In this document: positions 1-45,340 of the stretch, one piece after another
Layout of the letters: each line of letters opens with the position of its first letter
How positions within the stretch are numbered: position 1 is the stretch's first letter
IMG/VR virus record: IMGVR_UViG_3300020159_002266
Span: 1-45,340 of that record
Origin: a virus
Strand: one strand, 5' to 3'
Length of the DNA: 45,340 nt
Translations under genes and position numbers: made by a program
Notes under the pieces: model-generated
What the model was told of the DNA's origin: nothing
The model's input: the letters and a program-made list of their open reading frames with translations, nothing else
Database searches by the model: none

Positions 1-3000
1 AGAATTCTGCGAGCCTCCTCTCTTGAAACAACACCAGTAATTTCTCCACTTTCAAGACCTTCTGCTATCCCTTCATCAATTACAGTGTTGAGTTCGTCCA
101 GTTCATCTTGACTAATATCGCCTTGTTCAACGTTGCGTCCGCCGTTAGGTACACCTGTTAATTGTTCGATTTCTTCGTCTGACAAACCAAGTTCTCTTAA
201 TTTTTCAAATACAGCCTTGTCACGTTCTGCTCGCATATTTCGTGCTTCAGTAGCGTCAACATTTCCGCGTTCATCTCTCTGTATTCCCGTGGGTCTTACA
301 ATTCGATTCTTGCCCCCGTCACTAGAAGCAAAACCACGAGCGGAAGCGGAGTCTTTGTATGGTTTGCCATCGGGCATTGTTGCGCCAGTGAAGTCTGTAT
401 CGGTCAGGTCTGCACCTTCCAGTTTTGCCTTGGTCAAGTTTGCGCCAGACAAATTTGCGCCAGCAAAATCCACACCACGTAGGTCTTGGCCAGTAAGGTC
501 TACTCCTTCGAGGTTTGCCTTACGCAGGTCTGCACCAAAAAGTTTTGCACCATCAAGACGCGCGCCGCCCAGGATTGCGCCACGCATGTCTTTACCACTC
601 AAGTCCACGCCTTCTAGTAACGCACCCCCCAGGTCTACACCAGTCATTTTTGTGCCACGCAGGTCTGCGCCAACCAAGTCTGAACGTTTCATTTTTGCAT
701 CAGTAAGGTTTGCGCCAGAAAGATTTGCGTCAACAAGGTCTACGCGAGTCATTTCTGCACCAGTCAGATTTGCATTGGTCAAGTTTGCTTTACGAAGGTA
801 TGCCTCTTCTAGATTTGCACCCTCCATGAAGGCGCTAGTCAGGTCTGCACCATTCATATCTGCATAACGCAGGTTTGCATCACGAAGGTTTGCAGCACGT
901 AAGTTTGCACCAGTCAGGTTTGCATCTCGTAGGTTTGCATCAGTGAGGACTGCATCAGTCAGGTTTGCGTCTTCCAGGTTTGCGCCAGTCAGATTTGCAC
1001 CAGTCAGGTTTACGCCGCGTAGGTTTGTGTCAGTCAGGTCTGCACCTGACAGGTCTGCGCCAGGCTTAATGTCTTTATCTTCTGGTTTTTTACCTTTCCA
1101 TTTTCCGCTAGAAGCAGAAGCAAACCCTTCTCTGACTGCTGCATTTTGTGAATCTCTATCAATTCTTTCTGCAACTTCTTCACCAACTGGGTCTTCCCGC
1201 ATGCCTCGGTTTGTTCTTCTGCTGCGAGGACCAAACGCTTCGTCGTAGTCTGCTCCGTCTTCTTCTCTATCCATTCTTTGGGTAGTAGAGGCAAAACCTC
1301 TAATTTTTTCTTTTTCAATCTTGCCTCTGTCTGGTCTGTACCTAGAATCTTGACGAGTGTCGTTTAGGTAGTCAATTAAGTCCCCACCAGTAATTTTTTC
1401 ATCGCCAAATTCTTTTGCTAAAGCAACAATCAGTGGGTTTGCACTATCTTTTGATGCCCCTTCACGGAGCGCTTCACCAAATTCATTTACTAATTCCTTA
1501 GGGTCAATTGATGGGTCATTATCGATGATTTCGTTCAGTGCTTTTTCTATTTCATAGTTTAAATCTTCAAGAGAAATTGTTCCGGAGATTATTCCTTCAC
1601 GATTGTCGTTAAATAGATAGTTTCCAAGTATGGAACCAAGTACTGACTCAAGGTCTTCCGGCTCCCCACCATCCCTGAGTGTTGTCATTAGATTATTTCT
1701 ATCTAATGCTGCTTCTTTTTGTGCTTCTTTTACTGTTTTGTCAAGTCTGCCGGGCTTGCGTCTTGTGTTCCAAAAGTCTTTAGCCGCTTTGATTAATTCA
1801 TTAAAATCATTGTCAAATTTAGATTTTGCATTATCTACAATTTCTTCAATTTCATCTTGTTCAAGAGAAGGTCCTCGTTTTTTAACAGAATCAAGATGGG
1901 AATCAATCATTTTTTCAATTGCATATCTGAGTTCATCTGTAAAATCTTCAATTGCTTTTCTTGAACTAAATTCTTCAATAACTTTTTCGTCAGAAAGCAT
2001 TTCTGCTAATTTTCTTCTTGCATTGGATATAGATTTACCAACGCTCTCTTTGAGTTTTTCATCAGTAAGGCTTTTTAATACTTCTTCAGCACCTTCAATA
2101 ATGGATGTTTCATTTCCGGTTCTAAAATCAACAGCACGCCTAGCAGCATTTTCTATATCGGTAACCATTGCTTTTGGCAAGTCGTTTTTTGATACAACAT
2201 CTCCGCTTACGGATGTGGGCTGTGGCTTTAACCCACCTGATTCGCTGGCAAAGGCCATTGCCGCTCTTCTGGCATTGACTTTTCCGCCAGTTGCTCTATC
2301 GTTTACTCCCGGAATTGCAGGGCGCTGAAATGGGGTGCCTTCTTGAACCAGTCCGTCTCCGTCGCCATCCCAGGCTTTTGGGTCAAACCTTGAGAATGCA
2401 GCCCTACCGGCTGCCCTTCCTTTTCCCGGTTTGCCGCCGATACTTCGTCCGATTCCCTTCTGGGCATTGTCTATAGCCTCAACTAGGTCTTTTGTTACCC
2501 CTGACGTAATGAGAATTCCGTCTTCTGTAACTACGGATTCAACCCTGTGATAATCAAAAATTGGGTCAAGTAAAGATTTGGTACTAAACGCTTCTTCTAA
2601 TTCAAGGGGTATTAGGTAACCCTTTGTTTCAAGGTCTTCTTTTTCTGCAGAAGAAATAACATCCTGAAGACCTTCAAGAATCGCTTTTAATTTTGAAAGA
2701 TTTCTTTTGTTGATTGTCTTGCCGACTTTTTCGTCAATTTCTTCAGCAATCAAATCTTCTAGTTGTTCAATTTGTGATGCAAGGTCAGATTTTTCATCAG
2801 ACTTTGGCATAATGTCTCCATAACCCTGCTCGTATCCAGGCTTTACCTGCATCGGCATTGACGGCATCTGTGATGGAACAATAGTGCGTGAACCACTATT
2901 TCCGCTGTTTGTTACTTCTGGTTTGCCAAACATGAACGTGGAGTAATTGTCTGGAGTGTGATAGCCGATTCTGTAAACGGTTGGCGCTCCATTAGGGGAG

Positions 3001-3785
3001 AACTTCATGAATACAGCAGTACTCTCGGTTGCTTCAATCAACTTAATTTTTGAGTTAGTTCTTTCGGAAATTTCTCTTTCAAGACGCTGGCGTTGGTCTC
3101 CACCAAGCGGCTGGGCAAGACCTTCGGCAAAAATTGGTTTTTCTGATTCGTATTTGTCGTCGTCGTCTTCTCGAATGACAATCATGTTTGGTTTTTGTGG
3201 CATTTGTCCCATCATGTGATGGGGACCCATCATGCCCCATCCTTTTTCCGAATCAGCCAAAGCGACTGCATCGTCAGACTTGACGGATATTGTGCCAGTT
3301 AGTTGATTAGCGCCATGAAGAACTGGAGACACTTCGTAGAGTTCCACTTCCTTGAGAACATTGGCCTGCATGTTGGGGTCAAAGATTGCATCAAGAGTCT
3401 TGTAGCCAATTGACCACTCTTGTTCTTGTCCAAAGAAAGCAACATTCGCAAACGCTTCGCGACCTTTTTCAGAGTTCAGATTGAACTGAACTCTTGCGTA
3501 AAGACCGCCAATACCAGCGTTAAGCATCTTGGATGGAAGTCTTCTGTCCCCTGGAGCAACTTCGTAAATCTCTAGAACTTTACCGATTGGGTCGTTCCAG
3601 TTATGACCCCAAACCACTCTTGGTTTACGTCTTTGGAGACTTTTTGCAAAAGCGCCAGATATTAAAACGTCGCCTACGGAGTCTTTGTTTCCAATGCCAG
3701 CAACAAAACACTCAACCATGCCCTGTGCTTCGTCAATATTAAACTGCCCAGGCATGGCCTTGAACTCAATGTCGGTGCTTGCCAT
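1..3785 (-). CDS. HK97-type prohead protease fused to a pentapeptide-repeat domain (partial, 3' end outside window)
   Basis: The reading frame is open from ATG at 3785 to the window edge, at least 1261 codons, and AGGAGA precedes the start. Residues 1-170 look like a Peptidase S78 prohead protease: DSVGD near 35, GAFAKSL at 44-50, candidate catalytic His61 in WGHNW, Ser125 in WSIGY, and a LYEVSPV element near 150 holding the likely acidic residue. Such proteases process scaffold and capsid during head maturation and are usually about 200 residues. This one continues with a charged helical middle, a DGDGDG loop near 472, and about 45 A(D/N)LxG pentapeptides at 909-1135. GFAS motifs occur at 830, 887 and 1151, with AFAS at 511. 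It lies downstream of the portal on the same strand, as expected. The protease call is confident; the role of the extension is unknown. Confidence 0.85.
381..1061 (-). repeat. Pentapeptide-repeat-encoding tract inside the prohead protease gene
   Basis: About 45 consecutive units of the form A(D/N)LxG are encoded, for example [15 protein letters not shown] and ANLRD. In the family such arrays fold as a right-handed quadrilateral beta-helix with four pentapeptides per coil, which would give about eleven coils here. The DNA is a degenerate 15-base repeat. It also creates long spurious open frames on the plus strand. Confidence 0.9.
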
Positions 3786-3818
3786 GTCTTCTCCTAAGGC
3801 TTAGTAAAAAGATAATAA

Positions 3819-3880
3819 ACCACTAAGTGGTGTTGCCAGTGCAAGTTTCGGTTTAGTTTATTTATATTGAATATATAAAC
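3819..3880. other. Non-coding gap between portal and protease with two short inverted repeats
   Basis: Bases 3786-3879 carry no gene. A 5-bp stem with a TAA loop lies at 3819-3831 (ACCAC/GTGGT). An AT-rich imperfect hairpin lies at 3856-3880 (GTTTAT/ATAAAC), just past the portal stop codon in the minus direction. Neither is followed by a convincing T-run, so a terminator is not demonstrated. They could be RNA-processing or stability elements. Confidence 0.3.
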
Positions 3881-5913
3881 TACATCCTGGAGCCCATTGA
3901 CCAGGCAATCCTTGCTTCACTCTCGGCAATTTCGTTTTTCTTTTTCGCTATCAAGTTAGTGAATATCCCAACAAGTGAAGCCCTTAGAGCGGTGGACTTG
4001 TCGTCCTCGCCACCAATATTAAGCGTTCCAAGGATTGCGTTAGTTATCTGTTGTCCTGTTTCGTCGTTTATAGATTTGATTCTTGTTATTTGAGAATTAA
4101 CCTGCATAACAACGTCTTCACTCGTTATTGGAGTTTTGATTAGTGATTTTTCGGCAAATATTGTCTGCGAATCAGCGATAATGGCATTTAACACTGGCTT
4201 GATATCTTCCTCAATCTGTTTAGACCATGCGTCTAGTTGGAAGATGCTTTCGGTATCAAGGAACCCAGAGACAAGTTGCTTTCTGGCTTTTACGCCTGCC
4301 GCCTTTTCAAGCACGACTCTTTGCTGGCGTTCAAAAATTCTCTCAAGACTTCTGTCAAGAATTTCCGTCCACCTAGTGAGTGTTACTTCTTCTTTGTCGT
4401 CTGCAGATTTTGTCTGAATTCCACCCTTTGGAGCGGATGCTTGCTGTGGTGCCATTTCTTCTGGCGCAGCCTCTGCTGGTGGCATTCCTGCCCCCTCTGC
4501 CATCCCCTGACCTTGTGCAGCAAGTTCCATTGCACCCTGCATCGTTGTGGGGTCTGGTGGAGCGCCTTCTGCGCCCGGCATGGCTCCTGGTGGCATTCCT
4601 GGCATTCCTGGCATTCCTGGGGCTCCTGGTGGCATTCCTGGAGGCCCTGCTACACCAGCCTGAGCAGGCTGTTCCATCTTCTTTTTGGTGTTTGCAATTG
4701 GTGTCAAGTTTGGATTGAGAAGAAGTGAGTCAGCCAAATCGCTATCAACTTCTTTTCTGCCAGTTCTATCTCGGTATTCGTTGAGACTGATTAGTCCTTG
4801 AGTGAACTCTTCTTTGGTGTATCTGTTTCTTTCCTGCTCGTACAGAATCAAAACAGGCACATTGGATGTATCAAAATCAATGTAATACTCTTCGTCAAGG
4901 TCGTCTAATGCTCTAGCGATTGGCTCTAGGTGCGGAAGCATTGTCTCATTCCAGAAGACTCTAATTTCTTCTCCAGCATTAGAGAACGTACGACCAGAAG
5001 CGTTTCCGATTACTGACTCAGGAACACCGAAAGAAGCAAGAATTTCTTCTTTTGTAATTTGGCGCATCTGAATGTAAGCAGCATCTCTAGGACTTGCTGA
5101 TGTGTCAACAAAGTCTGCTCCGTCATCTGAAGAGATAACCGTTGTTGCACCAACGCGAGAAAGGTTTCCTCTGAATCTGTTTCTTAATTCTTCTTTATCA
5201 TCTTCGTCTACTTCGCCACGAAGAACAAGGAGACCACCTGGTCTGCCGTCATTTATCAAGTAGTTGCGGTTGTAAACCTTTGCCAAGTTCTCAATCTCAA
5301 TTGCAATACCAGCAGCCTCAAGCGGAGTCATGGACAAATACGGGTCAAGTGGGTGAGGTTTTCTAATCCAAATAACATCTTGTGGTCTCATCATGATTAT
5401 GCCGCCGTTTGGCATTTTCACTTCATATCCAGCAACAAAGTTCTTTGGGTCTGGAATTGGCGCTGTTGATTGTGGTGGAAGAAGGTTTAAGGCAATAACG
5501 CCACCATCTTTGCCGTAAATTTTTTCAATAAATACGCCACGTGTGCTCATCAATAATTGAGAAGAAAGTCTGTAGCGAAATATGAAAGAGTTTTCCCCAA
5601 CGTTTGACTTGGTATTGAGGATTTTAAGTATTTCCGAATTTTTTGCCTTAGAGCCTTTAAGTATCTCGCCCTGTGGTGAGTTTTCTTTTCTAAGGACGAC
5701 CGGGAGTCTTGCTTGGTTTCCAGCAATGGCGTCAATGCATCTAGCAACCCAGGTTACTTTTTGCATTCCCTCTTTGTAGACGCGTTCAATATCCCACGAG
5801 TCTGAATAAGGGCGACCTGCGAAACCAGGGTTGTGAGATATGGGCGCACCAGGTCCAACAGCCTTTTCTGACTGATTGTTAAGCGATTTGTTGTTGTAAT
5901 TGTTCCAAGCCAT
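3880..5913 (-). CDS. Phage portal protein, HK97 family, with long C-terminal extension
   Basis: The 677-residue protein has the features of Phage_portal (PF04860). These are an N-terminal region with VARCIDAIAGNQARLP, a LLPPQST strand, PLEAAGIAIEIENLAKVYN in the middle, and the signature EEILASFGVPESVIGNAS followed by an FWNETMLPHLE helix. Portals form the dodecameric DNA gate at the head vertex. Most HK97-type portals are 400-500 residues. This one adds a Pro/Gly/Met-rich linker (about 414-500, with Gly-Met-Pro triplets) and a charged helical C-terminus. The gene starts 2 bases after the stop of the small membrane protein and precedes the protease. The call is confident; the function of the extension is unknown. 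Confidence 0.92.
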   Translation of the reverse strand: MAWNNYNNKSLNNQSEKAVGPGAPISHNPGFAGRPYSDSWDIERVYKEGMQKVTWVARCIDAIAGNQARLPVVLRKENSPQGEILKGSKAKNSEILKILNTKSNVGENSFIFRYRLSSQLLMSTRGVFIEKIYGKDGGVIALNLLPPQSTAPIPDPKNFVAGYEVKMPNGGIIMMRPQDVIWIRKPHPLDPYLSMTPLEAAGIAIEIENLAKVYNRNYLINDGRPGGLLVLRGEVDEDDKEELRNRFRGNLSRVGATTVISSDDGADFVDTSASPRDAAYIQMRQITKEEILASFGVPESVIGNASGRTFSNAGEEIRVFWNETMLPHLEPIARALDDLDEEYYIDFDTSNVPVLILYEQERNRYTKEEFTQGLISLNEYRDRTGRKEVDSDLADSLLLNPNLTPIANTKKKMEQPAQAGVAGPPGMPPGAPGMPGMPGMPPGAMPGAEGAPPDPTTMQGAMELAAQGQGMAEGAGMPPAEAAPEEMAPQQASAPKGGIQTKSADDKEEVTLTRWTEILDRSLERIFERQQRVVLEKAAGVKARKQLVSGFLDTESIFQLDAWSKQIEEDIKPVLNAIIADSQTIFAEKSLIKTPITSEDVVMQVNSQITRIKSINDETGQQITNAILGTLNIGGEDDKSTALRASLVGIFTNLIAKKKNEIAESEARIAWSMGSRM

Positions 5914-5915
5914 CT

Positions 5916-6161
5916 TTACTCAATACCTAATAGGAACCCTAATATCCCGCATGTAACACCCGCCACTATAAAACCAAAGGCAGGCGAAATCACGCCCGCT
6001 CCCACACTTGTAAATATAATAAATCCTACCATTAGCGTGTAAGATATAAATGACCTTGTTAACACTCCTCGCATTTTTGCAAAAAAAGTAATAATACTGT
6101 TTACTAGTTTGGATATTGCGGTGGTGATGAAATTGCTCATACGACTAACACCGTAGCGCAT
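5916..6161 (-). CDS. Small membrane protein, unknown function
   Basis: The 81-residue product starts at ATG 6161 with AAAGG a few bases upstream. An in-frame ATG at 6140 is an alternative start. The first half is basic (KLVNSIITFFAKMRG) and the second half is strongly hydrophobic: SYTLMVGFIIFTSVGAGV, then FGFIVAGVTCGILGFLLG. This suggests two membrane segments. The gene is the first of the minus-strand head operon, directly ahead of the portal and divergent from the terminase. I do not recognise the family. A membrane protein at the head of a packaging operon is unusual; holin-like or membrane-anchoring roles are possible but not supported by a signature. Confidence 0.6.
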   Translation of the reverse strand: MRYGVSRMSNFITTAISKLVNSIITFFAKMRGVLTRSFISYTLMVGFIIFTSVGAGVISPAFGFIVAGVTCGILGFLLGIE

Positions 6162-6199
6162 AAAAAACCTTTATGCCGTAACACCATCGCGAGAAAAAT

Positions 6200-7504
6200 A
6201 TGACCGACTGGGCAAAAGTTTTAGAATACCTAGAACCAAAGAAGCCTCCTTTTTGTCCTGAAGAACCGTCTTTGACACAAAAAGTATTTCTTAGAACAAA
6301 TGCGATTGAAGCCCTGTTTGGCGGTGCTGCGGGTGGAGGAAAGTCATCTGCGCTGCTCATGTCCGCTCTCCAGTACGTAGACATCCCTAACTATTCAGCA
6401 ATTTTATTCAGACGTACATACGCCGACTTGGCACTTCCTGGTGCTTTGATGGACAGATTTAAATCATGGATGGACGAAATGGACGGCATTCACTGGAACG
6501 CAAACAGTTATGTTGCCACTTTCCCTTCTGGTGCAAGAATCTCCTTTGGATACTTAAACAACACCAACGACTACCTCAGATACAAAGGTTCGGAATTTCA
6601 GTTTATTGGAATGGACGAGGTCACAGAAATCCGAGAATCCGACTATCGGTATATGTTCTCTCGTTTGCGACGTCCTGCTTCTGGACCTCTATCTCAAGTA
6701 CCTCTTCGGATGCGTTCGGCCTCAAACCCAGCCCCCAATTGGGTTCGCCAGCGTTTTATCATAGAAGGACTATCAACTGGTCGTATTTTTGTACCCTCAA
6801 AACTTACGGACAACCCTGGGATTGACGCTGATTCATATCGTCAAGCCCTTCAGGCTCTTGACCCAATTGAGCGTCGCCGTCTTGAAGAAGGTGACTGGTG
6901 GAGCACAACGCTTGGAACCATGTTTGATAGAGAGTCAGTAGTCATCATAGATACTGAAGATGTGCCCGTTGTCTCATCTGCGGCAAGAGCAGTAAGGTTT
7001 TGGGACTTGGCTGCGACCGAACCTTCTCAGTCAAACCCTAATCCCGACTGGACTGTGGGCACCTTGATGCTATTTGACTCTGGAATTGCCTACATCCTGG
7101 ATGTCAGAAGAGCAAGGGTCAAAAATGAGAAAGTGGAGCAATTCATAGCCCAGACAGCATACGAAGATGGTCGTGGGGTAAGCATTAGAATGGAGCAGGA
7201 ACCAGGCTCGTCTGGAAAGGCTCTCGTGGACCAATACGCCAGATATGTCGTTCCGGGATACGATTTTCAAGGAATCCGCTCAACTGGTGACAAAGTGACT
7301 AGAGCCAGACCGTTTGCGGCCGCTACAGCCAACGGAAACGTAAGAATTGTTAGAGGGCCATGGCTTACGGACTGGTTGGATGAACTTTCTTCATTTCCTG
7401 AAGCATGCGACCACGACGACCAAGTTGACTCGGCTGTCGGCGCTTTCACATATTTAACTGGTCTAGGGTTGCCACAAAGAAAAATCGTCAGTATCATCGT
7501 CTAG
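6200..7504 (+). CDS. terL: Terminase large subunit
   Basis: The 434-residue protein is the ATP-driven packaging motor and headful nuclease. The Walker A loop is GGAAGGGKSS at 41-50. Walker B is FIGMDE, ending with Asp139-Glu140. The RNase H-like nuclease domain is visible as RFWDLA (Asp268), the acidic RMEQEPGSSGK stretch near 331-333, and HDDQVDS at 404-410. Length and motif order match the family. No small terminase subunit was identified in this window. The start ATG lies 38 bases from the divergent minus-strand gene, so promoters for the two directions must sit in or near 6162-6199. Confidence 0.95.
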   Translation: MTDWAKVLEYLEPKKPPFCPEEPSLTQKVFLRTNAIEALFGGAAGGGKSSALLMSALQYVDIPNYSAILFRRTYADLALPGALMDRFKSWMDEMDGIHWNANSYVATFPSGARISFGYLNNTNDYLRYKGSEFQFIGMDEVTEIRESDYRYMFSRLRRPASGPLSQVPLRMRSASNPAPNWVRQRFIIEGLSTGRIFVPSKLTDNPGIDADSYRQALQALDPIERRRLEEGDWWSTTLGTMFDRESVVIIDTEDVPVVSSAARAVRFWDLAATEPSQSNPNPDWTVGTLMLFDSGIAYILDVRRARVKNEKVEQFIAQTAYEDGRGVSIRMEQEPGSSGKALVDQYARYVVPGYDFQGIRSTGDKVTRARPFAAATANGNVRIVRGPWLTDWLDELSSFPEACDHDDQVDSAVGAFTYLTGLGLPQRKIVSIIV

Positions 7505-7527
7505 GTACTAACTATTGGAGGTTATAG

Positions 7528-8031
7528 GTGTTAAACCCAGCAGACCTTTCTGCACTATTAATTAAACTGGACGATTATCTAAATAGCGAAGAAATTCAAT
7601 CTTTGCCTCTAGACGAAGCCCTTGCTCAACTCGTGGCGCTTAACGATGTTAAGAAAGAACTAGCAAGCATTTACGACTCATATGCGGCAAAAATGACACA
7701 CAGAATGCAGTCAGAAAATTCCACAATCATCACTCTTCGCTCAGGTGAAGAAATTAAATGTATGACTGGAGCCCCACGCAAGAAGTGGGATAACGAAAAT
7801 TTAATGTCTGCTGTTTACGACAGAATTCACCAGTCTTCCGTTGATATGGATACTGGAGAAGTCGGGTTGTCGGATAAGGAAATGGTCATTAAACTTCTTG
7901 ACTACCTAAGCCCTTCCTATTGGCGGGTTAAGGCTTTAAACGACATAGGAATTAACGCTGATATGTATTGCGAAACTGGCGAACCAAAGACCAATGTCGC
8001 AATTTATGGTTCTAAAAAAGGAGACAAGTAA
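7528..8031 (+). CDS. Hypothetical protein upstream of the recombination genes
   Basis: A GTG start at 7528 is supported by GGAGG at 7517-7521, spaced 6 bases. The 167-residue product has a helical N-terminus rich in Leu, Asp and Glu (LSALLIKLDDYLNSEEI). A middle part with beta character (STIITLRSGEEIKC) follows, then a C-terminus ending in Lys and Asp. It lies 23 bases after the terminase, and the Rad52-like gene starts immediately after its stop. It is therefore probably co-expressed with the recombination genes. No catalytic motif or known family is recognised. Confidence 0.75.
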   Translation: MLNPADLSALLIKLDDYLNSEEIQSLPLDEALAQLVALNDVKKELASIYDSYAAKMTHRMQSENSTIITLRSGEEIKCMTGAPRKKWDNENLMSAVYDRIHQSSVDMDTGEVGLSDKEMVIKLLDYLSPSYWRVKALNDIGINADMYCETGEPKTNVAIYGSKKGDK

Positions 8032-8781
8032 ATGGTAACTAAAAAAATTATAACTGAAGAAACAAACGAAGAATCGGTAGCCGAGACGGTGCACGACCAT
8101 GATTATTTATTGGCAATAAGAAAGATTCAAGAAGAGAACAAGAAGCGCATTGCTCAAATGCAGTCTGAGTTCAACGAACCTTTCCCTAAAGAAGTTGAAC
8201 GCCAACTTAAAAAAGGCGGAGCGACTCTTACCTACATTCCTGTTAGTGAAGTAATTAGCCGACTAAACAAGGTTCTTGGTTTTGACGGCTGGTCATACGA
8301 AATTGTTAAGTGTGAGCGCGACTCCCTTGACCCTGACTTCATTGTTGCCCATGTGAGAATGACAGTTTTTCCTGATGGAGAAAAATTTGCAAACGTCTCA
8401 AAAGATGGTTTCGGTGGTCAGAAAATTAAGCGTACAAAGGCTGGCGACATTGTTGACCTTGGTGATGAATTCAAGGGTGCCGTATCGGACGCCCTTAAAA
8501 AGGCTGCTCAGGCATTGGGTGTTGGTCTCTACCTTGCTCGTAGTGAAGAAGCAATGGGAATTGAAGCAGAGGCTTCTATTGACCCTGTGATTGAAGAACT
8601 ATGGGAACAATTTGTGAGTCTTTCCAAAGGTCTTACTTCGGAGATGAAAACAAAACTTAACGAGTTTTGGCTTGGATACGCAGGCGATAGACCAAAGCCA
8701 ACAAAGACAACTGCACAGAAATCAGACCTTGAATCACTCATTGAGCAGTGCATTATGTACAGCATCAACGACGGTCAATAA
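8032..8781 (+). CDS. Rad52/Rad22-like single-strand annealing protein
   Basis: The 249-residue protein matches the Rad52/22 recombinase family (PF04098) by several motifs. TYIPVSEVISRLNKVLGFDGWS lies at about 64-85 and VAHVRMTVF at about 106-114. GFGGQK, VDLGDEFKGAVSDALKKAA and LGVGLYLAR then follow. These proteins form rings that anneal complementary single strands and act in phage recombination with a partner exonuclease. The adjacent PD-(D/E)XK gene fits as that partner. The C-terminal 80 residues are charged and probably a protein-interaction tail. An AAGGAG ribosome site precedes the ATG. Confidence 0.9.
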   Translation: MVTKKIITEETNEESVAETVHDHDYLLAIRKIQEENKKRIAQMQSEFNEPFPKEVERQLKKGGATLTYIPVSEVISRLNKVLGFDGWSYEIVKCERDSLDPDFIVAHVRMTVFPDGEKFANVSKDGFGGQKIKRTKAGDIVDLGDEFKGAVSDALKKAAQALGVGLYLARSEEAMGIEAEASIDPVIEELWEQFVSLSKGLTSEMKTKLNEFWLGYAGDRPKPTKTTAQKSDLESLIEQCIMYSINDGQ

Positions 8782-9540
8782 GTGTTTACGCCCCCACCGC
8801 ACCTTTCCCCTTCTTCCATTGGGACATTTAATCAATGCGCCCTGAAGTTCAAATACTCAAAAATAGACATGATAAAAGACGACCCTACAGAGGCAACTCT
8901 TTTAGGAAACTTTGTTCATGATGTTCTTGAAAACTTATACAAGTTAAAAAGTCAAGACAGAACACATGATTCTGCAAAACAAATTGCTACAGAACTATGG
9001 GCTGATTCTTGGTTTGAGAGAGTTGAGCCGTGGGTCAGAGATGGCGAGCCAATGCGTTTGTTTCGCTGGAAGGCTTGGTGGTGTATTGAAAACTTGTGGA
9101 AAATTGAAAACCCTCAAGAAAAGTCACCAACCGGTCTTGAGCATGAATTAAACGGAAAAATTGCAGGCGTTGTAATTAAGGGCTTTATAGACAGATTCTC
9201 AGAAGAAGGTTCAGGTTATGTTATTTCGGACTACAAAACAGGAAAAACACCAAAAGCAAATTGGGTTCAGGATAAGTTCTTCCAACTTGTTGTTTATTCA
9301 CATCTCCTTGAATCAACTGGAGTTGGAAAAGCAGAAAGCGTTGAACTCCTATATCTCAAAGACGGCGTCTCATTCAAACGAGATGTCACCGAACAAATGC
9401 TTCTTGATGTCGAAAAACAGGTATCAGAAGTAAAAGAAAAAATTGACATCAGTTGCGAGACTGAAGATTTTAAACCCACCAAATCAATCTTGTGTGATTG
9501 GTGTTCTTACAGAAAGGTATGCCCTGCATGGCGGTCATGA
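8782..9540 (+). CDS. PD-(D/E)XK nuclease with predicted Fe-S cluster (RecB/Cas4-like)
   Basis: The 252-residue protein has the PDDEXK_1 (PF12705) order of motifs. These are His46 in GNFVHDVLE, GFIDRF with Asp137, the DYKTGK core with Asp150 and Lys152, and the QLVVYSHLL helix. Cys19 together with Cys238, Cys241 and Cys247 (CDWC...C) matches the four-cysteine iron-sulfur pattern of AddB and Cas4 nucleases. The GTG start directly abuts the stop of the annealing protein, so translation is probably coupled. It likely resects DNA to feed annealing. No helicase domain is present, so it is a stand-alone nuclease. Confidence 0.9.
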   Translation: MFTPPPHLSPSSIGTFNQCALKFKYSKIDMIKDDPTEATLLGNFVHDVLENLYKLKSQDRTHDSAKQIATELWADSWFERVEPWVRDGEPMRLFRWKAWWCIENLWKIENPQEKSPTGLEHELNGKIAGVVIKGFIDRFSEEGSGYVISDYKTGKTPKANWVQDKFFQLVVYSHLLESTGVGKAESVELLYLKDGVSFKRDVTEQMLLDVEKQVSEVKEKIDISCETEDFKPTKSILCDWCSYRKVCPAWRS

Positions 9541-10046
9541 TTAATGATGATGCTTTTGCCCGAATGGTTTCAGAGGATGTGAAGAATAAAATTTCTTCTC
9601 CTGAAAAAGGAATCCTTATGCATCCTGAAAACTGGAACAGATGGAAAGAGTCCCTCCTCCTGTTGGTTGACAATCTGGATAGACAGATTGAGTCTCTTGC
9701 ATCAGACGCAGACGCAGATGCAGAGCGATACTTATCAATGGGCAGGAGTGGCGAACGACTTGCCTCTACTGCTGCTCGTGACTATCAGTTCAGAATCAAG
9801 AAGATTGACAGATTTAAGTTTCATGTAAATCGTCGCCTTGATGAAGTTATGGTAATGATTGAAACAGGCGAAGTAAAAGAAGAAGACGGCTGGGAAAAGG
9901 CTGCATTTTTTGAAAACGCAATCTTTAGGCATAGGGCTCTTTTGCGAGAATTTGAACTTGAAGAAACGGCGATTGACAAAGCGCTCTGGGCTGTCCTTGA
10001 AGGCAAATGGGAATTTGACTCAATTGACTCAATTGACGAGGACTAA
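9537..10046 (+). CDS. Hypothetical helical protein
   Basis: The ATG at 9537 overlaps the preceding stop as ATGA. In-frame ATGs at 9519 and 9528 are alternatives, with GAAAGG just upstream. The 169-residue product is strongly acidic and helical. It contains a run of Asp-Ala pairs (SDADADAER) and ends in SIDSIDED. Nothing in it resembles a known catalytic site. Its overlap with the nuclease gene suggests a role in the same replication/recombination unit. Confidence 0.7.
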   Translation: MINDDAFARMVSEDVKNKISSPEKGILMHPENWNRWKESLLLLVDNLDRQIESLASDADADAERYLSMGRSGERLASTAARDYQFRIKKIDRFKFHVNRRLDEVMVMIETGEVKEEDGWEKAAFFENAIFRHRALLREFELEETAIDKALWAVLEGKWEFDSIDSIDED

Positions 10047-10050
10047 GTGC

Positions 10051-10084
10051 AAGTTGACAAAGACAAGTTCTTGTGTCTCAACTT
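10051..10084. other. Imperfect hairpin before the HNH gene
   Basis: Within the 60-base gap 10047-10106, AAGTTGA (10051-10057) pairs perfectly with TCAACTT (10078-10084). Inside, ACAAG (10063-10067) faces CTTGT (10070-10074). No T-run follows, so it is not a typical intrinsic terminator. It may be an RNA structure or a protein-binding dyad ahead of the GTG-started HNH gene. Confidence 0.4.
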
Positions 10085-10106
10085 AAATATGAACTAGACT
10101 CTGTTC

Positions 10107-10409
10107 GTGCGTCACAGGTCAAAGAAAAAAGAAGCGGAATACAGGCTCCGTAGGCCACTCGTAGAAAAACTCCTTGAAGAAAAGCCGCTCTGTGAAGCCT
10201 GTCCAGTATTTGCTCAACATGACGGGCTTGCAACATACATGCGTCGCCCCTCTCAGGATATTCACGAGATTGTTCGTCGCTCGCAAGGCGGCTCTATCCT
10301 TGACGAAGAAAACTTAATGGCTGTTTGCCGTCCTTGCCATACCCGTATTGGCAATTACCCTCAACTCGCATTTGACTTAGGTTTAGCCAAAAGGGGCTGG
10401 GAAAGATGA
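10107..10409 (+). CDS. HNH endonuclease
   Basis: The 100-residue protein has the zinc-containing HNH fold. The CxxC pairs are Cys29/Cys32 and Cys74/Cys77. The core is DIHEIV with His53, Asn69 in DEENL, and His78 in CRPCHTR. The GTG start at 10107 has no clear ribosome site; the frame is closed upstream by TAG. The stop overlaps the next gene's start as ATGA. Small HNH proteins near phage terminases often assist packaging, but some are selfish homing nucleases. It sits in an operon and not inside another gene, so a phage function is favoured. A packaging role is an inference. Confidence 0.85.
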   Translation: MRHRSKKKEAEYRLRRPLVEKLLEEKPLCEACPVFAQHDGLATYMRRPSQDIHEIVRRSQGGSILDEENLMAVCRPCHTRIGNYPQLAFDLGLAKRGWER

Positions 10410-10936
10410 GGTTAATGGGTCTTGACCTCTCGCTTTCATCAACTGGCATATCCATGGACGGAGTAACTAGCGTTATTCAATCTAAGGCAAAAGGTGCCGA
10501 GCGTCTTTCCGAGATAACTAAAAGCATATTGCACGAGTGTTTAGAAAATGAAATTTCTTGCGTGGTGATTGAGGGTTACTCTTTTGCCTCCCGAAGCGGT
10601 CAGGCTTTTAGTATTGGGGAACTGGGTGGCTGTGTTCGGATGACATTGTTTGAATGCAATATCCCGATTGTCGAAGTGCCTCCTACATGCCGTGCAAAGT
10701 TTGCAACTGGAAAAGGAAATGCCTCAAAGGGCGAAGTTATTTCTGCCATATCGGCAAAGACCGGAATCATCTTTAGTGGCGCTTCTGGAAACGACGAATG
10801 TGATGCATGGGTGCTTGAGCAAATGGCTTTAACTTATTTGGGTAAATCACAATATAAGTGGACAAAAGAGCAGTTATCTGCTCTTGACAAAATAGACTGG
10901 CTAGAAATTAAAGGAGTAAATAGTGACGAGGAATAA
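10406..10936 (+). CDS. RuvC-like Holliday junction resolvase
   Basis: The 176-residue protein shows the RNase H-like RuvC pattern. MGLDLSLSSTG carries Asp6/7, VVIEGYSFA carries Glu56, and the late acidic pair is in GNDECDAW (Asp130 and Asp133). These residues would bind two metal ions to cut four-way junctions. In phages this activity resolves branched DNA before packaging. The gene overlaps the HNH gene by 4 bases and the following gene by 14, so it is translationally coupled. Confidence 0.88.
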   Translation: MRLMGLDLSLSSTGISMDGVTSVIQSKAKGAERLSEITKSILHECLENEISCVVIEGYSFASRSGQAFSIGELGGCVRMTLFECNIPIVEVPPTCRAKFATGKGNASKGEVISAISAKTGIIFSGASGNDECDAWVLEQMALTYLGKSQYKWTKEQLSALDKIDWLEIKGVNSDEE

Positions 10937-11270
10937 CCCGATTAGTCAGGTTGAAATTGAGAGCGAATTGATGAGGCTCATGGAGTTTCTTGAAAGCGAG
11001 ACAGAGGCTTTTGAGACCCTTGCTACTGATATGGCAAAGAAAGAAGCCCTGTATAAATCCAACTGGGCGAAAGAATACCTTTCTGCAAAAGGCTCAATCA
11101 AGGAACGGGAAGCATGGGCTGATTATAAACTTGCCGATGAAAACTTTGACTTCAAGATTGCCGAAGCGCTTCTTAAATCAAAACGGGAAAAACTGCTATC
11201 TTTGCGTACATCAATAGACGCTCTTAGAACTCTTAACGCCAATGTGCGTGTACAGGTTGGTCATCACTAA
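10923..11270 (+). CDS. Conserved-looking helical phage protein, unknown function
   Basis: A GTG start at 10923 lies inside the end of the RuvC-like gene. The 115-residue product is almost entirely helical and charged, with probable coiled coil. Segments such as KEALYKSNWAKEYL and SIKEREAWADYK are followed by ALLKSKREKLLSLRTSIDAL and end in NANVRVQVGHH. I recall proteins of this shape beside recombination genes in other phages but cannot name a family. The TAATG overlap with the next gene indicates coupling. Confidence 0.75.
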   Translation: MTRNNPISQVEIESELMRLMEFLESETEAFETLATDMAKKEALYKSNWAKEYLSAKGSIKEREAWADYKLADENFDFKIAEALLKSKREKLLSLRTSIDALRTLNANVRVQVGHH

Positions 11271-12043
11271 TGAAAATATCAAAAGATTTACTCCCGCTTG
11301 CTCTTCCCATTGAAGACCTTAAGCCTCTTCAGAAAAACCCTAGAAAAGGCAATGTTGAAGCAATTATGTCTTCATACAAAGAATTTGGTCAGATGAAACC
11401 AATTGTGGTTAGACCAGAGGGTGATGGGACATACGTAGTTATTGCTGGAAATCACCAACTTCAGGCTGCAAAGAATTTAGGTTGGGAAAAAATTGCAGCA
11501 GTCCAGATGAATGTCAATGAAGAAAAAGCCGTTGCTTTTGCTCTTGCAGATAACCGAACGATGGAACTTGGCCATACAGATAATTCAATGCTTAACGACA
11601 TGGTCGTTGACATGTGGGATGACTTCCCAGAACTTTTTGAAGGTCTTGGTTGGGACGAGTTTGAACTTGCGGCAATTGAAGAAAGCCAATTTGCATCAGA
11701 AGAAACCTCGCCTATTTCTGATGGTTATTTTACTCCCGTAATGGTCAATAGCCCTCCACAAGCACCTATCAATATTACTGTTGAAGAGAATGAAGATGGG
11801 GATAGGAGAATAGTTGCTGGCAAGGACATGGACCATAATCAAGTTGCTATTTCTGGTAGCACCATTGTTTCTCCAGGTTCTGCTCCGCAAGCCGTTGTTC
11901 AATACACAATAGTTTTTGATAACCCAGACCAACAACGCCGTTGGTATGACTTTGTTCGTTATCTGAGAAATGACCCTGGCATTTCTGGAACAACAACTGC
12001 CGAGAAGTTGATTGATTTTATTGATATGCACACAGAGGTTTAA
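11270..12043 (+). CDS. ParB-like (ParB/Srx fold) protein
   Basis: The 257-residue protein starts with a ParB N-terminal domain. It has IEDLKPLQKNPRKGN, then an FGQMKPIVVR segment, and the key AGNHQLQAAKNLGW motif corresponding to GxHR-x-A of ParB. A helical part (ALADNRTMELGHTD) follows. The C-terminal half (QYTIVFDNPDQQRRWYDFVRYLR) is a separate domain I do not recognise. ParB-type domains bind CTP and DNA, and phage relatives often associate with methyltransferases or PAPS-reductase-like proteins. The nearby PAPS-reductase-like gene fits that pattern. Confidence 0.85.
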   Translation: MKISKDLLPLALPIEDLKPLQKNPRKGNVEAIMSSYKEFGQMKPIVVRPEGDGTYVVIAGNHQLQAAKNLGWEKIAAVQMNVNEEKAVAFALADNRTMELGHTDNSMLNDMVVDMWDDFPELFEGLGWDEFELAAIEESQFASEETSPISDGYFTPVMVNSPPQAPINITVEENEDGDRRIVAGKDMDHNQVAISGSTIVSPGSAPQAVVQYTIVFDNPDQQRRWYDFVRYLRNDPGISGTTTAEKLIDFIDMHTEV

Positions 12044-12226
12044 GTGAAAATTCATAACCCTGACAATATTTACGACCTGCAGTCGGTTCTTACTCAACTT
12101 ATTCGCAGCAAACGAAAAGCACGCACTGAATCTGTTTTGTTGAGCAACTCTCTTATGCACGATATTGCTAAACGAATTATTTATCTTGAGAACAAGATTC
12201 AAGAACTAGAGGCAGATAATGACTAA
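12044..12226 (+). CDS. Small hypothetical protein
   Basis: A GTG start directly follows the ParB-like stop. The 60-residue product is helical and basic in the middle (LIRSKRKARTES), ending in the acidic coil LENKIQELEADND. It overlaps the PAPS-reductase-like gene by 8 bases. The tight packing on both sides supports a real gene. The function is unknown; a small partner of its neighbours is possible. Confidence 0.6.
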   Translation: MKIHNPDNIYDLQSVLTQLIRSKRKARTESVLLSNSLMHDIAKRIIYLENKIQELEADND

Positions 12227-13358
12227 GCAGAGAATGTTTCTTAACATTAGTTGCGTTGATGCTGCCAGACAGAGGATAAGACATGTCTATGATACTTTTG
12301 ATACTGTTTGCGTTCAGTTTTCTGGAGGAAAAGACAGCACAGCGGTTCTTTACTTGGCTAAAGAAATTCATGAAGAACGAGGACTTGGACCGGTAAAAGT
12401 AATCTTCCGCGACGAAGAACTTGTCAGTCCTGCTATTTACGAATACGTCAATAAGGTCAGACAGTACGACTGGGTTGACATGGAGTGGTATTGCCTTCCA
12501 GTTCCCCAAGAAGTATGGGTTCTTGGTATTCGGCAGAACATTTTGACATGGGATTCTCAGCGTGCTGAAAAGGGAGAACTTGTCAGGGAAATGCCACCTT
12601 GGTCAATTAACGCATCTCACTTTGGACTTCCTATGGGCGAGCCTCTTCCTGAGATTATTGACTACTACACGATGCAGGGCAAAACAGGCAGTGTCGCTTT
12701 TGTTACTGGCGTACGGGCGAATGAGTCAATGGTTCGCTACAGGTCCTTGGTGCAGAAAGTACACGAAAACTACATTGCCACGCCTTTTAAAATGAAGCGT
12801 TCAATACCGATGAAATTTGCAAAAGTTATTTACGACTGGCAGATAGATGACGTAATGAAGTTTATTGCCGAAGAACACGGCGCAGAGTATTGCGAGTACT
12901 ACGACCTTGCAGCCATGACTGGCTCAAACACCCGAGTTGGCGTTCCTCTCCACGGTGTCGCTATTAGGCGCATAGGAGACCTTGTAGCGACTGAGCCGGA
13001 CTTCTACGACAGATTGTGGGAGATATGGCCTGATATCGACGCTCAGAGGCGCTGGTGGAAAGAATTTGACATGGAGAAGTACATAGATGGTTACGCCATA
13101 GATGGATTTGAGGGTGCCAAGAGATGTGTTGAAGATAATACTTCTGACGAACACGACAGGAGACGAGGGTTTGCCTATATTGCCGACTTCAGGCGCAAAC
13201 ACATTAGAGACCCGTATTCGTATCCGATGAACTGGCTTATTAGAAATCTTTTGCTTGGAGAAATATCAATTGCCTCTGCAGCACCAGTTGGTCCAAAAAC
13301 AAAAGCAGATACGCTGAGGCAGAAGGCAGCACAACAGGAGTTGGATAACAATGAATAA
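12219..13358 (+). CDS. PAPS reductase / IbrA-like ATP-pyrophosphatase
   Basis: The 379-residue protein has the PP-loop signature SGGKDS at 35-40 followed by TAVLYLA, typical of the PAPS reductase superfamily (PF01507). Members include CysH, DndC and IbrA. VIFRDEELVSPAIYEYV and FVTGVRANESMVRYRSL are also consistent. It is larger than CysH and lacks an obvious C-terminal CysH cysteine motif. It lies between two ParB-like genes and overlaps the second by 8 bases, which is the IbrA-IbrB arrangement. The enzyme probably adenylates or transfers sulfur to an unknown substrate, or has a regulatory role. Assimilatory sulfate reduction is unlikely. Confidence 0.85.
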   Translation: MTKQRMFLNISCVDAARQRIRHVYDTFDTVCVQFSGGKDSTAVLYLAKEIHEERGLGPVKVIFRDEELVSPAIYEYVNKVRQYDWVDMEWYCLPVPQEVWVLGIRQNILTWDSQRAEKGELVREMPPWSINASHFGLPMGEPLPEIIDYYTMQGKTGSVAFVTGVRANESMVRYRSLVQKVHENYIATPFKMKRSIPMKFAKVIYDWQIDDVMKFIAEEHGAEYCEYYDLAAMTGSNTRVGVPLHGVAIRRIGDLVATEPDFYDRLWEIWPDIDAQRRWWKEFDMEKYIDGYAIDGFEGAKRCVEDNTSDEHDRRRGFAYIADFRRKHIRDPYSYPMNWLIRNLLLGEISIASAAPVGPKTKADTLRQKAAQQELDNNE

Positions 13359-13902
13359 TATTGAGATGGTTAAATTCAGTGACTTGGTAATTGCTCCGTT
13401 TAAAGCAACGTACATTCTTAGGCCAGACCTTCTTACCTTGTCAGCGTCTCTTAGAGACCTGGGTTTCATAGTGCCTGTAATTATTCAAAAGTCAACAAAT
13501 GTTGTGATAGATGGAAACGAGCGCGTATTGATTGCGCAGAATCAAAAGTCAATCTCAAAGATTGTTGGCGAAGAATGCCCTGTCATTAAAATTGAATGTG
13601 ACAATCTTGAAGCACAGATGTTGCACCTTAGATTGAATCGGTCTAGGGGTACTTTGTTGGCAAAACCAACATCGCAAATTATTAGAAATCTTGTCAAATC
13701 TCACAAGTATGAAAAGGCTGAACTTGGTGCGCTACTGCAAATGAAGAGCGATGAACTCCAATTATTGATTGACGGTTCGCTTCTTAAGCAGAGAAAAATT
13801 TCTCAACATACGTATTCTCGGGCTTGGGTTCCGGTTGAAGCAGATGCAAAAATAACTGAAATTCAGATGTCAATAGAAAAACCACCCAATGCGGACAGAT
13901 AA
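13351..13902 (+). CDS. ParB-like protein, IbrB-like partner
   Basis: The 183-residue protein has a short ParB-like domain. LVIAPFKATYILRPD is followed by LRDLGFIVPVIIQ, the motif VVIDGNERVLIAQ, and LHLRLNRSRGT. The motif order matches ParB N-terminal domains, and the size fits IbrB-type proteins. The start overlaps the PAPS-reductase-like stop (ATGAATAA), so the two are almost certainly made together. Residues after about 120 are helical and could bind DNA. The call rests on motif reading plus neighbourhood. Confidence 0.75.
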   Translation: MNNIEMVKFSDLVIAPFKATYILRPDLLTLSASLRDLGFIVPVIIQKSTNVVIDGNERVLIAQNQKSISKIVGEECPVIKIECDNLEAQMLHLRLNRSRGTLLAKPTSQIIRNLVKSHKYEKAELGALLQMKSDELQLLIDGSLLKQRKISQHTYSRAWVPVEADAKITEIQMSIEKPPNADR

Positions 13903-13908
13903 ATTTCC

Positions 13909-13914
13909 TATAAT
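13909..13914 (+). promoter_or_regulatory. Candidate -10 box ahead of the structural operon
   Basis: TATAAT lies 32 bases before the ATG of the 78-residue basic protein, in the gap between the ParB-like gene and the neck/tail genes. No good -35 hexamer is found at 16-18 bases upstream. It is offered as a plausible but weak sigma70-type site. Confidence 0.35.
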
Positions 13915-13945
13915 GTACAATTAGGCTACCTACAGAGGAGACTCT

Positions 13946-14182
13946 ATGAAAATTTGGAAAAGAACTGGCATCAAGCCTCAAGTAACCGCTTACCCTCAGA
14001 AAACCAGAGGTGGAAGAGGTGGTCGCGCTCAGCGTGCTGGCAGACTCCGTAGAATGGCACGTGCTGCTGCTGCTGGTGCAAACGCGGCTATTGGTCGTGG
14101 TGGTGCAAGAGAAGAAACAGTCGGCGACATTATTAAAGAAACTGGACGCGGCATCCTAAACCGGTTTAGAAGAAATAGATAA
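13946..14182 (+). CDS. Small Arg/Gly-rich basic protein
   Basis: The ATG at 13946 follows a strong GAGGAG site. The 78-residue product is very basic: RGGRGGRAQRAGRLRRMARAA in the middle, an Ala-rich helix, and RNRFRRNR-like residues at the end. Such composition suggests nucleic-acid binding or contact with packaged DNA, but no family is recognised. It is the first gene of the neck and tail operon, which points to a structural or assembly role. Confidence 0.7.
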   Translation: MKIWKRTGIKPQVTAYPQKTRGGRGGRAQRAGRLRRMARAAAAGANAAIGRGGAREETVGDIIKETGRGILNRFRRNR

Positions 14183-14208
14183 TTTCTACCCGTAATGGGG
14201 GGTAATCA

Positions 14209-15093
14209 ATGCTTGTAACTCAGCAAGACCTTGTCACGTATATGGATATTTCTTTATCCTTGAGGCAGCAGGACGCTGCCGATATTGTGCTGTCTGGTCT
14301 TCAGTCAGAACTTGAATCGTATTTAAGAAGACCCATAGAGGTCACCGAGTTCACTGAAGAGTACATAGTTCCGGCAGATTACCTAGCGTCTCCCATGTCG
14401 TCCTTCTTTTATCAAAGAAATCTTGAGTCATCTTTTAATACTTCAAGCGGAAACTCAAATCAGACTGTCACAAACTATGCGATGCCTCCGGAAACTATTT
14501 ACTTAAGAAATTCTCCAGTTTCAAAAGTTAATAGCGTGATGATAAACAATCAGTGGACAACGCCTACTTACCTAGGAGAAGCAGTTAGAAGAGAAGGCTC
14601 AATTACTAACGCTTCATATTCGGCGGGAAAAATTACATATACATCAGTAGGGCATAAATTAACTGTTGGTCTTTATTTGACTGTTGAGGGAATGGCCCCT
14701 GATGGTTACAACGTTTCAAGAAACAAGATTGTTGAAGTAGAAGGAAATACTTTTACTGTATTGTCTTCAAACCCCGGTTCTGTTACTGATTCAAGTGGTA
14801 CGTATTTTGCAATTGGAACAAATTATGTTGTTCGCAGATATGGAATAGATATTTTTAACATGGTTAGTGGAGACACGGTTACCGTTAACTATGACGCTGG
14901 TCTTGATGGAGACGCGATTCCATTCTTTAAACTTTTAATACTTAGAGCAGCAACAAGAGAAATGCAGAATATGCACGACGACGTTGTCGGTATTAAAGAT
15001 ATTCAGACAAGAAACGTTGCTCCTCTTGAAACAGGTTTTACCGAAAGAGAACTTCTATCTGTAAAAAAATACAGAAGAAATAGAGTTTCTTAA
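14209..15093 (+). CDS. Head-tail connector (neck) protein
   Basis: The 294-residue protein starts with a helical segment typical of gp6-like head-tail adaptors. QQDLVTYMDISLSLRQQDAADIVLSG is followed by ELESYLRRPIE. A C-terminal helix (FKLLILRAATREMQNM) resembles the same fold. The central 150 residues, from about 60 to 220, are an insertion of beta character rich in Ser and Thr. Its place directly before the tail completion genes fits a neck adaptor. GGGG upstream of the ATG may serve as the ribosome site. Confidence 0.75.
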   Translation: MLVTQQDLVTYMDISLSLRQQDAADIVLSGLQSELESYLRRPIEVTEFTEEYIVPADYLASPMSSFFYQRNLESSFNTSSGNSNQTVTNYAMPPETIYLRNSPVSKVNSVMINNQWTTPTYLGEAVRREGSITNASYSAGKITYTSVGHKLTVGLYLTVEGMAPDGYNVSRNKIVEVEGNTFTVLSSNPGSVTDSSGTYFAIGTNYVVRRYGIDIFNMVSGDTVTVNYDAGLDGDAIPFFKLLILRAATREMQNMHDDVVGIKDIQTRNVAPLETGFTERELLSVKKYRRNRVS

Positions 15094-15539
15094 TGGCTTA
15101 TATAATTCGCGTGCAAACCGATTACCTTGGAAGCAAAGCAATAGCGTACATAGAAAAAATTGAACACGCAGCGCAAAATTTAAAACCCGTATTAAGAAAA
15201 GCAAAAGACAATCTAGAAAAAGAATACGTAGACCATTTTTTATCAAATGGTGGCGGCACCTGGAAACCTCTTGACCCAGAATATGGAACATGGAAAGCCT
15301 CAAGATATCCAGGGGCACCAACCTTGATTCGTACCGGAGAATTATTCCAATCAGTTTCAAAATTAGAAACTGACAAACTAGAAGATATGTCAGCAACATT
15401 TAGCGTCAACTCAGAAGTTGCCAGTTTTCATCAATTTGGAACATGGAGTATGCCTAAAAGAGAACTCATATTTGAACCTCCTATGTTTGCCAGACAATTT
15501 GCTGAAGACCTTGCTGACCATATTGAAGGAGAAATTTAA
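15093..15539 (+). CDS. Tail completion / virion morphogenesis protein (Mu G or HK97 gp10 type)
   Basis: The 148-residue protein has the spaced motif set of this family. It contains GGGTWKPLDPEYGTWK, LIRTGELFQSV, SVNSEVASFHQFGTW, and the final PKRELIFEPP corresponding to the RPF(L/I) motif. Proteins of this type sit at the neck and connect head to tail. The gene is joined by TAATG overlaps to both neighbours. The residue pattern is clear even though the overall sequence is diverged. Confidence 0.82.
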   Translation: MAYIIRVQTDYLGSKAIAYIEKIEHAAQNLKPVLRKAKDNLEKEYVDHFLSNGGGTWKPLDPEYGTWKASRYPGAPTLIRTGELFQSVSKLETDKLEDMSATFSVNSEVASFHQFGTWSMPKRELIFEPPMFARQFAEDLADHIEGEI

Positions 15540-16126
15540 TGGAAGTCATGTATGGGGCTCATTTTCCCAAAACCTACGTAACTGAATACTTAAAACAAGA
15601 TATTCCGGAAAGAATTATTGATTACAGAAATGCCTGGAATCTTGACGACACTGTACTTCCGTCTCCAGTCTCGTATTTTGTTTATGAACCAATTGCTCTA
15701 GATTCTTGGCCGACAATTATCACGGTCGTCATGTCAACAAACTCTATGACAAGAATTGGTTATGAATCATCAAATCCTCTTTACAGAGTTTCCTACGCAA
15801 TGAGAACTTACGTATGGGTTAGGACTGAACAGTCTGAACCCGCAACCATGATGCGAGACAGGCTTACTACTGTTGTTCGTACCGCTTTGCTTGACTATCC
15901 ATGCTTAACAGCAGTTGACCCTGCAAATTACTTCAAGGTTGAAATCGACGAGTCAACAATGCAGGAACAGTTTTCTGATTTAACTTTACTAAAAGGCGAC
16001 AGGGTTCTTGCCGGTGCTTATTTATCTTATACCCTTAACATAGATGAAGTAATAGGCCGTAGAAACCGTGGAATATTTAGTGAAAAAGAAATTATCTACG
16101 AACAATTGTCTTTTTTGCCAGATTGA
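15539..16126 (+). CDS. Probable tail terminator / neck protein
   Basis: The 195-residue protein overlaps the previous stop by one base. It has mixed alpha/beta character with regularly spaced strands (YRVSYAMRTYVWVRT, then YFKVEIDEST, and GAYLSYTLNIDEV). A helix, MMRDRLTTVVRTALLD, lies between them. This pattern and its position between the tail completion protein and the sheath match tail terminators (gpU-like), which cap the tube end. I assign it by position and shape, not by a signature motif. Confidence 0.65.
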   Translation: MEVMYGAHFPKTYVTEYLKQDIPERIIDYRNAWNLDDTVLPSPVSYFVYEPIALDSWPTIITVVMSTNSMTRIGYESSNPLYRVSYAMRTYVWVRTEQSEPATMMRDRLTTVVRTALLDYPCLTAVDPANYFKVEIDESTMQEQFSDLTLLKGDRVLAGAYLSYTLNIDEVIGRRNRGIFSEKEIIYEQLSFLPD

Positions 16127-16163
16127 TTGTTGTACACTAACTATTTGAGTATCAGGAGTATTT

Positions 16164-16514
16164 ATGACGCATGAACATGGATTTCAAAAAATTAAAAATG
16201 ACCTGTCGTTTGATTGCGATGGAAGCCACGTTGTGCTTGAAAACGTTTCTGGAAGAACACTTTTTGCTGGCGGCGCAAGCCTTTTCCCTGGCGACAGGGG
16301 TTTTTATTGTGGGCAAGACGCAAAAATTGACAAATTTATTAAAGAGAATAAATTAAAAGTTGCTGAAGAACATTCAGCAAAACCAAAGCCTCGGAAGCCT
16401 AAGGAAGAAAAATCGGAAGAAACTTATGCAACAGTTGCAGACGTTGATGCCGAAGCATCTGTACAATTAGGTTCATCCGAAGATGACATTGCACCATCAA
16501 CTGAGCAATCATAA
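16164..16514 (+). CDS. Hypothetical protein before the tail sheath
   Basis: An AGGAG site precedes the ATG at 16164. The first 70 residues look folded (HVVLENVSGRTLFAGG, then SLFPGDRGFYCG). The last 45 are a Lys/Pro/Glu-rich then acidic disordered tail (PKPRKPKEEKSEE). Its place between neck and sheath suggests a structural or assembly protein. No family is recognised. Confidence 0.7.
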   Translation: MTHEHGFQKIKNDLSFDCDGSHVVLENVSGRTLFAGGASLFPGDRGFYCGQDAKIDKFIKENKLKVAEEHSAKPKPRKPKEEKSEETYATVADVDAEASVQLGSSEDDIAPSTEQS

Positions 16515-16532
16515 ACAACGGAGAGAGGTCAC

Positions 16533-18002
16533 ATGCCTGGAGTAGTTATAACCACAGCAGTACGCACTGGTCCAACAAGCGACACAGTTCGCGAGTCTTC
16601 GCAAGCCTTTTTTCTTGGTCTTGCAGAGAAGGGTCCAACAGATGAGGCAGTTCTCGTACTGAGCCTTGCCGAGTTTGAAGAGAAGTTTGGCGGATATGTT
16701 ACATATGCATATCTGCACCCAACAGTTCAGGCGTTCTTTGAAGAAGGTGGCACGCAGTGCTACGTCGCAAGAGTCGTCGGTCCTGATGCAGTAACACCGA
16801 CTCAGGTATTGAACAACGGCGCTGGTACTCCAGCAGCAGCAATTACCATGACCCCCAATGGTCCTGGCGACTGGTCAGACAACCTTGAGATTCAAGTACT
16901 TGCAACAGATGCTAAAAGAAATATTAAGTTCTGGTATAACGGCGAACAAGTTTATTCAACAGGCCTAAAGTCAACAAACGATGAACTCGTAAACGCAATC
17001 AACAACAGCGCTGTTGCGGCAAACTATGCAACCGCAGTTAAGTCTGGAGAAACAATTGTTGCCGCAAAGGCAAAAACCGCATTTACCGGCGGTGACGATG
17101 ACAGAACAGAAAACACAGTTGACGAGACTCCATTTGCTGCTTATACAGACGCTCTTGAGTTGTTCAGCGATTCTTTTGGACCTGGTGCAGTTTCTTGCCC
17201 AGAAACGCACGGAATCAATGCCGCCCTCATTGCTCACGCAAACCAGTACAGCAGAGTTGCAATCTTGCACATTGCTTCTGGCGATGACGCTGATGATGCA
17301 AAAGATGCAGCAGACGACCTCACTGGGGAAACGGGTGCAGAGCATGCAGCCCTTTACTTCCCATGGGTTTACATCCCAACAAACATCACGGGCGTAAACA
17401 GACTTATTCCACCAGACGGTTTTGTTGCAGGCGCAAGAGCATCGGCACATAATGGTGTTGGTCCACACCAACCTGCTGCTGGCGCAATTGCCGCAGGAAG
17501 ATTTGTTAACGGAGTAGAGACAGACATCAACAAGACAACCGGAGACGACCTTGATGACAACTACGTCAATGCTATTCGTGTAATTGCAAATGGTGTTCGC
17601 GTGTATGGAGCACGGTCTCTTTCTACAGACACTGAGAACTTCAGATTCATTAGCGTTCAAGACACAGTAAACACGGTTGTTCACAGAGCAAGTCGTTCAA
17701 TGGAAGACTTGCTGTTCTCGCCAATTGATGGAAGAGCCGCATTGTTCACAGAAATTCAAGGTCGCTTGAAGTCAATTTGTGAAATTCTTGCAAAAGAAGG
17801 CGCTTTGTACCCAGCATATGATGGAAACAACAAACTCATTGATGCCGGATTCACTGTAAAGTGCGATTCTTCAATCAACACAACAGCACAACTTGCCGAA
17901 GGCAAAGTAACTGCTCAAGTTGGTTTGAGAGTGGCACCAATCGGTGACAAGATTGAAGTAACAATCATCAAATCAAATCTCACTGGTTCAGTGACGGTAT
18001 AA
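16533..18002 (+). CDS. Tail sheath protein
   Basis: The 489-residue protein opens like other contractile sheaths (MPGVVITTAVRTGP, then FFLGLAEKGPTDEAVLV). It shows FGGYVTYAYLHPTVQAFFEEGGTQCYVARVVG, the typical sheath N-terminal domain. The C-terminal part has NAIRVIANGVRVYGARSL, FISVQDTVNTVVHRASRSMEDL and a final strand-rich segment with VAPIGDKIEVTI. It polymerises around the tube and contracts at infection. It is followed within 14 bases by the tube gene, as is standard, and has a good GGAGAGG ribosome site. Confidence 0.93.
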   Translation: MPGVVITTAVRTGPTSDTVRESSQAFFLGLAEKGPTDEAVLVLSLAEFEEKFGGYVTYAYLHPTVQAFFEEGGTQCYVARVVGPDAVTPTQVLNNGAGTPAAAITMTPNGPGDWSDNLEIQVLATDAKRNIKFWYNGEQVYSTGLKSTNDELVNAINNSAVAANYATAVKSGETIVAAKAKTAFTGGDDDRTENTVDETPFAAYTDALELFSDSFGPGAVSCPETHGINAALIAHANQYSRVAILHIASGDDADDAKDAADDLTGETGAEHAALYFPWVYIPTNITGVNRLIPPDGFVAGARASAHNGVGPHQPAAGAIAAGRFVNGVETDINKTTGDDLDDNYVNAIRVIANGVRVYGARSLSTDTENFRFISVQDTVNTVVHRASRSMEDLLFSPIDGRAALFTEIQGRLKSICEILAKEGALYPAYDGNNKLIDAGFTVKCDSSINTTAQLAEGKVTAQVGLRVAPIGDKIEVTIIKSNLTGSVTV

Positions 18003-18015
18003 CGGGAGAATATAA

Positions 18016-18468
18016 ATGAAGTTATCACAGAGACAAATAGTCGCAGCAATTGAGCCAGTAACGGCAGCAGCACCTAAGTGGGGCTCTTTTAAGTTTGCTC
18101 AAGTTTCTGGTGGAGAAATCACTGCTTCGGTAGAAAAAATCTATCTTGGCGGAAAACTTTTCCCAGAAGTTTTGTGTGCTCCTGCAGAAATTGGCGACAT
18201 CACTTTGACTGCTCACTTTGATGACGACACTACCGACAGCCAAACCGAGGCTGGAATCGCCAAGAAGTTGACTGACCTTAGAGGTCTTATCGGCCAGGCT
18301 TACTACAACATTCAGGTTTCGACGCTTAACTGCGGAATCACTGTTACAGGCTTGTCAAGAACATACTCAAATGCTCTTCTTGTAGGCCTTACTGAGCCTG
18401 ATGGCGACTCTTCTTCGGGTGCCCCTGCCACATTTGCACTTACTTTCTCAATCCAGAGCGTTTCCTGA
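18016..18468 (+). CDS. Tail tube protein
   Basis: The 150-residue protein is beta-rich and follows the sheath directly, which is the conserved position of the tube subunit. The segments KFAQVSGGEITASVEKIYLGGKLFPEV, GDITLTAHFD and TYSNALLVGLTEPDGDSSSGAPATFALTFSI alternate in a way consistent with the tube fold. GGGAG lies before the ATG. The stop codon lies inside an inverted repeat at 18465-18483. Confidence 0.85.
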   Translation: MKLSQRQIVAAIEPVTAAAPKWGSFKFAQVSGGEITASVEKIYLGGKLFPEVLCAPAEIGDITLTAHFDDDTTDSQTEAGIAKKLTDLRGLIGQAYYNIQVSTLNCGITVTGLSRTYSNALLVGLTEPDGDSSSGAPATFALTFSIQSVS

Positions 18469-18483
18469 TATAAAAAATATCAG
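18465..18483 (+). terminator. Perfect 7-bp hairpin at the tube stop codon
   Basis: CTGATAT (18465-18471), five A bases, then ATATCAG (18477-18483). It starts at the tube stop codon and has no following T-run. It may attenuate transcription after the highly expressed sheath and tube, or stabilise their mRNA. Confidence 0.35.
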
Positions 18484-18524
18484 TAGTTGCGCCACGACAA
18501 GTTTCGTGTGCTAATGTCTCTCGT

Positions 18525-19064
18525 ATGACAGATAACTCACTCTACACAGAGCCTGAAGACTCAAAGAAGACAGAACCAAAAAAGTCTTTGCAGACCGCAA
18601 AGGCCCCTGAGGTAAAACTTCTTGACAAACTTAAGGATGCAATCCAGAAAAAAGTTGAACGCCCAGTTGTTCGTCTTGACGTTCCTGAGCGCCCAGGTGT
18701 TTCTTTGAGAATTAGTCCAAACATCACACAGCATCAATTGAAGCAGTGGAGAAAGCAGTCTGGTGAAGATACCAAGCAAGGACTTGATTCAATTAAGTTC
18801 TCATGCCATGTAATCGGACATACAACTGTTGGAATAATCTTTGACGGAGAAGAAGTTTTTGACGAAAGCGGTTATGAACTTAACTTTGCTGCTGATGAAA
18901 TTCTTCAAATGACAGACACCTCACGACCAATCCCAGAAGCAGTTCGTGCTTTCTTTGGCGTTGACCCACACCTTGAAGCAGCAGCACTTGCAATCCTTGA
19001 TGCGTCTGGATATTCGGACACGGTTGACACGTCGGACCCTACGATGGAGTCTTCGACGAGTTAG
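18525..19064 (+). CDS. Tail assembly chaperone, short form (G)
   Basis: The 179-residue protein lies between tube and tape measure, the place of the lambda G analogue. It has a Lys/Glu-rich N-terminus, a beta-rich core (SLRISPNITQHQLKQW, then FSCHVIGHTTVGIIFDGEEVF) and a helical C-terminus (AVRAFFGVDPHLEAAALAIL). It ends at TAG 19062-19064. In the -1 frame a further 60-odd codons continue to 19231, so a fused G-T form by frameshifting is expected. The start lacks a clear ribosome site. Confidence 0.82.
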   Translation: MTDNSLYTEPEDSKKTEPKKSLQTAKAPEVKLLDKLKDAIQKKVERPVVRLDVPERPGVSLRISPNITQHQLKQWRKQSGEDTKQGLDSIKFSCHVIGHTTVGIIFDGEEVFDESGYELNFAADEILQMTDTSRPIPEAVRAFFGVDPHLEAAALAILDASGYSDTVDTSDPTMESSTS

Positions 19065-19231
19065 TAAAAGAATCGGTCATCGTGTCCGCTGCACGAATGG
19101 GCGAACTTTTCGGCACCGACCCTCTTAGGCTCCTAGACTGCACAGACGATGAATGGCTGATACGCCTTGCCTGTGCTAAAGTTATAGCAAACGATAAAGA
19201 AGAACAGGATAGACGTTCTAAAAACGGCTAG
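19028..19231 (+). CDS. Tail assembly chaperone frameshift extension (T part of G-T)
   Basis: The -1 frame relative to the short chaperone is open from 19028 to TAG at 19229-19231. A TGA at 19025 closes it upstream, so slippage must happen between 19028 and 19061. The encoded text (GVFDELVKESVIVSAARMGE, then DPLRLLDCTDDEWLIRLACA) has the look of chaperone T domains. No XXXYYYZ heptamer is present. The best candidate is CCCT at 19037-19040, where a proline tRNA could move from CCT to CCC. That would give a fused protein of about 235 residues. A separately started small gene is less likely, since no good start lies near the beginning of the frame. Confidence 0.75.
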   Translation, partial: HVGPYDGVFDELVKESVIVSAARMGELFGTDPLRLLDCTDDEWLIRLACAKVIANDKEEQDRRSKNG

Positions 19232-19263
19232 TCCTTAGTTCTTTTATTCCTATTGAGGTTACC

Positions 19264-22200
19264 ATGGCCGGTGTTAAGACAGAAATAACCATTGATGTCG
19301 ACTATACCGGTCATAGGGAAGCGCGTAAAGCGATAAGAGATTTTCATACCCTTGATAGGGTTGTAAAAAAGAGCGCTGCGACATTTGCCTCAACTAGCGG
19401 AGGCACTAGAGGCCCAGGTGGCGGTGGTGACCCAGTAAAATACTGGGGAAGACTTCGCAAACAAATAACTGAGTTTGATAAAGCCGCTTCTATGGCTGCC
19501 AAGATTGGCTTAAAAGGTTTGTCTTTGGCAATGAAGGGGGCAACTCTTGAAATGGCTGCGATGGCTGTTGCCATGTTGGGCGTACACGCTGCGTTTGTTC
19601 TTGGTAATGGAGTGATGAAAGCCATGCGTGCCCTTCAGGGACCATTGGCTGCCGGTTTAGCAGGAGTTGTTGCTGCAGCGAGTGCTGCTGCTGCTGCAAT
19701 ACGTGAGAACCAAGCAGCAATGTATGCGTACAAAACAACTACCAAAGGTCAGTTTGGTTCAACATTAAATCAGACAAGACAAGTCATGCGCTCCCTTCAT
19801 GCAGACACTTATCTTGCAACCGCTGGTGTTGAATCGTTAAATAAAGCATTTGCTGCTGTATCAAAAAATTCAACATGGACGATGAAGAGTCAGAAGTCAT
19901 TGAGGGGATTGATGGACTTTGCTTCAGCAGGACAACCACTAGACCAAGGTATTCAAAAAGCAGGAGAGTTGATTGCCGCTCTTCAAAATGCAAAAACTAC
20001 ATGGTCAGAAACAAAGGTCGCAGCAGAAGCACTTTTCCCTGACAAACAGGCAATGGAAAAAGCAATGAAGAAGTTGAAGATTTCAACTAAAAAAGGTCTT
20101 CAAAAAGCGATTGATACTGGCTCTCTCGCAAAAGAAGCAGGCGTAGAAGGACAGTTTGAACAAGTCTCTGGAACTCTAATAAACAAACTGAAGGGTTACT
20201 TCAACCTACTTAAAGTCCAGTTTGCCGACATGGGTCAGCCTCTTCTTGAACCGATAAAAGTTGCAGCAGAACAAATATTCAGAATCCTCAGAAGGGGATT
20301 TGTAAAAGTTCAGCATTCATCTCAAGTTTTTGGTATGGGGAGCATGCTTGACGGTCTTGTAAGTATGGTTCAAAAAGTCATGGACAAGATGACCACTTTG
20401 ATTAACAACCATGTTGGTACTGTTGAAGGAATTTTTGACAGAATGGGAAATTGGTGGGACCGATTTAGGGATGGGTGGGACACCATAACCGACAAATTGC
20501 GCCCTCTTATTGGTGGCGCAAAAGTCATTGAGGGCTTTTTTGGTCAAGTATTTAAACACGTCAAAAACATTTTTAGTTCTAAGTTTGGCGATTTTAATAA
20601 ATTCCTAATGGGGAACGAAGGCGAAATAAAAGAACTCGGCAATGGAATCGGACAACTTCTTGAAAACATATTTGCATTAACTAGCGAATTTACAAAGTTG
20701 CAGCAAAAACTGCTTCCGTTTGTTAACGCACTTGTTAAGGGTCTTGGAGACATAGTCGGACACCTTGCGTCAGTTATGAAAGCGCTAAATAGTCTTGGTA
20801 GTGGACCTATGGGTGCCCTTGCAATTCTTTTGACTCTCCGTGGCGGAATGAAAGGCGCACAAGAAATGCATGGCAGGGGTGGCTACAAGATGGTCATGGT
20901 CAATGGTAAAAAACAAATGGTGCCAGATGGTGGTCCAACAGCCCCCCCGACGGGTCCAACAGTCGTTACAGGACCACCTACTGGTGGTCTAGGAACGACA
21001 CATGCTACCCCTCCTGGTACTCCAACTATTCCAATTCCTCCAATTCCTCCAATTGGTCCAACTCCACCACCAACCCCCCCAGGAACTCCTGCTTTCCCAA
21101 GTTCAAGAAGAACCCCACTTCAAAGACCTGAATATGAAGTCTTTAAAAGAGCACCCAAGGGTGGAATAAACATTGGTGGCAAGTTCTATAAAGGTGGCTC
21201 GTTCCTTCCTACTTCGCAAATTACATCGGCTGAGCAGTCGTACTTCAATATTGAGGGAATTGGCAGACCTGGAAAAATGCAAGCGATGACGGATGTTGCC
21301 ACAGAGACGGGCATGGTTTCTATGCGCGCGGGAACACCCGTTGCTCCCGCTGCAGCCGCTGCTGCCTCATCTGCTGCCGTTGCGTCTGCGGCTACGCCGA
21401 GATTTGATAAAGCAGGAAGACCGATAGCACCAGTAGGTGGCGTGGACTATAACGGAAAACATTATCCTCAGGGCAAAAGACTGCCAGACAGTTATATTGC
21501 TAGTGGCGGTTTTGCTTCTGCTACAGGCACCGGACCTGGACCGACACCACCCATCGGTCCTCCCTCTCCTCCCGCCACCCCCCCTACTACTCCTCCTACA
21601 AGAAGAGGAAGGTTTGTTAACAACCTTCAAAGTGTTGGAACAACTGGCGGAACTTTTATTAAAGGTCTTAAAAAGAAAATGGACGGCCCTGACATGATGT
21701 GGCTTCCTGGCGCAGGTGGCGGTGAAGGAGAAATGAGAGATGTTGCTGGAATGACTGACGAAGAATTCAGACAAGCAAAGACCTACAACAGAGCATTTGG
21801 TGAAGGCGCTTACAAAGACGGAAAACTTCCATCATCTGGTGGAAGTGGTGAATTAACAAGAAGAGCAAAATTACAGCAACGCGCAATTGAAAATAGAACA
21901 AAAATGGATTCCTATAGAGGAAGACAATATCGCGCAGCATTAGGAAGCCAGACCGCAAAAATGGGCACATCCATGGTCCTCGGAATGGGTTCTCAATTCA
22001 TGCCTGAAGAGGCGCAGGGAGCAATGGCGGCAGGTGCAGCAGTTGGACAAATGAACCCACTTGCTGGTATTGCTGTTGCCGGTCTTGGAACTGCCATGAA
22101 CGCAAGAACCGCTGGAGGCGGAGCGGTCAGTGGGGCAATGGGAGGTGCTGCTGCAGGAGCAATGCTCGGTTCTGTTGTTCCTGTAATTGGAACCGCTACT

Positions 22201-24105
22201 GGCGCAATAGTTGGAACTCTTGTTGGCGCTGTTGGCGGATTTGTTATGGGTGCTTTAAACGCACAAGAAATAAAAGCAAAAAAGGCTCGTGCTGTTGCTC
22301 AGAAACAAATTGATTCAATTATCAATACTAATTTAAGTATGTCTTTTAGACAATCTGCTCAAGAAGCAGCATTAGGTGGTCGTGACAAAGAAGGAAATGA
22401 AATTTTAAGTTCCACAAGAACAATGTTTGATAATCCAATGAAAAAAATGGAAGAACTTAGCGGCATTTTTGCAACAGACGGTACTGCATATAGGGATGAT
22501 GGCTCTTTGAGAAGTTCTGCAGAACTAGCAAAGTTAGTTCGAAGTACAGGTTCTACTTTTAGCGACCAAGACATGAAAGACGTTAGCGGAAATTCTCAAG
22601 AATACGCTAACAAAATGCAAAAAGAAAGTGCTGCAAATTTAGCGGCAATGGACCCAATTCAAAAAAAATATAACGCCAGACTTGACGAACTTAAAAGAAT
22701 GACAGGAAAGACAGACCAGGAAATTATTGACTTGGCTTCAAGCGTTGGGGTAAACCTTGGTGACGCAACTATGGACTTTACAGTAATGGTTGAAGAACTT
22801 GGTGTTGCAATGGTTAAGACATCTCAGGAAATGAAAGGTCTTACACAGTCAATAGTTATTGACTCTGCTTCCGTTTATGACGCAGCAATTAAAAAAATTA
22901 CACAGCCTCAAATTCTTGACGAACTTGCTACAACATTTGTAGATAGCGAAAGAGCAGGAGGCACAACTACAAAGGAAAAACTGGAGTTTTTAGGTAGTGC
23001 TACTGAGCAAATGGCTGCACTTTACGGAAGCGGTGGTGTTGGTCAAGCAGAAATTGAAAGACAGATTGGAGGTGGCAAGTTCTTTGATAAAGGAAATGTT
23101 GGAGAAGGCCTTGCTCGTGACACATTTACTAAAGACTCAGTAGTTATGGATGCGTACAATGAACAAAAACTCAGAGCACGAACTCAAATTGGAAATACGT
23201 ATGGACAGCAGATAAACAACATTATGAAAGAGAGAGGTTTTGGACAATCAATTGACGTAAATGCGTTTACCGAACAATTCAAGGGTTTATCAACAGAAGA
23301 AATGTCTAGAGTCAGCAAGTTTATGGAAGGCGATGCCGCAAAGGGCGTGGAGTCGATGGACATGAGTGGATATACAGGTACAAAAGTTGGAGCAGAAGCA
23401 ATTTTTGATTATCTAAAAATTGACCCAGCGTTACTTAGTATTTCAGAAATTGGCGCTAATGCGGAAGCGACTGGAGCAATAGACTTGTCGGAGGCTTCTG
23501 AAGAGATTAAAAATGCAACAACAAAATTGATTGGACAAATGGATGAGTTCTTCAGAAGAGACAAAGAAAATACTCCAGAATGGTTTACTAAAGAAGCATT
23601 TGAAGCGCTTATTGCGGACACTTCTACACCAAGAGGTGGAAATATTGGAGACACAACTTCCAGCAAACTTGCAACAACGATGGGCAGACATTCTGCTATG
23701 GATGCTTCGCTTACAGGAAAAAGAACAGTCACATCTTCCTATAGAACAACAGGACTTGGCTCCGTTAACTCTGACCATGTAACTGGTCGCGCATACGATT
23801 TAGTTGGTCAAAACCTTGGTCAGTATCAAACACTCGCTAAAGCAGGTGGTGGATTTGCCGAGTTCCACGGAACAAATGCCTCCAGGCATCTCCATGTTGT
23901 TCCTGGCCCTGGTGCAATCGGAGACAATAGTACTCCTGTTGCATCTTCCAATAAACAACCATCTATGGCAATGTCTGGTGGTGGCGGAGATACAAACTAT
24001 TCTTTCCATATTCAAGGTGGAAACAATGCTTCACCTCAAGAAATAGCAAACTTAGTAATTATGAAAGTTAAAGAGATTGAACGCTCTAATAGGGAAAGAA
24101 GTTAG
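19264..24105 (+). CDS. Tape measure protein with C-terminal M15-like peptidase domain
   Basis: The 1613-residue protein sets tail length. The N-terminus is helical with Ala-rich hydrophobic segments at about 96-145. Two Pro/Thr-rich linkers occur near 558-620 and 755-785. A Gly/Ala-rich hydrophobic stretch at about 915-1000 could enter the host membrane. The end (about 1475-1555) carries SDHVTGRAYDL and RHLHVVP, the His-Asp and His-x-His pattern of M15 zinc DD-peptidases, probably for cutting peptidoglycan during DNA entry. At roughly 1.5 angstroms per residue, the length suggests a tail near 200 nm or less, since the end domains do not span. GAGG precedes the ATG. Confidence 0.92.
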   Translation: MAGVKTEITIDVDYTGHREARKAIRDFHTLDRVVKKSAATFASTSGGTRGPGGGGDPVKYWGRLRKQITEFDKAASMAAKIGLKGLSLAMKGATLEMAAMAVAMLGVHAAFVLGNGVMKAMRALQGPLAAGLAGVVAAASAAAAAIRENQAAMYAYKTTTKGQFGSTLNQTRQVMRSLHADTYLATAGVESLNKAFAAVSKNSTWTMKSQKSLRGLMDFASAGQPLDQGIQKAGELIAALQNAKTTWSETKVAAEALFPDKQAMEKAMKKLKISTKKGLQKAIDTGSLAKEAGVEGQFEQVSGTLINKLKGYFNLLKVQFADMGQPLLEPIKVAAEQIFRILRRGFVKVQHSSQVFGMGSMLDGLVSMVQKVMDKMTTLINNHVGTVEGIFDRMGNWWDRFRDGWDTITDKLRPLIGGAKVIEGFFGQVFKHVKNIFSSKFGDFNKFLMGNEGEIKELGNGIGQLLENIFALTSEFTKLQQKLLPFVNALVKGLGDIVGHLASVMKALNSLGSGPMGALAILLTLRGGMKGAQEMHGRGGYKMVMVNGKKQMVPDGGPTAPPTGPTVVTGPPTGGLGTTHATPPGTPTIPIPPIPPIGPTPPPTPPGTPAFPSSRRTPLQRPEYEVFKRAPKGGINIGGKFYKGGSFLPTSQITSAEQSYFNIEGIGRPGKMQAMTDVATETGMVSMRAGTPVAPAAAAAASSAAVASAATPRFDKAGRPIAPVGGVDYNGKHYPQGKRLPDSYIASGGFASATGTGPGPTPPIGPPSPPATPPTTPPTRRGRFVNNLQSVGTTGGTFIKGLKKKMDGPDMMWLPGAGGGEGEMRDVAGMTDEEFRQAKTYNRAFGEGAYKDGKLPSSGGSGELTRRAKLQQRAIENRTKMDSYRGRQYRAALGSQTAKMGTSMVLGMGSQFMPEEAQGAMAAGAAVGQMNPLAGIAVAGLGTAMNARTAGGGAVSGAMGGAAAGAMLGSVVPVIGTATGAIVGTLVGAVGGFVMGALNAQEIKAKKARAVAQKQIDSIINTNLSMSFRQSAQEAALGGRDKEGNEILSSTRTMFDNPMKKMEELSGIFATDGTAYRDDGSLRSSAELAKLVRSTGSTFSDQDMKDVSGNSQEYANKMQKESAANLAAMDPIQKKYNARLDELKRMTGKTDQEIIDLASSVGVNLGDATMDFTVMVEELGVAMVKTSQEMKGLTQSIVIDSASVYDAAIKKITQPQILDELATTFVDSERAGGTTTKEKLEFLGSATEQMAALYGSGGVGQAEIERQIGGGKFFDKGNVGEGLARDTFTKDSVVMDAYNEQKLRARTQIGNTYGQQINNIMKERGFGQSIDVNAFTEQFKGLSTEEMSRVSKFMEGDAAKGVESMDMSGYTGTKVGAEAIFDYLKIDPALLSISEIGANAEATGAIDLSEASEEIKNATTKLIGQMDEFFRRDKENTPEWFTKEAFEALIADTSTPRGGNIGDTTSSKLATTMGRHSAMDASLTGKRTVTSSYRTTGLGSVNSDHVTGRAYDLVGQNLGQYQTLAKAGGGFAEFHGTNASRHLHVVPGPGAIGDNSTPVASSNKQPSMAMSGGGGDTNYSFHIQGGNNASPQEIANLVIMKVKEIERSNRERS

Positions 24106-24107
24106 AT

Positions 24108-25700
24108 ATGGGCGCAGAAGCAGGAACGCTGTCTAATCCAATACGTTTAAAAAAACGTGGGACAAATGAGGCCAATGACCTTGAGCAAGGAAATTTATGG
24201 GGTAGCCAAACTCCAGGAAAAATAGTTATAGATACATCAAGCGCTAATAGATATTTTAAATGTACCCGTTTTAAAACCACCAATGGCTCACCAGTGTGGG
24301 CTCAAATAAATCCAGGTGGAGGAAATCTGGAAAATTATTCAATCTATCTTCAGTCTGGTAGCACTTACAACGGCGGCATTGATGGAGTCGACAGTACTGA
24401 ATCGGCAATTGGCGTAGGAGAACGAGTTACCGTAAAATATTCTCAACGCGGACAACTTGCAAAAAGAAATAACGCAGATACTAAAACTCAAAAAGGAAAT
24501 TATTTTTTTCAACAATTAAGCGCCGGAGAACTTGCAGACATAGTTAGAAACCCAAATTACAACAAATCAACTTTTGCTGACCAAACATCTTTTGATGGAT
24601 TTTTTACCCAGGCTCAAATAACTGCACGAGCAGCAGGAGCAAACTCGGCCATGTACTCATATGCAGACCAAGACAGCAATGGTCAGTTTAGTAGTGCAGT
24701 TGCACCAGCAACTACAACAGCAACTGCATCCGCAACTACAGGCGTAGCACCTGGTTCAGTAGGTAGTCTTGATGAACGTGTTAATAAAGCGATATTGGCC
24801 AAAACAGTGGCTGCCGCTAAAAAAAATACCAGCGCAGGTAAAAAAGGACCTAAAAATGGAAGTGGTGCCGGACGCGGAGGCCCAGCAGCAATAAAAACAG
24901 TAGTAACTATAAAACCTGATAAGCCAATATATACAGGGAGTAATGATTTTACTTTACCTTACATGAAGCAATTTGTAAATAATTTTAATTCTGTTGAAAA
25001 TTCACGCGAAAGAATAGAAAGAATACATGTATTCGAAATGATTCCAAACAGTTTTGAATTTTCTCAACTTTCTTCACAGTGGAACGAAACTGAAAGAAGT
25101 GGAAACTATCCATTAGTTGACTGGTCAAACTATAACTTAACAAAAGTATCTTTTAGATTTCTTGTTGTTGCAAAAAGATTAGAAACAAATTCGTTTTTTA
25201 AAATCGACCCCATAACAAAAATTAAAACTTTACAAAAACAAACTTCCGAAATAGTTAATGACGGTCTTTTGGCTTCTATTGATGAACAATTAGACAACAT
25301 TAGGTCTATGGCTGGAGCGCCAGCACCAATAAGACTTTATAACGTAAATACTCTTTTAAGTACTGAGTATAGATATCCGTATACTAATAACACAAAAAAT
25401 TTGCAGTGGATTATAAATGATTGTTCCATAACGGCAACGCGATTTACTGATAATGGTAATAGTATTTCTGCTGCAGAAGTTTCATTAACACTTACTGAAT
25501 ATCCAATTATTGCAAGAGATATTATTTTAATTCCTCCGCTTGCTGGAGACACTCCGCCACCAGTAACATGTAAACCCAATACTGGAGACCCTAAATGTAC
25601 CCCCAATACTGGAAGAGGAAATCTATGGACTCCTAGTTATCTGGACCAGTCGTTTAAACCCGATGCAGTTGTTATGCCTCCTGCCGTAGTAGCAACGTAA
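24108..25700 (+). CDS. Baseplate/tail protein, probable LysM-type hub-associated (XkdP-like position)
   Basis: The 530-residue protein follows the tape measure. Its N-terminal third is polar, with a Thr/Ala-rich linker near 195-215 and a basic Gly-rich segment near 240-265. From about 300 it has HVFEMIPNSFEFSQLSSQWNETERSG and NLTKVSFRFLVVAKR, which looks like the conserved part of proteins that link tube and hub. A Cys-Pro-rich end (PPPVTCKPNTGDPKCTPNTG) may be a linker. No LysM repeat is clear, so the assignment relies on gene order. Confidence 0.65.
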   Translation: MGAEAGTLSNPIRLKKRGTNEANDLEQGNLWGSQTPGKIVIDTSSANRYFKCTRFKTTNGSPVWAQINPGGGNLENYSIYLQSGSTYNGGIDGVDSTESAIGVGERVTVKYSQRGQLAKRNNADTKTQKGNYFFQQLSAGELADIVRNPNYNKSTFADQTSFDGFFTQAQITARAAGANSAMYSYADQDSNGQFSSAVAPATTTATASATTGVAPGSVGSLDERVNKAILAKTVAAAKKNTSAGKKGPKNGSGAGRGGPAAIKTVVTIKPDKPIYTGSNDFTLPYMKQFVNNFNSVENSRERIERIHVFEMIPNSFEFSQLSSQWNETERSGNYPLVDWSNYNLTKVSFRFLVVAKRLETNSFFKIDPITKIKTLQKQTSEIVNDGLLASIDEQLDNIRSMAGAPAPIRLYNVNTLLSTEYRYPYTNNTKNLQWIINDCSITATRFTDNGNSISAAEVSLTLTEYPIIARDIILIPPLAGDTPPPVTCKPNTGDPKCTPNTGRGNLWTPSYLDQSFKPDAVVMPPAVVAT

Positions 25701-25708
25701 AATTTATT

Positions 25709-27403
25709 ATGTTTAATTCACAGTCTTTACAAATAGGTGATTTAACCTCAAAACAAATGGCCGTTGTTGCTCAAAATATTTTGAATCTCACCGTTAGTTA
25801 TTCAATGGATATGTCTCCTCAGTTGGTTATAACAATAGTTGACCCTGGCTTAGAAATGGCTTCAAATAATTATTTCATAGTTGGAAGAGACATTATTTAT
25901 CAAACAACAGCAATTAAAAGTGTTGAAATGGCAACAGCGGGTGCAGACACTATTCCTCTTTTTACAAGAATTAGACATACTTATGAGATAAGCAGAGTAA
26001 GCGTTGAACAGGGTGGTGCTGGAGCATCCCCTGTTTATACGTTAGAAGCAATGCCAAAAGCAATTCAGCAAATGAAAAGAGACAAAAAACCCGGAAACAT
26101 AGGTGGTTCTGGATATGAATTTGTAAAACGTGCTGCAAAAAAATATGGTTTAAAATTTGTTGGCGAAAACAGCACAAGAATAAAAGCAGGTACAAAAAAT
26201 TCAGGAACTGGTCAGCAAGACTCTGTGTGGGACAGAATTACCAATATTGCTACCGAGTCAGAATACGTTGTTTTTACTGTAGATGGAACACTTTATTTTG
26301 GAACACAAAAATGGTTTTTGTTTAAATGGGGGACTTATAGAGATTTAGGAAAACCAATTTTTGATAAAAAAGGCAAAAAAATACTAAACAAAGATGGAAC
26401 TCCTAAAACAAATCCTGATAGACATTTTATTCCGTTTGAATATCCAGGAACAGAAGAGTCAAACAGAAGATTTGAATTGCTTTCTATGCCAAAATTAACA
26501 AAGGGTGAAAATGACCCAATGGAAACAGAAGGTTCAGCAGTAGTTGCTAGAAATAATGGCACCGCTTTGCGTCCTGGAATGACAATACGAATAAACAATA
26601 TTCCACATGTTCAAAAATATTATGTAATTACACGCGTTGATTTTAAAGAACAAGTTACAGAACCTGTTGCTGTTGAATTTAGAACACCAGAAAGACTTGA
26701 AGTAAACGGAAAACAAGCAGTAATTAAACCTTTACCTGTTGGAAAAATATTTAATAGCGAATATTTTGCTACTAAAAGTAATACTTTGGGGGTTTCATCG
26801 GTAGGTGCGGTAAATTTTAACGATAATGAACAAAACGAAGTGCCTATTGGAACAACGCTTTCTCCAATTGGTCAGCAAACAAGAGCGAGATTACCTAATT
26901 CAAGAAGACTTGCTTCTCACCCAACATTAAAAGCAGACATAAAATTAATAGTTCCAAAACCACTACTTAGCGCTGCTTCTTTAATAGACAAAAATAATTT
27001 TGTACAGGCCGGGAATATAGATATGTGGAATAGGCCCTTGCTTCCTTCTACATATAAAGAACAAACATTAGTAAAATGCAGAACTTTGTCAATGTTTTAC
27101 TACTCAACAACAGTTGTTTACGAAGAGCAAACAATAAATGTTTACGCTATTCTTGAGCGGTTGTTTTGTATTGATGGAACGGTTGTAGAACTTAGCCAAG
27201 CAGAAGCAATAGACAAGTATGAATCTGATTCAATTCATCATGGTATTTTTTACCAAGATGCAGGACTAGATAAAGTCAACGCTTATATGTATGTCTTGAT
27301 ACAAGCACAAATGCTGACAGTTTTAAAAAGGTTTCCATCAAACGGAAGAGACGTTTGGTCTGGTTCCGCGGTAATTCCAGATAGAAATAGGTGCTTTGCA
27401 TGA
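25709..27403 (+). CDS. Baseplate hub protein (XkdQ / gp27-like position)
   Basis: The 564-residue protein lies between the tape-measure-linked gene and the spike gene, the usual site of the hub. Segments such as LNLTVSYSMDMSPQLVITIVD and YEFVKRAAKKYGLKFVGENS resemble the two beta domains and connecting helix of hubs. WDRITNIATESEYVVFTVDGTLYFG and the strand VQKYYVITRVDF are also consistent. The C-terminal 150 residues appear additional. It has no clear ribosome site and overlaps the spike gene start. Confidence 0.72.
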   Translation: MFNSQSLQIGDLTSKQMAVVAQNILNLTVSYSMDMSPQLVITIVDPGLEMASNNYFIVGRDIIYQTTAIKSVEMATAGADTIPLFTRIRHTYEISRVSVEQGGAGASPVYTLEAMPKAIQQMKRDKKPGNIGGSGYEFVKRAAKKYGLKFVGENSTRIKAGTKNSGTGQQDSVWDRITNIATESEYVVFTVDGTLYFGTQKWFLFKWGTYRDLGKPIFDKKGKKILNKDGTPKTNPDRHFIPFEYPGTEESNRRFELLSMPKLTKGENDPMETEGSAVVARNNGTALRPGMTIRINNIPHVQKYYVITRVDFKEQVTEPVAVEFRTPERLEVNGKQAVIKPLPVGKIFNSEYFATKSNTLGVSSVGAVNFNDNEQNEVPIGTTLSPIGQQTRARLPNSRRLASHPTLKADIKLIVPKPLLSAASLIDKNNFVQAGNIDMWNRPLLPSTYKEQTLVKCRTLSMFYYSTTVVYEEQTINVYAILERLFCIDGTVVELSQAEAIDKYESDSIHHGIFYQDAGLDKVNAYMYVLIQAQMLTVLKRFPSNGRDVWSGSAVIPDRNRCFA

Positions 27404-27723
27404 TTCCGGGAATTAATAGAACAAAAGCATCATCTCACCCAACAAGACGAGACGGTATATATCTTGGAGTTGTTAAGCGCGTTTTGCCAAACAACAAAGT
27501 TTACGTATATATACCAAAACTTTCAAACACTGTTGGCCCGATGCAGGTAGTAAACACTATTGAAGGGTTTCAAATTTCTGAAGGCAATCGCGTAATATGT
27601 GCTAATGTCGGTGGAGGTACAGAAGAGATGTACGTAATAGGACATCTTGCTCAACAAATCTCTGCTTCCCAGGCTGATGTATCAAGAGATATTAAGATTT
27701 CCATGTTTATGGACGTCGGATAA
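27400..27723 (+). CDS. Baseplate spike / gpV-like OB-fold protein
   Basis: The start is taken at ATG 27400, which overlaps the hub stop as ATGA and has AGGTG upstream; GTG at 27391 is an alternative. The 107-residue product has an OB-fold style N-terminus (GIYLGVVKRVLPNNKVYVYIP, then VGPMQVVN, and GFQISEGNRVICANVGGGTEEMYVIG). This matches the N-terminal domain of gpV/gp5 spikes. It lacks the long triple-helix needle, so either the tip is short or another protein forms it. Confidence 0.78.
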   Translation: MIPGINRTKASSHPTRRDGIYLGVVKRVLPNNKVYVYIPKLSNTVGPMQVVNTIEGFQISEGNRVICANVGGGTEEMYVIGHLAQQISASQADVSRDIKISMFMDVG

Positions 27724-27743
27724 ACGCTGTGAGATAATTAGAC

Positions 27744-28040
27744 ATGGACTGTTTTTCTTTTCCAATTAAATTTTCTTCAGGTCGTTTAAAGACATTGACT
27801 CAAGGAGATTACAACTACTATAGACAAATTCTTACCCTTGCTCTACTTACCGAGGTTGGGGAACACCCAATAACTCCAGACTTTGGTGTATTAGACCCTA
27901 CATTCATATCCATAGAACCGATAGATTTTGTTCTTAATGCAGCACGATTTTTGCCAGAAGTTGAAATACTCGGAATAAATCCTTCATTGACAGAAGATGG
28001 TTCAATGAACGTAGAATTTGATTTTAGATTGAGGACATAA
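27744..28040 (+). CDS. Baseplate wedge protein, gp25-like
   Basis: The 98-residue protein has the fold order of GPW/gp25 proteins. FPIKFSSGRLKTLTQGDYNYYRQILTLALLTEVGEHPITPDFG is followed by a short acidic region and VEILGINPSLTEDGSMNVEFDFRL. It attaches the sheath to the baseplate and primes sheath assembly. Gene order (spike, gp25, J) supports it. The ATG lies 2 bases ahead of the next gene at the other end. Confidence 0.82.
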   Translation: MDCFSFPIKFSSGRLKTLTQGDYNYYRQILTLALLTEVGEHPITPDFGVLDPTFISIEPIDFVLNAARFLPEVEILGINPSLTEDGSMNVEFDFRLRT

Positions 28041-28041
28041 A

Positions 28042-29247
28042 ATGACAATAGATTTTTCGCAATACATATCGCTGACTCCGTTTGATTCTTCTCCAACCTC
28101 TATTTATTTGGATGCAATAGATTACGCAAGAATTGCTTTGCCCGAATTTCAACCTCGCCAAGGAACACCAGAAGACGCAATAATGCAGGCTGTTGCTTAT
28201 ATAAGTGGATTAAACATTGCCGCAATGAATAGACTTCCAGATAGATTAATGGCTGGCCTTGTTGGGATGATGGGAATAGTTCTTGATGAGGGTTCAAAAA
28301 CTATTGCAGATATTAAATTTACTGCCACCACGACAGATGGGACTACGGTTCCTCAAGGAACTGTGGTCAGATATGACTATGAGTTTTTAGGAGACAGAGA
28401 TGCGCTTTATTTTGAAACCACTGAAGAATTAACAATTGAAGCAGTCGGAGAAGAAGAACCGCTCCCGTATGGAAGCGTTGAGGCACAATCTCTTGAGATT
28501 GGTAGAACAATTCCTCTTGCGGTTGGAACAATTTTAGAAATTGAAACACCAACAACAGACATACTTCAAGCAGAACTTGAACTTATGGTTTCTTACGGAG
28601 AAAATCCAGAAAATGAATTTGAATATTTAACAAGAGCAGTAAATCATCTTGCTTCCTTGTCTTCTTCTTTAGCAAAAGCATCTCAGGTTAATTCTTTTAT
28701 AGCGTCTGGATATGGAAACGTAGTTTCTCGTTCAAAAACATACGACCTTACAGACCCAGACGGCGACCTCCTGTTAGGCGACCCGGACGAAGTAGGTTTT
28801 ATAACTATATTTGTTTATGGTATTGGAGATTTTGTTTCATCTGAGCAAAAAACAGATTTGCTTATTGATATTCAAGAAAAAACTGTTGCTGGTCTAGAAG
28901 TAGGAATCGAGGATGTGAACCTGGTAAATCTTGACGTTACTGCAACTGTTTCTTATTCCACAAATTATGAATCGCTAGTAATTGAAAACAATGTTAAATC
29001 TGCATTATCTGCTTATTTTTCTTCTGAAAATTATAGATTTTCAGAAGGAATTAAACTTTCTGAATTTTATGGAATAATTTCCAGTGTTGCTGGGGTTGTT
29101 TTTTTAGAAGACCTGACTGTAACTCCTCAATCTGCTACATATGCAACAAATGACGCTGCTGGAAATATTGAGTACGTCTATAAGGGTTCACTTCCTGCTA
29201 TTGCTTTTGACGATATTGTTTTGACACTTAATTCGATAACTCTATAA
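28042..29247 (+). CDS. Baseplate J-like wedge protein
   Basis: The 401-residue protein matches baseplate J (PF04865). The N-terminus has LPEFQPRQGTPEDAIMQAVAYIS, then a GTVVRYDYEFLG segment. VNSFIASGYGNVVSRSKTYDLTDPDGD is followed by GFITIFVYGIGDFVSSEQKTDLLIDIQEKTVAGLEVGIEDVNLVNLDVTATVSY, the recognisable J core. The C-terminal GVVFLEDLTV strand ends it. AGGA precedes the ATG. It forms the wedge with gp25-like and the next protein. Confidence 0.9.
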   Translation: MTIDFSQYISLTPFDSSPTSIYLDAIDYARIALPEFQPRQGTPEDAIMQAVAYISGLNIAAMNRLPDRLMAGLVGMMGIVLDEGSKTIADIKFTATTTDGTTVPQGTVVRYDYEFLGDRDALYFETTEELTIEAVGEEEPLPYGSVEAQSLEIGRTIPLAVGTILEIETPTTDILQAELELMVSYGENPENEFEYLTRAVNHLASLSSSLAKASQVNSFIASGYGNVVSRSKTYDLTDPDGDLLLGDPDEVGFITIFVYGIGDFVSSEQKTDLLIDIQEKTVAGLEVGIEDVNLVNLDVTATVSYSTNYESLVIENNVKSALSAYFSSENYRFSEGIKLSEFYGIISSVAGVVFLEDLTVTPQSATYATNDAAGNIEYVYKGSLPAIAFDDIVLTLNSITL

Positions 29248-30839
29248 TGAAAACGATTCAAAGACTTAATGATTTTCAGTCCTTAAGGTCGTTTAGTATT
29301 GCAACCTTAGACTCTGTAAATATTGCTGACGTTAGCGTAAATTCTGGATGGTATGTATCTAGCGGAAACGGCTCATTAATTGTCACTGGTGAAAACTTTT
29401 TTTGTAAATCTAATTACGTTTTAAAAATTAGCCCAACCAACAAAGAGCCCATAACTATAAGGCTTGATTTTGACACAGAAACAACACCTTTTGAAATTGG
29501 AGACATAGATGAAGATTTTGTTTTTACTGCTGTATTAAATTGCAACCTAGGAAATCCTGAAGTATCTGCATTAATTTGCAACTCCAACGATGGATGCAAC
29601 GAAGCAAATACAAGAAGCCTTACTGGAGGCTCATGGGATGCCATTAGGTCAAACGTTTTGACTATTACTGGATTAGAAGAAGGCGTTGACCTTTATGGAA
29701 TAACTATTACTATTTCAAACCACAGCCCCAACTTTGACCCAGATGACATATCAATTACTGCCACGCCTCTTTCAAGTATTTATTTATCAACGCCTAACTT
29801 GGTAAATGATGCGGCCTGGATAAATAATCCGGTTATTCAAAACATGAGACCTTATATACCTGGCGTATACGAAAGTTATGACTCAAACGAACTAGACCCG
29901 ACTTGGCCATTTTTTAGATTTGTGGATGTTCTTACAGATGCAATTGCAGATACCATGTTTTTATACTCAGACTGGTTCCAACACGAAAAATCTGAACTTC
30001 CTGCTAACTTCAGCGCTGCGGATGTGGGTACAAGAAGCAGGCTTACCGACTACAACAATGTTAGGGATGAAAACCTTGAGTGGCTTGCTCAGTTTTCTGG
30101 TCGTCAAGTAACTAAGCAGTTATACGATTCAAACAACACAGCAATTATAACTAATACCAACGGGTACAAAATTGCTCAACTTTATCCAGCAATTTATGGA
30201 AGAAATTCAGGAACACAAGGCTCGCTTGTTACTGCTGCTGAATTTGTTTTGACTGGTGACAAAACAGTTTCAATCAGCCAAAGATATAACGCTGGAAGCG
30301 GAGCAAGCCCTTGGAACATAAGAATTACAACTTTAGGTTCGGAAACGCCAGACGTTGACTACAGAGGGGTAGCAAAAGTTGCAACAACTGCAAACATAAA
30401 CCTCGCGACTGATTTGCAAGATGGCGACCTAATTGACAACTACGAACTTTCTACTGGAGACAAAGTTTTAGTAAAGAACCAAACAGCACCGTCTGAAAAC
30501 GGCGTTTACACGGTAGTTGCTTCTGGAGCAGCATCTAGGTCTCCCAACTTTGACACTGGATGGAATGGAACAACAGGAGAAATTAAACAAGGCGCAGTAT
30601 GGTACGTTTCGTCGGGTGATGCAAATGGCGATAATGCTTTTCAAGTTTCTACTAGTGGAAACATAACTATTGGGTCTACGGCAATAAACTTTTCCAGTTT
30701 TTCCGGCTCACCTAATGTCCTGGCTGTTACCGCAGAAGCAAAACCAATGGGATACAAGATTTACCATACAGTTGTTGATGAATTTACATTAACTCTTGGT
30801 AGTGGTACTTTTGGAGTTTTGGGTACTGCCACCTTGTAG
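29247..30839 (+). CDS. gpI-like baseplate protein with inserted fibre-type domain
   Basis: The 530-residue protein follows J and probably occupies the gpI role at the baseplate periphery. It has an N-terminal beta domain (1-170), then a helical part (MRPYIPGVYESYDSNELDPTWPFF, then RFVDVLTDAIADTMFLYSDW) typical of tail proteins after J. A domain at about 369-488 has VAKVATTANINLATDLQ, GDKVLVKNQTAPSENGVY and GAASRSPNFDT. The same domain type occurs in the fibre at 31586-32887, so it was probably inserted. The C-terminal part (AKPMGYKIYHTV) resumes the base fold. Confidence 0.75.
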   Translation: MKTIQRLNDFQSLRSFSIATLDSVNIADVSVNSGWYVSSGNGSLIVTGENFFCKSNYVLKISPTNKEPITIRLDFDTETTPFEIGDIDEDFVFTAVLNCNLGNPEVSALICNSNDGCNEANTRSLTGGSWDAIRSNVLTITGLEEGVDLYGITITISNHSPNFDPDDISITATPLSSIYLSTPNLVNDAAWINNPVIQNMRPYIPGVYESYDSNELDPTWPFFRFVDVLTDAIADTMFLYSDWFQHEKSELPANFSAADVGTRSRLTDYNNVRDENLEWLAQFSGRQVTKQLYDSNNTAIITNTNGYKIAQLYPAIYGRNSGTQGSLVTAAEFVLTGDKTVSISQRYNAGSGASPWNIRITTLGSETPDVDYRGVAKVATTANINLATDLQDGDLIDNYELSTGDKVLVKNQTAPSENGVYTVVASGAASRSPNFDTGWNGTTGEIKQGAVWYVSSGDANGDNAFQVSTSGNITIGSTAINFSSFSGSPNVLAVTAEAKPMGYKIYHTVVDEFTLTLGSGTFGVLGTATL

Positions 30840-30883
30840 TCACCGCTATGAGGCACAATATATAAGAGGTTTAAGGTGGTCGC

Positions 30884-31261
30884 ATGATTGCAGGAAATTA
30901 CAACATACTCTGTCAGCAAGGGTCTAGTTTTGCACGCACCATAGCACTTGAGCAACCAAGAACCCCAACAGAAGAAGACCCGGCGGAATACGAGATTTAC
31001 CCACTCACAAACCATACGGCACGGATGCAGGTTAGAAGAACGGTTGCTACCGAAGGAGACCCACTGATTTCGTTAACAACCGAAAATGGAAGAATATCCA
31101 TAAATGGCGCAGCCGGTTTGATAGCGCTATCTATAAGTGCTGCCGATACTGCGGCTCTTACTTCCAGCGGGGTTTATGACCTTGAAATTATTTCTTCTGG
31201 CGGACTCGTATCAAGAGTTATTCAAGGAACATTCACTCTTTCTCTTGAGGTAACACGATGA
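30884..31261 (+). CDS. Tail/baseplate accessory protein
   Basis: The 125-residue product starts at ATG 30884, preceded by AAGGTGG. MIAGNYNILCQQGSSFARTIAL, TARMQVRRTV and GVYDLEIISSGGLVSRVIQGTFTLS suggest a compact beta fold. Such proteins commonly precede fibre genes and act as receptor-binding or fibre-attachment subunits. No signature motif confirms the function. It overlaps the next gene by 4 bases. Confidence 0.7.
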   Translation: MIAGNYNILCQQGSSFARTIALEQPRTPTEEDPAEYEIYPLTNHTARMQVRRTVATEGDPLISLTTENGRISINGAAGLIALSISAADTAALTSSGVYDLEIISSGGLVSRVIQGTFTLSLEVTR

Positions 31262-31572
31262 GTAATACAGTTCCAAACAATGTAAATATTTATCAAGATA
31301 CTCCAAACAGCGTAACTGTGGACCAAGATGCGCCAAATCTTGTTGTTGTTCGCTCAACGTCTCCTTCCAACACGCTTACGAACAGGCATGAATTTACTCA
31401 AGGGACTGCATCCGCAACATGGGTAATAACTCATGCGCTCGGAGGAAAGCCATCGGTAACCATTGTGGACTCTGCAGATACGCATGTATTTGGTGAGGTA
31501 CAATACAATAGTAATACTCAGATTACTGTCCTGTTCTCTGCGGCATTTTCTGGAAAAGCATATCTCACGTAA
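31258..31572 (+). CDS. Small beta-rich fibre-associated protein
   Basis: The 104-residue protein contains WVITHALGGKPSVTIVDSADTHVFGEVQYNSNTQITVLFSAAFSGKAYL. This is the pattern of C-terminal domains on many phage fibre proteins (HxLGxxPxVxVVD ... FSAAFSGxAYL). The first half has repeating NVNIYQDTPNSVTVDQDAPNLVVV segments. It is joined to its neighbour by an ATGA overlap. It is probably a baseplate decoration or short fibre. Confidence 0.7.
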   Translation: MSNTVPNNVNIYQDTPNSVTVDQDAPNLVVVRSTSPSNTLTNRHEFTQGTASATWVITHALGGKPSVTIVDSADTHVFGEVQYNSNTQITVLFSAAFSGKAYLT

Positions 31573-31585
31573 GGTGGAGTAAAAA

Positions 31586-32887
31586 ATGGCACAAAAATTT
31601 CTTACAAATATTGACCTAAACAGTAATCAACTGATTAATGCCAAATTTGAGGCGCTTGCTACAAACCCAACCACTGGCAACTTTGAAGGCCGGATGTACT
31701 TCAATACAGCCACGTTCACCCTCATGGTGTACGCAAATGCTGCTTGGAAGAAATCAGTCCATTCCATCGCTTCTGGTGGTGGCGCAGGCATTGCAGAAGC
31801 CCTCACGGTTTCTGAGTCCAATGGCACCGTAACCCTTACTCTTAATGTTGCCGACACTGACTCTGCTGGTCTCATGCCAGCGGCAATGTGGCAAGCAATC
31901 ACTGATGCAACCGATGCTGCAACTGCTTCAAAGTTGGTCAAAAGAGACTCAAGCGGAAACGCTAAGGTTGCCGACCCTACAGATGCTGCGCACATTGCAA
32001 CCAAGGGATACGTAGACGCCGCTCGTCAAGGTCTTGATGTTAAGGCTTCAGTAAGAGTCGCAACAACTGGTGCTGTTCTGTTGGCTTCAGGTCTTGAGGC
32101 TGGCGATGTAATTGACGGAGTAACGCTCGCTGAAGGAGACCGTGTTCTTGTTAAAAACCAAGGTACTGCATCAGAAAACGGTATTTATGTAGCAGTTGCT
32201 TCTGCCGCAGGTGCGGCTTCTCGTGCAGACGATGCAAATACTTCAGCAAAAATTACGACAGGAATGTTTACTTTTGTCTCTGAAGGTACAGTAAACGGAG
32301 ACAATGGTTTTGTTCTTACGACAAACGACGCAATTACTCTTGGAACAACAGGTTTAGACTTTGTTCAGTTCTCTGGTGCAGGCCAAGTCATTGCTGGCAA
32401 CGGTCTTACTAAAGATGGAAACACGCTTGATGTTGTTGGTACAGCAGGAAGAATTACTGCCAATGCCAACAGTATTGACATTGATTCTACTTATATCGGT
32501 CAAAACACAATCACAACACTTGGAACAATCACCACTGGTATTTGGAATGGCACAGACGTAGCCGTTGCAGACGGTGGTACTGGTGGCTCAACGGCCGCTA
32601 CGGCTCGTACGAACCTCGGTATTGCAACATCTGCCGGAACTTCAACAACATCTACTCCGGCCCTTGCGCGAATCGCAAAACAAGCCTGTGCCGCAAGTGC
32701 TGCAGGTACTTCGTCAACCGTAGTTACTCACTTGTTTAACTCAACTGACGTCATTGTTCAGATTTATGAGGTATCAAGTGGAGCAACAGTAGTCGGCGAT
32801 GTTGTTCGCACAAATGCTGACACAGTAACGGTAACCCTTCTTGGAACAATTACAGCAGGCGACTACACAATCGTAGTGACCGGATAG
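31586..32887 (+). CDS. Tail fibre protein
   Basis: The 433-residue protein begins MAQKFLTNIDLNSNQL, which resembles the N-terminus of the fibre at 33125. Residues about 149-267 hold the same GDRVLVKNQ...ENGIY domain as the baseplate protein at 29247. Near 330 it has GIWNGTDVAVADGGTGGSTAATARTNLGI, the common trimeric-fibre motif. The beta-rich end (IYEVSSGATVVGDVV) fits a fibre tip. GGTGGAG is a strong ribosome site. It likely mediates binding or structural reach. Confidence 0.88.
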   Translation: MAQKFLTNIDLNSNQLINAKFEALATNPTTGNFEGRMYFNTATFTLMVYANAAWKKSVHSIASGGGAGIAEALTVSESNGTVTLTLNVADTDSAGLMPAAMWQAITDATDAATASKLVKRDSSGNAKVADPTDAAHIATKGYVDAARQGLDVKASVRVATTGAVLLASGLEAGDVIDGVTLAEGDRVLVKNQGTASENGIYVAVASAAGAASRADDANTSAKITTGMFTFVSEGTVNGDNGFVLTTNDAITLGTTGLDFVQFSGAGQVIAGNGLTKDGNTLDVVGTAGRITANANSIDIDSTYIGQNTITTLGTITTGIWNGTDVAVADGGTGGSTAATARTNLGIATSAGTSTTSTPALARIAKQACAASAAGTSSTVVTHLFNSTDVIVQIYEVSSGATVVGDVVRTNADTVTVTLLGTITAGDYTIVVTG

Positions 32888-32892
32888 TAAAT

Positions 32893-33081
32893 ATGAAAAT
32901 TACAGCAGAACAAAAAGCAATGGCAGCATCGTACGCAAGAAGCGTCCTTGGTGCAGCAGTCGCAACATATGTAGCAACAAACGATTTGAAACTTACTGCT
33001 AACGCTCTTTGGGCAGCAGCGCTTCCTGTTATTCTTCGTTACCTAAATCCAAAAGACACAGCATTCGGCAAAAAGGCTTAA
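32893..33081 (+). CDS. Putative holin (r1t-type) or small membrane protein
   Basis: The 62-residue product has a helical N-terminus with Arg (AMAASYARSVLGAAVATYVATNDLK) and a second hydrophobic run (ALWAAALPVILRYLNP). This is reminiscent of phage r1t-family holins, which have two short membrane helices. It stands in the fibre region, where holins can occur. The hydrophobicity is moderate, and the sequence is short, so a simple structural role is not excluded. Confidence 0.55.
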   Translation: MKITAEQKAMAASYARSVLGAAVATYVATNDLKLTANALWAAALPVILRYLNPKDTAFGKKA

Positions 33082-33124
33082 TGCTTAGCCCTGAGGGGCA
33101 CTAACAAGAGAAACGACTGAGGTC

Positions 33125-34075
33125 ATGGCTCAAAAATTTATAACACCTATCGCCATTAAGCAGTTGTCCTCTGCTGGCTCTGATGGGTTGACAATTTTTG
33201 TAGACCAAGAAACTTTTGCAAGACTGCAAATCCAAGGTGGCGGTCGCCTTGTCTGGGGCGACGGAACCCAGGGCGGAGACGTAAATCTCTACCGAGATGA
33301 AGCAAACGTCTTAAAAACCGACGACACCTTTAAAGTCCCCACTCTCTTTATTGACGGGATTGAAGTAGACACAACTGGCGCAGCAAGCGACCAAGTTCTT
33401 AAATTCAACGGAACCAAGTTTGTTCCTGGAACCGCATCTACGGTTGCTGCTCTTGATGACTTAACTGACGTAACAATAACGAGCGTTGCTAGTGGTCAGG
33501 TTCTGCAATGGAACGGCACTGCGTGGGTAAACTCCACTGTTGCAGGACCAACAGGGGCAACTGGACCCGCTGGCGCTACGGGAGTGACTGGAGCAACTGG
33601 TGATACTGGTCCAACAGGAGCAGAAGGTCTAGTTGGTGCAGAAGGAGCGGCTGGTGCAGAGGGTGCGACTGGTCCAGAAGGCGCTACAGGTCCAACAGGC
33701 CCAGAAGGCGCGACTGGCGCTACGGGTCCTTCTGGAGTTCCTGGTTCAGATGGTGCGGATGGTGATGATGGTGCTACGGGTCCAGAGGGCGCGACTGGCG
33801 CTACGGGTCCAAGCGGTCCAAGCGGTGCTTCAGGAGCCACTGGTCCCACAGGCTTGGGATATGTAGTTACATCTACATCATCCGTAGTGCTTGAAGGGTT
33901 AGGAACAAGGTCGTTTACATTAAATACAGCAAACCATGCTTATGTAACCGGCATGAGAGTACGAGCCTACGGAACTGGTGGCGGCAATGAAGGCTATGTG
34001 GAAGGAATCGCAACGGTTAGTGGTACAAGCATGCAGATTTTGGTAGACACTGTAGAACAGACAGCAAGCGCGTAA
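33125..34075 (+). CDS. Collagen-like tail fibre
   Basis: The 316-residue protein has a non-repetitive N-terminus of 140 residues ([16 protein letters not shown] start, then [16 protein letters not shown]). Residues 141-242 are 34 uninterrupted Gly-X-Y triplets, mostly GAT, GPT, GPE and GAE. A beta-rich C-terminus ([20 protein letters not shown]) follows. Threonine dominates the Y position and proline is mostly in X. Such segments form trimeric collagen rods in phage fibres. A strong GAGG site precedes ATG. Confidence 0.9.
33545..33850 (+). repeat. Collagen-like Gly-X-Y tract
   Basis: Thirty-four consecutive Gly-X-Y triplets are encoded by degenerate 9-base units. The tract gives long spurious open frames on the opposite strand, in which Pro-Val-Ala-Pro repeats appear. 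Confidence 0.9.
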
Positions 34076-34079
34076 CGAA

Positions 34080-34610
34080 ATGACGACTTTTACTAACTGG
34101 ACATTTTCTGTTGCGGGCAATATTGGTCCGACTGGCACTACAGGCGCGACTGGTCCGACTGGAGTATTCCTTGTCTCTGATACGCCTCCAGCATCTCCAA
34201 ATGTTGGTGATATCTGGTTTGAATCCGATAGTGGCAAGACTTTTGTTTACTTTGACTCGTTCTGGGTTGAGTCAAACAGTGGAGGTTCGGGGTCGGTTCA
34301 GGAAACAACACTAACAACAAACAGTGCCACGACAATCACGAGTTTCAGCAAAATTGTTGTTAGGAGTGGTGAGTTCCTTATTCAAGTTACTCAGGGTTCA
34401 AAATACACCGTGTCAAAGATTCTATTAATTCATAACGGAACCACTCCAACTCTTGCCGAGTACGGCGTTATTGAGTTGGGAACTACTCGTATTCCTTTGA
34501 CTATCTCTACTTCTATTAGTGGTGACAATGTTCTCGTTCAAGCAACCGTGACGGACGCTGCTACTACCAGCGCGTATGTCAAGGTCGTTTCTAGTTTGAT
34601 AGGTTTATAG
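34080..34610 (+). CDS. Short collagen-like fibre protein
   Basis: The 176-residue protein has a short N-terminus with [16 protein letters not shown], only a few collagen triplets. It then shows PPASPNVGDIWFESDSGKTFVYFDSFWVE, a module repeated in phage fibres (compare [26 protein letters not shown] in the 35987 gene). A beta-rich end with SKYTVSKILLIHNGTTPTLAEYG may be a binding tip. It starts 5 bases after the previous stop. Confidence 0.82.
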   Translation: MTTFTNWTFSVAGNIGPTGTTGATGPTGVFLVSDTPPASPNVGDIWFESDSGKTFVYFDSFWVESNSGGSGSVQETTLTTNSATTITSFSKIVVRSGEFLIQVTQGSKYTVSKILLIHNGTTPTLAEYGVIELGTTRIPLTISTSISGDNVLVQATVTDAATTSAYVKVVSSLIGL

Positions 34611-34611
34611 C

Positions 34612-34962
34612 ATGTTAATTCAAATTTATGGTTGGCCTTTGGGCACTACAGACAAATCGGCAACAACTCAAGAAGAACTTGTTCAAGCGCTTCGTGAAAT
34701 GCGCGATGTTCTTCTAAAAGAATCAGACTGGACACAAATGCCAGATTGCCCCATTTCTGAAGAGATTAAAAACGATTGGCGTATTTGGAGACAAGCAATG
34801 CGAGACATTACTTCTACTGTTTCTTATCCTCTTGAAAACACCATTCAGTTACCAGTAACACCAGAATCGGGTCGCCCTATTTCGTGGAATAACTGGGATT
34901 TAAACAATAACGCTATTCCGTGGACTGTTGTCCCAAGTACTCCTGTAGCAGAGGAAGAATAA
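34612..34962 (+). CDS. Tail-fibre assembly chaperone (Phage_tail_APC type)
   Basis: The 116-residue product has ALREMRDVLLKESDWTQMPDCPISEEIKNDWRIWRQAMRDI. This is close to the RDxLLxxtDW...D.p.s...k..W..yRqaLRDI motif of Phage_tail_APC (PF16778). Proteins of this family accompany fibre genes. The rest is short and Pro-rich. It starts after a 1-base gap from the previous gene. Confidence 0.75.
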   Translation: MLIQIYGWPLGTTDKSATTQEELVQALREMRDVLLKESDWTQMPDCPISEEIKNDWRIWRQAMRDITSTVSYPLENTIQLPVTPESGRPISWNNWDLNNNAIPWTVVPSTPVAEEE

Positions 34963-34964
34963 AG

Positions 34965-35984
34965 ATGGCAAGAACTAGATTTACAGTCAAAGAAGGAATC
35001 TCTGTTGCTGATGACAACAGTGCTGGCGGTTATCCGTTAATTCCAGTAGGTGGGTTAATGCCATATGCGGGTGCAACTTCACCAGAAGGATGGTTTCTTT
35101 GTGATGGCGCTGCAATAAACAGAACAACATACGCAAACTTGTTTGCAGTATTGGGCACAACATACGGAAGCGGAAACGGAACAACTACTTTTAATGTTCC
35201 AGACATGCGTAGTCGCATGCCGATTGGTGCTGGTGCTGGAACTGGATTAACCTCACGAGCGCTTGCGGCAACAGGTGGCGATGAAAGCGTTGTTATCGCT
35301 TCTGGAAATCTTCCTACACATGTTCACTCTATTGCACACGACCATGCAAATGTAACATCAACAGGACAAAGCGTTGACCATAGTCATTCCATAGACCCAC
35401 CGAATACGACATCTGGAAATGACAACACTGAGCATACACATTCCATTGACCCACCAAATACGACTTCAACTGGGACGAATGTTAACCATAGTCACGATAC
35501 TGACCCAGCAAACACAACATCAGGTGGTCAAAACAATGACCATTATCATTTAACTGGTGGATACCACACCCACTCATACAAAGCCGCTCAAACTGCTACT
35601 GCTGGTACAAACCGTGCCATTCTGACTGGTACTGGTTCTGGAGCAATAACCGGTGGAATTAACGATGAATATGCTGGAACGACAGGTTGGACGGCATTGG
35701 ACCACACGCACAATACAAATATTGGCGCTACAACATCAGGTGGTCACAGCGTTGACCATAGTCATGATACCAATATTGCTGCTTTTACTTCTGGTGGTCG
35801 TAGTGCTTATCACCAACATGATGTCAATATTGCCCCTTTCACTTCTGGTGGCGCAAGCGTTGGACACACACACGATGTTGACCTTCCAAACTTTACTGGT
35901 GATTCGGGCAACGGTGGATTTGCAAACACTGCACTCGCATTAATGAACCCATTTTTAGCCGTTAACTACATTATTAAGTACTAA
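34965..35984 (+). CDS. Tail collar protein with His-x-His repeats
   Basis: The ATG at 34965 has GAGGA upstream and is preferred over a longer GTG start at 34920. The 339-residue protein holds a phage tail collar domain (PF07484): [27 protein letters not shown] and [15 protein letters not shown] near residues 20-90. Two tracts, about 134-200 and 245-310, contain nine His-x-His units (DHSHS, EHTHS, NHSHD, DHYHL, YHTHS, DHTHN, DHSHD, YHQHD, GHTHD). Spaced His-x-His motifs in trimeric fibres such as T4 gp37 bind iron. Confidence 0.9.
35369..35884 (+). repeat. His-x-His repeat region in the collar gene
   Basis: Nine His-x-His motifs occur, often with about 20 residues per unit and the linker text DPPNTTSG or TSGGxSxxH. 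The units are similar at DNA level (ACxATAGTCAT patterns), so they probably arose by duplication. Confidence 0.85.
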
Positions 35985-35986
35985 TC

Positions 35987-36679
35987 ATGGCTATTGACTT
36001 TCCAAACTCACCGCTCACAAACGACCTTCACTCAGTTTCGGGGAAGACGTGGAAGTGGGATGGAGAAAAATGGGTTGTCATTTACACAGACCTGTCTGGA
36101 CCTATTGGTGCGACGGGTTCAACAGGACCCACAGGACTAACAGGCGCGACTGGTCCAACAGGGTTAACTGGCGCGACAGGACCTACAGGCTTGACAGGAG
36201 CAACTGGCCCAACGGGTGTCGCAGCAACGATTGCTGTAGGAACAACTACTGGTGGAGCAACTGGTGCTGTAACGAATAGCGGAACATCGGGTGCTGCAGT
36301 GCTTGACTTTGTTGTTCCAATTGGGGCAACTGGGCCTACCGGACCTACGGGTGTAACTGGACCTACAGGTCCTACAGGTCCGACTGGTGTTACGGGCGCG
36401 ACTGGGGTAACAGGACCCACAGCAATTACAAGTTCTGCAACTGCGCCAGTATCTCCTTCTGCTGGTCAGGTTTGGTTTGATACAACTACTGGCGCTTCAT
36501 ACATCTACTACAACTCAGCATGGGTTGAACTAGGTGGCGGTTCAATGTCGCCACTCCCAACTTTGTCTTCCACCCTTCCTACGTCACCATGGGCTGGCCA
36601 AATGGTTTACGAAACAAACACAAAACTTCTTAAAATTTACAACGGAACTTCCTGGAAAACCGTACTGGATGCAACCTGA
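35987..36679 (+). CDS. Collagen-like fibre with DFxxPxGATG domain
   Basis: The 230-residue protein starts with a [25 protein letters not shown] module also seen in the next gene. Collagen triplets follow, then a beta segment ([39 protein letters not shown]), more triplets, and a [21 protein letters not shown] module. The C-terminus has [25 protein letters not shown]. Several modules recur elsewhere in this fibre region, which indicates module shuffling. Confidence 0.85.
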
Positions 36680-37443
36680 TGCCAGCGATTACTTTTCCTG
36701 CTTCTCCATACCAATATCAGATTTATACAGTCGGCTCTAAGAGTTGGCAATGGGACGGTTCTGTATGGGCTGCCTACTACAACGAGAGCGTTGACTCTGT
36801 TTATGGAACCGGTGCTGACGGTGATGCGACTCTAGACGGAACGACAACCGTTTTAGGCATGGCTCCATCTTCAAGCGTTTACTCCATGACTACAGACATG
36901 TTTTTCAACGATTTAACCATCAACGCGAACGTTCGTCTTGCTCCTAATGGATACAGAATTTTTGTTAAAGGCACATTGAAGTTTATGGGAACTAACTCCA
37001 CGATTGGTTATACGGCTGGGTTTGCAACTTCTGGTTCAATCATGCAGGGTGGGGCGGCATCAACAGCGGTAACTCACTCATTAGGTGGTTCTGCTACTGG
37101 ATACACAGCAACAGCGCCTACCGCAGGTATGGGTGGTTCCACTTATTTTCAAGTGCCTCACCAAGCGATAACTGGATACTCAATGACGGCATCAGGTGGT
37201 CCTACATTTCTTCGTGGAGGCGCTGGAGGAACTGCACAAGCAGGTGGTGGAGTCGTCATCATTGCTGCTCGTTACATTTCTGGTCCTGCATCAGGTACGG
37301 CCTACATCAAAGCCCCAGGAACCGCACCTGCAGGTGGAGGAGTAATACTTATCGTTTCTTCTGCTGCAACATTGGCTGCTGGAATTACTACAGACGTAAC
37401 TGGACAAAATCCAGGCACCGTCTACTATATGTCACAGGTGTGA
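36679..37443 (+). CDS. Glycine-rich adhesin-like fibre, short paralogue
   Basis: The 254-residue protein opens with the same FPASPYQ...KSWQWDGSVW module. It continues with VYGTGADGDATLDGTTTVLG and LAPNGYRIFVKGTLKFMGTN, matching the N-terminus of the next gene. Its Gly-rich core (LRGGAGGTAQAGGGVVIIAARYI, then PAGGGVILIVSSAATL) and ending in VYYMSQV match the same gene's C-terminus. It therefore looks like a version without the long insertions. The ATG overlaps the previous TGA. Confidence 0.8.
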   Translation: MPAITFPASPYQYQIYTVGSKSWQWDGSVWAAYYNESVDSVYGTGADGDATLDGTTTVLGMAPSSSVYSMTTDMFFNDLTINANVRLAPNGYRIFVKGTLKFMGTNSTIGYTAGFATSGSIMQGGAASTAVTHSLGGSATGYTATAPTAGMGGSTYFQVPHQAITGYSMTASGGPTFLRGGAGGTAQAGGGVVIIAARYISGPASGTAYIKAPGTAPAGGGVILIVSSAATLAAGITTDVTGQNPGTVYYMSQV

Positions 37444-37444
37444 T

Positions 37445-39253
37445 ATGGCTATTTCAAGAATAGAAAGTAGCGTAGTTGGTGAAGGTAATGATGCTATTTA
37501 CGGCAACGGAGCAGATGGCGATGTAGTTATTACAGGAACAGTCACACTTACGTCTGATAGGTACTACAAAAACCTAAGCGTCCCACTAGGCAATGTTCTT
37601 ATAACTAACGGATTTCGTGTTTTTGTTCAAGATACCGCAACAATAAATGGCGTTGTCGGTATTGGAAATGTTTCTGGCAATGTTGATGGCTCGTCGAATG
37701 GAACAATTACTTCTCATTCGTCCGGAGTATCAACAGGGACTCTTGCGGGAACTCTGTCATCTGCAATTTCTTATCGCTTAGGAGGCCAAGGGGGTGGCGG
37801 CACCAACCCGAATATTCCGCTTTTGCCTTCGTATTTAGTAACAAGACTGGAGGCTTTGTCTGGTGTTGTTATTAGTGCTGAACACGGTTCTACAACTCCA
37901 ATCTTAATTGCTGGCGGCTCGGGCGGAGCAACGGGCACTGCCGGTTCATCTACTACCGCTTACACCAACGAAAACCCTGCTCCTGCTGGTTTTTCAAACT
38001 CGTGGCCTAACAAGTCGGGCGCTACTGGTACTGCTGGCGCAACTGGTTCTGCAGGCGCAACTGGTTCGCCTGGTTCTGCAGGTTCTGCAGGTTCTGCTGG
38101 TGCAACTGGTACACCTGGCGGCGCAGGTGGTGCAGGTTCTGCAGGTGCTAACGGAACTTACCCCCCTAATGCCACGACAGTAAATGCTGTTGGAGGAAAA
38201 GGTAATCCTGGTGCTGCCGGTACCGCTGGTTCTGCTGGCGCTTCTGGTTCACCTGGGGCAGTAGGTGCTTCTGGTTCTGCAGGTGCTTCTGGTTCGCCTG
38301 GCACTTCTGGTTCACCTGGTGCTTCTGGTTCACCTGGTCAAGCACCCATTACTCCCTTAGCAGCGACAGGTGGAGCAGGTGGAGCAGGTGGAGCAGGTGG
38401 AGGCGTTGTTGCAATAGTTGCAAAAACAATACTTGGCTCAGGGACAATAATGTCGTTGGGAATAGTTGGTTCTGTTGGCTCCGCTGGCATAACAGTCCCA
38501 GCAGGGCCAAATGGAACGACTGGCGCTTCTGGTGCACCAGGTTCTGCTGGTTCACCCGGTGCTTCTGGTTCACCCGGTGCTTCTGGTTCTCCTGGTTCTG
38601 CAGGTACGCCTGGTACTGCTGGTACAACTGGTGCTGCCGGTGCTAAGGCACCGGACTATACGGTCCATCATCACCACTCTGCGACTATTCATGACCCTCA
38701 TACACATCATTTCCATGCTTACCCCGTAACCATTCATGACCCACATACATGTTGCGGCGGGCATCATCACGACCCGGGCAGTAAATTTGTTTCCGCTGCC
38801 CACTATCAGCACCACCATAATCACTCTGCGGTTATTCATGCTCCCCATACTGGGCATAGTCACAACCACTCTGCAACCATTCATGCACCTTGCTGTACGG
38901 TAAGTCCTGGTCATCATTACACAGGCGGAGCAGGAGGAGCAGGTGGAGCAGCAGGTACAGCAGGTACAGGCGGAGCAGGTGGAGCAGGCGGAGCAGGCGG
39001 AGCAGGTGGTGCAGGTGGAGCAGGAGGAGCGACAGGCGGAGCAGGTGGTGCAGGAGGAGCAGGCGGTACCGGGTCCCCAGCAGTAAGTAGCGGAACAGGA
39101 AAAAGGGGTGGCGCAGGCGGAGGTGGTGCTATTTTTATATTTACGGAAGCAACACCGGCTAGTATTAACTATGACGTTCGTTCAGGAACAACCGCAGATG
39201 CTGACAATTTTTCGGCATCAAACGGTGCAACATACATTATAATCAACCAGTAG
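37445..39253 (+). CDS. Large glycine-rich adhesin with collagen-like segments and a His/Cys-rich centre
   Basis: The 602-residue protein has an N-terminal domain similar to the previous gene. Gly-X-Y segments at about 191-239, 253-299 and 353-401 (GASGSPG, GSAG units) follow. Residues about 403-494 hold 27 His and 4 Cys, in repeats of SATIHDPH / SAVIHAPHT / SATIHAPCC. Next is a (GGA)n tract at about 494-543, similar to polyglycine-II adhesins such as S16 gp38. A C-terminal strand segment, AIFIFTEATPASINYDV, ends it. It is probably the receptor-binding tip or its cap. The metal-binding role is inferred from composition. Confidence 0.85.
   Translation: MAISRIESSVVGEGNDAIYGNGADGDVVITGTVTLTSDRYYKNLSVPLGNVLITNGFRVFVQDTATINGVVGIGNVSGNVDGSSNGTITSHSSGVSTGTLAGTLSSAISYRLGGQGGGGTNPNIPLLPSYLVTRLEALSGVVISAEHGSTTPILIAGGSGGATGTAGSSTTAYTNENPAPAGFSNSWPNKSGATGTAGATGSAGATGSPGSAGSAGSAGATGTPGGAGGAGSAGANGTYPPNATTVNAVGGKGNPGAAGTAGSAGASGSPGAVGASGSAGASGSPGTSGSPGASGSPGQAPITPLAATGGAGGAGGAGGGVVAIVAKTILGSGTIMSLGIVGSVGSAGITVPAGPNGTTGASGAPGSAGSPGASGSPGASGSPGSAGTPGTAGTTGAAGAKAPDYTVHHHHSATIHDPHTHHFHAYPVTIHDPHTCCGGHHHDPGSKFVSAAHYQHHHNHSAVIHAPHTGHSHNHSATIHAPCCTVSPGHHYTGGAGGAGGAAGTAGTGGAGGAGGAGGAGGAGGAGGATGGAGGAGGAGGTGSPAVSSGTGKRGGAGGGGAIFIFTEATPASINYDVRSGTTADADNFSASNGATYIIINQ
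38017..39072 (+). repeat. Collagen-like, His/Cys-rich and GGA tracts of the adhesin
   Basis: Three Gly-X-Y blocks lie before the His/Cys region at about 38652-38925, and a GGA block lies at about 38924-39072. The DNA repeats are degenerate (ggttctgca, ggtgcttct, ggagcaggt units). Confidence 0.85.
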
Positions 39254-39262
39254 GAGAAAATT

Positions 39263-39496
39263 ATGGGAATATTTGACGGAATAAGCCAAGCAGACAAAAA
39301 AAGACTTCTTGCTATGGAAATAAGTAGTACACAAATAAATTTGTTCACCCTCTTGCTACAGATAGGCATTGACCCGGACACGTTTGATGACACAACATGG
39401 ACCGAGACGCTAAATATGGAAACGCCTACGGGAAGAGTACGACACTACATTGACCTAATTACCTCAATGAAAGTTAAATTAGCAGAACTGACGTAA
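39263..39496 (+). CDS. Small hypothetical protein
   Basis: The 77-residue product starts after a GGAGAAAA ribosome site. It is mostly helical (DKKRLLAMEISSTQINLFTLLLQIGIDPD, then RVRHYIDLITSMKVKLAEL). It overlaps the next gene by one base. The function is unknown; its position between adhesin and modification cassette may be coincidental. Confidence 0.65.
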   Translation: MGIFDGISQADKKRLLAMEISSTQINLFTLLLQIGIDPDTFDDTTWTETLNMETPTGRVRHYIDLITSMKVKLAELT

Positions 39497-39885
39497 TGAT
39501 TAGGTGTGTTTTGGTTCCTAAAGTCTTAGTTATTGACGGAAGAATTCCAGAAGAAGCAAAAAAACTAGCGCGTATGTTTTCTCTAGAGACAAGAATAAGC
39601 GAAACGGCAAACGAAATAGAGATAGTCTCCGAACCGAGAATACGGGATGTTTCATATTCAAAGAATTATGCGCTGGGTAGAATATGGTCACTCAACGTAA
39701 AAAATGAATTCTTAGATATGGCAAATGAATGCTTTGTAAGCGTTAACGGAAAAATTTTTTACCCAAAGATACAAGAAAAACACGCTATGAAATTTAGAAT
39801 TCGCTTAACAGACAGTCATCAAGTAAATTTTGTAATTTACATCAACGGTGAAGTGTTTTTTTCTGACAGCATTTTTGAGGCTTAA
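39496..39885 (+). CDS. Hypothetical protein of the fibre/cassette junction
   Basis: The 129-residue product has a helical N-terminus, then strands (NFVIYINGEVFFSDSIFEA at the end). Segments such as GRIWSLNVKNEFLDMANECFVSVNGKIF suggest a small alpha/beta fold. I see no known motif. It runs in step with its neighbours (TAATG start, 2-base gap after) and is likely translated with them. Confidence 0.65.
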   Translation: MIRCVLVPKVLVIDGRIPEEAKKLARMFSLETRISETANEIEIVSEPRIRDVSYSKNYALGRIWSLNVKNEFLDMANECFVSVNGKIFYPKIQEKHAMKFRIRLTDSHQVNFVIYINGEVFFSDSIFEA

Positions 39886-39887
39886 AC

Positions 39888-40454
39888 ATGAAAGTTTTAC
39901 AACCTGCTCCGTGCATTTCAGTGTATAAAAAATCTATTGACACCTATTCTTTCATGACTGATGTTAATTCAGAAATAAACAATCAATGGTCGGAAATACA
40001 ATGGTCAAACTCAACTGTTGGTGCCGGAACCGTCAATGATTATAGAACTTCCGCAGAAGCCGACATAAGTCATTTACTAAATTCAAATTCAAGTACGGCT
40101 CAAAAATTTCATAAAATTTCCGCCTACATCCTTGAGGAAATTATGAACGACTATAGAGACGAACATCTGGTCAGCACTTCTCGTTATGAAGGATGGAGGT
40201 TGTTGAAGTATTCAGGAGGCGGAGAGTATCACGCCCACTACGACCACTCTCCGAGGAACAGCAGAACGGTAAGCATCGTTGCGTTTTTGGAACAACCAGA
40301 ACTTGGTGGAGAATTAGAATTTCCATTTTTTAATACCAAGATTCAACCGGAAGTTGGTGACGTTGTCGTATTCCCGTCTAACTATCCTTATGTTCATATA
40401 GCACACCCGGTAACGGCAGGCACAAAGTGTAGTCTTGTGACATGGTTTCAGTAA
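39888..40454 (+). CDS. 2OG-Fe(II) dioxygenase, prolyl-4-hydroxylase-like
   Basis: The 188-residue protein has the full dioxygenase triad. His117-x-Asp119 lies in YHAHYDH and the distal His173 in HPVTAGTK, with Lys180 as likely 2-oxoglutarate contact. RYEGWRLLKYSGGGEY, FLEQPELGGELEF and GDVVVFPSN are typical of the P4H/2OG-FeII_Oxy_3 family. Substrate is unknown. Family members hydroxylate prolines in peptides, and this gene lies among collagen-like fibres. Proline in those fibres is mostly in the X position, unlike the usual P4H site, so another target is possible. It overlaps the next gene by 13 bases. Confidence 0.9.
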   Translation: MKVLQPAPCISVYKKSIDTYSFMTDVNSEINNQWSEIQWSNSTVGAGTVNDYRTSAEADISHLLNSNSSTAQKFHKISAYILEEIMNDYRDEHLVSTSRYEGWRLLKYSGGGEYHAHYDHSPRNSRTVSIVAFLEQPELGGELEFPFFNTKIQPEVGDVVVFPSNYPYVHIAHPVTAGTKCSLVTWFQ

Positions 40455-41566
40455 GACCCATCTCCGAATTGACGATTGCCCCCGATGGGTGCTTTGCTTT
40501 TGTGGGCCCATGTACGAGTTTGACTATTGCGTACGAACACCCGACCGGGCTTAAAGAAAAAGAAGATTTTGAAGCGTTTGCTCACCCAACTGGGACGATA
40601 ATCAGATTGGAAAGAATGCGTTTGTCCGAGAACAACACGTGGGGACTTACCGCAGTTCTTGACTCTGGTGAAGAATATTTTCTTCATTTACCTACATATG
40701 AAGAAAATTACAAATTCTGGGAAAATAAAGAATTAGGTCCTCATGAGTTTTTGGGATTTTTAGATTCAGTAGAAATAGTAAATGAAACAAGCAAGCCTTT
40801 CTCGGTAGATGATAGATGCGACAAAGACGGATACGGCCCTCGCGTACACAGCGTTACCGACGGGATAAAGCCAACCCCTCTTGATTTCTCGCTGTTCACA
40901 AATCCAACTTCTTTGACTCCAATGATTAACTTAAACGGAGTTTCGCACATTACTTCACAGTCCATACACGGAATAGGTATGTCTTGGAGAAACTGGCCTT
41001 GCGTTACTCTTACCGCGCGCACATTATCTGGAATGCTTCGTCAATTATGTGAATGGAAATACCTATACGAAGAAGGTATTGCTACAGAATACTACGCAGA
41101 ACAAGCGCATCTCTTTATTGAGACGCTAGGGATTACTGAAGAAATGATTGAAGAATTAAAAAATTCAGAAGTCCCCATGCCTACCGAAAGATTTATGAGA
41201 GGGTACGGAGACCCACGTCATGGATTTAATGAAACAGGAAACTTGCCACTGTCTATAAAAAACCATCTTAAAAAACAATTGTTTTACAATACGCTTTCTT
41301 CTTTGGAGTCTCAGCACCCTAGCCATCCAGAAATAGAACAAACATTAAAAAACGAAGAAAAAGAATTCAATGAGAAAAACATTTTCATGTACGCAAAAGC
41401 AAGACTTCCAGAAGTACCAATAAGTGAAATAACTATTGAAGAAATATATGACTCTTATTATTCTTTAGGTAAGTACAAAGGCATATTAAAGCCCATCCTT
41501 AGCCAACATGTTGAAATAGCCAATAACGGTCTGAAAGCAGCAAGGTTTTTTGATGCAACATCCTAA
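40442..41566 (+). CDS. Unrecognised 374-residue protein in the modification cassette
   Basis: The gene overlaps the dioxygenase gene by 13 bases and the halogenase gene by 14, so co-translation is likely. The N-terminus is beta-rich (GCFAFVGPCTSLTIAYEHP, then FAHPTGTIIRLERMRLSENN). The middle has HITSQSIHGIGMSWRNWP, and the C-terminal half is helical and charged (EIEQTLKNEEKEFNEKNIF). No standard motif for an enzyme, reductase or transport protein is seen. A partner or substrate-carrier function is possible but unproven. Confidence 0.75.
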   Translation: MVSVRPISELTIAPDGCFAFVGPCTSLTIAYEHPTGLKEKEDFEAFAHPTGTIIRLERMRLSENNTWGLTAVLDSGEEYFLHLPTYEENYKFWENKELGPHEFLGFLDSVEIVNETSKPFSVDDRCDKDGYGPRVHSVTDGIKPTPLDFSLFTNPTSLTPMINLNGVSHITSQSIHGIGMSWRNWPCVTLTARTLSGMLRQLCEWKYLYEEGIATEYYAEQAHLFIETLGITEEMIEELKNSEVPMPTERFMRGYGDPRHGFNETGNLPLSIKNHLKKQLFYNTLSSLESQHPSHPEIEQTLKNEEKEFNEKNIFMYAKARLPEVPISEITIEEIYDSYYSLGKYKGILKPILSQHVEIANNGLKAARFFDATS

Positions 41567-43034
41567 TCAATTAAATTTTTGCATTGTAGGTTCTGGTACG
41601 GCAGGGCTTATTACTTCTTTAATTTTAAGAAAATCTTTTCCAAATGCAGAGATAACAAATATTTCGTCAAGCAAGATAGGGATAGTTGGAGTAGGCGAAG
41701 GGAGCACCGAGCATTGGAAAACATTTATGCAAAGATGCGACATAGGCGTTGACGAACTAATAAAAAACACCGGAGCAACACACAAGTACGGAATTCGTTT
41801 TGAGAATTGGACAAACGCAATACCGGACTATTTTCACAGTGTTTCTGGGTCGGAAGAAATAGAAGCACTTGGACTCATTGGAGAGTACTTAAGTTTTATA
41901 GAAAACAAAAAACTTTTGACGACCCAATTTGGTTCTGTAGGTTTAATCAAAAATAAAATTATGCGAGAAAATTTGCACAATAACACTAATCAGTTTCATT
42001 TTGACACCAACATGCTTAATGACTTTTTAGTTGGCGTTTGCTTCAAGCGCATGATTAAGTTTATAGACGACGAAGTAGGTTCTCTTTCCTTTGACCAGAA
42101 CGGCTATATAGAATCAGCCACCCTCATATCTGGACTTAGTGTTACAGCAGACGTATGGATAGATGCAACCGGTTTTAGACGAGATTTAATGAGCAAGATG
42201 GACAATAAAAGTTGGAAGTCTTTTTCAGACGAACTTATTGTTGACTCTGCAATAGCATTCCCAACAGAAGCAAATCCCGACGGAAAAATAAAACCCTACA
42301 CACGAGCAATAGCAGCATCGTCTGGCTGGATGTGGGAGATACCAACGCAAACCCGTAGAGGTAATGGTTATGTATATTCTTCTAATCACATTTCAGAAGA
42401 ACAAGCGGTAGAAGAAGCAAGAAAGATTTCTGGATACGATATTGAGCCCGCACGTTCTTTTAAGTTTGACCCTGGTTATTTTTCAGAACAATGGAAAAAA
42501 AATTGCATTTGTGTTGGATTGGCATCGTCTTTTGTTGAACCTCTAGAAGCAACAAGTATTGGTAGCACTATTCTTCAGGCAACACATATATCTCAGTACT
42601 GTTCATCATTTGTCCCTGGGGCAGAAAAAATGACTGCGGACTACAATCGTAAAATGGAAAAAATGATGCTTAACATTAGAGATATGATTAGGCTGCATTA
42701 TATGTCGGACCGAACAGATACTAATTTTTGGAAAGATGTTTCGTCTGCGCCTGTGTCGGATTCTTTGGCAGAATTAATTGACCTATGGTCGGAAAGGGCA
42801 CCAGGACACTACGACGTGCCATACAACGGTCATTCGATGTTTCTTGCAAGACATTTTATTCATGTCGCTCAAGGACAAAATTTAATTTCTTCGTTACCTA
42901 GTTCTTTGGCTATGGACAGATTTAACATAAGAAGTCTTGTAGAAAAAAAATCTGACGACATAAGAAACTTTAGACACTCTAGAGAACTTGTTGACCACAA
43001 AGAGGCCCTGATGGAGACAGTAAATGAAAATTAA
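41553..43034 (+). CDS. Flavin-dependent tryptophan-halogenase-like enzyme
   Basis: Start at ATG 41553 with AAGG 7 bases upstream (TTG 41550 is an alternative), giving 493 residues. The FAD-binding fold starts CIVGSGTAGL. GVGEGS near 46-51 is the halogenase GxGExT loop. Lys78 in ATHKYGIRFENW matches the catalytic lysine (Lys79 in PrnA). The WxWxIP signature is at 259-264 (WMWEIP). GLASSFVEPLEATSI near 328 is the conserved FVEPLE element. DATGFRRDL is the second flavin motif. The keys to halogenation are therefore intact. A flavin reductase is not seen nearby. The true substrate and halide are unknown; it could act on a peptide, a free amino acid or another metabolite. Confidence 0.9.
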   Translation: MQHPNQLNFCIVGSGTAGLITSLILRKSFPNAEITNISSSKIGIVGVGEGSTEHWKTFMQRCDIGVDELIKNTGATHKYGIRFENWTNAIPDYFHSVSGSEEIEALGLIGEYLSFIENKKLLTTQFGSVGLIKNKIMRENLHNNTNQFHFDTNMLNDFLVGVCFKRMIKFIDDEVGSLSFDQNGYIESATLISGLSVTADVWIDATGFRRDLMSKMDNKSWKSFSDELIVDSAIAFPTEANPDGKIKPYTRAIAASSGWMWEIPTQTRRGNGYVYSSNHISEEQAVEEARKISGYDIEPARSFKFDPGYFSEQWKKNCICVGLASSFVEPLEATSIGSTILQATHISQYCSSFVPGAEKMTADYNRKMEKMMLNIRDMIRLHYMSDRTDTNFWKDVSSAPVSDSLAELIDLWSERAPGHYDVPYNGHSMFLARHFIHVAQGQNLISSLPSSLAMDRFNIRSLVEKKSDDIRNFRHSRELVDHKEALMETVNEN

Positions 43035-43812
43035 AAGTTTTAACATCAACAAATTAAAAAAAGTAAAACCAGGTTCTCTTAGAATCACGACAGTTGACAA
43101 CAGGTTTTACAACGACGCTCCTTATGTGAATTCTAAATCAAAACTTCCTAGTTGGTTTAAAACAATACATAAAGGAGAAGGCTCTGTACGTTCATGCTCT
43201 GGAATATCGGATTTTTTAGAACACGGAGTAACAATACCTGCGTGGACAAATTTTACGTTTAAGCCAAACGTATCATCGGGCGTGTGGGAAATTTTGGCTA
43301 GTCCACTAAACCCACAAATAGATTTTCCAATGGCTTCCGGGTTTCATTTTGTGCAAACCGGAACTTGTCCGATGACAGAAATAAGAAAAATTGAAAAAAT
43401 GTCTTATCCAAAATTACTGACTCCGTGGAGAATACAAACAGCACCAGGATGGTCATCCCTAATGCTTCCCGCTCTCTATGAAGAGAATGATAACTACTCT
43501 GTTCTTCCGGCAATTATAAACACGGATTTTTATCAAATATCAAATATTGTGCTAAACATTAAAACCGATACAGAATTTACCATCAAGCAAGGAACTCCAT
43601 TGGTGCACCTAATACCAGTGCAGAGAAAAAACGATATAAAAAACATTGAATTTATAGATGAATCTTTTTTTAAGTATGCATCTTCGGGAATGTACTTAAC
43701 AGGAGGAATTGCCCCTGTTGGCGGCGATACTGGAATAGCATATAGAAAAGCAACAAAGACCGTTGACGCCGCTCTTGAATCTAATAAAAAAAGATGGTTT
43801 AGTCGTGGTTAA
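43024..43812 (+). CDS. Unrecognised protein following the halogenase
   Basis: The 262-residue product overlaps the halogenase by 11 bases. It contains KLPSWFKTIHKGEGSVRSCSG, WTNFTFKPNVSSG, a Trp/Pro-rich centre (TPWRIQTAPGWSSLMLPALYE), and IKQGTPLVHLIPVQRK. I recall similar genes beside halogenases in phages, but I am not certain of a family name. The fold may be cupin-like because of the GTPLVHLIP pattern, which is a guess. The tight coupling suggests action with the enzymes upstream. Confidence 0.75.
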   Translation: MKIKSFNINKLKKVKPGSLRITTVDNRFYNDAPYVNSKSKLPSWFKTIHKGEGSVRSCSGISDFLEHGVTIPAWTNFTFKPNVSSGVWEILASPLNPQIDFPMASGFHFVQTGTCPMTEIRKIEKMSYPKLLTPWRIQTAPGWSSLMLPALYEENDNYSVLPAIINTDFYQISNIVLNIKTDTEFTIKQGTPLVHLIPVQRKNDIKNIEFIDESFFKYASSGMYLTGGIAPVGGDTGIAYRKATKTVDAALESNKKRWFSRG

Positions 43813-44041
43813 CGATACTTACAGATTTGACGTAAGTGATTACCGCAACCGCACAGACAATAAGTACTTCCCAAATACCGAAGAAGACTGGAAAGAATTC
43901 TTGTGGAAGGTTCATTTTCTGGGAGGCAAGTCAATAATACTGATTTGGCATTTTGACCAACTAGAAAAGAAAGCACGCAGAGATGCTGAGAAAAATAACT
44001 CAAGCAATAAAGACAATGTCTTACAAGAGGTACTGGACTAA
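43805..44041 (+). CDS. Small hypothetical protein
   Basis: A GTG at 43805 within the end of the previous gene gives 78 residues; TTG at 43763 would add 14. The product has YRFDVSDYRNRTDNKYFPNTEEDWKEFLWKVHFLG followed by a charged helix (QLEKKARRDAEKNNSS). No family is recognised. It overlaps the next membrane gene, and both start choices are uncertain. Confidence 0.5.
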   Translation: MVNDTYRFDVSDYRNRTDNKYFPNTEEDWKEFLWKVHFLGGKSIILIWHFDQLEKKARRDAEKNNSSNKDNVLQEVLD

Positions 44042-44267
44042 GCCAAATATTGTAGAAGCATGGGGGTTTGCCACCAAGATTGCCATCATCTTTCCTGGCT
44101 TGCTTCTTGGCTACCAGTGGTGGTGGGTTTATATCTTTGCCATTCTGTCAAGTCTCGCACTTATTTGGTCTTCAACCGAAAAAACCCTACCGACAATCAT
44201 TCTTTTCAATGTGATGTGGGTGATTTTGGCCAGTCTTTCCATCCTGAAGAACTTCTGGTGGTTCTAA
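43983..44267 (+). CDS. Small membrane protein
   Basis: The 94-residue product (or 83 from ATG 44016) has a basic N-terminus and three hydrophobic segments: ATKIAIIFPGLLLGYQWWW, VYIFAILSSLALIW, and TIILFNVMWVILASLSIL. The ends are Trp-rich. It could be a holin, an anti-holin or a superinfection-exclusion protein. The overlap with the previous gene and its place in the fibre region are unusual for a lysis gene. Confidence 0.65.
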   Translation: MLRKITQAIKTMSYKRYWTKPNIVEAWGFATKIAIIFPGLLLGYQWWWVYIFAILSSLALIWSSTEKTLPTIILFNVMWVILASLSILKNFWWF

Positions 44268-44300
44268 GCCGCTAACGCCCATGCAGTAAACTGGGTACTT

Positions 44301-44633
44301 ATGGCATTGATACAAAAAAGATTATTTGGTCCCTCCGCTGCTGTGACTTCTGCAACCGACAGTACGGCTGGGCGCTATATGGTCCCACTTGCAACTACGG
44401 CAATAGTTAAGCAAATTTTATTTTGCAACACAGCGGCTTCTTCTGCAACTGTAAAAGTTGCCATTGGAACAACAGCGACAGCAGGAAATAGAATTATTTC
44501 AGATTTGACTGTTGCTGCTAATGAAACTGTTTCGTTTAACTGTTCTTTAGTAATGACATCAGAAGAAAAATTGTTTTTTACAGCGAATGCAGCAACTGTC
44601 ACGATTACTGTGACCGGAGTTGAAGAAGTCTAA
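44301..44633 (+). CDS. Small beta-rich tail structural protein
   Basis: The 110-residue product has [37 protein letters not shown], then strand-forming segments ending in [13 protein letters not shown]. Such small beta-sandwich proteins occur next to phage fibres as decoration or attachment subunits. The collagen-like gene follows after 2 bases. The function is inferred from place and composition. Confidence 0.7.
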
Positions 44634-44635
44634 AA

Positions 44636-45340
44636 ATGGCTGGATTAGTTCGCTACCCTATAATTACAGGACCCACTGGGCCAATAGGACCTACGGGCCC
44701 TTCTGGTGGACCAACTGGAGCAACCGGACCAACTGGTCCGACTGGAGTAACGGGCGCAACTGGACTGACTGGAGTTGCCGCAACCGTCGCTATAGGAACA
44801 ACAACTGGTGGTGCAACTGGTTCTATAACAAATAGTGGTACGTCGGGTGCTGCTGTGCTCAACTTCGTAATTCCTATTGGAGCGACTGGACCTACTGGTC
44901 CGACAGGATTAACTGGCGCTACGGGCCCAACAGGAATCACTGGTGCTACAGGTCCTGCAGGTGGTCCAACTGGAGTAACTGGACCCGCAGGAACCATTGC
45001 TATCGGCACAGTTATAGGTGGAGCCACGGGGGTAGTTACAAATGTGGGAACATCCACTGCTGCAACATTTGACTTTGTTCTTCCGATTGGCGCAACTGGC
45101 GCAACAGGACAAACTGGACTAATAGGCGCAACTGGTCCTGTAGGAGCAACGGGTCCTGTAGGCGCAACTGGTCCTATAGGCGCAACGGGTCCTGTAGGAG
45201 CAACCGGTTCTGTAGGCGCAACAGGTTCTGTAGGAGCAACAGGCACTGCTGGCACAAACGGCTCCACTAACGCCACAACACTAGGCAACCTCAGCCCTTC
45301 CACAAGTGGACTTGCCAGTACAATCTCCCAAGTGGGCACA
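44636..45340 (+). CDS. Collagen-like fibre (partial, 3' end beyond window)
   Basis: The frame is open from ATG 44636 to the last base (235 codons). It begins [18 protein letters not shown], then shows GPTG/GATG triplets interrupted by [39 protein letters not shown] and by [36 protein letters not shown]. The first of these is nearly the same as in the 35987 gene. It ends in the window with more triplets and [20 protein letters not shown]. It is a trimeric fibre protein. Confidence 0.88.

Follow-up and report, generated by a model that had tools for sequence, protein, structure and literature searches.

A conserved gene module linking a flavin-dependent halogenase and a 2-oxoglutarate oxygenase to a histidine-rich phage fibre: candidate enzymes for tail-fibre modification

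The window analysed here, the whole 45,340-nucleotide stretch of the viral record IMGVR_UViG_3300020159_002266, carries on its plus strand a cassette of four overlapping genes, encoding a predicted P4H-like 2OG-Fe(II) oxygenase of 188 residues (OXY, 39888-40454), a 374-residue orphan (U374, 40442-41566; relatives in 15 loci), a predicted flavin-dependent halogenase of 493 residues (HAL, 41553-43034) and a 262-residue protein modelled with a dUTPase-like fold (U262, 43024-43812). A sequence-only reading of this DNA had described the same four ORFs with overlaps of 11-14 bases, and the measured values are 13 (OXY/U374), 14 (U374/HAL) and 11 bases (HAL/U262); the HAL start is taken as ATG, with the TTG of the ORF list lying one codon before it. 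The oxygenase and halogenase identities proposed there are likewise borne out by profile matches, to Pfam 2OG-FeII_Oxy_3 (PF13640, 4e-14) and PHROG_61 for OXY and to Trp_halogenase (PF04820, 1.2e-98) for HAL, as are the flanking collagen-like Gly-X-Thr proteins, which are found at 33125, 35987 and 44636.

The fibre gene nearest to the cassette encodes a collagen-like/polyglycine protein of 602 residues (37445-39253, plus strand; Pfam Collagen 3.9e-17, with PHROG tail fibre matches), the proposed substrate of the enzymes. Immediately 5' of it, in the window as in 73 of 84 loci, lies a 254-residue paralogue that lacks its histidine-rich insert (36679-37443, plus strand), and further upstream is a collar-like fibre (34965-35984) containing HxH repeats. 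Between the 602-residue fibre and OXY are two small plus-strand genes, one for a protein of 77 residues (39263-39496; same position in 29 loci, with similar proteins of about 79 residues close to HAL in 54 loci) and one for a protein of 129 residues (39496-39885; same position in 30 loci, with an additional cluster of about 140 residues in 39 loci). A 94-residue protein (43983-44267, plus strand) is conserved immediately 3' of the cassettes in 52 loci, at identities of up to 88%.

The 602-residue fibre is built from a collagen-like block (residues 192-400), a histidine-rich insert (residues 408-491; 38666-38917, plus strand) and a polyglycine block (residues 494-545), so ordered that, at the level of primary structure, Gly-rich segments stand on both sides of a variable insert. 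The insert, which the sequence-only reading did not mention, holds 27 histidines in 84 residues, is full of HxH motifs and also contains Tyr, Phe, Cys and Pro; all complete relatives of this fibre reach 23-45% His in their best 60-residue window. In composition the fibre is not mainly Gly-X-Thr, since among its 82 Gly-X-Y triplets Pro occupies the Y position in 13 and Thr in 10. Scarcity of Y-position prolines had been held against prolyl 4-hydroxylase chemistry; this scarcity holds for the Gly-X-Thr proteins (0-2 each) and fails at the adjacent fibre, whose 13 Gly-X-Pro triplets are, by count, potential sites of the collagen prolyl 4-hydroxylase type. The His, Tyr and Trp residues of the insert look like likelier halogenase targets than any residue of the Gly-X-Thr proteins. 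The gp38 adhesin tips of S16 and T2-type phages, which form a polyglycine II sandwich (PMC12892980), combine Gly-rich lattice segments with variable receptor loops, an arrangement that the window fibre may share; it differs in being collagen-like and in its long His-rich insert.

Both enzymes appear catalytically intact. In an alignment of OXY with 35 relatives the Fe ligands H117, D119 and H170 are invariant and the 2OG-binding K180 is kept in at least 90%; the HxD...H triad and 2OG lysine, together with a profile match to the P4H structures 3itq/5hv0 (9e-12), mark OXY as a P4H-like 2OG-Fe(II) oxygenase in its predicted activity. HAL has all the catalytic motifs expected of a flavin-dependent halogenase, its own predicted activity: GSGTAG (GxGxxG) at 13, the catalytic K78, WMWEIP (WxWxIP) at 259 and E332, with the lysine kept in 43/43 and the glutamate in 41/43 aligned sequences. 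Its closest solved structures are tryptophan halogenases, and it shares the GxGxxG, Lys, WxWxIP and Glu motifs with PrnA, RebH and SttH; unlike these, it sits in a phage beside a fibre gene, without a tryptophan biosynthetic cluster.

U374 and U262 have no significant Pfam match of their own. The structural model of U262 (pLDDT 84.7) matches dUTPase in Foldseek (3.4e-5; TM on the target 0.72), the protein is related to PHROG_7084 (2.4e-20), and 13 of the 36 relatives match the dUTPase family PF00692 (best 1.1e-6). Where motif 3 of dUTPases reads VIDxDY, the U262 family has [HN]TD[YF]Y, and the profile alignment sets VVNTDYY against VIDSDYR of 3c3i; on the modelled fold, then, U262 is a dUTPase-like protein in which the catalytic Asp of motif 3 is replaced by Asn or His. 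dUTPases are usually trimers. Assignment of U262 to DUF6065 (PF19541) was considered and rejected: the window protein has no match, let alone one above the family cut-off, 4 of 36 relatives have one (best 0.0024), and the U262 profile misses nearly all of the bacterial DUF6065 proteins that were fetched. Nine regions of up to 19 kb around bacterial DUF6065 genes gave zero halogenase profile matches; U262 is therefore not filed under DUF6065, and a DUF6065-halogenase pair inherited from bacteria is no longer proposed. U374 is modelled as a beta N-domain followed by a helical C-domain (pLDDT 82), for which a fold search of the PDB returned nothing below E 0.03, just immunoglobulin-like noise; it has no PHROG match and none in cultured phages. 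It is the long form of a family of about 230 residues that is placed after U262 in most cassettes, and its profile picks up these proteins at about 1e-9 to 1e-12.

The cassette gene order recurs across dozens of divergent contigs, far above chance, and the linkage of its halogenase with the histidine-rich fibre is near absolute in both directions. Starting from HAL, a His-rich ORF lies at most 4 kb upstream in 66 of the 70 loci with enough upstream sequence. Starting from the fibre, with loci picked by the fibre N-terminus alone, halogenases being ignored, HAL follows 0.3-2.5 kb downstream in 64 of 64 loci with more than 1.5 kb beyond the fibre, and none of the 80 loci kept from 243 matching stretches has the His-rich fibre without the cassette. 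Among the ORFs of the loci chosen by HAL such a His content is uncommon: a 60-residue window reaching 20% His occurs in 56 of 676 non-redundant ORFs of at least 150 residues, and 53 of these 56 belong to the fibre family of the window, which has no match in cultured phages. Related phages carrying the cassette without collagen-like genes had been expected to favour a metabolic role. This applies in part: other cyanophages do have solitary halogenases at a distance from their fibre genes, but an OXY-HAL-U262 set with no His-rich fibre within 4 kb was seen in just one lineage (L060-L063), where it still adjoins other fibre-like genes, and a further locus (L064) has a window-type HAL next to Gly-rich fibres.

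The window form of the module occurs in many uncultured phages; cultured cyanophages carry comparable modules. VirX1 of Syn10 (100% match to PDB 6qgm), an iodinating flavin-dependent halogenase for which we know of no reported natural substrate, belongs to the same superfamily as HAL. Together with a neighbouring halogenase it follows Gly-rich fibre-tip genes, with one 164-residue gene between, and precedes a U262 homologue (PHROG_7084, 1.8e-71) and 2OG oxygenases, one of them a JmjC_2 protein. The neighbourhood is of the same kind as in the window, differing in that the fibre is of another family and the oxygenases lie downstream rather than upstream. HAL is not a direct VirX1 orthologue or a member of its subfamily: identity is 27%, the Glu motif of VirX1 is ESTG instead of EATS, and in the tree a well-supported branch separates HAL from the VirX1 clade (support 100/99). 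Modules like that of Syn10 occur in P-TIM40, S-RIM44, Sf-CH3 and S-WAM1, a halogenase accompanies the Syn10-type fibre in 20 of 20 cultured records, and in S-SRM01 a halogenase lies directly 5' of an annotated gp37-gp38 adhesin tip that bears a loop rich in Trp. S-RIM44 isolates gain and lose the fibre tip and the halogenases jointly: in two isolates read directly the fibres, two halogenases and the U262 homologue are all present, in two others all are absent, and the neck genes flanking the swapped module are 97.3% identical over 3.2 kb.

The best explanation of these observations, to which we assign a probability of roughly 0.6, is that the phage hydroxylates and halogenates the tip of its own fibre after translation, the substrate being inferred from the company the enzymes keep. 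The module would then consist of tail-fibre maturation genes. Collagen-like and polyglycine segments of the tip would display variable loops in which His is abundant and Tyr, Trp, Pro and Asn also occur; OXY would hydroxylate residues of the fibre protein, and HAL, using host-supplied reduced flavin, would halogenate electron-rich loop side chains (Tyr, Trp or His). U262, judging from its fold and the loss of the catalytic Asp, is probably an adaptor or docking factor joining enzyme and fibre, while U374 and the small proteins may be accessory. What the phage would probably gain is a change in receptor binding, or a tip made tougher, cross-linked or tuned by metal. The earlier suggestion of a fibre-modification pathway draws strong support from the gene linkage (64/64 and 66/70 loci, and the joint swap in S-RIM44), the chemistry itself being a proposal. 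Precedents exist for enzymes of this kind acting on peptides: QhpG, with a halogenase-like fold, dihydroxylates peptidyl Trp (PMC7876137), the active site of VirX1 is large and open (PMC8407142) and a flavin-dependent RiPP brominase acts on proteusin peptides (PMC10858898), a ribosomal substrate as in the mode proposed here, although the substrate proposed here is a large structural fibre.

Fibre loci are recognised sites of gene gain, so that proximity by itself may mislead. The main rival is auxiliary metabolism, in which halogenase and oxygenase act on a host small molecule (tryptophan, indole or a pigment) and the fibre locus merely collects cargo genes. The literature treats phage halogenases as auxiliary metabolic genes and offers speculative roles for them, and several cyanophages hold lone halogenases among metabolic genes; this reading is nonetheless unlikely, as it leaves unexplained the near-absolute linkage with one His-rich fibre family, the recurrence of the same gene set beside different fibre families and the joint swap with the fibre tip in S-RIM44. 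A second, improbable alternative draws on the iron-binding HxH motifs described in phage fibres such as T4 gp37 (PMC11705849): the HxH-rich insert would make the tip a metal-binding receptor device, and the enzymes would be passengers or serve another function of the fibre region; the collar-like fibre has HxH repeats as well. A halogenase is no prerequisite for metal binding, however, and where cyanophage modules share these enzymes their Gly-rich tips hold far less His than the fibre family of the window; a tip might also both bind metal and be modified. In a third reading, the target of the enzymes is on the host surface, for instance the receptor, and is altered while infection proceeds (superinfection block or progeny release), so that enzymes and fibre co-evolve. 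This would also account for the co-segregation with the tip, but is more doubtful still: by eye the enzymes have no signal peptide and seem to be cytoplasmic, they depend on flavin and 2-oxoglutarate although receptors mostly lie outside, and the His- and aromatic-rich insert would be a coincidence.

Cyanophage halogenases have been known for well over a decade. Their purpose has been called speculative, with antibiotic protection as one suggestion (PMC2984593), or assigned to auxiliary metabolism, through altered host metabolites (PMC10452541) or cell protection (PMC9146016). The tip linkage points to a definite candidate substrate that can be tested in cultured phages, including paired S-RIM44 isolates with the module (Np_42_0711) and without it (Np_05_0604). 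For the wider proposal the odds seem to us even: that T4-like phages of a widespread class halogenate and hydroxylate their own receptor-binding tips with the help of a dUTPase-fold adaptor, that VirX1 and its fibre-linked counterparts in cyanophages serve to modify fibres and not as enzymes of auxiliary metabolism, and that tip and enzymes form one exchangeable unit. If so, the receptor-binding proteins of phages would receive a chemical layer on top of sequence variation, and fibre-linked phage halogenases would be candidate protein-halogenating tools. Lone halogenases far from fibres, in P-SSM2, HTVC008M, Syn1, S-PM2, S-MbCM6, S-B64 and S-SSM7, imply that fibre modification does not explain every phage halogenase. 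On the halogenase tree fibre linkage needs five changes, three of them forced by well-supported branches, a pattern that establishes neither a single nor a repeated origin. The jaw proteins of Nereis are halogenated and His-rich; they were dropped as an analogy, halogenated histidine there not being confirmed in the paper examined. 5-Bromohistidine has been reported from a sponge (PMC8659048).

The four overlapping open reading frames of the sequence-only reading were confirmed by ORF calling, with overlaps of 13, 14 and 11 bases, in a window of 45,340 bases where portal, terminase, tail sheath and baseplate wedge genes are followed by a long fibre region; this IMG/VR virus record is probably a fragment. 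They encode a P4H-like 2OG-Fe(II) oxygenase (OXY, 39888-40454) and a flavin-dependent halogenase (HAL, 41553-43034), both identified by Pfam, as well as two proteins without a significant Pfam match of their own, U374 (40442-41566) and U262 (43024-43812), the latter of which matches PHROG_7084 (function unknown). The same reading correctly placed this cassette inside a collagen-like fibre region, but overlooked the neighbouring 602-residue fibre protein (37445-39253), in which a His-rich stretch, with 27 His within residues 408-491, separates collagen-like blocks from a polyGly block. Among relatives of this fibre the insert varies strongly in sequence yet stays rich in His, and Tyr, Trp, Pro and Asn are often present as well. 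A separate tail-collar-like fibre (34965-35984; 23 His in 339 residues) has HxH repeats, about ten in number and of the form [14 protein letters not shown], and is a candidate metal-binding fibre.

Fibre and halogenase are tightly linked, whichever of the two is used for selection. Among loci selected by halogenase and having enough upstream sequence, 66 of 70 contain an ORF that qualifies as His-rich (15% His or more in a 60-residue window) no more than 4 kb upstream of HAL, the exceptions being four copies of one lineage (L060-L063) that lie beside other fibre-like genes. At a threshold of at least 20% His in 60 residues, 56 of 676 non-redundant ORFs of at least 150 residues qualify, and 53 of these belong to the fibre family. 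When loci were selected by the fibre N-terminus alone, HAL was found 0.3-2.5 kb downstream in all 64 whose sequence continues for over 1.5 kb past the fibre (about 47 distinct fibres once duplicates are considered). U262 is present in every locus where the sequence extends far enough, and OXY in nearly all, L126, L135, L137 and L143 being those where it was not found. No fibre relative without the cassette was found in the 80 fibre-first loci, and there is therefore no within-family negative control.

Both enzymes look active, because their catalytic residues are conserved: an alignment of 35 OXY relatives shows no variation at the iron ligands H117, D119 and H170 and almost none at K180, while the catalytic Lys (K78 in HAL) and active-site Glu (E332) occur in 43 and 41, respectively, of 43 aligned phage halogenases, and HAL contains both GxGxxG and WxWxIP motifs. 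The U262 structure model (good confidence, pLDDT 84.7) matches the dUTPase fold (E 3.4e-5), and 13 of 36 relatives match the Pfam dUTPase model; almost every family member has Asn or His in place of the motif 3 catalytic Asp, so that, judged by sequence, dUTP hydrolysis is not expected. U374 gave a confident model, yet without a PDB fold match; its profile picks up, at roughly 1e-9 to 1e-12, a family of ~230-residue proteins placed after U262 in most other cassettes, of which U374 is the long form. From fold and position, our guesses are an adaptor role for U262 and an accessory one for U374.

A similar module occurs in cultured cyanophages. That of Syn10 comprises Gly-rich fibre tips, a 164-residue protein, a first halogenase, the iodinating halogenase VirX1 (CPUG_00131; 100% match to PDB 6qgm), a U262 homologue (PHROG_7084, 1.8e-71) and several 2OG oxygenases, one of them a JmjC_2 protein; some JmjC_2 enzymes are known to hydroxylate His or Arg in proteins. 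The regions of P-TIM40, S-RIM44, Sf-CH3 and S-WAM1 that were read resemble that of Syn10, and a halogenase is present in 20 of 20 cultured records with a Syn10-type fibre. In S-SRM01 the halogenase adjoins a gp37-gp38 adhesin tip, encoded directly after it (L194:7485-8573), with a Cys/Trp-rich loop. S-RIM44 records with the Gly-rich fibre have three halogenase places, those without it one. Direct reading of the sequences shows three Gly-rich fibre genes, two halogenases and one further gene (in Np_42_0711 a U262 homologue) in Np_42_0711 and Np_20_0711, whereas Np_05_0604 and Sn_08_0709 differ in their tip and lack a halogenase at that place, where one small gene of Np_05_0604 resembles, by eye, a 2OG oxygenase. 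With 97.3% identity across 3,257 bases of the neck-terminase flank, this isolate comparison indicates that tip and halogenases travel together.

Modification of the fibre tip by these enzymes is the most economical reading. There are precedents for peptides as substrates of halogenase-like flavoenzymes, namely those of a RiPP brominase (PMC10858898) and of QhpG (PMC7876137), and bulky substrates would fit the open active site of VirX1 (PMC8407142). No proposal of fibre modification by phage halogenases was found in the literature searched, the original VirX1 paper lying outside that search. The main alternative is a metabolic role, which may apply to the lone halogenases found away from fibres in P-SSM2, HTVC008M, S-B64, S-SSM7, Syn1, S-PM2 and S-MbCM6. 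In the tree, P-SSM2 and S-H38 lie closer to the window clade than VirX1 does. Fibre linkage may have arisen once or more than once. Other alternatives are a metal-binding tip with the enzymes as passengers (PMC11705849) and, lastly, modification of the host receptor.

Several further genes accompany the module. A 235-residue protein lies near HAL in 22 loci (e.g. L030:297-1004), and glycosyltransferase-like proteins, identified by eye, form clusters of 9 and 8 loci (L032:11656-12723; L081:10858-11694), suggesting further fibre-linked modification genes. L224 (G001:C74, 243-8852) has seven oxygenases matching the OXY profile and a DUF6065-like 239-residue protein near a fibre-like gene; halogenase is absent from this array, possibly an oxygenase-only version of the module. 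Module contigs L086, L087 and L088, binned in bacterial MAGs (Actinomycetota, Gammaproteobacteria), look like phage contigs, host inference from such binning being uncertain. The window also carries an auxiliary metabolic gene, a PAPS reductase (12219-13358; PHROG_2302, 6.7e-74), within its structural region. Finally, a 94-residue protein with hydrophobic stretches (43983-44267) follows the cassettes of 52 loci with up to 88% identity, and is more conserved than the enzymes.
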